A stretch of DNA of 64,000 bases, taken from assembly GCF_013388255.1 (NCBI RefSeq), contig NZ_CP058215.1, forward strand, positions 620,001-684,000, written 5' to 3'. The notes beneath the pieces are model-generated. The model was given only the letters and a program-made list of their open reading frames with translations, was not told the DNA's origin and made no database searches. The stretch comes from Methanolobus zinderi. GTDB lineage: Archaea > Halobacteriota > Methanosarcinia > Methanosarcinales > Methanosarcinaceae. Of this stretch, positions 1 to 64,000 are shown in pieces (position 1 is the first letter of the stretch; every line of letters begins with the position of its first letter). The position numbers were made by a program, and so were the translations under genes.

Positions 1-1366
<1,366 letters not shown>

Positions 1367-1498
1367 TTCAGATCACCCGCACACAGTTTCTAACTGCTTT
1401 TTTGAAAATCCTGCCAAAATTCGTTTCTTCCATAGTTTTCACCATCTTTTTATCTTATTGGAACGGTTATATGAAACGTCTTTCCTTTTTCCTACTAG

Positions 1499-1512
1499 CT
1501 TATATTTATAAT
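1499..1512 (-). promoter_or_regulatory. Candidate TATA box for amt-glnK
   Basis: On the reverse strand the segment reads TTATAAATATAAG, a good archaeal box A, about 135 nt before the amt start. Transcription would begin near 1475-1480 and give a leader of roughly 110 nt. I did not find a clear NrpR-type operator here. The rest of 1367-1656 is AT-rich and holds no gene I can support. Confidence 0.35.
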
Positions 1513-1656
1513 AATCGGTGTTTTTACATTAATATTTACAAGTTAAAATCATACAAACTCTTATAATTTTATTTCATAAGTAGATAACAATGCTTTTAAA
1601 CCTGAACTGTGACCCTTTTTTTTCTAAAATGGTGGATCCTTAAAGGAGTGAACCGG

Positions 1657-2363
1657 ATGGTCTCTAATAACGATGATACAAAACACAAAAATTGTTAAAA
1701 TCCCGGGATTAAGATAATTGTTGTAGCGTTTGCAGCGATTCTTTTTGTAATTCTATCTCTTGCTGCAGCTTCAGGTATGGTATATGTTCCAGGACGACAG
1801 AACTGATGGGAACGGACGAAGCAGTAGATCTGGGTGTGGAAGTGAACCCTGTGATATTTGATGAGCTTATTGAAGAACAGGGTGTCACATTGAACGATCC
1901 GGTCTCAGCTTATACACTCACAAGCAACATTCAATATTCCGATACTTCTCCCATGGACCTGAGCCTTTCAAGCTCCCAGCTCAGTTCGTATCTTCAGGCA
2001 ACTAATAATGATGGTCCTCTCAAGGACATACAGCTCAAACTCGGAAAAAATAACCAGGCACAGATGTCTGCCTATATAGATCTGAACGAGATGTGTTATA
2101 ATTTCAGAGGTCCTGTTTATGCTGAAGGTAGTTTTGAAAAGGCAGATGACAGCTCAATTCAGGTGGATATCTCCAGTGCAAAAGTGGGCCTGTTGCCGAT
2201 ACCTGAAAGCAGTACGGTGCAGGGAGAACAGGAGCTTGAAAACCTCATCAACTCGCATCTTGTAAAGATGCCGGGGTTGAATATAGAGACCCTGGAAGTA
2301 GAGGCCGGGAATCTGAATTTCAAGGGAGATTTCCCCAGAACAGCAGATGTTGTTGATGTCTGA
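1657..2363 (+). pseudogene. Secreted/membrane-anchored hypothetical protein, broken by a stop and a frameshift
   Basis: A strong ribosome site (AAAGGAG, 1643-1649) precedes ATG 1657, but the reading frame meets TAA at 1696-1698. The same frame then continues through a hydrophobic segment (IIVVAFAAILFVILSLAAA, about 1717-1773) and stops at TGA 1804-1806. The extracellular-looking body lies in another frame and is open from ATG 1806 (TGATG overlap) to 2363, 185 residues, acidic and without cysteine-rich motifs. One nonsense change plus one single-base shift near 1785-1800 would restore a single-pass secreted protein of about 235 residues. The body may still be translated by stop-start coupling. 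I do not recognise the family. A sequencing error is an alternative explanation. Confidence 0.6.
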
Positions 2364-2515
2364 TCTCTTCAGACACCAATCACTTATCTATTTCTTTTTT
2401 TTGCTCTCTGACGTTCAAAGCCTATTTATCAGATACGGATAATAGCAAGACTCATTCACTTGATGATAGTATTGTGATTGTGATACTATAGTAATACCAT
2501 ATGGAGATCTTAATA

Positions 2516-3853
2516 ATGGCAATCCATCCAATCGAATATCGTTACGGAACCGAGGAAATGAAGTTTGTCTGGAGTGAGGCGAACAGGCTTGAGAAGATCA
2601 TGACTGTTGAAGCTGCACTTGCAAAGGCAGAAGCCGATATCGGCCTTATCCCCAAGGAAGCGGCAGACATAATTGAAGCAAGCATTGGCACGGTGGAACT
2701 TGAAAGGGTAAATGAGATCGAAAATGAGATTCACCATGATATGATGGCGGTTGTGCTTGCCATTTCTGAGAAATGTGAGGAAGATGCCGGTAAATGGGTG
2801 CATTTCGGTGCCACCTCCAACGACATGCTGGATACCGCAACAGGGCTGCAGCTCAAGGAAGCTGTAAAGATAATTGAGGACAGGATGCAGAAGCTTCTGG
2901 ACGTCTTATTGGTGCAGGCAGACGAACACAAGCACCTGGTCTGTGCCGGAAGAACTCACGGGCAGATCGGTGTCCCGACCACCTACGGTCTGCGTTTTGC
3001 CATATGGGCATCCGAGGTCGCACGCCACATCGAGCGTCTGGAACAGCTCAAACCGCGCCTGCTTGTAGGACAGATGAGCGGGGCAGTGGGAACCCAGGCA
3101 GCATTCGGCAAGGATGGTATCGAGGTCCAGAAACGTGTAATGGAATATCTCGAGATCGGTTCTGTGGATGTTTCCAATCAGATCATCCAGAGAGATCGCC
3201 ATGCTGAGTTTGTCATGTGGATGGCCAATACCGTGACAACTCTTGATAAGATAGCTGTAGAAATACGCTCCCTGCAGAGAAGCGAAATCGCAGAAGTTGA
3301 GGAGAGCTTTAGAAAGAAGCAGGTGGGATCGTCAACCATGCCACATAAGAGAAACCCTATCAAGTCCGAGCAGATATGCGGGCTTGCAAGGATCGTGCGT
3401 GCAATGGTCGAACCGGAACTGTTGAACAATACTCTCTGGGACGAGCGTGACCTGACCAATTCCTCATGTGAAAGGATAGTCTTCCCCGAAGCCTGTGTCC
3501 TGACAGACCACATAATCAAGCTGGGTATCGGTGTGATCGAGAATCTCAGGTTCTATCCCGAGAACATCCGTCGCAATCTGGACCTGCTCAGGGGACTGAA
3601 TATGGGTGAGGCTGTGATGATAGAACTTGCAAAAAGAGGTGTGGGTCGCCAGGAAGCTCATGAGCTCGTACGCTCAAGTGCAATGGAAGCCCATGAATCA
3701 GGCAAGCACTTCAAGGAAGTCCTGATGGCAAATCCTGATGTTGCCAATTACCTGAGCGAGGATGATATCGTAAATCTCGTGGACCCTGACAGGTATATCG
3801 GCACTGCTGTGGAGCAGGTCGAGATGCTTGTGAAGAAACTAAAAAATAACTGA
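2516..3853 (+). CDS. purB: Adenylosuccinate lyase
   Basis: PurB cleaves SAICAR to AICAR and adenylosuccinate to AMP, both releasing fumarate, in the cytoplasm. The protein (445 residues) has the fumarase/aspartase superfamily signature GSSTMPHKRNP at 271-281, the catalytic-histidine segment RTHGQIG near 146-152 and GATSND near 98-103. An in-frame ATG at 2501 exists, but ATG 2516 is chosen because GGAGA at 2503-2507 sits 8-9 nt before it and MAIHPIEYRYG is the usual start for this family. The gene stands alone, ends with a hairpin terminator and converges on rubrerythrin. Confidence 0.95.
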   Translation: MAIHPIEYRYGTEEMKFVWSEANRLEKIMTVEAALAKAEADIGLIPKEAADIIEASIGTVELERVNEIENEIHHDMMAVVLAISEKCEEDAGKWVHFGATSNDMLDTATGLQLKEAVKIIEDRMQKLLDVLLVQADEHKHLVCAGRTHGQIGVPTTYGLRFAIWASEVARHIERLEQLKPRLLVGQMSGAVGTQAAFGKDGIEVQKRVMEYLEIGSVDVSNQIIQRDRHAEFVMWMANTVTTLDKIAVEIRSLQRSEIAEVEESFRKKQVGSSTMPHKRNPIKSEQICGLARIVRAMVEPELLNNTLWDERDLTNSSCERIVFPEACVLTDHIIKLGIGVIENLRFYPENIRRNLDLLRGLNMGEAVMIELAKRGVGRQEAHELVRSSAMEAHESGKHFKEVLMANPDVANYLSEDDIVNLVDPDRYIGTAVEQVEMLVKKLKNN

Positions 3854-3856
3854 TAT

Positions 3857-3880
3857 CGGGGACTATTTACCCCCGTTTTT
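3857..3880 (+). terminator. Hairpin plus T-run after purB
   Basis: CGGGG (3857-3861) pairs with CCCCG (3871-3875) and is followed by five T. It begins 3 nt after the purB stop and fits a terminator. Confidence 0.6.
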
Positions 3881-3903
3881 CCTTAATTTTATAGAAAAAG
3901 TTA

Positions 3904-3925
3904 CCTGTACAGATTTCAGTACAGG
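3904..3925. terminator. Hairpin between convergent purB and rubrerythrin genes
   Basis: CCTGTAC (3904-3910) and GTACAGG (3919-3925) form a perfect 7-bp stem with an 8-nt loop. It lies between two converging genes, so it may end transcription from the rubrerythrin side. Confidence 0.4.
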
Positions 3926-3959
3926 AACTGTTTTAGATTTATTTAATGAAACAAAGTTT

Positions 3960-4451
3960 TCAGTCTACTTTATCGAATTTTGATTCAGGTGCTCCGCATA
4001 CCGGGCAGTTGCCTTCAGGCTTGCCTTCATGGGTATGTCCGCAAACACTGCACACATAGTAATCGGTCTCTGAATTGCTGCCGATCTCTTCAAGTGCCTT
4101 TTCAAACAACCTGGCATGAACTTTCTCGACTTTGTTTGCAACCTCGAAGCTCCAGAGGGCCCTGTTGTCCTCTTCCTTCTTTGCTTCTTCGATGAACTCG
4201 GGGTACATCGTCTCAAACTCGTATTTCTCACCGCCGATGGCCTCTTTCAGGTTGTCCATTGTGGTTCCGACCCCACCCATGCGCTGAAGATGGTTGTGGG
4301 CATGAACTGTTTCTGCAGCCGCTGCTGCCCTGAAGAGTTTGGCTATCTGAGGATATCCTTCGGAATCAGCTTTTTTAGCAAAAGCCAGATATCTTCTGTT
4401 TGCCATCGATTCGCCGGTAAATGCTGCTTCAAGATTATCTTTTGAACTCAT
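3960..4451 (-). CDS. rbr: Rubrerythrin
   Basis: This 163-residue non-heme iron protein reduces hydrogen peroxide in anaerobes, taking electrons from rubredoxin or related carriers. The N-terminal four-helix domain shows the di-iron ligands as E-x2-H-type segments (ETVHAHNH near residue 46). The C-terminal rubredoxin-like domain has CSVCGHTHEGKPEGNCPVCG, two CxxC knuckles. It is monocistronic. An AGGGGAGTTATAA-type ribosome site precedes ATG 4451. Its role in oxidative-stress defence is inferred from the family. Confidence 0.95.
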   Translation of the reverse strand: MSSKDNLEAAFTGESMANRRYLAFAKKADSEGYPQIAKLFRAAAAAETVHAHNHLQRMGGVGTTMDNLKEAIGGEKYEFETMYPEFIEEAKKEEDNRALWSFEVANKVEKVHARLFEKALEEIGSNSETDYYVCSVCGHTHEGKPEGNCPVCGAPESKFDKVD

Positions 4452-4603
4452 TTATAACTCCCCTTAATTAGAGATATTTTCATCTTATTAACTAAGACTA
4501 TCTCTATTATCTTTAACGCTTGACTTCAGTGCTAAAAAAGACTTACGGGTCTGTTATCCTGAGGCTTTCCAGTCTTATCTGTTGTTCAGCTTATCTGCTG
4601 TGT

Positions 4604-4954
4604 TCAGCATAATCCAAGTGCTTTGATTATCTTCTCAACATCTGCCTTCTCGCTCTCCACAAACACACCCCTGGTGCCTGAAACAATAATTATCCAGTCT
4701 CCACCGCTGTACATCCAGTTGTGTTGTGGTACCCAGTTCACCTGATAGAGCTTTGTATAGGCAGTGGCCAGAGCATCAAACATCATGTTCACGGTACCGC
4801 AGAACTTTGATGTCATGTCTGCCATCTCTTCCGGCATCTTCATTTCGGACTTATAATCAACGAGTTTGCCTTCCTCACTGAAAATGCCTGCCGCTGCCAC
4901 GCCTTCAAGTTTCAGGAGTTCATCTAACGATAAATTACACTCTCTTCCTGTCAT
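4604..4954 (-). CDS. DUF2173 (roadblock-like) small protein
   Basis: The 116-residue soluble protein begins MTGRECNLSLDELLKLEGV and has the conserved YSGGDWIIIVSGTRGVFV strand region near 81-98. That is the pattern of the DUF2173 family, predicted to adopt a roadblock/LC7 fold. Its molecular function is unknown to me. GGGGT lies 8 nt before the ATG. It is flanked by rubrerythrin in the same direction but 150 nt apart, so it is probably transcribed separately. Confidence 0.8.
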   Translation of the reverse strand: MTGRECNLSLDELLKLEGVAAAGIFSEEGKLVDYKSEMKMPEEMADMTSKFCGTVNMMFDALATAYTKLYQVNWVPQHNWMYSGGDWIIIVSGTRGVFVESEKADVEKIIKALGLC

Positions 4955-5175
4955 TTATTTTACCCCGCTGTAATTTATGAGCTTCCCATAGCTCTTATTT
5001 TGATAGTGGTGTTTTGATGTATATAATAGGCAACGCATCTATGTTTCTTTAAGATGAGAATAGCATACGCAGGATTCGGATCTGAAGTAATCTTGCAATA
5101 CAGATTTTTCTGCCTTATTGGATAAGAAAAATAAGGTAGTATGTCTATTTCTTCCTATAACGGAGTTAAACCGGT

Positions 5176-5487
5176 ATGAATTCAGGAATCTCCTATATGG
5201 ATAAAGACCAATACATCAGGCAACTGGGTGAAATGCTGCCGAAACTACAAAAAAAGTATTCTATCAAGTATCTTGGGGTGTTTGGCTCGTACATACGCAA
5301 TGAACAAACCCCTCAAAGTGATCTGGATGTACTTGTGGAATTCAGTAAGCCTGTCAGCCTTCTGGAATACGTGAGGTTGGAACTGGAATTATCTGATGCT
5401 CTTGGAGTAAGGGTAGATCTTGTATCAAAAACCGCTTTGAAGCCACGGATTGGCAGACATATTCTTGCGGAGGTGGTGGAAGTATGA
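5176..5487 (+). CDS. mntA: MNT-type nucleotidyltransferase, antitoxin of a HepT/MntA pair
   Basis: This 103-residue minimal nucleotidyltransferase has the motif GVFGSYIRNEQTPQSDLDVLVEF (G-S, then D-x-D) needed to bind nucleotide and metal. MntA proteins inactivate their HepT partner by AMPylation. The 3' end overlaps the following HepT-like fragment by 4 nt (ATGA), the normal arrangement. The start may be 5176 or the in-frame ATG 5197; CGGAG precedes the first and AGGA the second. The motif is intact, so the enzyme may be active although its partner is truncated. Confidence 0.88.
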   Translation: MNSGISYMDKDQYIRQLGEMLPKLQKKYSIKYLGVFGSYIRNEQTPQSDLDVLVEFSKPVSLLEYVRLELELSDALGVRVDLVSKTALKPRIGRHILAEVVEV

Positions 5488-5615
5488 GCACAAGGGAGGC
5501 AGGTGATTATCTGGAAGACATATTCAATTCTATGCTTTCGATACAGGAGTTTACAGATGGCTATTCTTATGACAGGTTCGTTGCGGATAAGAAAAATTAC
5601 TTTTCCAGCATATGA
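5484..5615 (+). pseudogene. hepT: Truncated HepT/DUF86 toxin remnant
   Basis: Starting at ATG 5484, overlapping the antitoxin stop, 43 residues match the HepT N-terminus in character: DYLEDIFNSMLSIQEFTDGYS and a following RFVADKKNYFSSI, then TGA. HepT proteins are about 110 residues and need a C-terminal RxxxxHxY-type RNase motif, absent here. About 10 nt downstream another frame carries MKWTDIAA, reminiscent of the W-x-D-I-A segment that precedes that motif. This suggests an internal deletion followed by decay. The toxin is very probably inactive. Confidence 0.72.
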
Positions 5616-5669
5616 TTGATGAAATGGACTGATATCGCAGCCCACACTCATCATTCAATTTGTAAGGAT

Positions 5670-8522
5670 TCACTTTGCAAGCATTTTTTTCAAGAACTTC
5701 CCGGTATAGGAAAAATCGCTTTTTGCAACTCCCTCGGGTGTACCTTCTGCGATAACCTCGCCGCCTTTGTCTCCACCTTCCGGTCCGAGATCGATAATCC
5801 AGTCGGCTGTTTTGATCACATCTAGATTATGTTCGATCACAATGACTGTATTTCCACCTTCCACAAGTCTCTGGAGCACTTCAAGGAGTTTCTTGACATC
5901 ATCAAAATGCAGTCCGGTGGTGGGTTCGTCCAGTATGTAGACGGTCTTACCCGTGGAACGCTTACTCAGCTCTGTTGCCAGTTTCACCCTTTGGGCCTCT
6001 CCACCGGAAAGTGTCGTGGACGATTGGCCAAGTTTGATGTAACCCAGACCTACATCGTAGAGAGTTTGCAGTTTGCGGCTGACGGACGGTATGTTCTCGA
6101 AGAACTCAAGGGCTTCCTCCACTGTCATGTCCAGCACCTCGGCGATGTTCCTGTCTTTGTAGGTCACTTCCAGGGTCTCACGGTTGTAGCGTTTACCGTG
6201 GCAGACCTCACAGGGTACGTAGACATCGGGCAGGAAATGCATTTCAATGGTGATTATTCCGTCACCCTTGCATGCCTCACACCTGCCACCACGGACATTG
6301 AAACTGAAACGTCCCGGTTTGTAGCCACGAGTCCGTGACATCTTTGTCTGTGCAAAGAGTTCTCTGATCGGTGTAAAGAGGTTAGTGTAAGTTGCAGGGT
6401 TCGACCGCGGTGTTCTTCCAATTGGCGACTGGTCTATGGTTATGACCTTGTCAACATTCTCGAGCCCGTCTATATCCTTATATTTGCCGGGAATCTCCCT
6501 TGCACGGTTGAGCTTCTTGGCAAGTACCTTGTTAAGTGTCTCGTTGATAAGTGTACTCTTGCCTGATCCCGATACACCTGTGACACATACAAGTACTCCA
6601 AGTGGGAATTGCACATCGATGCCCTTCAGGTTGTTCTCTCTGGCACCGTAGAGCACAAGGCTGTTCTCAGGCTTGCGTCGTTTATCAGGTATTTCAATTG
6701 CCAGTTTTCCACTCAGGTACTTTCCCGTAAGTGAAGCAGAATTGGTTTTTATCTCATCCGGGGTACCTTCGGCAACTATATCCCCGCCGTGGATACCGGC
6801 TCCGGGTCCCATGTCCACAACATGGTCCGAGCTGCAGATGGTCTCTTCATCGTGTTCCACCACAAGCACGGTATTGCCTATATCCCTGAGATGTTTCAGG
6901 GTATTGATGAGTCGCAGATTGTCTCTCTGGTGCAGGCCGATGCTTGGCTCGTCCAGAATATACAGTACACCCATAAGACTTGAGCCGATCTGGGTCGCAA
7001 GCCTGATACGTTGTGCCTCGCCTCCTGAAAGTGTTGCAGCCGACCTGCTGAGGCTGAGGTAATCAAGCCCCACATCCATAAGGAAACCAAGTCTTGACTT
7101 TATCTCTTTTAGTATGAGGCGTGCAATGGTGTACTCACGCTCATCAAGCTTTGTCTCGGTCAGCTGGAAGAAATGCAGGCTTTCTTCCACGGACATTTTC
7201 GTGACTTCGATAATGTTGGAACCGTTGACTCTGACAGCAAGACTTGCGGGCTTCAGCCTGTTTCCATCACATACATGACAGGGCTTTGTGCTGATATACC
7301 GTCGCATCCTGTCTTTGCTGCTCTCTGAATCGGTTTTCTCGAAGATCTTTGACAGGTTTGCGATAACTCCCTTGAACCTGCCGGTATGTCTCCACATGCC
7401 ACCGTTCCTGCCTTTGTGTACGAATGGTATGCGTTTGTCACTGCCGTAGAATATTATTTCCTGTACTTCAGGGTCAAGGTCCTGGAATGGCACATCCATT
7501 GAGAATCCCATGTGGTTTGCCAGTGATTCCAGGGATTGCATGTGGTAGCCGTCCTTGCTCTTTCCGCTCCAGGGCTCAACTGCCCCTTCACGCAGTGTAA
7601 GGGTCCTATCAGGAACTATCAAGTCCGGATCGAACTCCATAGAAGTTCCGAGTCCGTGACATTCGGGACATGCTCCCTGCGGGCTGTTGAACGAGAATGC
7701 GGCAGGTTCCATTTCCTCAAAACCGATGCCACACTCGGAGCATGCAAGATTCTCGCTGAAGGTCAGCTCTTCTCCTTCAAGGACTTGAACTGTCAGGGTA
7801 CCGCCACTCTTCTCAAGTGCGGCTTCAACGGAGTCAGCAAGTCGCTCCTCGACGCCCTCTTTTATCACTAACCTGTCCACAAGTATCTCTATATTGTGCT
7901 TGACATAGCGTTCCAGTTCTATATCCTGTGCTTCCTCAAGTGTGTACACTTCCCCGTCGATGCGTACACGTGTGAAACCCTCTGCCAGCAGGTCAGCAAG
8001 CAGCTTCCTGTATTCTCCTTTCCTTTCCCTGACAACAGGTGCAAGCACGTGTATCTTCGTACCCTCGGGAAGTTTCATTATACTGTCGATTATCTGGTCA
8101 ACGCTCTGAGTCTCGATTATGCGGCCACATTCGGGACAGTGTCTGATACCTATCCTTGCATAGAGCAGCCTGAGATAGTCATAGATCTCGGTAACGGTCC
8201 CCACTGTGGATCTCGGGTTCTTACTTGTGGTCTTCTGCTCTATTGATATTGCAGGTGACAGACCTTCGATGTATTCGACATCGGGTTTTTCCATAAGCCC
8301 CAGGAACTGCCGGGCATATGCCGAAAGCGATTCCACATATCTTCTCTGCCCTTCGGCGTAGATCGTATCAAAAGCAAGTGACGATTTTCCTGAGCCACTG
8401 AGTCCGGTGATCACTATCAGTTTATCACGTGGAAGTGTCAGGTCAAGTTCTTTAAGATTATGTTCCTTCGCGCCTTTTATGATTATATTGCTCAGAGACA
8501 TGGCTGTATTCTCATAATTCAA
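5670..8522 (-). CDS. uvrA: Excinuclease ABC subunit A
   Basis: UvrA recognises bulky DNA lesions and loads UvrB. The 950-residue protein has two ABC ATPase units: Walker [10 protein letters not shown] near residue 40 and GVSGSGKST near 645, and ABC signatures [12 protein letters not shown] and [12 protein letters not shown]. It also has zinc-binding CxxC sets (CPECG, CSECG...CPECHG, CEACKG...CEVCHG). Length is typical. The start is uncertain: ATG 8522 has no clear ribosome site, and in-frame ATG 8501 ([16 protein letters not shown]) is the usual family start. uvrB and uvrC are not in the window. Confidence 0.96.
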
Positions 8523-8575
8523 AGGTAGATTTTACGGTGTATACTACTAACGTGTTCAGTGAATGATTTTATCAA

Positions 8576-8592
8576 TTGTGATAAAGTCACAA
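8576..8592. promoter_or_regulatory. Inverted repeat TTGTGA-N5-TCACAA between uvrA and htpX
   Basis: TTGTGATAAAGTCACAA is a perfect 6-bp inverted repeat with a 5-nt spacer in the divergent uvrA/htpX promoter region. It has the shape of a dimeric repressor or activator site. No regulator can be assigned from the sequence. Confidence 0.4.
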
Positions 8593-8763
8593 AAAAGTAT
8601 CCCCATTAACGCTCTCCTAGTATAAATAGTATATTGCTGTGATATGGCTGGTTTCTGCATTTACGGCTTCCTCTTGCTGCAATAAGAAACTATATTTGCT
8701 TAAGTTCCTTTAATAAAAGATGAAAGCATACATTAAAGTTAGCATTGTATGAAGGGGTCTCTT

Positions 8764-9645
8764 ATGGTAAAATGGAAACGGGATATTGGACTTGAAGGAA
8801 GGATGTTGCTCACGATGTTCCTGCTTGCGGCAGTTTACCTTTTCTTCCTTGCATTCCTCTGGTCTTCAGGTGCCCCGCCTCTGTTCATGCTACTTTTCAT
8901 AGCTCTGTTCATGGGTATACAGTATTATTACTCCGACAGGCTCGTACTCTGGAGCATGAACGCCAAGGTGGTTTCAGAAGCCGAGGCTCCGAACCTTCAC
9001 CAGACAATTACCCGCCTGTGTGCCATAGCAGATCTTCCGAAGCCAAAGATCGCAGTTGTCAATACACAGGTCCCGAATGCCTTTGCAACAGGAAAGAGTC
9101 CCAGCAGTGCGGTTGTGGCGGTCACCACCGGACTTATGGACAGGCTAAACCAGGGAGAACTGGAGGCGGTACTTGCCCATGAGCTCAGTCATGTCAAGAA
9201 CAGGGATATGACAATACTTACAATAGCCAGTTTCATCTCGACAATCGCTTTCTACTTCGTGAGATACAGCATATACTTCGGAGGCTATGGAGGCGGAAAC
9301 AGGAGAGATTCAGGCGGCATAATCGCAGTGTGGCTTGTGTCTATTGCGGTCTGGCTTGTGAGTTTCCTGCTGATACGCGCTCTGTCCCGGTACAGGGAAT
9401 TTGCTGCTGACCGGGGCTCTGCGATCATAACCGGCACACCCTCAAATCTCACTTCCGCATTGCTGAAGATAAGTGACGTAATGCCGCGCATTCCAAATGA
9501 TGATCTGCGCAAGGTGGAAGGAATGAATGCCTTCTTCATCATACCGGCAGTATCCGGTTCGATGATGAATCTGCTCTCTACTCACCCGTCCGTCGAGAAG
9601 AGGATAGCTGCACTTGAAAAAATTCAGAGGGAGCTTGAACTCTGA
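8764..9645 (+). CDS. htpX: Membrane zinc metalloprotease HtpX (M48 family)
   Basis: HtpX degrades misfolded membrane proteins. The protein has two N-terminal membrane segments (residues about 14-55), the zinc motif HELSHVKNRD (HExxH) near 143, further hydrophobic segments around 155-215, and the third ligand region EFAADRGS near 218. ATG 8764 (MVKWKRDIGLEG) is preferred over ATG 8749 because GGGG at 8753-8756 is spaced for it and the sequence matches family N-termini. The stop codon overlaps the pspAB start, so the two genes are translated together. Confidence 0.93.
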   Translation: MVKWKRDIGLEGRMLLTMFLLAAVYLFFLAFLWSSGAPPLFMLLFIALFMGIQYYYSDRLVLWSMNAKVVSEAEAPNLHQTITRLCAIADLPKPKIAVVNTQVPNAFATGKSPSSAVVAVTTGLMDRLNQGELEAVLAHELSHVKNRDMTILTIASFISTIAFYFVRYSIYFGGYGGGNRRDSGGIIAVWLVSIAVWLVSFLLIRALSRYREFAADRGSAIITGTPSNLTSALLKISDVMPRIPNDDLRKVEGMNAFFIIPAVSGSMMNLLSTHPSVEKRIAALEKIQRELEL

Positions 9646-10217
9646 TGGGCCTGATAGATGTGTTCAATTCCCTGCTTGGCAGGGGCAGTCTTCCTGAAGC
9701 CAAAACTGACCGGCTCTTTGCAATATCAACTGCAGTGGTGACAATGGAGTTGGACCTCCGTCTGGAGCCCTCGAGTTCGGCAGGTATATGTTTCAAGCCA
9801 ATGGAGATGTCAAAGTATGAGACTGCCAGGGATGAGATCGAGGGTCTTTTGAAATACAGTACACAGGAAACAGGTACCTCTTTTCGGCTTGAGAAGGACG
9901 AGTACAATTTCCTGTGGGTAATCCTGAAGGATGAGGATTTCGAGGACCTTGTGACCAATATCCATATGGTTTCCCAGACTTTGATAGAACAGGGATTCGG
10001 AGAGCAATTGCTCTGCGCTGTCTATCGTTTTGAGAGCAAAGGTCCTGTTTACTGGATTTATAATTTCAAACAGGACGGATACTATCCTTTCGTACCTCTG
10101 GAAGGTCACAAAAGGGACAACTCAATGGAAATGAGACTTAAGTCCTTAATGGAAAACGAGCTACCAATTGAAAAAAATGTGGAGAAATGGTATCCCCTCT
10201 GGGGAATGCCATTCTGA
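9645..10217 (+). CDS. pspAB: PspA-associated protein PspAB
   Basis: The 190-residue protein begins MGLIDVFNSLLGRG and matches the PspAB family in its conserved acidic central region and aromatic C-terminus (WYPLWGMPF). PspAB proteins are linked to PspA membrane-stress systems, but their biochemistry is unclear. The ATG overlaps the htpX TGA by one base. The gene converges on pspAA-pspA, which supports a shared envelope-stress role. Confidence 0.85.
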   Translation: MGLIDVFNSLLGRGSLPEAKTDRLFAISTAVVTMELDLRLEPSSSAGICFKPMEMSKYETARDEIEGLLKYSTQETGTSFRLEKDEYNFLWVILKDEDFEDLVTNIHMVSQTLIEQGFGEQLLCAVYRFESKGPVYWIYNFKQDGYYPFVPLEGHKRDNSMEMRLKSLMENELPIEKNVEKWYPLWGMPF

Positions 10218-10246
10218 TATCCGGACTTTGATCTGTTTTTGCCTTT

Positions 10247-10525
10247 TCAGTCCTCGATCAGGCCATCCCCTGTAAAGATCTCCCTTGCTTCTTTAAGTGT
10301 CAGGTCATCCGGTGGGACAATGATATCGGATTCCTTGAGTTCGCTATCATCAAGTTTTTTTCCATTGGAGCGGATCATCCCGATGAGCTTTGAGAGCTCA
10401 GTTGTATATTCCTCTTCTTTTTCCTTTGCTACCAGATCCACTATTCTGTTATCAATGATGTTAAGTTCGTCCAGGAGGCTGCCAGGAACCTCATACTGTC
10501 CTTCCTCAGCAATTCTTATGATCAT
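10247..10525 (-). CDS. pspAA: PspA-associated protein PspAA
   Basis: This 92-residue acidic protein opens MIIRIAEEGQYEVPGSLLDELN, the conserved PspAA start, and contains DDSELKESDIIVPPDDLTLKEA near the middle. It overlaps the pspA stop by 4 nt, so it is translationally coupled. Its function is inferred to be control or partner of PspA. Confidence 0.88.
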   Translation of the reverse strand: MIIRIAEEGQYEVPGSLLDELNIIDNRIVDLVAKEKEEEYTTELSKLIGMIRSNGKKLDDSELKESDIIVPPDDLTLKEAREIFTGDGLIED

Positions 10526-11220
10526 TTCTTCACCTCTTCCTTGAGTTTAGCAAGTTCCGCATCCACTCCGGTCTGTGCATGCATCTTTGAAAGTTCCCGG
10601 TCGATGTCGTCACCGCTGCTTGTCAGGTCATCCAGTGTCCCTGATTCCAGTAGTTCGTCAATGGCAGAGGCACGTGCCTGCATCTCTTCTGTTTTGTTCT
10701 CCGCCCTGTCGATAGCCATACCCACATCAGCCATCTCCTCTCCAATACCGGAAACGGATTCGTTGATCTTGACCTGGGCTTCGGCAGATGAGTATCTCGC
10801 TTTGATCGTTTCCTTGCGTGTCCTGAACATCTCCACCTTTGTGGATAAGCGTTTCTCGGCCGCAACCAGTTTCTCCTGTTCCTTTTCAAGCTGCGCTATC
10901 TGTATGTCAAGATCTTCCACCTGAGTGTTCAGGGCGGCTTTTCTCTCAAGTGCCATTCTTGCAAGATCCTCTCTGTCAGCCTTTATTGCATCCTTTGCCT
11001 GGCTGTCGAGCTTGTCGATGCTCTTCTGGAGCTTTGAACGCTGCAGTTGCAATCTCTTCTTCGAGGTTGTGACATCAGCCACTCCCCGTTTGACATTCTG
11101 GAGCATCTCTAGTTGTTTCTCATAAGAGTAATCCAGTGTCTCCCTGGGGTCTTCCATACGGTTGACCAGTTTGTTCATCTTCGCTTTGACCACTGTTCCC
11201 ATTCTGTCGAATAAACCCAT
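10522..11220 (-). CDS. pspA: PspA/IM30 family membrane-stress protein
   Basis: The 232-residue, nearly all-helical coiled-coil protein begins MGLFDRMGTVVKAKMNKLVNRMEDP, the amphipathic helix and first hairpin of the PspA/Vipp1 (ESCRT-III-like) family. Charged heptads run through residues 25-215. Such proteins oligomerise on damaged membranes. It is co-transcribed with pspAA and faces htpX-pspAB. Confidence 0.93.
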   Translation of the reverse strand: MGLFDRMGTVVKAKMNKLVNRMEDPRETLDYSYEKQLEMLQNVKRGVADVTTSKKRLQLQRSKLQKSIDKLDSQAKDAIKADREDLARMALERKAALNTQVEDLDIQIAQLEKEQEKLVAAEKRLSTKVEMFRTRKETIKARYSSAEAQVKINESVSGIGEEMADVGMAIDRAENKTEEMQARASAIDELLESGTLDDLTSSGDDIDRELSKMHAQTGVDAELAKLKEEVKK

Positions 11221-11446
11221 ATTGTTCCTCCGCGTGATTCTGATTGAATGATTATAGGATTCGCTACCCTATTCTTATCTGTCTGTTGATATTTCTAATT
11301 ATCCGGTTGTTCTGATGATTTGAAACGCAGTATTATCTTTAAAAGCTGATTTAATATAAACAAAAACAAAGCGGTAAAGTTGACCTAAAAATAAGAAAAG
11401 TAAAAAAATGGTCTTATAGACCACTAACACGTGATTTAATCTAAGT

Positions 11447-14400
11447 TTAAAGCTTATCTCTTCCTCCTTTATTTCTCAGGAAAACAGCTGCAGATGCTGC
11501 TAGTGCAAGAACTGCCACTATTCCGAAAGGCATCCCGGTACTATTGTCATCTTCTGAATCTCCTGTATCTTCAGATTCGGCCGCTACATTTCCCTCAACT
11601 GTTTTTACTTCATCGCTATCATCAAAGACAACGCTGTCCTCGGATTCACTGCCCGTATTGGCCGCTGTTTCTGTTTCGGAAATCTCCTCTTCTGAGCCGA
11701 TTCCCAACAGCATCTTCTTAAGATACCATGGCATGCCGTCATCTGTATTTGTGCCCGAAGATACTTGCTCGTAATCACATGTAATTGTGAATGGGGAGAA
11801 TCCTGAAAGGTTTCTGACAGTAAAGTATGAATATGTTCCATCGTTTCTGGTGAACTCAGGTGTATAAGCTTCCCATGCAGGGTTTGACCAGTGCCTGAGC
11901 CTGACAGAACTTTTTACCAGAACCTTTCCGCTACGTTCGTTCAGAACTCTGAACTCGATGTTCCTGTCACTACCGTTGTTTACCAGGGTTTCGTTGTTGA
12001 AACTTATGTCAAAGTACTGGTACACGGAATCAGCTGAAAATCCGGAGTCTGTTACGTTGATACTGGATCTGTTGAGGAATTCGATCTTTGTCAGGATACC
12101 GGTACTTTCGTTTGTGGTATTGAAAGATATTGCAATAATACTTCCATGAATTCCATCATTATCTGTCCTTGAATCGTCAGTAGTGTTGAAAACCACCTGT
12201 GACTCATTGCCTGAAGTTGTTACGTTTGCAGACTGGTTGATGATAAAAGCGATATCATCATTGTTGCTTGCGGAAGAGGATCTTGTTACTGTCCACTCCC
12301 ATGAAGAGTTGTCTGTTCTTCCAATACTCTGGTTGCTGACGCTGACAGAGATATTGTAGATGCCCATATAGTAGTCATCCTGATTGAAGTACTGGCTGGT
12401 ATTGATGTTACAGTATGAGCTGTTGGATGAATCATCTGTGCTGGCATCAGTCGTCACTCCTGCACCATTTAACGGAGTGCCGTCAATGAACCATTCAAAG
12501 CTTGAGAGCAGTGTGCTGCTTATGCTGAAGTTAATCTCGTCCCCATAGAGTGATATCTGCTCCGCATCCTCAGGTGTTAATGTGTACTCAGGTTCCGGTG
12601 CGGCTCTTATGTTCATCAGAGAGGATGAGCTTCCGTTTGTGTTTGTTACAGTAAGGTTCACCGTGAAATTGCCGGAATCAAATATGTGAACCGGATTCTG
12701 GTCTGCGGATGTATTTCCGTCCCCGAAGTCCCATGACCAGCTTTCAACAAGTCCGGATGAATTATCGGTGAAGTTGACTGCAAGTGGTTCCGTTCCTCTT
12801 GTAACATTGGCTGAGAAATCTGCTATAGGCACGATTGCAACATTGATTAGATTGTCACCTGTGCTATTGACATTACCTGCAATATCTGTGAAAGTACAGT
12901 TGAAATCGATTGAGCTTACAAGTGTTCCGGAGTCACTGGCAGGAATGGAAATATTCCAGGAATAGTTACCTGAGTTTTCATCCATCTGGTGCTCCTGACC
13001 ATCCACCGTTATGTTTGCAAAGCTTATGCCGGCATTGTCAGTTACGTTCAACTCGATTGTGATATTGTCACCGGTATCTGCACTGACCGGCTTCTGTATC
13101 CAGCTATACGCCGGAGCTTCATTATCCAGCTTGAACACATTGGAAACGGAATGGATAGTATTACTGGCATTGTCAACAGCTCTGACGTGAAGATACCAGT
13201 CACCGCTGACGCTGTCATTTGTAAGGGTATCGCCACTGTTAAACGATGTCCATGAGCTGACCGAAGTCTCATCAACTGACTGGGTCCATGCAAATCCAAG
13301 TTCCTGAAGACCTGATACTGTATCGCTTGCACTTACTGTGGTACTATGGCTGGTGGCATATGTACTGCTGCCATTTGTACCAAAGCTGACAGAAGGATTC
13401 TCAGTATCGATCTTTGTGACATCGAATGCTGTGATATTCGTGTTTCCTGCAGCATCTTTTGCATACACAGTGTAGCTTCCATTGTTAGCTACAGTGAATG
13501 TGTGTGGGTCATTAGTTTCATTACCTGATGAACTAAAGTAAGCTGCATCCTGTACTCCGGCAGCCCATTTGACCTGTACTGAAGTAAGATCAGTGATATT
13601 TACGTCGATAGTTGCACTGGTGTTCTGCCAGTCGACTGGATTCCCTGATATCTCGATTACAGGCTTTGTAGAATCTATTGTAAAAGTAACATCTCTTGCT
13701 GAGGAGTTATCCATTGTGTCATTAGCGTAAACACGGAACATTGCGTTGTCTGTATTATCTTCGGGTAATGTGAATGAGCTGCTGTTTGTATTCAGCAGAT
13801 TCTCGATCTTTGTCCACGTGCTGTTAAAGAACCAGAGATCATATTTTACAGCATCATTCTCCGGGTCTGTTGATGTTCCCCACTCCACTGTAAGTGTCTC
13901 TCCGCCATTAAGTATCTGGTTCTCTGTAGGTGTAGTGAATTCTCCAGGAGTTGAAGGTGCCTCGTTTGCGGTTTTAAGAAGATATTCCTCGTATGCTCCG
14001 CCTTCAGCTGTAGCCTTTATTGTGATAGTGGTTATGTCTTCTCCAGAATACGAGAATGCTGCTGTGAAATTACCTTCGGCATCAGTGCTGCCTGATGTAT
14101 TTGAATCAAATGTACCGTTGGTTGCTGAGAATGAGACCGGCCAGTCAGATACTGTATTACCATTAGCGTCTTTCACAGTTGCTGTTACATTACATGCTGT
14201 GGTATAGTTGGTGGGATTTGATGTAAGGATTACCTGTGTTGGTGCTTCATTGTAAGAATAAGTGTTTATGTCTATAGGATCATATGTGTTAGTGAAATGC
14301 CAGGAAAGAATATCATGGTTTTCCCAAGCGCCACCTGTAGCTGCTGTGAAACCAATATATGCCTCTTCATAGCCTATGATTTCGCGAAGTGTCTGTCCTT

Positions 14401-15115
14401 GTTCTTCAAAATTATGAATTAACTGAGGATTGTCTGGTCTTGTATTTGTGGTGTTGATTCTTACTTCAATACTGTTAGTACTTGAATTATAGTCTATCCA
14501 AGTATGCTTTACATCATCGCTCCTTAAATTGATTTTATTAGGGTCTAGATCTGTTATGCTCAAAGAAGTTATATTTCCATTAATATTTACTCCTATATGG
14601 TTGCCTGCAGCGTCCGAGCTTGACCCTGACTCTACAGGTGAATTATCATAAGTATCGAATTCAACACCAATACTATTATTAATGTATTCATATCCAAGCC
14701 CCGATCCTCTACTACTTTTGTCATTTGAATTCGGCTGAATAACAAAAACTAGACCATCGGCTCCTTTGAGAGGATAGTTACCTCCAAGATTACTAATCTT
14801 GAACGTAAAATATGTACTGAATGAACTATCGTTTCCGATAGAGACTTTGTCCTTAAGGAACGCACTTCCATGCTGATCTACTAGGCTTGGAGTCAAGCGT
14901 AATGTATTGCTATTATACTGAGTTGCATTTCCATTCAATTGAAATCGCGAAACATCGGAAAAGTTTTCGTATATTGCTGTGATTGTTTTATTCTCCACAG
15001 CTTCTGCTGTTGGTATTGTGAGACTTAACGCAATTAAAAGTCCCAGTAAAAAAACAATTGTTTTTTTGGCTCTGTAGAAATCCTCATCTGAATCACATAG
15101 ACAACCTTGGCACAC
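11447..15115 (-). CDS. Large secreted lectin/Ig/PKD surface protein, 5' end disrupted by an IS element
   Basis: In the current 1,222-residue frame, residues 1-15 derive from the IS end and a GTG inside it; [19 protein letters not shown] onward is the native signal peptide. Domains in order are an L-type lectin-like domain (about 43-290: [28 protein letters not shown]), a bacterial Ig/invasin-type domain (about 292-385), several Ig/FN3-like segments (390-790), a PKD domain ([11 protein letters not shown] near 830) and a PGF-pre-PGF-like domain (about 1000-1120, ending [12 protein letters not shown]). Then come an acidic linker and a C-terminal MPFG-hydrophobic-basic tail like an archaeosortase signal. 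The original start was TTG 16091 beyond the IS. Expression now may be lost or driven from the IS. Confidence 0.85.
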
Positions 15116-15972
15116 CTGCCAAGGTTGTGCACTATTAGTTTCATTTTAATCTCTTTAACCTGATTCCAGTACTTCCTGGCCTTGATTTCTTCACCATATT
15201 TCCTTTTGAGCACTGAGAACGTAGTTTCAACAAGGTTTCTATTATGGTAGAGTTTTTCATCGAACTCTTGTATCATTTTCCTGCGGAACTTACCTTTTAT
15301 TCTTTTTCTCTTCCTGTGTCTTAAAGGGATAATAGCAATTGCTTGTAGTTGTTCTCTTGTTAGTGAATGTATGGCTTCTGAATCGTATCCTTTATCCATT
15401 AGATAGTATTTTGATCTTCGAGTTCTATGGCATTGCTTCAGCAATGCCTTTGCATGTTTTGTATCATGAACAGGTTTACCTGATATCTTAAAACCAGTAA
15501 CTAGCAACTTATCAGTATCAACAGATATACTTACTTTAAGAAATGATCTACGTTTTTTCCTTGTTCTGAGTGAATAATAGTAGCTACAATAACCACTTGT
15601 AAACCCGCTTGAATCAATAGCAGTAACTTCTATTCTTTCTCCATGTGAGTAGAACAGATCAAGTGTTTGCTTTAATAATCCATTGAAATAAACAGATTTA
15701 ATTCTTCTAACAAACTTATGAAGTGTAGTATAATGTGGAACTTGTTTTAATCCAATTCTGGACTTAACTGGATTCATCAATTGAATAAGTTCTACAATAC
15801 TTCTATAATCCGTTTTCAAATACTCCTTCAGCAAAACCAAAGCCATTAGCTGGTGTTGCGTATACTTCCTCTTGGAATACTTACAACTGTATATCTCCAA
15901 ATGCGAGTTTCCTGATGCAGCTAAAGCTGCATCAACAAACTTTAAGTACTTATTAGACAAAACACTAAACAT
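15034..15972 (-). CDS. IS5-like DDE transposase
   Basis: The 312-residue protein has the three catalytic acidic residues in AIDSSGF (D), LMDKGYDS (D) and [15 protein letters not shown] (E), the last with the Y-x2-R-type context of IS5/transposase-4 proteins. AAAGGGG precedes ATG 15972. The frame leaves the element at 15068 and stops only at 15034 in host DNA, so the last 11-12 residues are host-derived. Length and motifs are intact, so activity is plausible. Confidence 0.92.
15060..15067. repeat. Target-site duplication, left copy
   Basis: GTTTTTTT abuts the left IS end and is identical to 16072-16079. Confidence 0.88.
15068..15083 (+). repeat. IS terminal inverted repeat, left
   Basis: GGCTCTGTAGAAATCC, matching the opposite end at 15 of 16 positions. 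Confidence 0.9.
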
Positions 15973-16055
15973 CCCCTTTGTGTTTTCGCTAGCAAGTTAA
16001 CACTTTGGGGTTTTATCCTTTTTAAACGATTACTGTCTAAATTAAATAGGAAATA

Positions 16056-16071
16056 GGTTTTCTACAGAGCC
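16056..16071 (-). repeat. IS terminal inverted repeat, right
   Basis: Reads GGCTCTGTAGAAAACC on the reverse strand, one mismatch from the left end. Confidence 0.9.
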
Positions 16072-16079
16072 GTTTTTTT
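16072..16079. repeat. Target-site duplication, right copy
   Basis: GTTTTTTT abuts the right IS end and is identical to 15060-15067. Removing the IS and one copy restores one reading frame across the junction. Confidence 0.88.
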
Positions 16080-16105
16080 GTGTTTTCCCAAAATGATCTC
16101 TCCTT
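16072..16105 (-). pseudogene. Severed 5' end of the surface protein gene (SD, TTG start, codons 1-6)
   Basis: On the reverse strand AAGGAG (16105-16100) is followed 8 nt later by TTG (16091-16089), then GGA AAA CAC AAA AAA AC up to the IS. Joined to the far side this gives [19 protein letters not shown], a well-formed signal peptide with a basic n-region. This fixes the original start as TTG and shows the IS inserted within codons 5-7. Confidence 0.8.
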
Positions 16106-16352
16106 CGTGTACTAGATGAAAATAAATAGTTGATAATTTAATTTTGGAACTAATATATTATTTAAAAGATGCATTTTAGATTCATATATGTTATGTGATA
16201 ATCAGTAGCATGCTAGCAAAAAATTGGTGGTATTTATAAATTTATTTCAGGTCATTTTATTGTATCTCTTCCCAAAAACTACATTTTCCTGACGCTTATC
16301 TATATAAATCTATAGCAGATACACTAATTATCAAAAAAGCAGAGGTATTCAG
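16092..16352. other. Intergenic: promoters of the disrupted surface gene (-) and flavodoxin (+)
   Basis: An AT-rich stretch. TATATAAAT at 16301-16309 is a good box A for the flavodoxin gene, giving a start near 16330. On the reverse strand AT-rich boxes around 16126-16168 could serve the surface protein gene. No further gene is visible. Confidence 0.4.
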
Positions 16353-16847
16353 ATGAAGACGCTAGTAACCTACATGACCCAGACCGGAAACACAAAGAAG
16401 ATCGCAGAAGCCATTTATGACGAACTTGAAGGGGAAAAGGAGATCAAACCCATAGCAGAGGTATCAGATCTTGAAGGATACGATCTTGCGTTCATAGGTT
16501 TTCCTGTGATGCAGTTCGATATTCCGCCCAAGGTAAAGACCTTCTTATCAGAGAAAACAGCAGGCAAGAATATCGCCATATTCATGACACATGCAGTCCC
16601 CGAAGGCTTTGAGGCAATCCACTCATGGACAGGTTCAGCCGAGCAGGCAGCCGCCGGTGCCAACGTCCTCGGTAAATTCGACTGTCAGGGAGAACTCGCC
16701 CAGCCTGTGATCGACATGCTCCTGCAGGCAGATGACCCCGAGATGAAGAAGTTCGGAGAGATGGGTCCGGCCACAAAGGGACAGCCTGACGAAAGCCGTG
16801 TGCAGAAGGCAAAGGAATTTGCAAAGGAAGTACAATCCAAACTATAG
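16353..16847 (+). CDS. Flavodoxin-family protein
   Basis: The 164-residue protein has the FMN phosphate loop TQTGNTKKIAEAI at residues 9-21 and the flavodoxin strand order, with FIGFPVMQFDIPPKVK around 47-62 and an IFMTHAVPEG loop near 75. It is a cytoplasmic electron carrier or FMN enzyme; the partner is unknown. It is followed 70 nt later by a small cysteine-containing protein in the same direction. Confidence 0.88.
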   Translation: MKTLVTYMTQTGNTKKIAEAIYDELEGEKEIKPIAEVSDLEGYDLAFIGFPVMQFDIPPKVKTFLSEKTAGKNIAIFMTHAVPEGFEAIHSWTGSAEQAAAGANVLGKFDCQGELAQPVIDMLLQADDPEMKKFGEMGPATKGQPDESRVQKAKEFAKEVQSKL

Positions 16848-16917
16848 AGCATGTGATACGGCTCTGTTTGGAAAACATTAAGGTGTATCAGGAAGTATAC
16901 TAATAACGGAGGTCATT

Positions 16918-17112
16918 ATGGCAGATAAGAAAAAGGCACCTGTTTTCTGTGAGAACTATTGCATCATCTGCAAGGGAGCACGCTCCGGGAACAGCCTGTG
17001 CAAGTCATTGCAGAACCTTGAGCTGAAGATCATGGGAAAGAATGGCTGTTTATGGGGTAAGGCAAGGACAGAATATTACGGTGTAACGCCTGATAAGCCG
17101 ATTCCAAAGTAG
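16918..17112 (+). CDS. Small cysteine-containing hypothetical protein
   Basis: The 64-residue basic protein has FCENYCIICKGARSGNSLC, then a later cysteine (NGCLWG). The C-x3-C-x2-C spacing suggests metal or disulfide binding, but I do not recognise the family. ACGGAGG precedes the ATG. It lies downstream of the flavodoxin and may be co-transcribed. The hairpin just after it ends transcription. Confidence 0.65.
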   Translation: MADKKKAPVFCENYCIICKGARSGNSLCKSLQNLELKIMGKNGCLWGKARTEYYGVTPDKPIPK

Positions 17113-17140
17113 ATTATTTTAAAAAATAAAATAAGAAAAT

Positions 17141-17158
17141 AAAGGCCAAATGGCCTTT
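17141..17158. terminator. Bidirectional hairpin terminator
   Basis: AAAGGCC (17141-17147) pairs with GGCCTTT (17152-17158) and T/C-rich sequence follows. It sits between convergent genes, the small cysteine protein and the large FAD/Fe-S protein. Confidence 0.6.
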
Positions 17159-17175
17159 TCCTTCTCTTTTTGTTC

Positions 17176-20100
17176 TCAGTTTGCCTTGATATACTCGATC
17201 ATCTTCGGAGTTAGCAGTGGTGCTATCTGCGGAAGCATGTTCGGCATCAGATTCTCCATTGCCGACGGCATAAGATCCGGCATCTGCTCCTTCATGTGAT
17301 CGGGCATGGGTACTCTCTTCTCGACAGCCACAAGCATCTTGGGCATCACCTTTGGCATAAGGGATGGCATAAGAAGTGGCATCATCCTTGGCATCATTGG
17401 TTTCATGAGGGCATCCATTCCCGGTACGTATTTTACCGTCTTCATCATGGTCTGCATGTATGAAGGCATGGCATCGATCATGTCAGGCAGAAGTTCCACC
17501 ATCATCTCGGTCATGTTCTCGGGTTCCATGAGCTCGATCATCTTGTCGAAGGTCGCCCAGGCAACAAGTGCATCGTTTGTGGAATCCGGTATGTCGTAAC
17601 CAAGACTGCGGGCTGCAAGCGCACCAAGGTCCTGTATCTCCATATTGACATTATTCTCCTGTGCAGCCACCCTGAACTGAACAACACAGCAAGGACAAAG
17701 TGCGGCCATGATGTCAGCATCCTGATCCTCGGCTTCCTTAAGACGTACGTTACCAATTTTGCTGGCAACATCAGGCTCATCTATAAGCGTGACCACGGAA
17801 CCACAGCAGAGCGCTTTCTCACGGTTGTGCTCCATTTCCTTGAACTTTATACCGGGAATCGCCTTGAGTAGTTCACGTGGTGCATCATATATTCCCGCAC
17901 CGGCCCTGCCAATGTGGCATGAATCGTGCCATGCAACAGTCTTGTTCAGTGGTACCTTGAACTTGGGTTTGAGCACATCCAGCTTATCCATGAGGACTTC
18001 GGAATAATGCTTTGCTTCGATGTCAAAGTCCATACCGAGTTTCTCCGCCCACTGCGGGTAGATGGTCCTCCACATAAGCAGGCAGGCGGGACATGATGTA
18101 ACAACCGTCTTGGCACCTGCTTTCTGCATGTTGGCAATGTTCATTTTCAGTATTCTCTCAAAGACATCCCATTTTCCTGCAACCAGCATGGGTATACCAC
18201 AGCAGGCTTCCTTGTCTCCGAGATACGTGAAATCTATACCTGCATCATCAAGCAGCCTGACTGTTCCCACGGCAACGTCCTTCTCAACAAAGGATGCGGT
18301 ACATCCTGCGAAATAGGCGATATCAGCCTTGTCCTTGATTTTTGCCCGGATGTCATCCGGCATCCACTTGTCCCTGTCAGTTCTGTAGCTGGCCCAGATA
18401 TTCCTCTGATTATCAAGACTCTGTGCCATAATTTCAAAGGGTGGGATGGTCATCATGCCTCTCTTCTGGACAAGATTCTCCCTGAGAGTCATCCATGAGC
18501 GCTCGATGGGCAGGTCAAGCTGGCAGTAGTAATCACACATCTCACAGGTGGTACATGCAAGGAAGGTATCGGCCTGTTCCTGGTCAAGGTCCATCCTTCC
18601 GGCAAAGTATTCCTTGAGGAAGAACCACTTGCCTCTTGGTGACTGGGATTCCCAGCCCCTGCCGTAGTACTGGTCACATTCGTTGACACAGTATCCGCAC
18701 TGTGCACAGGTGTATGCATGTGATACGATATCACCGGGAATGCCTTTTGTCTCGCTGAATTCCTGTTTGTCCACCCCGGACATATTGCCCACCGCACGTG
18801 CCATTGGCTCAAATGTCTTTGCAAACGATAGTCCTGTCCTGAGCATCGGCTTGCCCGTGAGTGTCTCCGGGTTCATTATATCATCCGGATCGATCTGCTT
18901 CTTGAACTCCTGGATGGCTGGAAGTCGCTTGCCAAAGACGTTCTCTGCCTGTTTCGAGAAGTACAGTCCTGATGAGTAGATTCTTCCACCGTTCTCCTCA
19001 GCGATTTTAACAATACTCAGAGCAAGCGGGAATGCAAGATTGTACTTGAATGATTTTTCCGAGTGTGGCATGAAACAGAGCATAACTGCTTCATCACCTT
19101 TTGTAACCATGCCTTCCACGAGCACCGGCAGTCCGACCCTGTCACCGATCTCTTTGAACATGGTATCGATCTTGTCCACAGGAACCACAACTTCAGCAGG
19201 TATGAACGAGGGTCCGAGCCTCTTGACCTTCATGGACCTGAACCACTCCTCAGTCTCATGTTCTGCGATCTCTTCAGGCAGTACTTTTCCTCCTGCCTCC
19301 TCAATGACCTCTTTTAGACCGCTGACATCCCTTGATTCGGGATAGGCGAAATTACAAATATACGATTCAGGAAGCTCCGGCCTGTCTTCCTCAACTGTTT
19401 CACCGTAGTGTGTCTTGTATGGTGCACGGTTCTTCATGCCGGCCCACTGGGGATTGATGAATGAGATTGCCCATATGGGTATGTTCTTCTCCCCGGTCTT
19501 CCTGATAGCTTCCTTCATGCTGCTTGAATCCGGGAACTCCGCAGAGATCGCGGCGGTCTTTTCATAATCCCTGACCCTGAGGGTTACCTGGGTGATGATA
19601 CCGGTCGTTCCCATGGTGCCGATTATCTTATTGAGTTCCTCTCCTGAGAAATCCCTTACCTCACCGTTTGGAAGTACCACACGGGCGGATTCCATGGTAT
19701 CCTGTGACCAGCCATATTCATAACTTCCGTAACCTACGCCGTTCTGGGCAAGCCAGCCACCAACGGTTGCTGAAAGTGCACTTGAAGGTACAGCCTGCAC
19801 TGCGAGTCCTTCTTCATTGAGCTTTGTTTCCAGGTCGTACCAGACAATGCCTGCACCCACGGTAACAAGATGATTCTCCTTATCGACATCGATTATCTTC
19901 CGCATGGGAGTCACGTCTGCGACAATGCCTCCGCGCGTCGGGATAATTCCGCCGTAACCTGAAGATGCACCTGCCCTTGGTACCACGGGAATTCCGTACT
20001 TGCGCGCGAAATTCATAAGTTCGACTGCTTTGTCCTCATTGACAACCTTTACAATTGCAGCAGGTTTTGTATTGCCTACCACTTTTTTCACAAGGCCGGG

Positions 20101-20223
20101 TAACGCGCCTACATCATGTGTGTAGTAGTGTCTTTCCTTTTCACTGAAATTGACCCCTTTCCCGAACATGGACGAAAGCTCTTGCTTTTGTTCATCCTTT
20201 AGTTCATAAACCGTATTTGTCAT
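17176..20223 (-). CDS. FAD-linked D-lactate/2-hydroxyacid dehydrogenase fused to Fe-S/CCG domains
   Basis: At 1,015 residues this fuses a GlcD-like flavoprotein with a GlcF/HdrD-like Fe-S unit. It has an FAD-binding-4 domain (about 45-215: VVPRAGASSGYGG), an FAD-oxidase C domain (to about 470), two 4Fe-4S motifs (CAQCGYCVNECDQYYGRG and CTTCEMCDYYCQLDLP, about 525-595) and two cysteine-rich CCG-type domains (ACCGIP...SCPACL and DSCHIGRAG...ALCCGS, 650-870). The last 110 residues are a Met/Pro-rich tail with ten MP pairs, partly in a tetrapeptide rhythm. It would oxidise lactate or a similar 2-hydroxyacid and pass electrons to a membrane or thiol acceptor. CGGAG lies before ATG 20223, with a TATA box near 20252-20262. 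Confidence 0.88.
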   Translation of the reverse strand: MTNTVYELKDEQKQELSSMFGKGVNFSEKERHYYTHDVGALPGLVKKVVGNTKPAAIVKVVNEDKAVELMNFARKYGIPVVPRAGASSGYGGIIPTRGGIVADVTPMRKIIDVDKENHLVTVGAGIVWYDLETKLNEEGLAVQAVPSSALSATVGGWLAQNGVGYGSYEYGWSQDTMESARVVLPNGEVRDFSGEELNKIIGTMGTTGIITQVTLRVRDYEKTAAISAEFPDSSSMKEAIRKTGEKNIPIWAISFINPQWAGMKNRAPYKTHYGETVEEDRPELPESYICNFAYPESRDVSGLKEVIEEAGGKVLPEEIAEHETEEWFRSMKVKRLGPSFIPAEVVVPVDKIDTMFKEIGDRVGLPVLVEGMVTKGDEAVMLCFMPHSEKSFKYNLAFPLALSIVKIAEENGGRIYSSGLYFSKQAENVFGKRLPAIQEFKKQIDPDDIMNPETLTGKPMLRTGLSFAKTFEPMARAVGNMSGVDKQEFSETKGIPGDIVSHAYTCAQCGYCVNECDQYYGRGWESQSPRGKWFFLKEYFAGRMDLDQEQADTFLACTTCEMCDYYCQLDLPIERSWMTLRENLVQKRGMMTIPPFEIMAQSLDNQRNIWASYRTDRDKWMPDDIRAKIKDKADIAYFAGCTASFVEKDVAVGTVRLLDDAGIDFTYLGDKEACCGIPMLVAGKWDVFERILKMNIANMQKAGAKTVVTSCPACLLMWRTIYPQWAEKLGMDFDIEAKHYSEVLMDKLDVLKPKFKVPLNKTVAWHDSCHIGRAGAGIYDAPRELLKAIPGIKFKEMEHNREKALCCGSVVTLIDEPDVASKIGNVRLKEAEDQDADIMAALCPCCVVQFRVAAQENNVNMEIQDLGALAARSLGYDIPDSTNDALVAWATFDKMIELMEPENMTEMMVELLPDMIDAMPSYMQTMMKTVKYVPGMDALMKPMMPRMMPLLMPSLMPKVMPKMLVAVEKRVPMPDHMKEQMPDLMPSAMENLMPNMLPQIAPLLTPKMIEYIKAN

Positions 20224-20375
20224 AGTTTCACTCCGATAATTAATATTGTTTTATATCATTATAACAATTCTTGATGACTTATCATTTAATTCAGGATTAT
20301 ATAAAGCCGCTTGAATACTGCGGAATAAACCTTAATTCGGTCAGTTCCATATGGTAAGTAAAGGTGGAACTGAGG

Positions 20376-21827
20376 ATGGATGAAACAATGCACCTGTCAG
20401 AGAACAAAACCAAGATCGTGTGTACGATTGGTCCCGCATCTTCTTCCGAGGATGTTCTGAGGGAGCTGATACTGAGTGGTATGAACGTTGCAAGGCTGAA
20501 CTTCTCTCATGGTGATCTGGAAGACCAGCGAAAGGTGATCAAAAGAATAAGGGCCCTGTCATCAGAGCTGAACAGGGTGGTCACAATACTGGCAGATTTG
20601 CCTGGTCCTAAGATGAGGGTTGGTAGTTTCTCTGAAGAGCCGGTGTTTTTGAAAAAAGGGGAAAAAGTGACCTTGACCACAAAGGATGTAGCGGGAACGG
20701 AATCACTGATCCCTGTGAACTACCAGAGATTATCCGAAAGCATAGATGTAGGCAAACCTCTCTATCTCAATGACGGTTTTATTCAGCTGGAATGTACTGA
20801 TATACAGGGTGATTATGTTCATTGTGAAGTAGTGGTCGGAGGTCCCCTCTCTTCCAATAAAGGACTAAATATACCGGGGTCGGCCCTTTTCATTGACCCG
20901 ATCACAGGCAGGGATTTGGAAATTGTTGATTTTGCCCTCGAAGAAGGACTGCATGTATTTGGTGTGTCCTTTGTGGAATCCGGGGAAGACATCAGGAAAC
21001 TGCGTGCTTATGCGGCAGATAAAGGAAAAAAGATATTCATCGTTGCCAAGATCGAGAGGGAAGCTGCTGTAAGGAATATCAACGAAATCATCAGGGAAAG
21101 TGATGGTATCATGATAGCCCGCGGGGATCTGGGTGTGGAAATACCCATTGAGAATGTCCCGGTAGTGCAGAAGGACATCACACACAAGGCAAACCTTCTC
21201 AGCAAACCGGTGATCACTGCTACCCAGATGCTCGAATCCATGGTCGAGAATATCCGTCCTACGAGAGCAGAGGCAACGGATGTTGCGAATGCTATTATAG
21301 ACGGCACGGATGCGGTGATGCTCTCGGCAGAAACTGCTGTGGGTAAGTATCCTGTGGAAACAGTGAAGATGATGGTGCAGATCGCAATTTCCACTGAGGA
21401 ATGGAGAAGTAAGACCAAGGAAGGCATAGAACTTATGAAAAGGGCTCTGCGTCGCATGCACCTTGGTGTGGAGGATATGATCTCCATGCAGGTCAATGAT
21501 GCTCTCCAGGTACTGGAAATAAAATATGTTGTCACTCCCACGGTATCAGGAAAGACCCCGAGAAATATCTCCCGCTTCAGACCCGACCGTTGGATACTTG
21601 CATTCAGCCGCTATGCCAATACATGTGAGCAGCTTGCTCTGCAGTATGCTGTCTACCCGACATACGTAAAGGATGGTGTGGATGACTGGGAAGCCCTTGC
21701 AACCGGGCATCTGAAAAGATCAGGAATCGTAGGTACTGGCGATATGATCATTCTCACACAGGGACAGCCATCAGGTCGTGGTCGTCCCGGAGGAACAAAT
21801 CTGCTCAAATTCATTGATATTGAATGA
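20376..21827 (+). CDS. pyk: Pyruvate kinase
   Basis: Pyruvate kinase converts phosphoenolpyruvate and ADP to pyruvate and ATP. The protein has TKIVCTIGPASSS at its start, NFSHGD, the active-site region IVAKIERE, and IMIARGDLGVEIP, plus the C-terminal allosteric domain. GTG 20364 extends the frame, but ATG 20376 is favoured: AGGTG lies 9 nt before it. A third candidate is ATG 20388. It is divergent from the lactate-dehydrogenase-like gene, with a TATA box (TTATATAAAG, about 20299), so pyruvate and lactate chemistry may be co-located. Confidence 0.95.
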   Translation: MDETMHLSENKTKIVCTIGPASSSEDVLRELILSGMNVARLNFSHGDLEDQRKVIKRIRALSSELNRVVTILADLPGPKMRVGSFSEEPVFLKKGEKVTLTTKDVAGTESLIPVNYQRLSESIDVGKPLYLNDGFIQLECTDIQGDYVHCEVVVGGPLSSNKGLNIPGSALFIDPITGRDLEIVDFALEEGLHVFGVSFVESGEDIRKLRAYAADKGKKIFIVAKIEREAAVRNINEIIRESDGIMIARGDLGVEIPIENVPVVQKDITHKANLLSKPVITATQMLESMVENIRPTRAEATDVANAIIDGTDAVMLSAETAVGKYPVETVKMMVQIAISTEEWRSKTKEGIELMKRALRRMHLGVEDMISMQVNDALQVLEIKYVVTPTVSGKTPRNISRFRPDRWILAFSRYANTCEQLALQYAVYPTYVKDGVDDWEALATGHLKRSGIVGTGDMIILTQGQPSGRGRPGGTNLLKFIDIE

Positions 21828-21833
21828 TCACTA

Positions 21834-22814
21834 TCATTCAATTTTCCTCATAACAATGGATCCGTCCCTCATACGGACTTCCATATATTTCTCTTTTTCC
21901 TCGCCGACTTCGTATTTATTGTAGAGCATGGACTCCACTCTTCCGGCGTCCATTAGTTTTCTTATGAGAGAGATGTCATTTCCTTTCATTCTGACCTTTG
22001 TGGCAGGCGGGCTGGCCTTTACTTTAGCTTTTGAATAGATCGATCCGCCTGACATGCCGGCTCCGATAAATCCCTTTGCTTCATGGAAGGTGAGTATTCC
22101 GCTTTTCATATACGCGCCTGCAAATTCTCCTACACTTCCCTGAACGATAACTGTCCCGCCGTCAAGGTGGGATCCTACATTCATGCCTGCATTACCGTGG
22201 ACGGTAACAACACCCTCTTTCATAAGGACACCTGTTCCGTTGTGGGTATTACCTTTGATAATTATGTTCACGTGTTTGTGGCACCGTGCACCAACCGTAC
22301 CTCTGGGAATGCCGTCATCCAGGATCAGTGTCCCTTCGTCTGCATTGTATCTATTTGAGATGATAACATCACTACCTGGACCGTTGCAGACAATATCAGT
22401 GACAGAGCGGAATTTGCGGTAGCCATCGATATCCGAGACAACTTCAATGATATTCCCAAATGGCTCCTCTATCTGCCCACTAATATAGAGTATGCCGGAT
22501 ACCATTCCCATTCCAGCTTCAGAACCGACATTCCCGTCAAGGAATACCCTTCCTGCGTTTTCGGCATTTCCGCTTCCGCCAAAGTGTTTCAGGTCGGCAC
22601 CCATGCTATATGCAAAGTTCTTACCTGCATCTCCTTTGATGTGTACCTCCTCCTCTGCCTTCAAACTTCTTACAAGGTCGCCGTAGCTGTACTGTGTATC
22701 TTTCTGGCCGGGTATTACATCATCGGATCCGATATCCTGATTATGCCAGTGGAAATTGAATGTATAATCACACAGGTAGTCTGCTGGCCCTGTAAGTTCA
22801 ATCTCAAGTTTCAT
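21834..22814 (-). CDS. GXGXG (glutamate-synthase alpha-C/FwdC-like) beta-helix protein
   Basis: The 326-residue protein carries repeated G-x-x-G-x-G-x-x-G turns (GSHLDGGTVIVQGSVGEFAGAYMKSG in the second half; GSEAGMGMVSGILYISG in the first). These are the hallmark of the right-handed beta-helix shared by GltB C-terminal domains and FwdC. It is a stand-alone subunit, with no amidotransferase or FMN barrel in the window. It follows the ferredoxin gene by 6 nt, so it probably forms a complex with it. The exact reaction cannot be assigned. Confidence 0.82.
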   Translation of the reverse strand: MKLEIELTGPADYLCDYTFNFHWHNQDIGSDDVIPGQKDTQYSYGDLVRSLKAEEEVHIKGDAGKNFAYSMGADLKHFGGSGNAENAGRVFLDGNVGSEAGMGMVSGILYISGQIEEPFGNIIEVVSDIDGYRKFRSVTDIVCNGPGSDVIISNRYNADEGTLILDDGIPRGTVGARCHKHVNIIIKGNTHNGTGVLMKEGVVTVHGNAGMNVGSHLDGGTVIVQGSVGEFAGAYMKSGILTFHEAKGFIGAGMSGGSIYSKAKVKASPPATKVRMKGNDISLIRKLMDAGRVESMLYNKYEVGEEKEKYMEVRMRDGSIVMRKIE

Positions 22815-22820
22815 GCAATA

Positions 22821-23189
22821 TTATCCGTGTATCAACTGCGGAAGACAGCGTGTGCATACCCACAGGCTTTCCATGCCGTGCCTGACAGGGAGCAGGTACG
22901 CATTATCTTCTCCGCAACCGCATTTGAAACATTGTATGGATGAATCTGTCTTTTTGGGCTGGGCTTCGGCCTTCTCAGGGTTGAATTCCAGTGCCTGTCT
23001 TTGTTCTACAGTTATCGCACCGACAGGACATACTCCGATACAGAATCCCATTCCGTCACAGAGTTCCTCAGATACGACCTTAGCCTTGCCATCTACAAGC
23101 TCTATGGCACCCTCTGCACATGGGGCGATACACTTTCCACAGCCTGTACATTTCTCTTCATCTATCTTAACCATCGTTCTATTGACCAT
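22821..23189 (-). CDS. 2[4Fe-4S] ferredoxin with an extra C-terminal cysteine cluster
   Basis: The protein has CTGCGKCIAPC (first cluster) and CDGMGFCIGVC (second, with an unusual CDGMGFC spacing). The tail also holds CFKCGCG and CTRCLP, possibly one further metal site. ATG 23189 is chosen (122 residues); the frame extends to TTG 23225 but that overlaps the upstream gene. It lies between the CGGC gene (17 nt) and the GXGXG gene (6 nt), suggesting one electron-transfer complex. Confidence 0.83.
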   Translation of the reverse strand: MVNRTMVKIDEEKCTGCGKCIAPCAEGAIELVDGKAKVVSEELCDGMGFCIGVCPVGAITVEQRQALEFNPEKAEAQPKKTDSSIQCFKCGCGEDNAYLLPVRHGMESLWVCTRCLPQLIHG

Positions 23190-23205
23190 GATATTTTCCC
23201 CACTA

Positions 23206-23550
23206 TCAGTGATGTGTTCCTTCAATAATTTCTATATCTGCATCCATGATAGTCTTTTTTATTTCATCTATATGCGGGCATCTGGGATAATTTTCCATCT
23301 GCATGCAAGAGCTCAGATGTACCACATCAACCCCGCGCTTTTTGATCGCTTTGATCAGGCGATATACCCTTCTTCCGGAACATCCGCCGCATGTAAAAAA
23401 GGCTACCATTTCAGCTTTATCATCATAATTGTTGAAATGCATGCTGCGTTTGTTAAATGCCATGAAGCAGCCTACTCCCGGACATGCCTCGGAGACAATA
23501 TCGCATCTTATAACTGCAATCTTTGTTATTTTTTCAGTATCTTCGATAAT
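23206..23550 (-). CDS. CGGC-domain protein, apparent ATT start
   Basis: The core TCGGCSGRRVYRLIKAIKKRGVDVVHLSSC and CPHIDEIKK...IIEGTHH match the CGGC family, a predicted cysteine-dependent metal-binding protein. The first ATG in frame (23463) would remove the conserved start IAVIRCD...EACPGVGCF, which is encoded upstream and in frame. Between the upstream TAA and this segment there is no ATG, GTG or TTG. ATT 23550 lies 5 nt after CGGAG and is the best start, giving 114 residues. It precedes the ferredoxin gene and probably shares its transcript. The function is unknown. Confidence 0.75.
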   Translation of the reverse strand: MIEDTEKITKIAVIRCDIVSEACPGVGCFMAFNKRSMHFNNYDDKAEMVAFFTCGGCSGRRVYRLIKAIKKRGVDVVHLSSCMQMENYPRCPHIDEIKKTIMDADIEIIEGTHH

Positions 23551-23619
23551 AGCAACTCCGTTTTAAGAAAAAGTGACGGGGAAAATCCCCGATTGACCCG
23601 GTTCTTTTGCAGGACCGGA

Positions 23620-24288
23620 TTATCTGATTCCGACTTCTTCCTTGAACTTGTCAAGTCCCATCTCGTCGATCACTCTGCCAAGACGGTGCTTTGAATCATT
23701 GTTCTTGGTAAATTTAATGATTCTGTCTACCAGGTCAAGAACCTCATCCTCATCCAGCTCGTCTGCGATGATATCACCGATTCTTGGTTTAAGAGCTGCA
23801 TTTCCTCCGACCATGACGGTATATCCTTTCCTTGTACCCATGATACCGATATCCTTTATAGCAGGCTCTGAACATGAGTTTGCACAACCGGATACAGCCA
23901 TCTTGAACTTTGATGGTAATGGCATTCCATGATACTTTTCGTCGAGTTTGAGTCCAAGACCCACTGAGTCCTGTTGTCCGCGCTTACAGAATGTCGTACC
24001 TGGGCATATCTTTATGCTTCTTACACAAACTCCGATTGCAGCACCTGGTTTGATTCCAAGGTCATCCCATGCATTATCAAGGTCTTCTTCTTTCAGTCCG
24101 ACAATGGCAACTCTCTGGGATGAGGTAACCTTTAGTGTTGCAGCATCATATTTTTCAGCAACATCCGCAATCTTACGCATTTGCTCTGCTGAGACGATAC
24201 CACCTGGAAGGTGTGGTGCTATTGCATATGTTTGCTTGTCCCTTTGCAGAATTGCTCCCTTTTCAAGTAAATCTCTTGATCTTTCCAT
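23620..24288 (-). CDS. Small siroheme/[4Fe-4S] sulfite/nitrite reductase-like protein (Dsr-LP type)
   Basis: The 222-residue protein has the paired cofactor motif CPGTTFC (C-x5-C) and SGCANSC (C-x3-C) that binds the siroheme-coupled 4Fe-4S cluster, and TSSQRVAIVG, a conserved substrate/siroheme strand. It is one-domain, shorter than DsrA/B, as in methanogen Dsr-like proteins. The substrate may be sulfite, but is not proven. AAGGAGTGATATA precedes the ATG. It heads the unit dsr-CGGC-ferredoxin-GXGXG and is divergent from hxlR. Confidence 0.87.
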   Translation of the reverse strand: MERSRDLLEKGAILQRDKQTYAIAPHLPGGIVSAEQMRKIADVAEKYDAATLKVTSSQRVAIVGLKEEDLDNAWDDLGIKPGAAIGVCVRSIKICPGTTFCKRGQQDSVGLGLKLDEKYHGMPLPSKFKMAVSGCANSCSEPAIKDIGIMGTRKGYTVMVGGNAALKPRIGDIIADELDEDEVLDLVDRIIKFTKNNDSKHRLGRVIDEMGLDKFKEEVGIR

Positions 24289-24352
24289 TATATCACTCCT
24301 TAATCGATAATATTTTACTTTACCCTGATATATTAAGTATAGTGGCTTATAT

Positions 24353-24369
24353 ATTGGATGGTTTCCAAT
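24353..24369. promoter_or_regulatory. Inverted repeat ATTGGA-N5-TCCAAT, probable HxlR operator
   Basis: ATTGGATGGTTTCCAAT lies between the divergent dsr-like and hxlR promoters, just downstream of the hxlR TATA box (TTATATATT, about 24347-24355). A dimeric HxlR protein bound here would block hxlR and possibly the divergent promoter (TATA around 24330-24338). Autoregulation is inferred. Confidence 0.5.
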
Positions 24370-24377
24370 TAGATATC

Positions 24378-24734
24378 ATGAAAGACTGTACTATTTATAA
24401 AACGGTGGACATCATAGGGAAAAAATGGTCCCTGTGCATCCTACTCGAGCTCTACAAGGGCGAGAACAAAAAAAAGCGTTTCAATGAGCTAAAAGGCAAA
24501 CTGCAGGATGTTACTCCCAAAACCCTGTCCACAAGGCTAAAAGAACTGGAAGAGCAGGGTTTTATTGAGAAGAATATCGATGATTCCACAGTTCCCATTA
24601 AGAGTGAGTATTCTCTGACCGAAGGCGGCGAGGATTTCATCAGGGTTATCCAGAATATAAAAAGATGGGGCCTTAAATGGAAATTTGAGAATGAGGAATG
24701 CGAGAATTCCAATTGCAGGCTTTGTCATTTGTAA
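24378..24734 (+). CDS. HxlR-family winged-helix regulator
   Basis: This 118-residue protein opens MKDCTIYKTVDIIGKKWSLCIL, with the conserved W, and continues FNELKGKLQDVTPKTLSTRLKELE and YSLTEGG, the HxlR winged helix. Cysteines at C4, C20 and near the C-terminus (CENSNCRLC) could make it redox- or metal-sensitive. No ribosome site precedes ATG 24378, but a TATA box sits about 26-30 nt upstream, so it is probably leaderless. It probably regulates the divergent redox operon. Confidence 0.9.
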   Translation: MKDCTIYKTVDIIGKKWSLCILLELYKGENKKKRFNELKGKLQDVTPKTLSTRLKELEEQGFIEKNIDDSTVPIKSEYSLTEGGEDFIRVIQNIKRWGLKWKFENEECENSNCRLCHL

Positions 24735-24832
24735 TTATTCCGTATATTCTCTTCTTTACAGGTAAGTTTATATGCTAACTTTTGCTAAAGTAGATGTGAA
24801 GAATAAAATTATCAGGATTGGGTAGTGAAAAT

Positions 24833-25072
24833 ATGGGCAAAGAATTGACAAGATCGAAGGACAACAGGATGATAGCAGGCGTATGCGGCGGAATCGGTGA
24901 ATATATAGGTGTAGATCCTGTTGTGATACGACTTATCTGGGCAGTGATCACCATATTCAGTTTTGGGATAATTGGTGTCCTGGCCTATGTGATCGCCTGG
25001 GTTATCATGCCGGAAGAAAAGCAAGCAACTTCAGGCGGAATACAGTATGACAGCGAACAGGCAGAGCAGTAA
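24833..25072 (+). CDS. pspC: PspC-domain membrane protein
   Basis: The 79-residue protein has the PspC pattern MGKELTRSKDNRMIAGVCGG, IGEYIGVDPVVIRLIW, then one hydrophobic segment (about 42-62) ending AWVIMPEE. PspC proteins are envelope-stress membrane partners. ATG 24833 is preferred over TTG 24818. A TATA box (TTTATATG, about 24767) precedes it. It is 14 kb from the pspA group. Confidence 0.9.
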   Translation: MGKELTRSKDNRMIAGVCGGIGEYIGVDPVVIRLIWAVITIFSFGIIGVLAYVIAWVIMPEEKQATSGGIQYDSEQAEQ

Positions 25073-25204
25073 AATCCTTCATTCTTTTTAAGACTCATAT
25101 GAAGTGATTATTTCTACATAACTGTGGTGCAAAAGCGCTAAATAGTCAGCATGCTGAGTTTTAATCAGGATATGCTGTAATCCTTATCCTTCCGGGGTGT
25201 GTTC

Positions 25205-25804
25205 ATGATATCCAGGAATTTGTCGGGATTTGTTATCGTTTTAATGATTCTGACATTTGTAAGTCTGGTTTCAGGATGCATAGCAGATAGCAGTAACGAA
25301 TCACAGGAGGAACCGGATCGTCTTATCAACGAATCGGATGGGGATATACAGAATAATTCCGGGGAAGATGACATTATGATTACAAGTAGTGCTTTTGAAG
25401 ATGGGGATAAGATACCGGCAAAGTATACATGTGACGGGGAAAATGTCAATCCTCCTTTTGAATTTGAGAATTTGCCCGAGGCAACAAAAAGTCTGGTATT
25501 GATTATTACAGACCCGGATGCCCCTTCAGGTAATTTCGTTCACTGGGCTGTATGGAACATAATACCCGAATCAGGGATTGAAGAAAACAGTGTCCCGGGT
25601 GTTGTGGGCCGGAACAGTTACGGAAAAGCTTCCTATACAGGCCCCTGTCCTCCCTCGGGCACTCACGAATTTGTATTCAGGGTATTTGCCCTTGACACCG
25701 AACTTGAACTGGAGGGAGGATCAAAGATCGATGAGCTGGAACAGGGTATGCAGGGGCATGTTCTTGCAGAAGGAAAACTGACTGCACTTTACGGGAGAGC
25801 TTAA
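25205..25804 (+). CDS. PEBP/YbhB-family lipoprotein
   Basis: The signal sequence ends SLVSGC, a lipobox, so the mature protein is lipid-anchored at C20. An acidic linker follows (SNESQEEPD...), then the PEBP/YbhB domain with AKYTCDGENVNPPFEF, TDPDAPSGNFVHWAVWNI and GPCPPSGTHEFVFRVFALD. Its ligand is unknown. ATG 25205 is chosen over GTG 25199 because GGGGTG lies 5 nt before it. Confidence 0.9.
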   Translation: MISRNLSGFVIVLMILTFVSLVSGCIADSSNESQEEPDRLINESDGDIQNNSGEDDIMITSSAFEDGDKIPAKYTCDGENVNPPFEFENLPEATKSLVLIITDPDAPSGNFVHWAVWNIIPESGIEENSVPGVVGRNSYGKASYTGPCPPSGTHEFVFRVFALDTELELEGGSKIDELEQGMQGHVLAEGKLTALYGRA

Positions 25805-25838
25805 AGAATGATTCTTTGTAGTCGGATAGAGGGATCAC

Positions 25839-27158
25839 ATGTCTGATGATTTGAGATCCGATGCCAGGGATATAGTTTCAAATATCATTTCTGGAGTGGA
25901 CCCCTTCTCATGCGTTCTTAGGGCAGTAAGCAGGGAAGGTGACCGTCTCAATGTCGGGGCGGATTCATTCGATATATCTTCTTATGAGAATATCTATCTG
26001 GTAGCTTTCGGGAAAGCCTCGGTTGCCATGTCAAAGGCTCTGGAGGAAATTCTGGGAGATGATCTGTCCGGTGGTTGTGCGGTGACGAAGTATGGCTTTG
26101 GGGGATCACTGAAGAAAGTGAACATCATGGAGGCAGGTCACCCTATCCCCGATAAGAACGGTGTGATCGCGGCAGAGTGCATCCGTGACCTTCTGGAAAA
26201 GACCGGATCAAAGGACCTTGTATTTTTCCTGATCTCCGGAGGAGGCTCAGCACTTATGACCCTGCCGAGAAAAGGTATTTCCCTCTCGGATTTTATCAGC
26301 CTGACAAATAAGCTCATGCGTGTGGGAGCAACCATCGATGAGATCAATACAATAAGAAAACACCTGTCTGCTGTAAAGGGTGGAGGACTTGCGAAGATGG
26401 CTTACCCGTCAGAGTCTATCAGCCTTATTCTTTCGGATGTCGTGGGCGACCCCCTTGACGTCATCTCTTCCGGACCCACTGTGCCTGACAGGTCTACCTT
26501 TGAGGATTTCCAGCAAATTGTTGAAAAATACGATCTGAAATTGTCTCCTGCAGTAGAGGGCCTGGTTGAGGACGGACTTGAGGGTGTGGTGGAAGATACT
26601 CCCAAATCCGAAGGCCCGGTTTTTGAAAGATGTCATCATTACCTTGTAGGAAACAATTCCCTCGCGCTGCATGAAGCGGAAAAAAGGGCAAAGGAACTGG
26701 GATACAACACATTGGTGCTCACATCTTCACTGGTTGGCGAGGCAAGTGAGATCGCCAGGGTCTTTGCAGCCATTGCCAGAGAGGAAAGAAAGGAATCCAG
26801 GCCATTGTCACCCCCTGCCTGTATTCTTGCAGGCGGGGAAACCACTGTAAGGATAAAAGGGAAGGGCAAAGGTGGCAGATGCCAGGAGATGGCCCTGTCT
26901 TTTGCGCTTGAAACCCGGGGACTTGAAAACATCCTCTTTGTTCCGGCGGCAACAGACGGTAACGACGGTCCCACGGATGCTGCCGGGGCATTTGCGGATG
27001 GTTATTCCCTTGAGAAGAGCAAAAATGTGCACATAGATGCAAAGGCCCTGCTCCGGCAGAATAATTCGTATGAGTTCTTCAGGGAGATCGGAGATCTGCT
27101 CATTACAGGTCCCACGGGAACGAACGTAATGGACGTATATATTCTGCTGATCGGATGA
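25839..27158 (+). CDS. gckA: Glycerate 2-kinase (GckA/TtuD, DUF4147-MOFRL)
   Basis: This 439-residue kinase phosphorylates D-glycerate to 2-phosphoglycerate. It shows LVAFGKASVAMSKALEE, AGHPIPDKNG, LISGGGSAL, the nucleotide-binding segment ISGGGSALMTLP, and the MOFRL-domain LAGGETTVRIKGKGKGGRCQEMAL. GAGGGATCAC precedes the ATG. It lies 35 nt after the PEBP gene and may share its transcript. Together with pyk it connects glycerate to pyruvate. Confidence 0.92.
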   Translation: MSDDLRSDARDIVSNIISGVDPFSCVLRAVSREGDRLNVGADSFDISSYENIYLVAFGKASVAMSKALEEILGDDLSGGCAVTKYGFGGSLKKVNIMEAGHPIPDKNGVIAAECIRDLLEKTGSKDLVFFLISGGGSALMTLPRKGISLSDFISLTNKLMRVGATIDEINTIRKHLSAVKGGGLAKMAYPSESISLILSDVVGDPLDVISSGPTVPDRSTFEDFQQIVEKYDLKLSPAVEGLVEDGLEGVVEDTPKSEGPVFERCHHYLVGNNSLALHEAEKRAKELGYNTLVLTSSLVGEASEIARVFAAIAREERKESRPLSPPACILAGGETTVRIKGKGKGGRCQEMALSFALETRGLENILFVPAATDGNDGPTDAAGAFADGYSLEKSKNVHIDAKALLRQNNSYEFFREIGDLLITGPTGTNVMDVYILLIG

Positions 27159-27196
27159 CGTATATGGCTTCGTAATGATTCCGTCAGACTTGGGTA

Positions 27197-28039
27197 TTAT
27201 ATCTCGATATCCACATCGTAGACCTTCTCGGGATTTTCCTTGTGGACCTTCCAGAATGGCTCCTCTCCGAACTGCTCCACAAGTTTGAGGGTTCTTCTTG
27301 GAATCGTCTTTGGTCCCAGTACCGCACCCGGTCTTTCAGGATCGTCAATATAATCGGTTTCCATCATAAAGCGGGTTCCCTGCTCAAGCGCTTCTTCAAT
27401 GGCTCCCTTGCCGGCAAGCACTCCCGGAAATATTCCTAGGTTCTCGCAGACATCAATCAGTGGTGGAGCATAGTGTTTGACCACCCTGTGTAGCTTGATA
27501 CCTGTCTTTTTTGCACGCTCTGTGATATCAATAAGCTCAGGCTTACCCACGCTTTCTGTATGCAACTGGACTGCACAGTCAAGGTCTGCGGCAAGGCTGA
27601 AGGCATGTTCCATGATCTCGTTGGAAGCATCCCATACCTCTTCGGAAACAGGATAGTGAGGTCTTCCACTTTTCAACCCCACAGCCAGTCCTTTTTCCAC
27701 ATAGCCTGCAGCGACCTCCAGGCCGCCTTTCATTGTCTCAACTGCTTTTTCAAGGTCCATGTATTCGATGAGTTTTGTGATCTCTGCGGGATGGACTCCG
27801 AGGACCGGGAAGGATGTGATTCCAGTCTCGTTTATCTGTTTTGAGATGTCGATGGTTTCCTCAAAGACAGATATGTGGTCTTCGGGCTTTGTGACCTTAA
27901 TTCCAAGTGTCCAGCTTGGCTTCATCACAAGGAATATATGAGTTCCACCTGTGTTCTGGAAATCCTTGACCGCCTTTAGACCTTTGGCTCTGGGGTCTAT
28001 GTGCATATGTTCATCTGTGATCGGGAAATCAGGTGTCAT
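27197..28039 (-). CDS. TatD-related metal-dependent hydrolase
   Basis: The 280-residue protein has the N-terminal metal-binding segment DEHMHIDPRAKG, a QLHTES strand near residue 155 and TDYIDDPERPG near 235, typical of TatD-like amidohydrolases. Its substrate is unknown; TatD proteins are often DNases. It converges with gckA and is monocistronic. Confidence 0.82.
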   Translation of the reverse strand: MTPDFPITDEHMHIDPRAKGLKAVKDFQNTGGTHIFLVMKPSWTLGIKVTKPEDHISVFEETIDISKQINETGITSFPVLGVHPAEITKLIEYMDLEKAVETMKGGLEVAAGYVEKGLAVGLKSGRPHYPVSEEVWDASNEIMEHAFSLAADLDCAVQLHTESVGKPELIDITERAKKTGIKLHRVVKHYAPPLIDVCENLGIFPGVLAGKGAIEEALEQGTRFMMETDYIDDPERPGAVLGPKTIPRRTLKLVEQFGEEPFWKVHKENPEKVYDVDIEI

Positions 28040-28159
28040 GTTTGTTCATATGTTATCATGATGTAAAATTCTAGTGTTGTAGATTTCTCATTGAGTTAAT
28101 TGCCGGAAAGATGTGAGTTGGTAAACATGTATAAATGATTCTGACATCAATAATCTCTC

Positions 28160-28393
28160 ATGGATTTGACGATTTTTGTAAAGAAAAAGTATGTCTGGCT
28201 TAGCCTGTTATCCCTGGTAGGTCAGATAATTCTTATATCCATTGCCTCTGCAACCCTGTTCTATGCGGATCTTTCCTTAGAAGCGACTATTATTCTTATA
28301 GTTCTGTTAGTGGGTCTGATCTACGTTTTTTCTGTAACGATCCTGAGATTGATAAATCTGGCAAAGGTCACCGGACTTTACGGGAAAAGCTGA
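28160..28393 (+). CDS. Small two-helix membrane protein, probably leaderless
   Basis: This 77-residue protein has two hydrophobic segments (about 15-40 and 42-62) and a basic end, and I do not recognise it. TATAAATG at 28130-28137 lies about 25 nt before the ATG and no ribosome site is present, so it appears leaderless. Confidence 0.6.
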   Translation: MDLTIFVKKKYVWLSLLSLVGQIILISIASATLFYADLSLEATIILIVLLVGLIYVFSVTILRLINLAKVTGLYGKS

Positions 28394-28625
28394 ATTTTTG
28401 GTCTGATTCCGCTTTATTTTTTTCTTTTGGGCATGACATATATATGATGTAGTCGTTAATAAAGCAATTTGCTCTTTACGTTTATATGAATTATTGGAAC
28501 GTGAGAATATGAGTGAAATACTTCGGGGATATAGTTAATACTGAAAAACGGAACTATTTGAAAATTATTTGTTTCCTGTCAAATTACAATTTGCTAAAAA
28601 ACGTATTGCATTTGAGCAATATTAA

Positions 28626-30872
<2,247 letters not shown>

Positions 30873-30893
30873 TTCTATTGTGGAAACAAAAGG

Positions 30894-30921
30894 AAAGCCC
30901 CGGTTTCGGGCGGGGCTTTTT
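30894..30921 (+). terminator. Intrinsic (bacterial-type) terminator after icd
   Basis: AAAGCCCCG (30894-30902) pairs perfectly with CGGGGCTTT (30911-30919) around an 8-nt loop, and T residues continue. A GC-rich stem followed by a T-run is the bacterial factor-independent form, consistent with the gene having arrived from bacteria. Confidence 0.82.
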
Positions 30922-31136
30922 AGTATCAAAATTAGCACTGTGATCAGGGAGCTAAAGCTTCCGCTTCTGCCTGGGTTGGGAAGACAGATGCGTCTTCTTT
31001 TACCGACCGGACTGCAGAATCACTTTATCCCCGGACATATCCCCAAACTTTTTAATAGATGGCTCTGCTAATCTATATCGGGGACTAATACAGGGAGTAG
31101 ATAGCTTACCTGTTTTACATAAGGAGAGTGTATTAT

Positions 31137-31334
31137 ATGCCAAAATTTGAAATGTTCAGGGACAAGAGTGATAAGTACAGATTCAGGTTGAAGGCTCCGA
31201 ACGGGGAGATCATTGCAGTCAGTCAGGCCTACGCAAGTAAGGCAGGTTGTATGAAAGGTATCGAATCCGTAAAGAACAACGCTCCAATCGCGGATGTTAT
31301 AGAAATTGATGAGCCTGAAGATCATACAAGCTGA
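31137..31334 (+). CDS. YegP/DUF1508 small protein
   Basis: The protein MPKFEMFRDKSDKYRFRLKAPNGEIIAVSQ...YASKAGCMKGIESVKNNAP has the DUF1508 pattern (FRLKAPNGEII, S-x-x-Y). The function is unknown. ATG 31137 is preferred over GTG 31128 because AAGGAGA is at the right distance. Confidence 0.9.
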   Translation: MPKFEMFRDKSDKYRFRLKAPNGEIIAVSQAYASKAGCMKGIESVKNNAPIADVIEIDEPEDHTS

Positions 31335-31369
31335 TACGTCTCAGGACAATTTTCTCTAAAAAACAGATA

Positions 31370-31388
31370 ATGGCGGAAATCCCGCCAT
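31370..31388. terminator. Hairpin between DUF1508 and the citrate-synthase-family gene
   Basis: ATGGCGG (31370-31376) pairs with CCGCCAT (31382-31388) around a 5-nt loop; the genes converge. Confidence 0.5.
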
Positions 31389-31393
31389 ACAAT

Positions 31394-31419
31394 TCTGCTG
31401 GGTATTTCCAGCCAGCAGA
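31394..31419. terminator. Second hairpin in the same convergent gap
   Basis: TCTGCTGG (31394-31401) pairs with CCAGCAGA (31412-31419) with a 10-nt loop. The pair of hairpins probably stops both transcripts. Confidence 0.45.
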
Positions 31420-31448
31420 TAATATATTAAAAATTAATTATTTCTTGT

Positions 31449-32792
31449 TCAGTCTATGGTATCATGCATGCGCGGTTTGATGCCGGGTGTGGCCTCTGAT
31501 TTGACTTCTTTTTCGCCGTCTTCATCACGATGCATTTCTTTTCTGACCATGGGGTTGAACATGAAGTATTTTTTGACGTATCCGAGAATTTCCTCATCGG
31601 AAATACATGAAACCCTTTTATCCTCATTGTAGAGCTTCTGGATATCGGCCTGTATGGAACGCAGACGCTTGTCATTCTTCTCTATCTCGATGTTAACATC
31701 CATCAGTTCATTCAGGGTCTCCTGTACCTTAAACCTCAGGACTTCAATACCTGACGAATCACCCACAAGGAAGTTCCTCTTTCCTCCAACGATCTCAGGT
31801 GGATATGGTTCGTAGGTGAACGGATTCTTGATTACACCTGCTGTGTGGATTCCTGACTCATGGGCAAAGACGTTGTTACCGATAACAGACTTGTTCCTTG
31901 GTATTCTGATACCGATCTCCTTCTCCATGTACCGGGAGAACTCGGCAACACAGTCAAGATTATATTTGTCGAATCCTTCAATACGCCTCTTCAGGAAAAG
32001 AAGCAGCTTTTCCATTTCTGCGTTACCTGATCTTTCCCCGATTCCAAGGAAAGTGACATTCGACCAGTTGGCGCCATGCCAGTAGCCTGCTAAAGAGTTC
32101 GGAACTGCAAGGCCGAAATCATCATGGCAGTGGGTCTCGATATTCTTGACGTTGATCTTTTCCTTGAGGTACCTGACAATGGTGGGTATGCCGTAAGGTT
32201 CATCCACACCTGTGAAAGGTACACCGTAACCGATTGTATCACAGATACGTATCGTACACTCTGGATCGATGTCTATGATCTTCTCGATAAGAGGGAAGAC
32301 GAAATTATAGTTGTCAGCACGGGTCATATCCTCAATGTGTGCTCTTGTCCTGAGGCCATGGTCAACAGCGTACTGAAGTGCTTCCAAGTACTTCTCTTCA
32401 GCCGCCTCACGGCTTGGCAGACCCATCTTGTCGAAGATGTGCGGGTCTGACACTGACATGAGGATGCCTGTCTCTTCAATACCGTCAACATCCAGGACCA
32501 TGTCTATGTCTGCAGGATTTGCACGGGCCCAGCCTGTGATCTCGGGGAATTCGTATCCCATGTCCTGCATCAGACTGATGGCTTTTCTGTCCCTTTCGTT
32601 GTAGACGAATGTCTCCAGCTTTTCAATGCCTATTCTGTGCAGATATTCGTATATCTTCACTTTGTGATGACTTCTCACAACGATACCTGGCATCTGGGCA
32701 CCATCACGTATCGTACTGTCACTGATTGACACTTCCTGCCCATATGGCAATTTTATCTTCGGAAGGTCATCATAGTCCCTGTATGTTTTCAT
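31449..32792 (-). CDS. Isopropylmalate/homocitrate-synthase-family enzyme, candidate Re-citrate synthase
   Basis: This 447-residue DRE-TIM metallolyase family protein has SISDSTIRDGAQMPG (family DTTLRDGEQ form), the metal segment THCHDDFGLAVPNS and GIGERSGNAEMEKLL. It lacks the roughly 120-residue LeuA regulatory dimer domain of IPMS/citramalate synthases. Enzymes of this type include the Re-citrate synthase of anaerobes, which condenses acetyl-CoA and oxaloacetate. Its neighbourhood (icd, ACT regulator) favours citrate synthesis; isopropylmalate, citramalate or homocitrate synthase remain possible. Confidence 0.83.
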   Translation of the reverse strand: MKTYRDYDDLPKIKLPYGQEVSISDSTIRDGAQMPGIVVRSHHKVKIYEYLHRIGIEKLETFVYNERDRKAISLMQDMGYEFPEITGWARANPADIDMVLDVDGIEETGILMSVSDPHIFDKMGLPSREAAEEKYLEALQYAVDHGLRTRAHIEDMTRADNYNFVFPLIEKIIDIDPECTIRICDTIGYGVPFTGVDEPYGIPTIVRYLKEKINVKNIETHCHDDFGLAVPNSLAGYWHGANWSNVTFLGIGERSGNAEMEKLLLFLKRRIEGFDKYNLDCVAEFSRYMEKEIGIRIPRNKSVIGNNVFAHESGIHTAGVIKNPFTYEPYPPEIVGGKRNFLVGDSSGIEVLRFKVQETLNELMDVNIEIEKNDKRLRSIQADIQKLYNEDKRVSCISDEEILGYVKKYFMFNPMVRKEMHRDEDGEKEVKSEATPGIKPRMHDTID

Positions 32793-33049
32793 TCTGTTCC
32801 TCCTTTAAGAGCAAGCTGTCCGATATTCCCGGTAAAACTGACTTCTTTAGAAATGGCAGGATGATCTTTTTCCATCCGGATAACGAGCGTTTCAACTCCG
32901 GGTAAACGTGCGTTATTAAATAACTAGCAGACTGTATTAAATGACCTAATCCTTAAAATGCTTTTCTTCTTTCTTCTTTCAATAATGTTATCTGTTAGAG
33001 TGCCTGAATAACCTTAAATTCTTAATACTTTCAGGGATTACATGGTGTT

Positions 33050-33553
33050 ATGTGGAGTATACTACTCAATAAATTTGAAAAACATCCCGCACAACAGAAA
33101 GTTCTGCGACTTCTGTTCGAGCGCGGCTTCCAGGTCAACGATGAAGGGAAGGTAATATCAGGTGCTATCGAAATCGCCCATACCCAGCTCGCAAGGGAGG
33201 CGGGTGTCGACAGGCGTGTTGTGGACTCGACAACAGAGACAATATTATCCGATGAACTCCTGCGCAAGATCTTCCAGAATGTAAGATCGATCCCCTTCCT
33301 GCGTGATGTAGCCCCGTTACTGGGACTTGGTGTCATCATAATCACGCCGGATGATGCGGTAAATAAAGGCATCATCGCAGAGGTATCCACAGTCATCGCG
33401 CATCATGATATAAGCATCAGGCAGGCGGTCTCGGATGACCCGTTCTTCACCACGGAGCCAAAACTTACAATAATCACTGATACAAAGGTTCCGGGTAGTA
33501 TTGTTGAGGAACTCCTGGCTCTCAGAACGGTCAGAGGCGTAAGTATCTACTAA
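33050..33553 (+). CDS. HTH plus ACT-domain regulator of amino-acid metabolism
   Basis: The 167-residue protein has a winged-helix-like N-terminal half (QLAREAGVDRRVVDSTTETIL) and a C-terminal ACT domain (GIIAEVSTVIAHHDISIRQAVSDDP). It probably binds an amino acid and controls nearby genes. It is divergent from the citrate/isopropylmalate-synthase-family gene across 258 bp. Confidence 0.85.
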   Translation: MWSILLNKFEKHPAQQKVLRLLFERGFQVNDEGKVISGAIEIAHTQLAREAGVDRRVVDSTTETILSDELLRKIFQNVRSIPFLRDVAPLLGLGVIIITPDDAVNKGIIAEVSTVIAHHDISIRQAVSDDPFFTTEPKLTIITDTKVPGSIVEELLALRTVRGVSIY

Positions 33554-34762
33554 TTAGAGCACAGCTTTTGCAAAGGCACTGAAAACCCCTAGCAGATGTC
33601 TGGAGTTTGATGGTCTAAGTAGTTTTTTTACGACTATTGATGGATGGTCCATATCACCGTACTCGGTGATTGTCTCAAGTATTGATTCTTTGTTCATGGA
33701 AGCTATAAGCTCATCCATCTTTTCATCTTCAAGTCCTGCAATAAAATTATGGATATTCATTCCGATCGCAAGTTCCCTGCCAAGTTTCTCTCTCCACCTG
33801 CGGTCATACTCTGAAAGCCTCTGTGCGGAATTATCATCCTCCAGTGCAGCCTTTGCAGCAAGCTCTCCTGCTATCTTGGCACACGCGGCGCCTGTATAGA
33901 CTCCTCCGCCGGAAGTTGGTTTGACCTGTCCCGCAGCATCTCCTACAATAAGAGTACCTTCGGCATAGGTCTTTTCAAGCGGTCCGATGGGTATCCCTCC
34001 TGTCACAAGGTCTAGATGTCCTCCCCTGTGGCGTGACGCAATATGGGGGTTGTTTTTCAGCATTCGGTCAAGGCAGGTCAGAACACTTTCATCTGTATTG
34101 CTGTCAATTGCCAGTCCTATGCGTGATATCTTATCATCAACAGGTACAGCCCAGCCAAAGAACCCAGGTGCCTGTGAGCCGACGAAGAGTTCTACAAAGT
34201 CCGTATCAGGTGAGTTGTAAGGAGCTTCTATCTGTACTCCCGGCAGTATTTTTTTAACACTCCCGAGTCCTGCCATCCTTGCAATACGGCTACGCACACC
34301 ATCGGCACCGATGACCACACCTGTTTTTATCTCTCTATGCTGACCGTTCTCAATTACGGATAATTTCTGAACACCGTTTACGTATTTCAGGTCCGTAGCC
34401 CTTGTATTGAGCTTTAGTTCAACACCACTTTCAAGTGCCATGGATGCAAGGGTCCTGTCAAAGTTCTTTCTTGAGACCACGTATGCCTTTTTCTCTTTAC
34501 CATCGATGGGAAGGCTCTCCCCGTTCATGGGATGTACGAAGGCACCACGTACACTGTTCAGGACGAATCTGTCAGACGGTCTGACATCACACTCGGCTAC
34601 CGCCCGCGTGCTCAGCAGTCCCGTACATCCCACTGGTGAACCAACGGATGCATGATCCTCCACCATCAGCACGCTTGCACCGTTTATGGCAGCATATCTT
34701 GCTGCCGTGGAACCCACAGGTCCGGCTCCGACTACGATGACATCATAATTCGTGTTCTTCAT
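33554..34762 (-). CDS. Geranylgeranyl-reductase-family FAD oxidoreductase
   Basis: The 402-residue flavoprotein has the dinucleotide motif VVGAGPVGSTAARYAA at 9-24, VGADGVRSRIAR near 150, and GDAAGQVKPTSGGGVYTG near 275. These fit the family that saturates archaeal isoprenoid lipids. The substrate cannot be fixed. It overlaps the HAD gene by 20 nt, so the genes are in one operon, HAD first. Confidence 0.9.
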   Translation of the reverse strand: MKNTNYDVIVVGAGPVGSTAARYAAINGASVLMVEDHASVGSPVGCTGLLSTRAVAECDVRPSDRFVLNSVRGAFVHPMNGESLPIDGKEKKAYVVSRKNFDRTLASMALESGVELKLNTRATDLKYVNGVQKLSVIENGQHREIKTGVVIGADGVRSRIARMAGLGSVKKILPGVQIEAPYNSPDTDFVELFVGSQAPGFFGWAVPVDDKISRIGLAIDSNTDESVLTCLDRMLKNNPHIASRHRGGHLDLVTGGIPIGPLEKTYAEGTLIVGDAAGQVKPTSGGGVYTGAACAKIAGELAAKAALEDDNSAQRLSEYDRRWREKLGRELAIGMNIHNFIAGLEDEKMDELIASMNKESILETITEYGDMDHPSIVVKKLLRPSNSRHLLGVFSAFAKAVL

Positions 34763-35471
34763 CTTCGTCTCCGTCTTTTATAAGCTCAAGTATATCGCTG
34801 AAGTTATTGAGCACATGATCCGGCTTTTCCTCAATATTCTCCCTGTCCATGTCGGTGTTCCTGTCCCCGTAGATCGCATGAGCTGTCAGCATTCCGAGAC
34901 GTCTGGAAGGTGCGATGTCCCTTCTCAGACTGTCTCCTACAAACAGTGTTTCACTGGCTTCGAGTTTCATGGAATCAAGGGCGTAGGTGAATGCCCCGTG
35001 TGAAGGTTTTTTAGATCCGGTGATATCGAATGTGAAGAGCGAATCAAAGTGATCGTAAAGCCTGACCTTCTCCAGTCTTGCCCTGGCGTTCTTCATTTCC
35101 GCATCCGTAAGTATCCCCAGCATGATGTCCATTGACCTGAGCTTCGTTATGGTGTTCCTGACGCCGGGATAGAGTCGTACTGATCGTAGCTTCTCTTTTT
35201 CGTATATACCACAGCATTCAAGAAAACGGTTTTCGGAAAAGAGACCGTTGTCTTTCATATAATCACTTATGTTCTCGGTACTCTCAAACCCATGTATGCC
35301 CCTGCGGAAGTAATTGAAGAGTTCATGTCCGTCTCCATTGCCAATATGTTCAATAATAGCCGTACAGGCAGATATCTTTGCCTCCACAAAATCAAAGAGG
35401 GTGTTATCCATATCAAAGATAATTCCCCTGATATTGTTCTTATGCACCGGATACTGTCTGTCTGCAAACAT
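34743..35471 (-). CDS. HAD-superfamily phosphatase
   Basis: The protein has motif I FDMDNTLFDF near residue 20, motif II LTDAEM near 119, the lysine of motif III in GSKKPSHGAF, and motif IV GDSLRRDIAPSRRLGM. It is a C1-capped phosphoglycolate-phosphatase-like enzyme of unknown substrate. It overlaps the following reductase gene, suggesting linked expression. Confidence 0.87.
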   Translation of the reverse strand: MFADRQYPVHKNNIRGIIFDMDNTLFDFVEAKISACTAIIEHIGNGDGHELFNYFRRGIHGFESTENISDYMKDNGLFSENRFLECCGIYEKEKLRSVRLYPGVRNTITKLRSMDIMLGILTDAEMKNARARLEKVRLYDHFDSLFTFDITGSKKPSHGAFTYALDSMKLEASETLFVGDSLRRDIAPSRRLGMLTAHAIYGDRNTDMDRENIEEKPDHVLNNFSDILELIKDGDEDEEHEL

Positions 35472-35622
35472 CCTTTCACCCTGTTCGTGGAAAATAGTTT
35501 CTGAATCTATATTTAATATATTGTCAGCTGTAAATTTGATCAGTAATATATTTATATTTTGATTTTTTATATTACATCAAGGATTTTTCCATTGAGGGAA
35601 TTTTCTGCCAGGAGGGAACAAC

Positions 35623-35772
35623 TTGGTTACAGCGGCAAGCACTACCATAAGCAAGCGAAAAAGGACAACAGCTTCATATCACAATGAGAATGCTTACGAA
35701 AATGAGAGAGAGGGTTTTTATTCAGCCTGTGGACAGGCTTTTATACGCGTATCTCCGATCAAACGTGATTAA
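35623..35772 (+). CDS. Candidate 49-residue small protein with TTG start
   Basis: AGGAGG (35610-35615) is 7 nt before TTG 35623, followed by 49 open codons to TAA 35770-35772. The peptide is basic at the N-terminus (KRKRTT) and ends ACGQAFIRVSPIKRD. I do not recognise it, and coding status is unproven. Confidence 0.35.
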   Translation: MVTAASTTISKRKRTTASYHNENAYENEREGFYSACGQAFIRVSPIKRD

Positions 35773-35992
35773 CTGAATAAAGTCTATAAAAGTATCTTAA
35801 AGTGACGTCTTCCTGAGATAAAGCTTTAAGAACATTCTATTTCCTTTTGCCAATCTTTTGGTTTTATACTATTCCTTTCTCTTGTATATGGTAGTGCAAG
35901 GTTTGGTTATATACGAATAAATCCTAGATTTATATGTACACATCTTGACAACCTCAACCAACTAACTTTTACTAAGGGTGTGTACTGACCAC

Positions 35993-36016
35993 TGAAGCAC
36001 CTGCCCAGGTGCTTCA
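35993..36016. terminator. Perfect 11-bp hairpin
   Basis: TGAAGCACCTG (35993-36003) and CAGGTGCTTCA (36006-36016) with a 2-nt loop, followed by four A residues. It could end transcription from the DUF1724 gene on the minus strand (T-run on that side) or be a regulatory RNA element. Confidence 0.45.
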
Positions 36017-36080
36017 AAAACAATGGTCCAAACTTTAAGTGTTTGTAGAAGTCCCTTCCCGGAACAGATCAAGTCCGGGC

Positions 36081-36926
36081 TCAGTCGCTCAGTATTTCGG
36101 ACCTGCTTTTGTAATAGTTGAAAAGTTCTTCACCCCATTTGATTGCCGTTGGTTCGGAACTCAGGATTATACGGTTAGTGCATCTTCCGTTTTTGTCAAG
36201 GAGTGAGAAAGACATGCACTGGTCACTTACAGTGATACTTACGGGTTTTGTTCTGTCCTTATAGATGGAAATATCTGAGTTACCACCGTTCAGAAGTATT
36301 CCGATCTCCTTCTCATATTCCTTTTTAAGCGATTGCGAGAGTGAATTCTCGCTAAACGGGCCATCGATCTGCGAATGTGTGTCGTCTTTGAATATGTTGT
36401 ATACCTGATCCGTCATGATCACACTGACATCGACACCCTGGTCAAGAAAACTGGAATATGGCAGCAGATATGAAGGATGATATATGGAAATGAACGTTGA
36501 TATGTGACTTGAACCGTTGATCCTTTTGAGCATCTCTTCCTGTTGTTCGAAGATACTTGGCAGGTTCGGCTCCAGCACTTCACACTCACCCAGCTCTCCT
36601 ATCCTGTACAGCAATTCCTTTGGTATCGGGCTAAGGTCATGGTCTATCCAGTAATCCATGTTATTCTCATGCACGTCCAGGCTCATGAGGAGCTTTTCCA
36701 TATTATCCACTATGGCTTCTCCTGTTGGTGTAAGAGCATAACTGTCCTTGTTATAGCTCAGGAGATTCCACTCAAGAAGCTTTTTTAATTGCGGTATCAT
36801 GGATTTCCAGGGAAAATCGAAAAAATCCTTTATCTCTTCTTTTGTTTTCGGACCCTTTTTTAAGAGCAATAAAAGATTCTTCCTTTTCTCCGATAGGAAT
36901 ATGGTATCAAGTAAGGAAGACCTCGT
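36081..36926 (-). CDS. DUF1724 winged-helix regulator, apparent ACG start
   Basis: The first ordinary start codon is TTG 36869 (262 residues). In frame upstream of it lies RSSLLDTIFLSEKRKNLLLL, the conserved N-terminal helix of DUF1724 regulators. The only plausible first codon is ACG 36926-36924 (ATG changed), placed 6 nt after GGGGG. With it the protein has 281 residues: winged helix to about 85, then the DUF1724 (FilR1-like) effector domain. It is probably autoregulated via the palindrome at 36995. If ACG is not used, the gene may be weakly expressed from TTG. Coordinates here assume ACG. Confidence 0.72.
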   Translation of the reverse strand, partial: TRSSLLDTIFLSEKRKNLLLLLKKGPKTKEEIKDFFDFPWKSMIPQLKKLLEWNLLSYNKDSYALTPTGEAIVDNMEKLLMSLDVHENNMDYWIDHDLSPIPKELLYRIGELGECEVLEPNLPSIFEQQEEMLKRINGSSHISTFISIYHPSYLLPYSSFLDQGVDVSVIMTDQVYNIFKDDTHSQIDGPFSENSLSQSLKKEYEKEIGILLNGGNSDISIYKDRTKPVSITVSDQCMSFSLLDKNGRCTNRIILSSEPTAIKWGEELFNYYKSRSEILSD

Positions 36927-36994
36927 TCTAAACCCCCACTCTTATTTGGACTTGCATACATATAAATCATTGCAAAAAGGCCTCCTATACATTG

Positions 36995-37006
36995 TTAGTT
37001 AACTAA
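36995..37006. promoter_or_regulatory. Palindrome TTAGTTAACTAA upstream of the DUF1724 gene
   Basis: A 12-bp perfect palindrome about 30 nt upstream of a TATA box (TTTATATG on the minus strand, near 36958-36966) and 70 nt before the gene start. A repressor site is plausible. Confidence 0.4.
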
Positions 37007-37046
37007 ATTCATTAACAGCTTTTCTTAAAAATCCCGGATTCCGAAA

Positions 37047-37985
37047 TCAGTTAAATATCAGATCCAGTTCTTTTTCCAGATACCCCTCTGCGGCGTGGCT
37101 GTATCCATGAGTGTCCCCTGTAAGTCCATAGAAAGCTTTTGGTTCCTCTGCTTTTGAAAATGTCTTGTGTGCCATCTCATAGGGAACAATGCTGTCATTG
37201 ACTGAATGGAACATGACCAGCCTGCGGGGTGGGATCATATCCAGGTAGTTATCCGGGTCTATGGATGTGTAGAACCTATAAGCAGTTTCATCCGCCACCA
37301 TGTTCCTGTCAATGGAGTCTGTATCATAGCCACCTGTACTGATGGCGATCACGCCTTTTATATCAGGATCTATGGCAGTTGCAATAATTGCAAACCTTCC
37401 GCCGTTGCTAAGCCCCAGCATTGCGATATTATCCTCCACACGGGCCTGGTCCTGCAGAACATCAGCAGCCATCATGGCATCGTATACCATCAGGTATTCC
37501 AGAGGCTCCTCGCCTTTTTTGAAAAGCTCGAGATCTGATTCGGGGTTGATGCCTCCCAGATTGCGCTGGTCTATCGTAAACGATGCATATCCCAGCTCTG
37601 CTAATGTTTCAGGCACTCTATTCTGCATTTCCTTTGTGACACCTGCTCCGGGAAGTAATACCACTCCCGGAACTCTGGTATCAGACTGTGGTATTCTTAG
37701 AATTCCCTCTATCTGAGCTCCCCGGCTTTCAAAAGTGATAAGTTTCAGGGTATCAGTGGTGTTACCGTTCAGCTCTTCATAACTATATTGAATCTCTTCC
37801 ATCCGGGCATAGGATAGTATTCCTTCATCAGAAACGGTCCACCCATCATCATCTTCCGGGTTCAGATCTATTCCCAAAAATCCTGCAACTATAAGGAGAA
37901 CTCCCAGTACCATCACGATTCTGCGTTTCCGGATATTTTGATCAGTTGAAGAGTTCTTCTTTTTTGAATTTTGCTTTTTACTCAT
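37047..37985 (-). CDS. Membrane-anchored alpha/beta hydrolase (dienelactone-hydrolase-like)
   Basis: The protein has a basic N-terminus and one hydrophobic anchor (VLGVLLIVAGFLG, about 30-44), then an extracytoplasmic hydrolase with PGVVLLPGAGVTKE, nucleophile elbow LGLSNGGR (G-x-S-x-G) and the late aspartate/histidine regions HSVNDSIV and GDTHGYSHA. The substrate is unknown. ATG 37985 is chosen over GTG 37991. Confidence 0.85.
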   Translation of the reverse strand: MSKKQNSKKKNSSTDQNIRKRRIVMVLGVLLIVAGFLGIDLNPEDDDGWTVSDEGILSYARMEEIQYSYEELNGNTTDTLKLITFESRGAQIEGILRIPQSDTRVPGVVLLPGAGVTKEMQNRVPETLAELGYASFTIDQRNLGGINPESDLELFKKGEEPLEYLMVYDAMMAADVLQDQARVEDNIAMLGLSNGGRFAIIATAIDPDIKGVIAISTGGYDTDSIDRNMVADETAYRFYTSIDPDNYLDMIPPRRLVMFHSVNDSIVPYEMAHKTFSKAEEPKAFYGLTGDTHGYSHAAEGYLEKELDLIFN

Positions 37986-38009
37986 GTTCACAGGACCGGG
38001 AGTCTGTTA

Positions 38010-38081
38010 CGGACCTGCCGGGAATCGAACCCGGGTTCTAAGCTCCGGAGGCTCAAGTGATATCCGCTACACTACAGGTCC
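38010..38081 (-). tRNA. tRNA-Arg (anticodon CCG)
   Basis: The reverse strand folds as GGACCTG/CAGGTCC acceptor stem, a D arm, an anticodon stem TGAGC/GCTTA with loop CTCCGGA (anticodon CCG, reading CGG), and a T arm CCGGG TTCGAAT CCCGG. The discriminator is G and no CCA is encoded. A minus-strand TATA-like box lies near 38123-38135. Confidence 0.93.
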
Positions 38082-38241
38082 ATTTAAAATGATTATTTGC
38101 AGCCTGTGATTATACGTCATTAAAGATAAATTTGATGCATAATACTTTCACTGGCCCGATTTTGAAAACCCCGTTAAAAGACTCAGAAGAAATGGTGGGG
38201 GCGGATTTCTGAGAGACTAGCAGTTTTAGGAGGTGTGATTC

Positions 38242-38292
38242 ATGTTGGAGAAGGCCCCGCACCGAAGACTCCTATTACCTCTCCATAAATAA
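38242..38292 (+). CDS. Possible 16-residue peptide with strong ribosome site
   Basis: TAGGAGGTG (about 38228-38235) lies about 7 nt before ATG 38242, and the frame runs 16 codons to TAA 38290-38292. The peptide MLEKAPHRRLLLPLHK is basic. It is far ahead of the next TATA box, so a simple leader-peptide role for the MoaD gene is unlikely. Coding is unproven. Confidence 0.25.
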   Translation: MLEKAPHRRLLLPLHK

Positions 38293-38413
38293 GTCATTGG
38301 CAAATAATACATATAGTCAAAAGTAAGATATTTAGGCTCTATAGTTCAGCAATTTTATTCAGTATCTTTACTATTTTTCACAGCACTTAAATATGGGTTT
38401 GATCTATCTGCAC

Positions 38414-38429
38414 ATTCACAATCGTGAAT
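38414..38429. promoter_or_regulatory. Palindrome ATTCAC-AATC-GTGAAT at the ThiS/MoaD-like gene start site
   Basis: It lies about 25 nt after the TATA box, overlapping the predicted transcription start. It matches the sites at 42912 (AATTGTGAAT) and 41071 (reverse CAATCGTGAAT). A repressor bound here would block initiation. Confidence 0.55.
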
Positions 38430-38475
38430 ACAAGTCTTTTGTAAGCATTACTAAAATCATAAGAGTTGTAAGTAA

Positions 38476-38670
38476 ATGAAAATAAACTTAAGTTCCGGAA
38501 AAACAAAAGAGATGGATATCGATTCCTTGACTGTGGAGAATCTCCTCTCGGAGCTTCAAATCAGCCAGAGCGAGGTCATAGTGGTCATGAACGGTGAGGT
38601 AATACCCGAGGATCATGTCCTCCGCAATGAGGATGAGATCCGTATTATCCACGTTGTTTTTGGCGGTTAA
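38476..38670 (+). CDS. ThiS/MoaD-like (SAMP-type) ubiquitin-fold sulfur carrier
   Basis: The 64-residue protein ends VVFGG, the di-glycine adenylated by an E1 and turned into a thiocarboxylate. It has the beta-grasp pattern and is close to ThiS/MoaD. The likely E1 (MoeB-like) is 2.5 kb away. Whether it serves thiamine, molybdopterin/tungstopterin or protein tagging cannot be decided. It converges on fdhD with 7 nt between. Confidence 0.86.
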   Translation: MKINLSSGKTKEMDIDSLTVENLLSELQISQSEVIVVMNGEVIPEDHVLRNEDEIRIIHVVFGG

Positions 38671-38677
38671 GCCCGGA

Positions 38678-39484
38678 TCATATCTCTTTCTCTTCTTCCA
38701 TCTTTGCTTCGAGATAGCCGGCATCCCCGGAGGACATATCTGCTACGCGCTGTCCTCCTGAATAGATATTCATCTTCTTCCCTCTGACAAAGCCGATTAT
38801 AGTCAGCCCTCTGGCCTTTGCTATATCAATCGCCAGCGTTGTGGTGGCACCCCTTGAGATTATGGCCGGGATATTTGCCACAAGACATTTACGTACCATC
38901 TCAGAAGATATCCTTCCTGAGCATATAACATATGTTTCCGAAAGGTCGATATCCTTCTCCAGGGCATATCCTATCACCCTGTCCAGGGCATTATGCCTGC
39001 CTATGTCCTCCACAACCGCTACCCTGCCATCTTTGCCATACAGGCCGACTACGTGTATGCCTCCGGTCTTAACATGCAGTTCGGAATGCAGAGCCTCCTT
39101 CACGGATTCCCTTATGCTATCTGCATCGATCGTGAGGTCCGAATCTATTTCAGGAAGCTTCTCAACATCAAGGAAGGACATACTTCCGCCGCAGCCGCTT
39201 AGCACGGTTTTCTGCGATGTGAGTATTTTGAAGGGATTTGTCGTGAGTACACTTGCGGTATTTTCCTCAAAGCGGATAGATTCTATCTCTTCAATATCCT
39301 TGATGATACGCTCGGTATACAGAAAACCGATAACGAATTCCCTGAGCATCACGGGACTTGTCATGGCCGTGAGAGCATGGCGCCCATTTACGCTGACAGC
39401 AAGTGGCATCTCCTCTATGACCGGATGAACATCCTGTGTGAACGATTCCCCTTCTGCTTTGATACATGGTAACTCTCTGAACAT
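38678..39484 (-). CDS. fdhD: FdhD-like sulfurtransferase
   Basis: The protein has VNGRHALTAMTSPVMLREFVIGFL, DIGRHNALDRVIG and CSGRISSEMV, family signatures. The E. coli FdhD loop CxxC is replaced by a single cysteine (SGCGGS). FdhD transfers sulfur to Mo/W-bis-PGD cofactors in formate dehydrogenase. No fdh genes are in the window; a Mo/W formylmethanofuran dehydrogenase could be the client. ATG 39484 is chosen because GGAGG precedes it; it lies just after the desulfurase stop, forming an operon. Confidence 0.88.
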   Translation of the reverse strand: MFRELPCIKAEGESFTQDVHPVIEEMPLAVSVNGRHALTAMTSPVMLREFVIGFLYTERIIKDIEEIESIRFEENTASVLTTNPFKILTSQKTVLSGCGGSMSFLDVEKLPEIDSDLTIDADSIRESVKEALHSELHVKTGGIHVVGLYGKDGRVAVVEDIGRHNALDRVIGYALEKDIDLSETYVICSGRISSEMVRKCLVANIPAIISRGATTTLAIDIAKARGLTIIGFVRGKKMNIYSGGQRVADMSSGDAGYLEAKMEEEKEI

Positions 39485-39485
39485 C

Positions 39486-40667
39486 TCATAACCTCCGGGT
39501 GATCTCTTCAACTGTATCCAGAAGGAGGTCTATCTCTTCTTCTGTATTATAAAGGTAAACGCTTGCCCGTACAGTGCCATTCTGAAGTCCCATATATTCC
39601 ATAAGTGGCTGGCAGCAATGTTCTCCTGATCTTGTGATCACACCGGAAGCCTCGTCAAGTATGTGTGATACCTCATGCGGATGTATCCCTTCCACATTGA
39701 AGGAAACTACCCCGATTCTGTGATCAAGTTCATGAGGACCGTAAAGATGCACGTTTTCTATCTCCTCAAGTCCCTGAATCAATCGGCCGGTGAGTTTTTT
39801 CTCATGTCTTTCGATCTTATCCGTTCCCAGCTTTTCCAGGTAATCGACGGCATATCCCAGACCTATCATGCCTGAGATGTTAGGTGTCCCTGCTTCAAAT
39901 TTCTGATACCCTTCAGCAAGTGTATACTTATCCCGGGAAACACTGTCAATGGCCCCGCCTCCGAGTAATAGAGGTTCAATATCTTCTTCTTTCATCCAGA
40001 GTATGCCGGTTCCCGTGGGTCCGAGCATCTTATGGCCTGAAAAACAAAAATAATCACATCCTATCTCCTCTACATCTACCGGCATATGTGGAACCGACTG
40101 TGCGGCGTCCACCAGAAGTTTTGCTCCGTGTTCCTTGCATATCGATGCGATCTCCTTTACCGGCAGCACATTTCCAAGGACGTTGGATGCATGGGTCAGT
40201 GCTACCAGTCTGGTATTATCATCGATTGCGTCTTCAAAAGCAGCGGAATCTATGCTGCCATCCGGGTGAGGCTCGATCAGTGTAAAATCCACTCCTCTTT
40301 CACCCAGCTTCATCCAGGGAAGGAAATTTGAGTGATGTTCCAGCAGTGTACTCACAACTCTGTCTCCACTTTGCCATTTAATCCCGCAGGCAACCATGTT
40401 GACAGCTTCTGTGGTATTCCTGGTGAGAACAGTAGTGCCATTTTCACCGCCTATGAACTCCGCTACTTTCCTGTGTGCATCCCAGTAACGCTGGGTTGAG
40501 ACCGTTGTCAGCCTGTGTACTCCTCTTCCTACGTTTGAGCGGTAATGCCTTTCAAATTCGTTCATTGCATGAATAACAGTTTCAGGAGAAAGGCTGGTTG
40601 CGGCATTGTCCATGTAGGCAAGATCCTTGAGGAGCGGGAAATCATTTCTGATGTTTTTTATGTCCAT
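39486..40667 (-). CDS. SufS-type cysteine desulfurase
   Basis: This PLP enzyme frees sulfur from cysteine as a persulfide. The Schiff-base lysine lies in CFSGHKMLG, and the active-site cysteine in RSGEHCCQPLMEYMG matches the SufS group. The frame reaches 40730, but ATG 40667 has GGAGG 6 nt upstream and is the proper start. It sits between the HTH regulator and fdhD on one transcript and probably feeds sulfur to FdhD and the E1/carrier pair. Confidence 0.93.
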   Translation of the reverse strand: MDIKNIRNDFPLLKDLAYMDNAATSLSPETVIHAMNEFERHYRSNVGRGVHRLTTVSTQRYWDAHRKVAEFIGGENGTTVLTRNTTEAVNMVACGIKWQSGDRVVSTLLEHHSNFLPWMKLGERGVDFTLIEPHPDGSIDSAAFEDAIDDNTRLVALTHASNVLGNVLPVKEIASICKEHGAKLLVDAAQSVPHMPVDVEEIGCDYFCFSGHKMLGPTGTGILWMKEEDIEPLLLGGGAIDSVSRDKYTLAEGYQKFEAGTPNISGMIGLGYAVDYLEKLGTDKIERHEKKLTGRLIQGLEEIENVHLYGPHELDHRIGVVSFNVEGIHPHEVSHILDEASGVITRSGEHCCQPLMEYMGLQNGTVRASVYLYNTEEEIDLLLDTVEEITRRL

Positions 40668-40711
40668 AGGATGCCTCCTCACAGATAAGCTGCGGGCTTG
40701 AATAAAAAACT

Positions 40712-41026
40712 CTATTTCTGATGACTGCACTGTTCATCTTCTTCACGCATCTGCATGCATATCCGGCATATTCTGGCAGGCAGGTCTTCTACACGCTTGT
40801 CTTTTATGTCCTGTGCAAGTACATGTATGGATTCCTTGATATTGTCCTCGAATACGATCTTGTAGCCTCTTTTCTTGGACAGGTACTGTGAGACTGCTGA
40901 AGGTGCCATATCGAGCTCTTTTGCGATTTCCTGCTGGCTCAGGCCGCAGTTAGCAAGTTCCTCTGCGATTGCTGCTCTTATGGCGGGAAGTACATCCCAG
41001 ACTATCATCTGGCAGGGTAATTTCAT
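40712..41026 (-). CDS. XRE-like HTH regulator (COG2522 type)
   Basis: The 104-residue protein has the HTH LSQQEIAKELDMAPSAVSQYLSKKRG (about 29-54) and a C-terminal cysteine set (ICRICMQMREEDEQC) that could bind a metal or Fe-S cluster. Upstream there is no ribosome site, but a TATA box (CTATTTAAG, reverse, about 41046-41054) sits 25 nt before ATG 41026, so it is probably leaderless. It heads the desulfurase-fdhD operon and is the leading candidate to bind the TCACAATYGTGA-type sites. Confidence 0.86.
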   Translation of the reverse strand: MKLPCQMIVWDVLPAIRAAIAEELANCGLSQQEIAKELDMAPSAVSQYLSKKRGYKIVFEDNIKESIHVLAQDIKDKRVEDLPARICRICMQMREEDEQCSHQK

Positions 41027-41070
41027 AATATCTACTCGTTTCTGATCTTAAATAGCTGTTTTCAGTATCG

Positions 41071-41081
41071 ATTCACGATTG
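41071..41081. promoter_or_regulatory. Site matching the palindromic motif (reverse CAATCGTGAAT)
   Basis: ATTCACGATTG (forward) lies between the TATA boxes of the HTH regulator (minus) and the E1-like gene (plus). It matches 11 nt of the 38414 palindrome on the opposite strand, but is not itself symmetrical. Confidence 0.45.
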
Positions 41082-41161
41082 AGGATTGATTTTTTATACT
41101 AAAGTAGCTTTTGCATGATTTGCAGGAGCAGGTTTTTTAGTCTTGAGATAAATCTGAAAGC

Positions 41162-41899
41162 ATGTTGAGTGAGCAGGAACTAATACGCTATTCCCGTCAG
41201 ATCATGCTCTTTGGAGAAGAAGGACAGAGAAGTCTGAAGAATGCACGTGTGTTCATTGCAGGCGCAGGTGGGCTCGGATGTCCGGTAGCGTTGTACCTTG
41301 CTGTTGCCGGTGTCGGTCATCTGAGGATCGCAGATAAGGATACCGTAGATCTTTCCAACCTTAACAGGCAGGTACTCCACTGGAATCCCGATATCGGCAA
41401 AGAGAAGGTAGTTTCCGTTGAAGAGAAAATCCATTCTATCAATCCTGATGTTGAGGTGGAGACCTTCAACTGTACCATAGACGGGTCAAACGTGTCGGAA
41501 CTCATAGGAGACTCCGATCTTATAGTGGATGCCATGGACAACTATGATACGCGTTTTCTCCTGAACAGGGTATCTCGGGATAAGGGTATTCCTCTTATGC
41601 ACGGGGCTGTCAGGGGTTTCGATGGCCAGGCAACAACCATAATACCAGGAAAAACCGCATGTCTGCATTGTCTTTTTCCTTCCGCTCCGCCGGGTGAGCT
41701 TTTTCCCATTGTTGGCGCCACCGCGGGTATAATTGCCATGGTGCAGGCAAACGAGGTTATCAAATACCTTGTTGGAAGCGGTGAGCTGCTTACGGACAGA
41801 CTCCTGATCTGGAACGGCCTTTCTTCCGAGATGGAATATCTTAACTATAGTAAAAGATGCGACTGCAGTATTTGCAGCACAAATTCAGATGACGAATGA
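41162..41899 (+). CDS. MoeB/ThiF/HesA-like E1 adenylyltransferase
   Basis: The 245-residue protein begins like E1 enzymes (LIRYSRQIMLFGEEGQ) and has the ATP site IAGAGGLGCPVA at 32-43. It also has D-x-V-D-x-S-N-L-N-R-Q at 60-70, and zinc cysteines C167/C170 (CLHC) and C235/C238. The segment after the zinc knuckle is FPIVGATAG with no thioester cysteine, unlike most E. coli MoeB-type enzymes. It should adenylate the di-glycine C-terminus of the ThiS/MoaD-like protein. A TATA box (TTTTTATAC, about 41091) precedes it. Confidence 0.92.
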   Translation: MLSEQELIRYSRQIMLFGEEGQRSLKNARVFIAGAGGLGCPVALYLAVAGVGHLRIADKDTVDLSNLNRQVLHWNPDIGKEKVVSVEEKIHSINPDVEVETFNCTIDGSNVSELIGDSDLIVDAMDNYDTRFLLNRVSRDKGIPLMHGAVRGFDGQATTIIPGKTACLHCLFPSAPPGELFPIVGATAGIIAMVQANEVIKYLVGSGELLTDRLLIWNGLSSEMEYLNYSKRCDCSICSTNSDDE

Positions 41900-41912
41900 G
41901 CCGTTTTTCCTG

Positions 41913-42845
41913 TTAGCGGACCTCCAGCATTCTGGTTATTGCTTTGCGTGCCCTGTCTGCGGTCTCTTCCGGGACAACTATCCTTGGCGTAAGGCTTTCG
42001 AGAGAGTTGTACACTCTGGAGAGATCGGTCTTTTTCATGGTTGTGCATATTGCCTGTGGGGACAGCGGATAACACTCTTTGTCCGGGCAATCTTTTTTCA
42101 TCCTGTGCAGTATTCCGATCTCCGTACCGATTATATACTCCTTGCCGGGACCTGTACAGACATGTTTGATCATTCCTGATGTGGAGTAGACTTCGTCCGC
42201 AAGATCAATTACCTCTGCCCTGCATTCGGGATGCACGAGAACTTCTGCATCCGGGTGTTGTCTGCGTGCCTCTTCCACGTCCAGGGTTGTGATCCTGTCG
42301 TGCACGAAACAGAAACCTTCCCATGGCAGTATTTCCTTATCGGTGAATCTTGCGACGTAAGATCCGAGGTTCCTGTCCGGGACAAATATAACCCTGTCCT
42401 CTTCCAGTGATTCCACAACCTTTACTGCATTGGAGGAAGTACAGCATATATCGCTCTCAGCTTTGACCTCGGCTGTGGTATTAACGTAACAGACGACTGC
42501 TGCATCAGGGAACCTCTCCTTCAGAACTCTCAGCTCGCCTGCAGTTATCATATCCGCCATTGGGCAGTTAGCCTCAGCCGCGGGCAGCAGGACTGTTTTA
42601 TCAGGGGAGAGAATAGCTGCTGTCTCAGCCATAAAATCAACACCGCAAAAGACAATAACATCATTATCCAGGGTAGCCGCTTTTCTGGCGAGCTCCAGTG
42701 AGTCTCCGATAAAGTCAGCTATGTCCTGTACTTCAGGAATCTGGTAATTGTGAGCAAGTATTATGGCATCCCTTTCCTGCTTGAGCCTTTCAATCTCTTC
42801 TTTGAGTGAAACCGGGTCAGGATTCTCTTTGCTGATAACGTTCAT
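41913..42845 (-). CDS. nadA: Quinolinate synthase A
   Basis: NadA condenses iminoaspartate and dihydroxyacetone phosphate to quinolinate for NAD. The 310-residue protein has LAHNYQIPEVQDIADFIGDSL, ANCPMA (cysteine at 94), VHPEC and AICTTMK, the likely 4Fe-4S cysteine segments. It is 13 nt from the convergent E1-like gene. Because it needs an Fe-S cluster, linkage to the nearby desulfurase makes sense. The promoter has a TATA-like TTTAAAT (minus strand, about 42884) and two palindromes upstream. Confidence 0.95.
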   Translation of the reverse strand: MNVISKENPDPVSLKEEIERLKQERDAIILAHNYQIPEVQDIADFIGDSLELARKAATLDNDVIVFCGVDFMAETAAILSPDKTVLLPAAEANCPMADMITAGELRVLKERFPDAAVVCYVNTTAEVKAESDICCTSSNAVKVVESLEEDRVIFVPDRNLGSYVARFTDKEILPWEGFCFVHDRITTLDVEEARRQHPDAEVLVHPECRAEVIDLADEVYSTSGMIKHVCTGPGKEYIIGTEIGILHRMKKDCPDKECYPLSPQAICTTMKKTDLSRVYNSLESLTPRIVVPEETADRARKAITRMLEVR

Positions 42846-42894
42846 GGATTCTACCTTTGTAAGTGATATTTTTCTCTTCCAGGTTTAAATATTC

Positions 42895-42923
42895 GACTAT
42901 AATCGATATAGTCACAATTGTGA
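42895..42923. promoter_or_regulatory. Two adjoining palindromes between nadA and the histidine kinase
   Basis: GACTAT-N7-ATAGTC (42895-42913) overlaps TCACAATTGTGA (42912-42923). The second, extended to TCACAATTGTGAAT, differs by one base from the core at the ThiS/MoaD-like promoter. They lie upstream of the nadA TATA box and 8 nt before the kinase TATA box (TATATAAAT, 42931). Confidence 0.55.
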
Positions 42924-43023
42924 ATGGTCATATATAAATGATGTTTAGATTAATATATTTTATTGTAGGTCAAAACCAAAAAGCAAATAAAGCTACCTTT
43001 CCGATATTAAGTAGCAAAAAAAT

Positions 43024-44496
43024 ATGAGTTCTCAAAAGCAGTCAGATCAATCAACAGATTTTACAAGAGCTGACAGCATCCTTTCATCATGTTATAGAGA
43101 AACAATAGCTGTGTTAATCATTCTTTCCGGTCTTTATCTGATAAGCACCCGAAATTATCTTCTATTTCACAGTCTTGCTGAGATATTCAGCATACTGGTG
43201 GCTTCATCAGTATTTGTGATTGTCTGGAACTCCAGATCATTCATGAAGAATAATTACCTGCTTCTTGTTGGTATATCCTATCTTTTTATTGCAATCATAG
43301 ATCTTCTTCACACTCTTGGATATAGTGGAATGGGTGTTTTTCCAGGCTACGGTGCAAATTTTGCGACTCAGTTGTGGATATTGGCACGATATATCCAGAG
43401 TATCTCACTTTTAATTGCACCCTTTTTCCTAGATCGTTATCTTAACGCTCAAAAAACACTTATCATCTATTTTATAATAAGTTCTCTGCTATTATCATCA
43501 ATTTTTATGGGCATGTTTCCGGATTGCTACATTGAAGGTTCCGGCCTTACCACTTTTAAGATCACAAGCGAATACCTGATCTCGCTGATACTGCTGGGAG
43601 CCCTTTTAATGCTTTTGAGGAACAAGGACAGATTCGACAGTTATGTGCTTAAACTTCTTTCGATATCCATTATTCTTACAATACTTGCCGAACTTGCATT
43701 TACGTTCTATATAGGTGTATATGACTTTTCAAATCTTGTGGGCCACTTTTTGAAACTGCTTTCGTTTTATCTGATGTACAAGGCTGTTATAGTAACAGGT
43801 CTTGCAAAACCATATGACCTCCTGTACAGGGATCTAAAATTAAATGAGGACAAACTGCGAAAGGAAAAGCAAGTCCAGGAAAATCTCTCCGAAACACTTG
43901 AACTTTTGAATAAGATTCTTCGACATGACATACTGAATGATTTGAATGTGATTTACATGGCACTGGATAACCTGAGCTACAGGGTAGATGCCGAAGAGAT
44001 TAACATGTCAAAGGGTGCTGTTAACAGGAGTCTTAAGCTGATAAATGAAATGCGTGATCTGGAAAATTCTGAGTATTCAATCAAACCCGGTTCCCTTGAG
44101 TTAAAAGAGATGATATGGGAAATTTCAAAGGACTTCCCGGTTGAGATACATGTGGCGGGGGAATGTAGAGTGATAGCTGACAGGACACTGAATTCAGTAA
44201 TAGCAAATATAATCAGAAATGCAATCCTGCATGGCAAAGCTGAGAAAATTGACGTCACACTGGAACAATCATCGGAAATGTGCGAGGTAAGAATTGCTGA
44301 CAATGGGCAGGGTATTCCAGATGAGGCCAAGGCTCACATATTTGAAAAAGGATATAAGTATGGACAAACAGGCCATACGGGAGTTGGGCTGTACATTGCC
44401 AGTAAGATAGTGGAAAGATATGGTGAAATAACTGTGGAAGATAACTATCCAAAAGGGACAGTTTTTATATTGAAGTTAAAATCTCCTAATCACTAA
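43024..44496 (+). CDS. Membrane sensor histidine kinase with MASE3-like domain
   Basis: The 490-residue protein has an N-terminal block of about eight hydrophobic segments (to residue 260; MASE3-like by the LLHTLGYSGMGVFPGYGANFATQLW segment near 98). It then has a short linker and kinase core: an H-box (ILRHDILNDLNVIYMALDNL, H near 300), N-box (IIRNAILHGKAEKI), G1 (IADNGQGIP) and G2 (GHTGVGLYIASKIV). No response regulator adjoins. Its signal is unknown. Confidence 0.88.
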   Translation: MSSQKQSDQSTDFTRADSILSSCYRETIAVLIILSGLYLISTRNYLLFHSLAEIFSILVASSVFVIVWNSRSFMKNNYLLLVGISYLFIAIIDLLHTLGYSGMGVFPGYGANFATQLWILARYIQSISLLIAPFFLDRYLNAQKTLIIYFIISSLLLSSIFMGMFPDCYIEGSGLTTFKITSEYLISLILLGALLMLLRNKDRFDSYVLKLLSISIILTILAELAFTFYIGVYDFSNLVGHFLKLLSFYLMYKAVIVTGLAKPYDLLYRDLKLNEDKLRKEKQVQENLSETLELLNKILRHDILNDLNVIYMALDNLSYRVDAEEINMSKGAVNRSLKLINEMRDLENSEYSIKPGSLELKEMIWEISKDFPVEIHVAGECRVIADRTLNSVIANIIRNAILHGKAEKIDVTLEQSSEMCEVRIADNGQGIPDEAKAHIFEKGYKYGQTGHTGVGLYIASKIVERYGEITVEDNYPKGTVFILKLKSPNH

Positions 44497-44565
44497 AATA
44501 GAAAAATAGATCAGGAAATTTTCCGAATTCCTATTCCCTTTTGCTCTTTCAATTCCCAATAACTT

Positions 44566-44931
44566 TCAATCCCCGGCAGCCCTGCCTATCGCCTTCAGCA
44601 GCTCCAGCATGATACCAAGACCTTTCTGTAAGTCCTCATCCTGCATTTCTTTGAGTAAAGTCGCAACTCCTGCTTTTGGAGGATCAAGCAGGGCTTTGTC
44701 AAGCTGCGGGTCCTGCACTCCTCTCTCGATCACATCCACAAGATCGGTACTGATCATTGCATTGATTAGTTTGAAGTAAACCGCTGCTATCTCAGCCATG
44801 CCGTGTGCTGTCTGATCGTTCATGTAGTCCTGCAGGATCCTTGAGGTTCTTATCAGGTCCAGTAAAGCTTCAACATCCTCAGGTGCAATTTCAATTCCTG
44901 ATATCTGGTTAGTAATAACTTCGTCTGCCAT
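44566..44931 (-). CDS. DUF1641 protein
   Basis: The 121-residue helical protein fits DUF1641 with IEIAPEDVEALLDLIRTSR and the C-terminal LKEMQDEDLQKGLGIMLELLKAIG. The function is unknown. It lies 12 nt downstream of the sulfide-quinone-reductase-like gene on the same strand, a recurring pair; it may be a partner. Confidence 0.83.
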   Translation of the reverse strand: MADEVITNQISGIEIAPEDVEALLDLIRTSRILQDYMNDQTAHGMAEIAAVYFKLINAMISTDLVDVIERGVQDPQLDKALLDPPKAGVATLLKEMQDEDLQKGLGIMLELLKAIGRAAGD

Positions 44932-44943
44932 GTCGATTCCTCC

Positions 44944-46134
44944 TCAGAATAATCCCTTAACACTCATGTCCCAGTGTACGTGGTAATACATACGATACAG
45001 GTACCATCCGAGTTTTGTTGGCTTAAAAGCTGCAGGAGGTACTCCGTATTTCCAGGTGGCAATATAGCCTTTACCAGGTGTGGTCGGAGTTTCGGTATCT
45101 GTTATGATCGGACATCCTGTTTCACCCTCATAAGATATTTCCATACCGTTGCCGTAGATCCGGTTAATCAGGTTCTGGCTCACAGCGATTGCCTGATAAT
45201 GTGCTCCTATGCCTGTCTTGAGAATATCGGCGGGTCCCAGGTCTCCCAGTACGTATACGTTGTCGAAGTTTCCTGCCGGTCCCCTGTACTGGAGTGTGGC
45301 CTTGTCAGCAGGCAGCCATCCCTTATCATCTGTCAGGCCCGAATCTATCAGTGCCTGTGGTGCTTTGTGGGGAGGCACAGCGATAAGGAGATCATAATTG
45401 ACCTTTTCCCCGTTCTTTGAGGTGAGTTCCTTATTTGTGGCATCCACACTCGCAAGCTGGAAGTTCCTGATGACCTCTACACCCTTTTCCTCGAATTGTC
45501 CGCTTACCATCTTATTGAACTCAGGTGGTCCTATGGGTTCCATGGGCCAGACAAGTGTCAATTGTACGTCATCCCTGTTCTTTTTCACATTGCGAAGATA
45601 ACTGTCAAGCATAAAGGTGAACTTAACAGGTGCACCGGGGCACGGTATCGGCATGGAGGCAACAGATATTGCCACTTTTCCGCCATCCATATTCTTCACA
45701 AGGTCCCGCACCTTCAGAGCATCCTCTATTGAAGTATAGAATGTGTTAAGATCGTCAGCAAGCCCCGCAACTGCTTCCATGTCGGCTCTGCAGCCCATTG
45801 CGATAACAAGGTAGGTGTATCTGTATTTTTTCCCGTCCTTCACGGTAACTTCCCTTTTCTCAAGGTCCACTGCACTAACCTCTCCACCCTCTCCGTATAT
45901 GGATTTCACCCTCGGGCTTATAAGTTTCTTTCTTGGCCGGATAATATCCTCCGGAGTATAGAGATCAAATGGCAGGAATGTAAAACCGCCCTGATTTATA
46001 CTCGTTTTATTCTTATCGAAAACAACTATCTCAAGTTCATCCTTTGCGATTTTGTTCCTGAACTCTCTTGCAAGGATATTGGCCACAACCGAGCCGGCAT
46101 AACCTGCTCCTAATATCAGTACCCGTTCTGTCAT
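44944..46134 (-). CDS. Sulfide:quinone-reductase/FCC-like FAD oxidoreductase
   Basis: This 396-residue flavoprotein has the FAD loop LILGAGYAGSVVANIL at 6-21 and ends with amphipathic/aromatic residues (WYLYRMYYHVHWD), as in membrane-attached SQRs. Three cysteines, C115 (MGCRAD), C165 (PIPCPGAP) and C341 (TGCPII), sit where SQRs keep their catalytic cysteines. Sulfide oxidation to methanophenazine is possible but inferred; other thiol/persulfide substrates are not excluded. It pairs with DUF1641. Confidence 0.82.
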   Translation of the reverse strand: MTERVLILGAGYAGSVVANILAREFRNKIAKDELEIVVFDKNKTSINQGGFTFLPFDLYTPEDIIRPRKKLISPRVKSIYGEGGEVSAVDLEKREVTVKDGKKYRYTYLVIAMGCRADMEAVAGLADDLNTFYTSIEDALKVRDLVKNMDGGKVAISVASMPIPCPGAPVKFTFMLDSYLRNVKKNRDDVQLTLVWPMEPIGPPEFNKMVSGQFEEKGVEVIRNFQLASVDATNKELTSKNGEKVNYDLLIAVPPHKAPQALIDSGLTDDKGWLPADKATLQYRGPAGNFDNVYVLGDLGPADILKTGIGAHYQAIAVSQNLINRIYGNGMEISYEGETGCPIITDTETPTTPGKGYIATWKYGVPPAAFKPTKLGWYLYRMYYHVHWDMSVKGLF

Positions 46135-46323
46135 TATATAACCCCAATTAAATTGAGTCTTTAATTGATATATTAACTACGTTACTGATGTATTTTGACA
46201 GTTGTATTTAAGAGAATTGAAGTACGTACAAATATTGAAGATTTCAGAAGTTTAACAGTGTGAACGTAATCTTTAATCAAAGACTACCGTCTTCAATAAA
46301 AAATTCAAAAGAAGGGTTGGGGT

Positions 46324-46343
46324 GTTACAGAAAATTCTGTAAC
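46324..46343. terminator. Hairpin downstream of S10 (first of two)
   Basis: GTTACAGAA (46324-46332) pairs with TTCTGTAAC (46335-46343) around a 2-nt loop. It is the second hairpin met by the minus-strand ribosomal transcript. Confidence 0.5.
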
Positions 46344-46354
46344 GTTTTAAGGTG

Positions 46355-46380
46355 TATAGTTATTGTAAACAATAACTATA
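46355..46380. terminator. 12-bp hairpin directly after the S10 stop
   Basis: TATAGTTATTGT (46355-46366) pairs with ACAATAACTATA (46369-46380), loop AA, 6 nt from the stop of S10. Two tandem stems at the operon end may stop or stabilise the transcript. Confidence 0.5.
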
Positions 46381-46386
46381 GTGTTT

Positions 46387-46707
<321 letters not shown>

Positions 46708-46732
46708 CTAAAAAAAGGAATAGTAGAGTGTC

Positions 46733-48001
46733 TTATTTCTGTTGGACACTCATGCACATGCCAGCTGCAATGGTCATACCCATGTCACGGATGGCGAACC
46801 TTCCGAGCTGTGGGATTTCCTTCACTGGCTCGATTACCATTGGCCTTGTTGGCTTTACGGTAATGATTGCTGCATCTCCTGCCTTGATGAAGGTTGGATT
46901 CTCTTCCTTGACCTGACCTGACTTTGGATCAAGCTTCTTGTTGAGTCCGAGAAGTGTACATGCGGTCTGTGCAGTGTGGCAGTGGAATACCGGTGTGTAT
47001 CCTACTGTGATCGCGGATGGGTGCTGGAGCACTACGATCTGTGCGGTGAACTCGTCTGCAACTGATGGTGGGTTGTCGCTAGGACCACAGACATCTCCTC
47101 TGCGGACATCGTTCTTACCTACACCTCTTACGTTCCATCCGATGTTGTCACCAGGTGCTGCCTGTGGGACTTCCTCGTGGTGCATTTCGATTGACTTTAC
47201 TTCTCCTGCAGTGCCACTTGGGTTGAAGACGACATTGTCTCCCTTCTTCATGATACCTGTCTCTACTCTGCCTACAGGTACGGTTCCGATACCTGAGATG
47301 GTATATGCGTCCTGTACAGGGATCCTGAGTGGAAGCTTGTCTGGCTTCTCTGGTTCCTGGAGTGCGTTGAGTGACTCAAGGATGGATGGACCGGTGTACC
47401 ATGGTGTGTTCTCACTTGGGCCTGAGATGTTGTCACCCTCGAATGCTGAGGTTGGGATGAACGGAACATCTGCTGCCTTGAATCCTACCATACCGAGGAG
47501 CTGGCTGACATCCTTCTTTACCTGGTTGTACCTGTCCTCGCTGTACTGTGCTGCGTCCATCTTGTTCACAGCAATGATAAGCTGGTTGATACCGAGAGTC
47601 CTTGAAAGGAACACGTGCTCCTTTGTCTGGGCCATTACACCGTCAGGTGCTGCTACTACAAGAATAGCTGCATCAGCCTGGGATGCACCGGTGATCATGT
47701 TCTTTACGAAGTCACGGTGACCTGGACAGTCCACAATGGTGAAATAGTACTTGTCGGTGTCGAATCTCTTGTGAGCGATATCGATTGTGATACCTCTCTC
47801 ACGCTCTTCTTTCAGGGAGTCCATTACCCATGCGAAAGCGAAGGATTCTTTTCCTTTCTCTCTTGCTTCTGCCTTGTATTTCTCGATCAGGTGAGCAGGT
47901 ACTGCTCCTGTCTCGAACATCAATCTACCGACAAGTGTGGACTTGCCGTGGTCAATGTGACCGATAACCGCTAAGTTCATGTGTGGTTTATCAGCTGCCA
48001 T
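46733..48001 (-). CDS. tuf: Translation elongation factor EF-1 alpha
   Basis: This 422-residue GTPase delivers aminoacyl-tRNA. It has [10 protein letters not shown] (G1) near 13, DCPGHRDF (G3) and NKMDAAQ (G4), and the archaeal insertion in switch I ([21 protein letters not shown]). Domains 2 and 3 follow. Complete. Confidence 0.97.
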
Positions 48002-48119
48002 TTTAAATATCTCCTTTATTGATTTATAATTACTTCAATTTGATTTGTCCTAATAGATGTTTTCACGTTTAAACCTTTCTGACGAAAGGGGGATTGCAGA
48101 CGTGCTGCAGTTCCCACAA

Positions 48120-50312
48120 TTACTGACTCAGGAAGTCAGATGCCTGTGGAAGCTCCTTCTTCAATCCCTTTCTCTCTCTTATGGAACCGACAATCTCGCT
48201 GTTCAGGTTTGCCGGCAATGTGTCAAATCCTGCGAACTCGGTACTCCACATCGCGCGTCCCTCGGTTGCGGACCTGATGTCTCCTGCGAAACCGAACAAC
48301 TCTGCTACAGGTGCCTTGGACTCTATGATGGTCATGTCACCCTCTGCTGTCATGTTGATGATGATTCCACGACGTCCCTGGATCTCCTTGGTAGCTCCGC
48401 CCATCTGTTCCTGGGGTACCTGGATGAATACCTTCTGGTATGGTTCAAGGAGTGTGTCATCTGCCATGAGCATTGCAGCCTGGATTGCCTGCCTTGATGC
48501 AGGGATTACCTGTGCAGGTCCTCTGTGTACCGCATCTTCGTGAAGCTTGGCATCGACCAGTTTGACCTTTACGCCCATACATGGCTCTCTTGAGAGAGGT
48601 CCTGCCTTCATTACCTCTACGAATCCTTCAAGAATGAGTTCCATGGTTTCGTTCAGGTGCTGGATACCCTTGGTCATATCGAGGTAAATATTACTCTCGT
48701 AGATATCGACTATGCCCTTAGCTTCATCTTTATCCATGCCGGCTTCCATGAGCTTCTCTCTGCGCTCGAGTTCCGGCATGCGCATTGAAACCTCTCCACT
48801 GCGGATGAGTTTCCTGACATCTTCCTCGAGTGGTTCGACGATAACGTAGAATCTGTTGTGCCTGTTTGGTGATTTACCTTCAACAGGACCTACTCCACTG
48901 CGTATGGTTTCACGATATACTACGATCGGCGGGGTTGTTGTGATCTCAACGTTCTTGTCACGCTGGATCCTGTGGCCGATGACCTCAAGGTGAAGTTCAC
49001 CCATACCTGCCATCAGGTGCTCGCCGGTCTCTTCATTAAGTGTGATACTGAGTGTGGGGTCTTCCTTTGCTACCTGTCTGAGTACGTCTACAAGCTTTGG
49101 AAGGTCCTTCATGTGCTTTGCTTCCACAGCTACTGTAACTACAGGTTCGCTGGCGTGTGTAATACTCTCGAACGGTGTCATTCCTTCAAGGGTGGTTACT
49201 GTTGAACCGACGATAGCGTCCTTAAGACCTGTTACTGCTGCAATGTTACCTGCAGGGATGTTCTCCACTTCGATCCTTTCCGGACCCATGAAGATACCTA
49301 CCTGCTGGATCCTGTTCTTCTTTGCAGCACCTGATACGAACACTTCCATACCACGTGAGAGTGAACCACTGAACAGTCTTCCGGTTGCGACTTCTCCTGC
49401 GTGTGGGTCCATTGAGATGTCTGTGACCATGAACGCAAGGTCTCCTTCATCATCAGCATTCTTCATGGACTGTCCGATCTCGGATTTCCTGTCACCGTGC
49501 CAGATTACGCTGACCCTGTCTTCCTGTGCCTGGATCGGGCTTGGAAGGAACCTGATGACCATGTCGTTAACTGCTTCATGAAGCGGGCATTTCTCAGCCA
49601 GTGACTTCATGTCCTCGTCACGACAGAAATTGTAAACATCATTGAAACTGATGCCGGTCTTCTGCATCATAGGGACACTGATAGCCCAGTTGTACAGAGC
49701 TGAACCGAATGCGACAGTACCTTCTGCTGCGTCGACCCTCCATCCTGCCTTGTAGCGCTCTTCGTTCATTCCCTTGATGAGCTTGTTCACGTGATCGATC
49801 AGCTTACCGAGCCTGATCTGCATCTCCTGTGAATCGACCTTGAGCTCATTGATGAGACGGTCTACCTTGTTGATGAACAGTACTGGTTTTACGTGCTCCT
49901 TGAGTGCCTGTCTGAGTACGGTCTCGGTCTGTGGCATCGTACCTTCTACTGCATCGATAACCACTACTGCTCCGTCCACAGCACGCATTGCACGTGTTAC
50001 GTCACCACCGAAGTCTACGTGACCCGGTGTGTCGATAAGGTTGATGAGGTAGTCATCTCCATCGAACTCGTGCACCATGGATACGTTGGACGAGTCGATT
50101 GTAATACCTCTTTCCTGTTCCTCTTCATCTGAGTCCATGAAGAGCTGCCTGCCTGCAAGTTCCTTTGAGATCATGCCGGCACCGGCGAGGATATTATCTG
50201 ATAATGTGGTCTTACCGTGGTCAATATGTGCAACAATACCTATGTTACGAATCATTTCTGGTTCTTTCATAAGCGCTGTGACACGCTCAACCATCTTCTT
50301 TCTTCTACCCAT
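48120..50312 (-). CDS. fusA: Translation elongation factor EF-2
   Basis: The 730-residue GTPase has [28 protein letters not shown] and NKVDR and five EF-G-like domains. The likely diphthamide histidine is in DAVHRGPAQ near 600. It translocates the ribosome. Upstream is S7, downstream EF-1 alpha. Confidence 0.97.
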
Positions 50313-50356
50313 GTTAATTACCTGAATCTAGTTTTGCCTGAAATAAAAGATCAGCG

Positions 50357-50917
50357 TTAACGTGCTGCCTTTGCTACTCTTTCCTTTGCATCTTTCCTGT
50401 TGATCGAGAAGCACTTGGCATCGCGGTTTGAAGCAGCGATAAGCTCTGATGCAAGGCAGGAGGCTGCACTCTTTCTTGATTTGTAAGATGCCTGGTTGGC
50501 ACCCATTGTAATATATCTAAGTGCAGTGTCCACACGCCTCTGTGATGATGTGTCTACCGCCTTTGGTACGGATATACCACCGTACTTGAGCCTGACGACC
50601 TCTTCTCTTGGTCCCGCGTTGGCAATAGCCTCCACAAGTACCTGTACAGGATTCTTCTCTGTCTTTGAGTTAATGATGTCAAAGGCCTCGTCAACTATCC
50701 TGAGTGCGGTCTGCTTCTGGCCTGTGTTCTGCTCATTGCGCATTACATTGTTCACCAGACGCTCGACAATGGATATGTCGGACTTGTTGAACTGCTGCCT
50801 GGCATGCTTTCCATTGCTGTGCGGAAGGATCACAGGGTCTAAGTTCACATAGCTCTTGATTCCCTGATCTGCGACTTCGACCTCTGCGAAATCCCATTTG
50901 CCGAATAACTTGATCAT
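50357..50917 (-). CDS. rpsG: 30S ribosomal protein S7 (uS7)
   Basis: The 186-residue protein has [21 protein letters not shown] and the conserved [24 protein letters not shown]. It initiates small-subunit assembly. It lies 5 nt after S12. Confidence 0.96.
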
Positions 50918-50922
50918 ATGAA

Positions 50923-51351
50923 TTATCTCCTTGGTTTTTCTTTGCGGCCGATGACCATCTCATTGAGGGATACGTTGTTCACTTCGATGACCTTGAAACG
51001 TACGCCGGGGATATCACCCTTTGCACCACCCATGCGGCCACCAATCCTTTCGACTGTGACCTCATCGTGCTCATCAATGAAGTTAATGGCACCGTCTCCA
51101 GGGCAGAAAGCTGTTGCCTGACGACCGTTCTTGATCAATTGTATTCTTACACATTTCCTGATAGCCGAGTTCGGCTGTTTTGCTTCTACACCCACTTTCT
51201 CAAGCACGATGCCCCTTCCCTGAGGTGCTCCTCCGAGAGGGTCAGCTTTAACGTCAAGACCCAGTGCACGTCTGTTATATCTGGGGTCCTTCCACCTTGC
51301 ATTCTTGCGAACGCGCTTGAGGGTGTGAGCTGCATATTTTCCATTTGGCAT
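50923..51351 (-). CDS. rpsL: 30S ribosomal protein S12 (uS12)
   Basis: The 142-residue decoding-centre protein has [18 protein letters not shown] and [17 protein letters not shown]-like residues and ends GRKEKPRR. It heads the S12-S7-EF2-EF1A-S10 part of the operon, after NusA-like and L30e. Confidence 0.97.
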
Positions 51352-51399
51352 TAATTATGTCCTCCGATTATGTATTATTGTGAGTTGGCTTTGCAATTA

Positions 51400-51834
51400 T
51401 CATTGCAGGATAACGTCATCTATATCATGATGCCTTTTAGCAACAAGCTTGACCTTTTCTATATTCTTTCCATTCCGTCCAATGGCAAGCCCCTTGTCCT
51501 TATTGGATACTTCTACATAAGCTAATCGCTTGTTGTTCCGGTTCACGATATTGACTGATTTAACAGTTACCGGGCCGAATGCATTTTTGATGAATGTGAC
51601 AGGTTCTTCTGAGTATTCTACAAGATCGATATGCTTATCCACAGTTTTTTTCATCCGGTTTATGTGATCCCCGTTCTTTCCGATGGCAGCACCCATGTCG
51701 CCTGCCTTGATCACGTATATTATGCGTCCGTCATCGATTATACAATCCCTGACAGTTGCTCCGGTCAGTTTTTCAAATAATGCGATATATCTGATCCCTT
51801 CTGTAGACAGCTTGATCTCACTCAAGTAAGGCAA
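51400..51834 (-). CDS. nusA: Archaeal NusA-like KH protein
   Basis: The 144-residue protein has two KH domains (GAAIGKNGDHINRMKKTVDK near 68-87; GLAIGRNGKNIEKVKLVAKRHH near 113-134) with the GxxG loops. It likely binds RNA during transcription. Between L30e and S12 in the standard position. Confidence 0.94.
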   Translation of the reverse strand: MPYLSEIKLSTEGIRYIALFEKLTGATVRDCIIDDGRIIYVIKAGDMGAAIGKNGDHINRMKKTVDKHIDLVEYSEEPVTFIKNAFGPVTVKSVNIVNRNNKRLAYVEVSNKDKGLAIGRNGKNIEKVKLVAKRHHDIDDVILQ

Positions 51835-51841
51835 CTCCCTT

Positions 51842-52129
51842 TTATGATGCAGCTAATATGTCAGATTCGCCACTGTCAAGAATGGCCATTGCTGCAATGA
51901 TGAAAGGTTTACCGCATGCAGGTCCGAGTTCAGTGCCGGGGCCCGGGTAATTCAGTACAGGTACGTTTGTACTCTCAACTTTCTCTCTTATTTCCTGCGG
52001 ACAGTTAGCCGCAAGTACTACCATCTTCGCTTCATTCTTCTCAGCAGCATCAACGGTCCGGTTAGAGCCGATAATGACCTTTCCGGTCCTGATGACCTTG
52101 ATAAGTGCTTTATCAATGTTAATATCCAT
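51842..52129 (-). CDS. rpl30e: 50S ribosomal protein L30e (eL30)
   Basis: The 95-residue protein has [30 protein letters not shown], the L7Ae/L30e fold. It follows rpoA'' as usual in archaea. Confidence 0.95.
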
Positions 52130-52228
52130 TTACATCAACTCATTTATAATCAATTTGAGATTTGTATTCTAATAAATGATTCCTTATATGTACTTTCTGG
52201 TTGTTCTTCCCAAGTTACATCATATTGT

Positions 52229-53371
52229 TTACCTGGAAATTAAGTGTACGTCGCCTGTACCGAGCTTAATAGGCTGTCCGACAATGATGTTCTCGGTCAC
52301 ACCGTTGAGCTCGTCCCTGTCACCGCGCATTCCCGCATCAAGCAGGTGATTGACAGTGACCTCGAAAGCAGCACGTGCGAACACACTGGCCTTCTCTCCG
52401 GAAATTCCGTGCCTTCCGATCTGCTTAACTTCACCGTCGGAACACATGATATCGGATACAAGCATTATGTGTCTGATGTCAACAGTAAGACCCTGCTCCG
52501 AAAGTGTGTTGGTTGCTTCGGTGATGATCGCATTCCTTGCGGCCTCGATGCCGAATACATCATAGATCTCACCGATGTTATTGGTGTACGTTCTTGTGAC
52601 ATCCACGCCCTCGATCTGGAGGACATCCTTTAGCTGTGAACCCTCGGTATAAAGGGTGTACTCCTCGCCATCCTTTCTGATAACTACCCTCTTGATACCT
52701 TCGATACCCTTGAGAGTTATATTGTGGATATTCTTTGCAAGCTGCAGAAGTTCCCTGTATGAAGGGGAATTCGGTGTCAGTATGATCTGGTTCTGGACAT
52801 TTTCGGAAATCGTTACCATGACATCCAGTGAATCCCTGAGCTTGTCAGCGATATCATCAGCTGTGAGGGACCTGTGCATGAGTGTCTTCTCGTGCAGGTC
52901 GATGATAAGCTGCATGTTTGCAAGGTCAGTTGTGATATCTGCAAGGTGCTCGATATGTGTTGCCTCTATCTCCCATGCAAGCACACGTGCCATGTCCCTG
53001 TCAGTGGCATAGCCTTCTTCCAGTGCGATGGTCATCATCGGTGTGCTTGGCTGCTTTCTTGCATCCACGATCTCAATAAGACGGGGCAGTCCGAGTGTAA
53101 CGTTAATCTCGGCCACACCCGCGTAGTGGAAAGTACGCATGGTCATCTGTGTACCCGGCTCACCTATGGACTGTGCGGATACTACTCCCACAGCTTCACA
53201 TGGCTCCACACAGGCATACTCATAGCTGGCCATGAGGCGCTCGATAATATCCTCGAGCTCCTTCTTGGTTACACCGACCTTGATGGCATCTTCTCTCAGG
53301 GTCTTCTTAATATTCATAGGCAGATCCAATGGTTCGATCATTGAATCGATCGTAGCTTCACTGATGCTCAT
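52229..53371 (-). CDS. rpoA2: RNA polymerase subunit A''
   Basis: The 380-residue C-terminal part of the largest subunit contains [23 protein letters not shown] (trigger-loop region) and [13 protein letters not shown]. The split from A' is normal in archaea; only one base separates the genes. Confidence 0.97.
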
Positions 53372-53372
53372 C

Positions 53373-56015
53373 TTATACCACCTCTCTTCCTGTCACCATC
53401 TTGACAAGATGGTGGACTGCTTCCGGCTTGCTGTAATCACTCTTTGTGGAGTCTATACCATCCTCTCCATACTTGAACTGTACAACAACACCACGGGTCT
53501 CGCGCACTGAACCGTCATACTGTACTTCAAGATCCTGCAATGCGTTTACAAGTCTTCTCTGGAGGTAACCTGACTGTGATGTACGGACCGCAGTATCCAC
53601 AAGACCTTCACGACCACCGATTGCGTGGAAGAAGTATTCGGTCGGGTTCAGGCCGCTCTTATAGCTGGCCTTTACGAAACCGTGTGCGTCTGCTCCAAGG
53701 TCACCCTTGTCAAAGTGCGGAAGTGTCCTTCCCGAGTAACCTCTCCTTATCCTTTCACCACGAACCGCCTGTTGTCCTACACAGGCTGCCATCTGGGTAA
53801 GGTTAAGCATTGAACCCCTTGCACCTGACTTTGCCATCAGTACAGCAGAGTTCTCAAGACCAAGCTGCTGACCTGCAATGTTACCGGTCTGGTCCCTAGC
53901 CTTACCAAGTTCCTGCATGATCTTCATTTCAATTGTTTCCTCAAGGGTACGTCCCGGCAGTGGCTCAAGCTCCTTTGCCTCATAGGCTTCGATGAGTTTT
54001 GCGACTCTCTCTTCAGCTTCATTCAGGAGATTTGAGATCTGGACCTTTGCAGTGTGTGGAATGTCTTCATCACTGATACCGAAACTAAGTCCGGTCTTCA
54101 TCACTCCTCGGATCGCAAGCCTTGTGAAGTCATCTACGAACTTGGCGCCGGCCTCGGAACCGTATTCCTTCATGACCTTATCAAGGACCTTGCCCTTGAA
54201 AGCACCGATTGCCTGCTCGTCAATGGTACCCTGGAGCATCTCTCCATCCTCTATGACAACATAGGCATCATATTCGCAATCCTTTTTCTTGCATGTCTCA
54301 CACTTGAAACATGCCTGTGCAGGGAACTCCAGATAGAGTCCCTTCGGAAGGATCTGGCTGAAGATCTGTTTACCGTTCCACAGCGGTTCACCGCTTTCTG
54401 AATAGCTTGCAGGGTCCGGCAGGTCTCTGATATCGGATTTTCTGAGCAGCTCAAGCGCTGCGGTCTTTGTGATCGCGTTCTCGTTCCTTGTAAGCAGGAA
54501 AAGTCCTGAGATGTGGTCATGTATACCGCCGATGATCGGACCTCCGAAACGCGGAGATAGAATGTTCTCCTGAACCTGCATGAGAATACTGGCTTCAGCC
54601 CTTGATTCCTCGGTCTGGAGAACGTGCATGTTCATCTCGTCACCGTCAAAGTCAGCGTTGTATGGCGGGCATACGGCAGGGTTGAGCCTGAATGTCTTGA
54701 ATGGAAGTACCTTGACCCTGTGAGCCATGATACTCATCTTGTGCAGGGATGGCTGCCTGTTGAACAGAACAATGTCCCCGTCCATGAGCTGTCTTTCCAC
54801 TGTCCAGCCGACTTCCACTTTCTCGGCAAGCTCTTCCTTATTGATCTCGGAAACCCTGATACGCCTTCCGTCATCACGTATGACATAGTTGGCACCCGGA
54901 TGGACCTCGTTTCCTCTTGAGACATACATGCGTAAAAGCTCGATGTTCCTGGTAGTCACTCTTTCGGGTATTGTCATCTGTCTTGCAACCTCGAAAGGTA
55001 CTCCTACCTCGTTGATACTGAGATTCGGTTCGGGTGATACTACGGTACGTGCGGAGAAATTCACACGCTTACCTGAAAGACTTCCCCTGAACCTTCCTTC
55101 CTTACCTTTAAGACGCTGGGTGAGGGTCTTAAGTGGCCTTCCGGATCTGTGTCTTGCAGGTGGTACGCCGGATACCTCGTTGTCAAAGAAAGTTGTTACG
55201 TGGTACTGCAGGAGTTCCCACAGGTCCTCAATGATCAACTGTGGAGCACCAGCATCACGGTTCTCCTGGAATCTCTGGTTGATACGTATAATGTCCACAA
55301 GCTTGTGGGTGAGGTCGTCCTCACTGCGCTGGCCAGATTCGAGTGTAATGGATGGCCTGACTGTGACAGGTGGTACCGGAAGTACGGTAAGCACCATCCA
55401 CTCCGGCCTTGCGCTTGAAGGGTCCATTCCAAGTACCTTTACATCCTCGTCCGGGATGTTCTCGAACCTGTCCCTTATCTCGGTCGGGGTCAGCTTGTGC
55501 CCGTCCTCTATATAATCACTGGGTTTCTCGAACTTAATCTCCTTCTGCTCAGCAGAACAGTAAGGGCAGACCTTTGTCTTGCGGGCTTCCTTGAATACCT
55601 CGTTCACGATGTCGTCCGGAAGATGTCCCATTTCCCTGGAATTGTCCAGCTGTGCAAGGAATTCATCCTTCTTGCCGGCTTCCAGAAGCAGTCTGCTACA
55701 GTTGTGGCAGATGGAACGCAGGCTCTTACGGATGGTCTTGTTGAATCCCACGTGGATCACAGGAGCAACAAGCTCGATATGTCCGAAGTGACCCGGACAC
55801 TCGCCTGCACGGCTTCCGCACGTCTTACATTTAAGACCCGGGTCAATGACTCCAAGCCTGAGGTCCATGAGTCCCATGTCAATTGGATATCCGTCATCAT
55901 CATAGGTATCTGCAGTGATGATGGATGTGACACTCATTTTCCTTACTTCGCGAGGTGATAACAAACCGAATTTGATAGCACCGACTCTTTTTGGAATTGA
56001 TGGCAGATCTTTCAT
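53373..56015 (-). CDS. rpoA1: RNA polymerase subunit A'
   Basis: This 880-residue subunit has the catalytic [13 protein letters not shown] (magnesium-binding aspartates), zinc-binding [20 protein letters not shown] and bridge-helix [14 protein letters not shown]-like sequence ([19 protein letters not shown]). Typical archaeal A'. Confidence 0.98.
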
Positions 56016-56026
56016 TTCATATCACC

Positions 56027-57847
56027 TCACACCGCGTCCTCGAGCTGCAGCCTGGGAGCCACACCAAGGGACTTGATCTCATCGAGTAGTAATTTGAATG
56101 CATAGCTCATTTCCACCGGATGGATATCAGTCTCAGCACCACAGTTCGAACAATATCTTACATTCCTCTTCCTGTCGAACGTGGCGATCATTCCACAGTG
56201 GCCGCATACAAGCTCAACCACCTTGTCCGATTCATCCAGTAATCTTTCCTTCAATGTCATTGCAGCACCATGGCCGATAAGCACATCACGCTCCATTTCT
56301 CCGAAACGCAGACCTCCTTCACGGGCACGTCCTTCGGTTGGCTGGCGTGTAAGCACCTGTACCGGACCACGGGACCTTGCGTGCATCTTTGATGCAACCA
56401 TGTGGTGCAGTTTCTGGTAAAGGATAACTCCTACAAACACATCGGCCTGGATCTTCTTTCCGGTCACTCCGTCAAAGAATACTTCCTTGCCTGTGTGTGC
56501 GAATCCCTGTTCCCTGAGTCCTGCACGCAGGTCATCCTCATACTCTCCTGAGAATGCTGTTGCGTTGATACGTCTTCCTTCCATGGAACCGACCTTGCCA
56601 CCGATCATCTCAAGCACGTGACCCACGGTCATACGTGAAGGGATTGCGTGTGGATTGATTACAAGATCAGGAACCATTCCTTTCTCAGTGAACGGCATGT
56701 CATTATATGGTACGATAAGTCCGATGACTCCTTTCTGTCCGTGTCTGGATGCGAACTTGTCGCCGATCTCAGGAATTCTCTGGTCTCTTATCTTTACTTT
56801 TGCAAGTCTGGTACCGTTGATGGATTCTGTGAGCAGTACGGTATCGACGATACCCTTCTCGTTGGAACGCATGGTAATTGCACTTTCCCTGCGCTGCTCT
56901 ACGGTGATACCGAAGTCCGACTGTTCCTCAAGGAAACGCGGGGGACTTGTCTTTCCGATAAGCACATCATTTGGTCCGACGACTGTTTCGGGGTTTACGA
57001 GACCGTCGACATCGAGGTTTGCATAGGCTTCGGGGCTTCGTGCACCTCTGAACTCAGAGTCGGGGATCTCGAACTTGTCTTCCTGTCCACCGGGGTATCT
57101 TCTTTCCTCACCCTCAAATGTCCTCAGGAAGTGGCTTCTTCCAAGACCTCTCTCAATGGAACCCTTGTTGAAGACCAGTGCATCCTCAATGTTGTGTCCT
57201 TCGTAGGACATGACTGCAACGACAAAGTTCTGTCCTGCAGGTCTTTCGTCAAAATGAATAGCCTCACATGTCTGTGTCCTTACCATTGCCTTCTGTGGAT
57301 AGTGCAGAAGGTGTGCACGGGTGTCCGGTCTGAGCTTAGTGTTGGATGTGGACACACCGATACACTGCTTTACCATCGCAGCACCCATTGTGTTACGTGG
57401 TGATGCATTGTGTTCTGGATAAGGTACCATCCCGGTACATATTCCCAGCATCAGGCCGGGGTTTATCTCCAGATGGGTATGGTTTTCAGTGACATCTTCT
57501 CCATAGAGGCCAATGAATGCATTTTCTTCTTCCTCGGAATCCAGATACTCGATCTTACCTTCGCTGAGAAGCTCATCAAAAGTCAGTTCTCCAAGAGCGA
57601 TCTGTTCCTGTTCTTCCTGGCTTACAAGTGACTTCCCGTCCTCGACAACGATAAGAGGCCTTCTTGCACGACCCATGTCCGAGTTGATTATCACCTCGTG
57701 AATATCCTCATACAGGGTCACGTTGATCTGGCTGGAGATCAGCCCTTCTCTGCGCTGCTTCCTGATGCTTTCCACCAGTTCTACAGGATCTGTGTGTGTT
57801 CCCACAAGTTCTCCGTTAAGGAACACTTTAGCCTCATTCATCGACAT
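56027..57847 (-). CDS. rpoB1: RNA polymerase subunit B' (C-terminal part of B)
   Basis: The 606-residue subunit contains [18 protein letters not shown]-like sequence ([12 protein letters not shown]), [11 protein letters not shown] and the zinc site [23 protein letters not shown]. The split B is normal in many methanogens. It overlaps rpoB'' by 14 nt. Confidence 0.97.
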
Positions 57848-59510
57848 TGCCTCCTATACTGTCATCGAGTGTATCTGAATAGTTCGCATACCCCAGCGGT
57901 TCTGAACTTTTTTCCTCTTCTTGTTCCGCAGGCTGGATATTGTCAAGTTCTTCAATGTAGTCTTCAAGTTCCCCGTCGTAGCCCGGCAGCTTCATACTTG
58001 TGGAATGCAGTTTGGTCGGTACGACGCTCAGATCATATAATATGTTCTTAATGACTCTGTCATCATCGGTACCTGTGGAAAGCTCCACCATCTGCGCAAA
58101 GTTCTTGACCAGTCCACAGTTAGGACCTTCAGGGGTTTCCGAGGGACATAGCCTTCCCCATTGTGTCGGGTGCAGGTCACGGGCCTCGAAGTGTGGCTGT
58201 GCCCTTGAGAGCGGGGAGATTACACGCCTCAGGTGTGACAGTGTTGAAATGTAGTCGGTCCTGTCAAGAAGCTGTGACACACCTGTCCTGCCACCTACCC
58301 AATTTCCGGTTGCAAGCGGGTGCTGTAATCTGTCAGTAAGCACATCTGCCCTTACAAGGGTGATAACATTTAGCTCACGGTTTCTCATATTTGCTCTTTC
58401 AAGCTGATACTTTACATCACGGGAAAGTCTGTTGAAAGCAACCCTGAAAAGATCCTCCATCAGGTCTCCTGTGAGCTTCAGTCTCTTGTTGGAATAGTGG
58501 TCCTTGTCATCCTCTGTCCTCTTTCCAAGGGCAAGTTCGAAACATGACTCGGCCATCCTTCCCAGGAAATTCGCCTTTGCCACTCTGTTCACGGGTTCGT
58601 TTCCAAGGTGTGGCAGGAGATATCTGTCGATCACGTAATTGGCACGCTTTATCTGGTAGTCCCTTGCCTGTCCGGAGGCCACACGGGAACCTATCTTCTC
58701 CATGGCTTCCTCCATGGTATCGACTTCTGCCTCTTCAAGGTTCTCGAACATGAACTTCATGATCTCGGGGTCGGTGGATACGATCTTTACCAGATCCTCG
58801 TCAGTCTCAACACCGAGCGCCCTCATGAGTGTGATAAAATTGACACGTCCTGATATGGACGGGAATGATACCTCCAGCAGTGACTTTCTTCCTCTTTCCA
58901 CAACAACAAGTGCTCTGTATCCTCTCCTCTGGGAGAATACCTTTGCAACCTCTATGGTGTCACCGTATCTTTCTCCGAATTCGGTGAGGATCTTGTTCGG
59001 AGCAAGGTCCTCGAGCGTCATGACCACACGCTCGGTTCCGTTAACGATGAAATATCCTCCGGGGTCAAGGGGGTCTTCTCCGAACTTGACCATCTCTTCA
59101 TCTGTAATGTCCTGCAGGTTACAGATATTGGACTTTATCATAACCGGGAGCTGTCCGATCTTTGCTTTCTGTGGTTCCTTTTCCTCTTCACCTTCGACCA
59201 CACTCATCTGTAGGTAAAGCGGAGCGGAATATGAGAGGTTCCTGAGCCTGGCTTCGTTCGGATAGAGTCTTTCGATGGCTCCGTCAGCCTCTTTTACAAT
59301 AGGGTTCTCTACCCTGATCTTGCCCAGCTTGATATATGTATCTTCAAGGTCCGTCTCAATTATTTTCTGTTCATCGATTATTTTCTGAAGCCCGCTCTCC
59401 AGAAACTTGTTGTAGGAATCGATGTGATGTTGCACGATCTTATCTTTCGTGAAAAATGAGTTCGCAATCTGTCCTTTACTTAACGCTATGATAGCACCCT
59501 CTTTATGCAA
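57834..59510 (-). CDS. rpoB2: RNA polymerase subunit B'' (N-terminal part of B)
   Basis: The 558-residue subunit has [22 protein letters not shown] and [20 protein letters not shown]. The start is TTG 59510 with no ribosome site; a GAGGG lies just downstream of it, so the true N-terminus is uncertain by a few residues. Confidence 0.95.
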
Positions 59511-59575
59511 TTAATGGTATAATGAAAAAAACATGGTGAAATGTCCTTGTGCGCTTGTGAAATGCATCTATGATC

Positions 59576-59812
59576 TCAAGCAATGACAAGTCGATAATAA
59601 TACGCTTCCCCGGCGGTCTGGCTGTTTCGGGTAATCTTTACAACTTCCCCTGCCTGTGCTCCTATCTCCTGGATTACAGGGTCATCAACTTTGATCTTTG
59701 GAAGCTGTTCTTTCCCGATATTGTACATTTTTAAAACAGTTTTTAAATCTTCTTCCGACATGATCTCATGTTTCGGGATTAACTCATGGTCGAGCAGGCT
59801 AAACTTTCTCAC
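59576..59812 (-). CDS. rpoH: RNA polymerase subunit H
   Basis: The 78-residue protein has HELIPKHEIMSEEDLKTVL and PVIQEIGAQAGEVVKITRNS, archaeal RpoH/eukaryal Rpb5 C-terminal domain. First gene of the RNA polymerase operon. Confidence 0.96.
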   Translation of the reverse strand: MRKFSLLDHELIPKHEIMSEEDLKTVLKMYNIGKEQLPKIKVDDPVIQEIGAQAGEVVKITRNSQTAGEAYYYRLVIA

Positions 59813-59860
59813 TTATTCTCCTCCCTCAAAAATGTGAACGTGAACACTCCTCGCAAAAAG

Positions 59861-59937
59861 TGGCGGGCTCGTAGGGATTTGAACCCTAGGCCGTCTGGTT
59901 AAAAGCCAGACGCTCTGCCTGACTGAGCTACGAGCCC
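59861..59937 (-). tRNA. tRNA-Lys (anticodon TTT)
   Basis: The reverse strand gives acceptor GGGCTCG/CGAGCCC, a D arm, anticodon stem TCTGG/CCAGA with loop CTTTTAA (anticodon TTT), and T arm TAGGG TTCAAAT CCCTA. Discriminator G and encoded CCA follow (59861-59863). It lies 48 nt before rpoH on the same strand and may share its promoter. Confidence 0.94.
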
Positions 59938-60293
59938 ATTGTGGTTTGTGTGGTTTTTGCTGGAGGTACTGCACGTCCTTTCTTCGGTGTAGCGGTGACA
60001 AAAGGAATCCATGGTATAAATACCTTGTGGGAACCTTGGTCTTTGCTGACATCTGCATCCTGTAAAGCTATCTGACTATTTATATTTATTTGTTTTGTAT
60101 TTTATTTATATCAGAATAAATAATTAAATCTCATAATGTATATATATGATTAGTCAGGCTTTTTATACAGTTGACAGGAATTCTCTTTCTCAATTGCTAC
60201 AACCGCGCTCCTACTTAACGTTTACCTTAGTTAAGGCTGATGGTCAGAAAAAGACATGGCAGTGATACTCATACTTATTCGATCTGATTATGA
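59938..60293. other. Gap upstream of tRNA-Lys/rpoH and downstream of ahcY
   Basis: GGTATTTATACC on the minus strand (about 60013-60024) is a box-A candidate for the tRNA-Lys/rpoH transcript. The inverted repeat CTTAAC-N10-GTTAAG lies at 60214-60235. I see no convincing gene; a weak C/D-box-like arrangement near 60236-60290 is not reliable. Confidence 0.4.
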
Positions 60294-60329
60294 GTAAAAA
60301 AGAGAATGTATGCGGCTTATGTGCCGCAT
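60294..60329 (-). terminator. Intrinsic-like terminator overlapping the ahcY stop
   Basis: On the minus strand ATGCGGC pairs with GCCGCAT around ACATAA (60310-60329), which includes the TAA stop, followed by a run of T (about 60297-60302). Confidence 0.55.
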
Positions 60330-61552
60330 GACCAGCTGCTCATGTATTCATCCTGTTCCGATGAAAGTTTATCAAGGCTGATTCCCATTGATTCGAGTTT
60401 CATCTCGGCTACGCTGACATCAAGCTCATGGGGGACGGCATGGACACCGTCAACAAGTGTATTCTCTGCAATGTATCTGACACATAGTGCCTGGTTTGCA
60501 AAGCTCATATCCATAACCTCCGCAGGATGTCCGTCGCCTGCAGCGAGGTTTACAAGCCTGCCCTCTGCAAGCACGTTGACCTTCCTGTCACCAAGGTCAT
60601 ATTCTTTGATATTCTTCCTGACAGTACGTACCGATCGTGCCATGTCCTCAAGATCCTCAAGATTGATCTCCACATTGAAGTGACCTGAGTTGGCAAGTAT
60701 TGCACCGTCCTTGATCACCTCAAAGTGTTCCCTTGAGAGGATATCACGGTTGCCCGTTGTGGTGAGGAATATGTCTCCTATCTTTGCAGCCTCTTTCATA
60801 GGCATGACCTCGTTCCCGTCCATGCGGGCCTCAAGAGCCCTGATAGGATCGATCTCGGTAACAATTACGTTTGCACCGAGCCCTCTGGCACGCAGTGCTG
60901 CACCTTTTCCACACCAGCCATATCCGCCGATAACAGCGTTCTTTCCGGCAATAAGCAGGTTTGTGGTCCTCATGATGCCATCCCATGATGACTGTCCCGT
61001 ACCGTAGCGGTTGTCAAAGAGGAACTTTGTCATGGCATCGTTGACAGCAATTACAGGCATCTTCAGTGCGCCTTCCCTTTCCATTGCTTTTAGTCTGTGG
61101 ATACCTGTGGTGGTTTCCTCGCACCCTCCGAGTATTGTTGCAAGCATCTCAGGACGCTCGGTGTGCATCTTGAAGATAAGGTCTGCACCATCGTCGATCG
61201 TGATGTCAGGTTCAAAATCAAGTACCTTGTCTATGGCCTCGTAGTAATCCTCGGTGGAACAGTCATAGCTTGCATGACAATCAATGCACTCCCTGGTATC
61301 AAGGGCAAGTGATACGTCGTCCTGCGTACTCAGGGGGTTGCATCCGGTGATCGCAACTTCCGCACCACCTGCTGCCAGTGTCTCCACAAGTACTGCAGTC
61401 TTAGCTTCCACATGCAGTGCCATTGCGACCCTGTGACCTTCAAGTGGTTTTTCCTTCTCGAACTGCTTCCTCACCGCTGCAAGGACCGGCATGTGATTGC
61501 GAGCCCACTCTATCTTCTGGTTTCCGGACTCAATCATTTCTTTATTACTCAT
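60317..61552 (-). CDS. ahcY: S-adenosylhomocysteine / S-inosylhomocysteine hydrolase
   Basis: The 411-residue AhcY-family NAD enzyme has GCNPLSTQDDV near 71, the NAD site GGYGWCGKGAALRARG near 210, and ANSGHFNVEI. In methanogens the homologous enzyme acts on S-inosylhomocysteine, made by a neighbouring deaminase, rather than directly on SAH. The deaminase-like gene just upstream supports that route. Which substrate is used here is not visible in sequence. Confidence 0.93.
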   Translation of the reverse strand: MSNKEMIESGNQKIEWARNHMPVLAAVRKQFEKEKPLEGHRVAMALHVEAKTAVLVETLAAGGAEVAITGCNPLSTQDDVSLALDTRECIDCHASYDCSTEDYYEAIDKVLDFEPDITIDDGADLIFKMHTERPEMLATILGGCEETTTGIHRLKAMEREGALKMPVIAVNDAMTKFLFDNRYGTGQSSWDGIMRTTNLLIAGKNAVIGGYGWCGKGAALRARGLGANVIVTEIDPIRALEARMDGNEVMPMKEAAKIGDIFLTTTGNRDILSREHFEVIKDGAILANSGHFNVEINLEDLEDMARSVRTVRKNIKEYDLGDRKVNVLAEGRLVNLAAGDGHPAEVMDMSFANQALCVRYIAENTLVDGVHAVPHELDVSVAEMKLESMGISLDKLSSEQDEYMSSWSCGT

Positions 61553-61618
61553 TTAGTATCGCCTCTGATAATCTGGATATTCTGAAATTATTGCTGCTTA
61601 TACTCACTCATATTATAT

Positions 61619-62917
61619 TTAAGAGTTAATTCTTGAGACCAGATCCTTTGAAGTCTTCTTCATCTTCTCAATGATACTCTGCTCATCGAGACATCTGACC
61701 TCATAATTCTCCATCAGGATCTTTCCGTTTACGATGGTGGTCTTCACATCCCTACCGTTTGCGGCATATACCATATGTGATGCAATATCATATGCGGGTG
61801 TAAGATGTGGCTTGTTCATGTCGACGATAATCAGGTCTGCATTGTACTCTTCTTTGATCATGCCGCTCTTTATACCAAGTGCCTTTGCACCGTTCACGGT
61901 CGCCATTTCAAGGACCTGGCGTGCAGGAAGGACCGTTGGGTCCATAATGCTTACCTTCTGGAGAAGTGCTGCGGTCTTCATTTCCTCGAACATGTCAAGA
62001 TTATTATTGGAAGCACATCCGTCGGTTCCGAGAGAGACATTGGCACCAACAGCAAGCAGTTTTGCAACAGGGGCTATGCCTGAGGCAAGTTTCATGTTAC
62101 TTGTCACGTTGTGTGAGATATTCACTCCGTGTTCTGCAAGTATCTTGATGTCGCCGTCGGAAAGCCATATGCAGTGTGCTGCAAGCACGTCATCTCCCCA
62201 GAAATCGATATCCTTGAGGAAATGTATCGAACAGACTCCGAATTGCTCTTTCATATAGTTTAACTCGGCCTCTGTTTCCAGGACATGGATATGTATCCTG
62301 ACATTGTCCTTTACGGCCTGCTCCTTGACCCTTATCAGGAAGTCCCTGGAACATGTGTTGGGTGCATGAGGTCCGTACATTGTGGTAATTCTGCCGTCTG
62401 CCTTTCCGTTCCATTCCCTTACAAAGCGGCTGCCCTCTTCAAGCTCGACATCCGCCTTCTCTTTATCTCCAAAGTCTATCATGCCGTAGGAAAGTGCTGC
62501 TCTTATTCCGGATTCATCTACAGCCTGCGCAACTTTGTCCATATGGATATACATGTCAGCAAAAGCTGTTGTACCGGACCTTATCATCTCCAGGCAGGCA
62601 AGCTGTGTACCAATATAGATATCCTCGTCGCTTACCTTCGCCTCCGCAGGCCATATGTGATTCTCAAGCCAGTCCTGCAATGGCATATCATCCGCATACC
62701 CTCTGAACAGTGTCATTCCCGCATGGCAATGGGTGTTCACCAGGCCCGGCATTACCACATTCCCTCCGGCATCTATTTCTTTATCAGCCTTACTCTCTGT
62801 GGACTTACCGATCTCCTTGATCTTGCCATCTTCGATAACCACTACCCCGTTTTCTATATCCTCTCTATCGGGGTCCATTGTCAGTATGTATGCGTTCTTA
62901 ATTATGATGTCAGCCAT
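61619..62917 (-). CDS. dadD: SAH/5'-deoxyadenosine/MTA deaminase (amidohydrolase)
   Basis: The 432-residue metal-dependent deaminase has VNTHCHAGMTLFRGYADDMPLQDWL, HIHVLETEAE and SLGTDGCASNNNLDMFEEM, family signatures. It removes ammonia from SAH, 5'-deoxyadenosine or methylthioadenosine. It is 66 nt upstream of the hydrolase gene and 2 nt after the HD gene, one operon. Confidence 0.93.
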   Translation of the reverse strand: MADIIIKNAYILTMDPDREDIENGVVVIEDGKIKEIGKSTESKADKEIDAGGNVVMPGLVNTHCHAGMTLFRGYADDMPLQDWLENHIWPAEAKVSDEDIYIGTQLACLEMIRSGTTAFADMYIHMDKVAQAVDESGIRAALSYGMIDFGDKEKADVELEEGSRFVREWNGKADGRITTMYGPHAPNTCSRDFLIRVKEQAVKDNVRIHIHVLETEAELNYMKEQFGVCSIHFLKDIDFWGDDVLAAHCIWLSDGDIKILAEHGVNISHNVTSNMKLASGIAPVAKLLAVGANVSLGTDGCASNNNLDMFEEMKTAALLQKVSIMDPTVLPARQVLEMATVNGAKALGIKSGMIKEEYNADLIIVDMNKPHLTPAYDIASHMVYAANGRDVKTTIVNGKILMENYEVRCLDEQSIIEKMKKTSKDLVSRINS

Positions 62918-62919
62918 CT

Positions 62920-63561
62920 TTAGTTCTCCCGGTTGGTCTCTCTTTTTAGCTCTTCAAGGTACAGGTGCATTATCCTGAGCCGCTCCTTTGCTATTTCTTT
63001 TGCGGTTTCAGTGTTAAGTCTGTCCATTATCCTGAAAGGTTTTCTTTCCATATAATCATAGAATCCGTCAAAAGGATCTTCCGTGTATGCATTCATGGAA
63101 GTCTCCTTGACAGTACCTATCGTATGCTTCAGGGACCTCAACGCTCCCATGGAAACAAGTGATCTGAATATTCCCACCGCTCCAAGTGCATCCAGCCTGT
63201 CAGCATCCTGGAGTATGCAGGCTTCCATGGTTTCGGCTTTCATTCCCCTGCTGAATCTGTGGGTCAGGATGCAGGATGCAACATGGTCTGTGAGATCACT
63301 GTCAGCACCTTCGGATATCAGAAAATCCCTCGCGATCTGAGCACCGTATTCTGCATGGTTACCTCCTTCCTGATGCTCTTTAACGATTCCCACATCATGT
63401 AAAAGGGCCGCAAGTCTTAACACCCGGAGATCACCACCTTCCTCCCTGTGTATCCTGGCACAAAGTGTCTCTACACGCTCTATATGAGAAATGTCGTGTG
63501 TACTTGGCTCATCGGCAAGTACTTCTGTAACAAATCCTCTTGTACGCTCAATCAGATCCAT
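62920..63561 (-). CDS. HD-domain phosphohydrolase
   Basis: The 213-residue protein has the HD motif ALLHDVGI near 51-58 with preceding HDISHIERV, later HAEYG, and DADRLDALGAVG near 118. Substrate (nucleotide or cyclic nucleotide) unknown. It overlaps the CoA-ligase gene by 10 nt and the deaminase is 2 nt on. Confidence 0.87.
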   Translation of the reverse strand: MDLIERTRGFVTEVLADEPSTHDISHIERVETLCARIHREEGGDLRVLRLAALLHDVGIVKEHQEGGNHAEYGAQIARDFLISEGADSDLTDHVASCILTHRFSRGMKAETMEACILQDADRLDALGAVGIFRSLVSMGALRSLKHTIGTVKETSMNAYTEDPFDGFYDYMERKPFRIMDRLNTETAKEIAKERLRIMHLYLEELKRETNREN

Positions 63562-64000
63562 TGTACACCTCTTTCTTCTGCCTGGTGCTTCAGTCTTTCC
63601 TGAATCGCATACAGGGCATCAGGTATGAATTTACGGTTATCGTATGAGTTAATAACCTCCTGAAGGGATTCTCTGCTGTCGTGTTTCATATCCCTTGCAA
63701 ACTGGGTCATGTTCTGCAGTGCACGGGTCACATTATCTATTATAGATACGCTGGCATTCAGGGATGTTCTGGAAAGGGGGTTCAGGTCTATGCTGATAAC
63801 AACTTTTCCCATTTCCACCAGTTTCTGACAGCGATCCCCGTCCTCAAGTGGTACAAGTACCACATCCGCACTGAAAATACCTTCCTCGTCAACGATCGCC
63901 CGGTCATGGGACAGGTCAAGTCTTTTTTCTGCACTGCCACCCAGTACCCTCCCGGCACCATGGGATTTGAGATGTTCTATGATCCTGTGAACCCTGGCAT
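63552..64000 (-). CDS. 4-phosphopantoate--beta-alanine ligase, N-terminus beyond window edge
   Basis: The frame runs from the edge to 63552 and includes VHRIIEHLKSHGAGRVLGG, FSADVVLVPLEDGDRC and VVISIDLNPLSRTS, the archaeal phosphopantothenate synthetase family (PPS, COG1701). It joins 4-phosphopantoate and beta-alanine in archaeal CoA synthesis. An internal ATG at 63863 is not the start. It is the upstream gene of the HD-deaminase-hydrolase operon. Confidence 0.87.
   Translation of the reverse strand, partial: ARVHRIIEHLKSHGAGRVLGGSAEKRLDLSHDRAIVDEEGIFSADVVLVPLEDGDRCQKLVEMGKVVISIDLNPLSRTSLNASVSIIDNVTRALQNMTQFARDMKHDSRESLQEVINSYDNRKFIPDALYAIQERLKHQAEERGVQWI

Follow-up and report, generated by a model that had tools for sequence, protein, structure and literature searches.

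A 1015-aa single-chain oxidoreductase encoded in the window, the 64,000-nucleotide stretch of Methanolobus zinderi DNA analysed here, ends in a conserved C-terminal domain that is new to Pfam and NCBIfam, the enzyme itself being of a known, GlcD/HdrD-like kind. The best explanation of the structural models is that this tail would be an autonomously folding accessory domain, in which four short helices precede two long helices built on a P-x-phi-phi repeat. We tentatively favour, at somewhat short of even confidence, a role as a monotopic docking domain that would bring the CCG clusters to methanophenazine or menaquinone as the carrier in the membrane; docking to a protein partner or to a second copy of the enzyme is almost as probable.

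Domain layout and the proline tetrad

Pfam detected two CCG stretches in the protein, the better of them at residues 763-851, and alignment revealed two complete CCG cysteine motifs whose cysteines are invariant across 56 sequences (Table 1). The preliminary description had placed a Met-Pro tail after the second CCG domain, and the tail does follow it, starting at about residue 882. A Pfam search of the whole protein returned zero domains in this region. The neighbours of the gene in the window are a flavodoxin, a 64-aa ORF and a divergent pyruvate kinase. The 64-aa ORF (16918-17112, forward strand) contains several cysteines, adjoins the flavodoxin gene and has no match in Pfam or NCBIfam. 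Farther off, a DDE_Tnp_1 transposase gene (15034-15972, reverse strand) adjoins a very large surface-protein-like ORF (11447-15115).

Table 1. Features of the tail-bearing gene, in window coordinates
Feature	Position	Strand	Basis
Whole gene, 1015 aa: FAD_binding_4, two 4Fe-4S motifs, two CCG domains, proline-tetrad C-terminal domain	17176-20223	-	ORF and Pfam
FAD_binding_4, residues 54-192	19648-20064	-	Pfam, E 8.8e-36
4Fe-4S dicluster region, residues about 503-571; invariant C506, C509, C512, C516 and C557, C560, C563, C567	18511-18717	-	Pfam and alignment
First CCG domain, residues about 634-745 (bounds approximate); invariant C641, C674, C675, C711, C714	17989-18324	-	Pfam and alignment
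Second CCG domain, residues 763-851; invariant C769, C806, C807, C843, C845, C846	17671-17937	-	Pfam and alignment
Met/Pro-rich, predicted helical C-terminal domain, residues 882-1015	17179-17580	-	AlphaFold2 helices 882-1014; conserved in relatives
Predicted long helix 1, residues 936-970; five consecutive MPxx tetrads, basic	17314-17418	-	AlphaFold2 and alignment
Predicted long helix 2, residues 975-1014; Pro tetrads, acidic	17182-17301	-	AlphaFold2 and alignment
Stop codon of the 1015-aa ORF	17176-17178	-	

The composition of the tail is strongly skewed. Residues 888-1015 contain 28 Met, 18 Pro and ten MP pairs, whereas the 887 residues before them have 33 Met in all; the tail Met count departs from the body Met frequency with a p value of about 3e-14. 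The 26 Met and ten MP pairs reported earlier for a tail of about 110 residues were recounted exactly in the corresponding 114 codons (17179-17520, residues 902-1015), and the MPxx spacing reported for part of it was likewise found, five of the ten pairs forming consecutive tetrads. When the tail was shuffled 20,000 times with its composition kept, ten MP pairs arose in 0.07% of shuffles and eight pairs of prolines spaced four residues apart in 0.035%; being this rare, neither spacing is due to chance.

Comparison of 43 sequences defined the repeat as the four-residue unit P-x-phi-phi, in which x is often polar or charged and phi is Met, Leu, Phe, Val or Ile. Proline occupies its tetrad phase in 81% of cases in helix 1 and 57% in helix 2. 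At phase P+3 of helix 1, Leu, Met and Phe occur at frequencies of 0.34, 0.33 and 0.33, with Pro kept. Among the relatives, Met exchanges with Leu, Phe, Val or Ile in helix 1 and over much of helix 2; some single Met positions are invariant. Since several MP pairs of the window protein are FP or LP in most relatives, proline rather than methionine is the conserved theme. The Met/Pro feature of the preliminary description is real, but the domain begins earlier than described, near residue 882 (window position 17580), and what is conserved is the Pro tetrad. The near-invariant tail residues include N991, P994 and Y1011. The domain is largely apolar; averaged over the relatives, helix 1 carries a mean charge of about +3.4 and helix 2 of about -3.8.

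AlphaFold2 modelling of the full protein from 56 sequences (mean pLDDT 84, pTM 0.82) predicted tail helices at residues 882-898, 901-910, 912-918, 921-932, 936-970 and 975-1014, and modelling of the tail alone predicted nearly identical helices (pLDDT 86.9, pTM 0.74). The hydrophobic moment of the two long helices, taken as the mean of 43 sequences, peaks at 90 and 94 degrees, a period of about 4 (max-over-angle shuffle p 0.007 for helix 1 and 0.001 for helix 2), and within the tetrad one position is polar or charged, the other three being mostly uncharged. In the window protein the moments are only 0.08 and 0.05 when taken at 100 degrees, the normal helix angle, at which the helices are not amphipathic. 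Helices rarely have a proline at every fourth residue, so that AlphaFold may have modelled these ones too regularly.

The preliminary description had found no known domain in the tail, and our searches agree. Foldseek returned 0 matches in the PDB at E <= 10 for the tail model, which is unusual for a helical model, yet no proof of a new fold; VIA found just two chains to align (best Z 2.0), too few by themselves to carry a claim of a new fold. Searching PDB sequences with the tail (best E 0.034, a designed solenoid) or with its profile (best E 0.074) produced no credible match, and BFVD gave one match at E 8.2. We found no description of a Met/Pro-rich CCG or GlcD-HdrD tail in the open-access literature, and the accessible part of the ANME paper PMC9012536 does not mention it. 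A transmembrane anchor was rejected: the tail contains no classical transmembrane segment, its Kyte-Doolittle mean over 19 residues reaching 1.17 at most.

Conservation, distribution and gene architecture

A search with the whole protein gave some match in all 60 related genomes. Another 24 genomes of the genus hold full-length, tail-bearing orthologues at 83-91% identity, and further ones are found across the family and order, so that the tail, sought among relatives as had been proposed, is present in Methanosarcinales and more widely. Searching with the tail alone, we obtained matches in 66 of 392 genomes of the phylum (15 of 136 genera), including a frameshifted relic (G176) and an interrupted gene (G036). 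In the latter (L071:7766-12439), an insertion of about 1.6 kb between the two CCG domains carries an ORF of 434 aa whose weak match to a DDE transposase falls below the Pfam cut-off. A GTDB-wide scan detected 185 stretches encoding tail relatives. The best 80 of these come mostly from bacterial MAGs, including Chloroflexota (Dehalococcoidia, Anaerolineae), Syntrophaceae, Zixibacteria, Gemmatimonadota, Actinomycetota and others; the archaea among them include some Methanoperedens and a Methanocellales MAG. Within two sampled bacterial phyla the tail is sporadic, occurring in 9 of 301 and 14 of 297 genomes with the centre genome counted in each. No relative was detected in a scan of viral contigs (39 stretches), and of 470 plasmid records in a tblastn search none covered 80%.

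Among the 24 orthologues within the genus, tail and body have median dN/dS values of 0.035 and 0.052, respectively, of which only the comparison between tail and body counts, because dS is near saturation. These sequence comparisons indicate that the tail is under purifying selection, and a random low-complexity extension was ruled out on the same values. Mean pairwise identity among relatives is 0.79 for the tail, 0.62 for the FAD part and 0.73 for the CCG part, the tail figure being inflated by the gathering of loci with tail patterns. The preliminary description had allowed that the tail might be absent from orthologues or a sequencing artefact; its presence in near and distant orthologues speaks for a real tail, and the recurrence of the same tail in many independent genomes ruled out a sequencing or frameshift artefact.

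In 56 of the best 80 loci (of 185), the gene is a complete ORF of 1000-1100 aa with a terminal tail; many of the others are cut by contig ends. Two genes are split, L064 into 626 and 398 aa and L082 into 583 and 444 aa, and in both the tail lies on the CCG half, not the FAD half. The L082 split could be a frameshift. L064 (6645-10047), from an archaeal genome of the same phylum, has an ArsR regulator, an FAD/Fe-S gene and a CCG-tail gene in a row, a two-subunit version of the enzyme. Two paralogues of about 900 aa (L174:8873-11614 and L175:8420-11110) have the same FAD/Fe-S/CCG layout and no tail. Next to them, in divergent orientation, is a gene resembling a winged-helix regulator by its reading, and a check of their neighbourhood showed no adjacent membrane-anchor gene. 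In a body-only tree of 79 sequences with these two paralogues as the outgroup, the tail-bearing proteins stand apart from the tail-less ones and Methanoperedens nests among bacteria, which suggests whole-gene transfer. The tail also occurs outside complete genes: G442 has a stand-alone intact 132-aa tail ORF (L189:5482-5877, reverse strand) and no CCG in its 7.2-kb contig, which, in a fragmentary assembly, is weak evidence of a separate gene. L160 is a tail fragment in a genome that also holds a complete copy, and L072, L184 and G811 are short relics.

In most loci the tail gene is solitary or follows a regulator gene, ArsR/MarR-type regulators being the commonest families among 83 tested neighbours. 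From 99 tail loci we selected the 71 whose ORF is at least 980 aa long and preceded by at least 400 nt; an ArsR-family regulator lies close upstream in 17 of them, and also in L064. All 18 of these ArsR proteins have a cysteine near the first helix. A FadL/TodX gene is directly upstream in five loci (L131, L133, L140, L148 and L151) and in three it stands between ArsR and the enzyme. In these three (L131, L148 and L151; order ArsR - FadL - enzyme), ArsR often has a second cysteine near the last helix. Single loci have a lactate-racemase-family gene upstream (L067), ArsP/HMA (L101) or an AhpC/TSA-family gene (L154), and in one relative a gene for a membrane-type 4Fe-4S protein (Fer4_5, NapH-like; L077:11490-12125, reverse strand) is directly upstream. 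No cytochrome b or other anchor gene is adjacent to the tail gene in the window.

Comparison with known enzymes

The FAD_binding_4 domain is shared with the D-2-hydroxyacid dehydrogenases LDHD, GlcD and LctD, to which the window enzyme adds the Fe-S, CCG and tail parts. The whole FAD part (model residues 8-456) aligns with mouse LDHD (Z 30.2, rmsd 2.8, 423 aligned), and structure comparison showed that it also resembles alkylglycerone-phosphate synthase and vanillyl-alcohol oxidases. The likeness to lactate/2-hydroxyacid dehydrogenases proposed earlier therefore holds for the fold but not for the catalytic metal motif. GHxGDGNxH...EHG(I/V)G, which we take to be the metal/catalytic motif of FAD-linked D-2-hydroxyacid dehydrogenases, is missing from the window protein, where the aligned region reads FMPHSEKSFKY and YSSGLYF. 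It is also missing from the tail-less paralogue and present in the tail-less Dld of related genomes (L186, L188). Because the motif is missing, the name "lactate dehydrogenase" for the tail enzyme is unproven, and its gene neighbourhoods point to the substrate in mixed ways. In G409, presumably M. acetivorans, the tail gene lies about 270 kb from the Dld of L186, which adjoins a gene that reads, by eye, like an archaeosine tRNA-ribosyltransferase. Identity of the tail enzyme with the M. acetivorans D-lactate dehydrogenase MA4631 was rejected: it is the separate tail-less Dld with GDGNLH (L186) that fits MA4631/MA4632 as given in the accessible part of PMC11619418.

The two ferredoxin motifs and two full CCG motifs are shared with HdrD/HdrB, GlpC and EtfD, and the CCG part scores Z 25.2 in alignment with HdrB and Z 25.6 with M. 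smegmatis EtfD; in the window protein, by contrast, CCG is fused to an FAD domain and the tail in a single chain. None of the curated NCBIfam models for TfrB, GlpC, LdhH and HdrB was reached (best score 143.8 against a cut-off of 800). Unlike HdrD, the enzyme has no cytochrome b subunit HdrE among its checked window neighbours.

Two systems offer functional parallels. SdhE of E-type succinate:quinone oxidoreductases is, in the accessible part of PMC2680327, a cysteine-rich, Hdr-related protein with no predicted transmembrane segment, whose amphipathic helices are thought to bind the membrane. Unlike the tail, it is a separate subunit; we found no sequence relation between the two, and the NCBIfam SdhE model matches only CCG residues of the window protein (E 0.0047). 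NDH-2, according to the accessible part of PMC6167311, is a single-chain flavoenzyme whose C-terminal domain anchors the enzyme and holds the quinone site. For the tail model we found no structural match.

Possible functions of the tail

The tail sits at what would be the electron-exit end of a flavin/iron-sulfur/CCG oxidoreductase. In the membrane-docking proposal, it would dock the CCG end onto the membrane surface, and electrons would pass from the substrate to FAD, the two 4Fe-4S clusters, the CCG clusters and finally the membrane carrier, probably methanophenazine in the methanogen and menaquinone elsewhere. Its role would be analogous, in a single chain, to that of SdhE for non-classical succinate:quinone/fumarate reductases and of the NDH-2 C-terminal anchor, which serve as precedents. 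This proposal is consistent with the position of the tail after CCG in full-length relatives, its retention with the CCG half in both split genes, the moment peaks of the two long helices, the lack of both a classical transmembrane segment and an adjacent anchor gene in the window, and the mostly solitary or regulator-linked gene. Against it, the long helices are not amphipathic at 100 degrees, and they may pack on each other or on CCG, leaving little exposed. The core, moreover, can work without a tail, since the tail-less paralogues of the same architecture lack an adjacent anchor, and the membrane Fe-S protein encoded upstream in L077 could provide an alternative electron route there.

The main rival is a protein interface, in which the hairpin would pack against a second copy of the enzyme or a redox partner of the ferredoxin, flavodoxin, Hdr or Etf type and place it at the CCG clusters. 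This reading, rather unlikely when taken singly, draws on the very high and uniform conservation of the tail (its identity inflated by tail-based collection), on the complementary charges of the two helices and on the lone ORF of G442, which suggests action in trans; however, no constant partner gene was found among the 83 tested neighbours.

Less probable still, the tail would cover or store a hydrophobic substrate, its apolar faces holding a lipid, hydrocarbon or aromatic compound and passing it to the flavin. The FadL/TodX genes directly upstream in five loci and the resemblance of the FAD part to alkylglycerone-phosphate synthase and vanillyl-alcohol oxidases would fit, but the tail follows the CCG half in split genes, and FadL turned up only in a few Syntrophaceae/deltaproteobacterial-type loci and is inapplicable to archaea. 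We consider it improbable that the tail merely braces the CCG part and binds no partner: the models do predict a compact unit directly after CCG, yet the same core exists in tail-less paralogues, and the near-invariant N991, P994 and Y1011 look beyond packing. Metal binding, raised in the preliminary description and taken here to be of a copper/silver type, is very unlikely, because for all the 26 Met, their MxxM-like spacing, the ArsP/HMA neighbour in L101 and the frequent ArsR-family regulators, Met exchanges with Leu or Phe, the three being about equal at the tetrad hydrophobic sites over 43 relatives with Pro kept.

Membrane docking could also be put more broadly. In a speculative version, which we think distinctly doubtful, the uncatalogued domain would embody a new fold principle, a hairpin of helices on a strict Pro-x-phi-phi tetrad of period 4 rather than 3.6, and would serve CCG oxidoreductases as a portable module for docking to the membrane carrier, spread across archaea and bacteria by whole-gene transfer and stand-alone in at least one genome.

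That a predicted helix should have proline at every fourth position is a structural oddity in itself. Our findings reveal a conserved domain that current family libraries have missed, on an enzyme common to methanogens, Methanoperedens-type methane oxidisers and many uncultured bacteria. If the tail does dock to the membrane, a single-chain CCG enzyme would need no cytochrome subunit to reach the quinone or methanophenazine pool.
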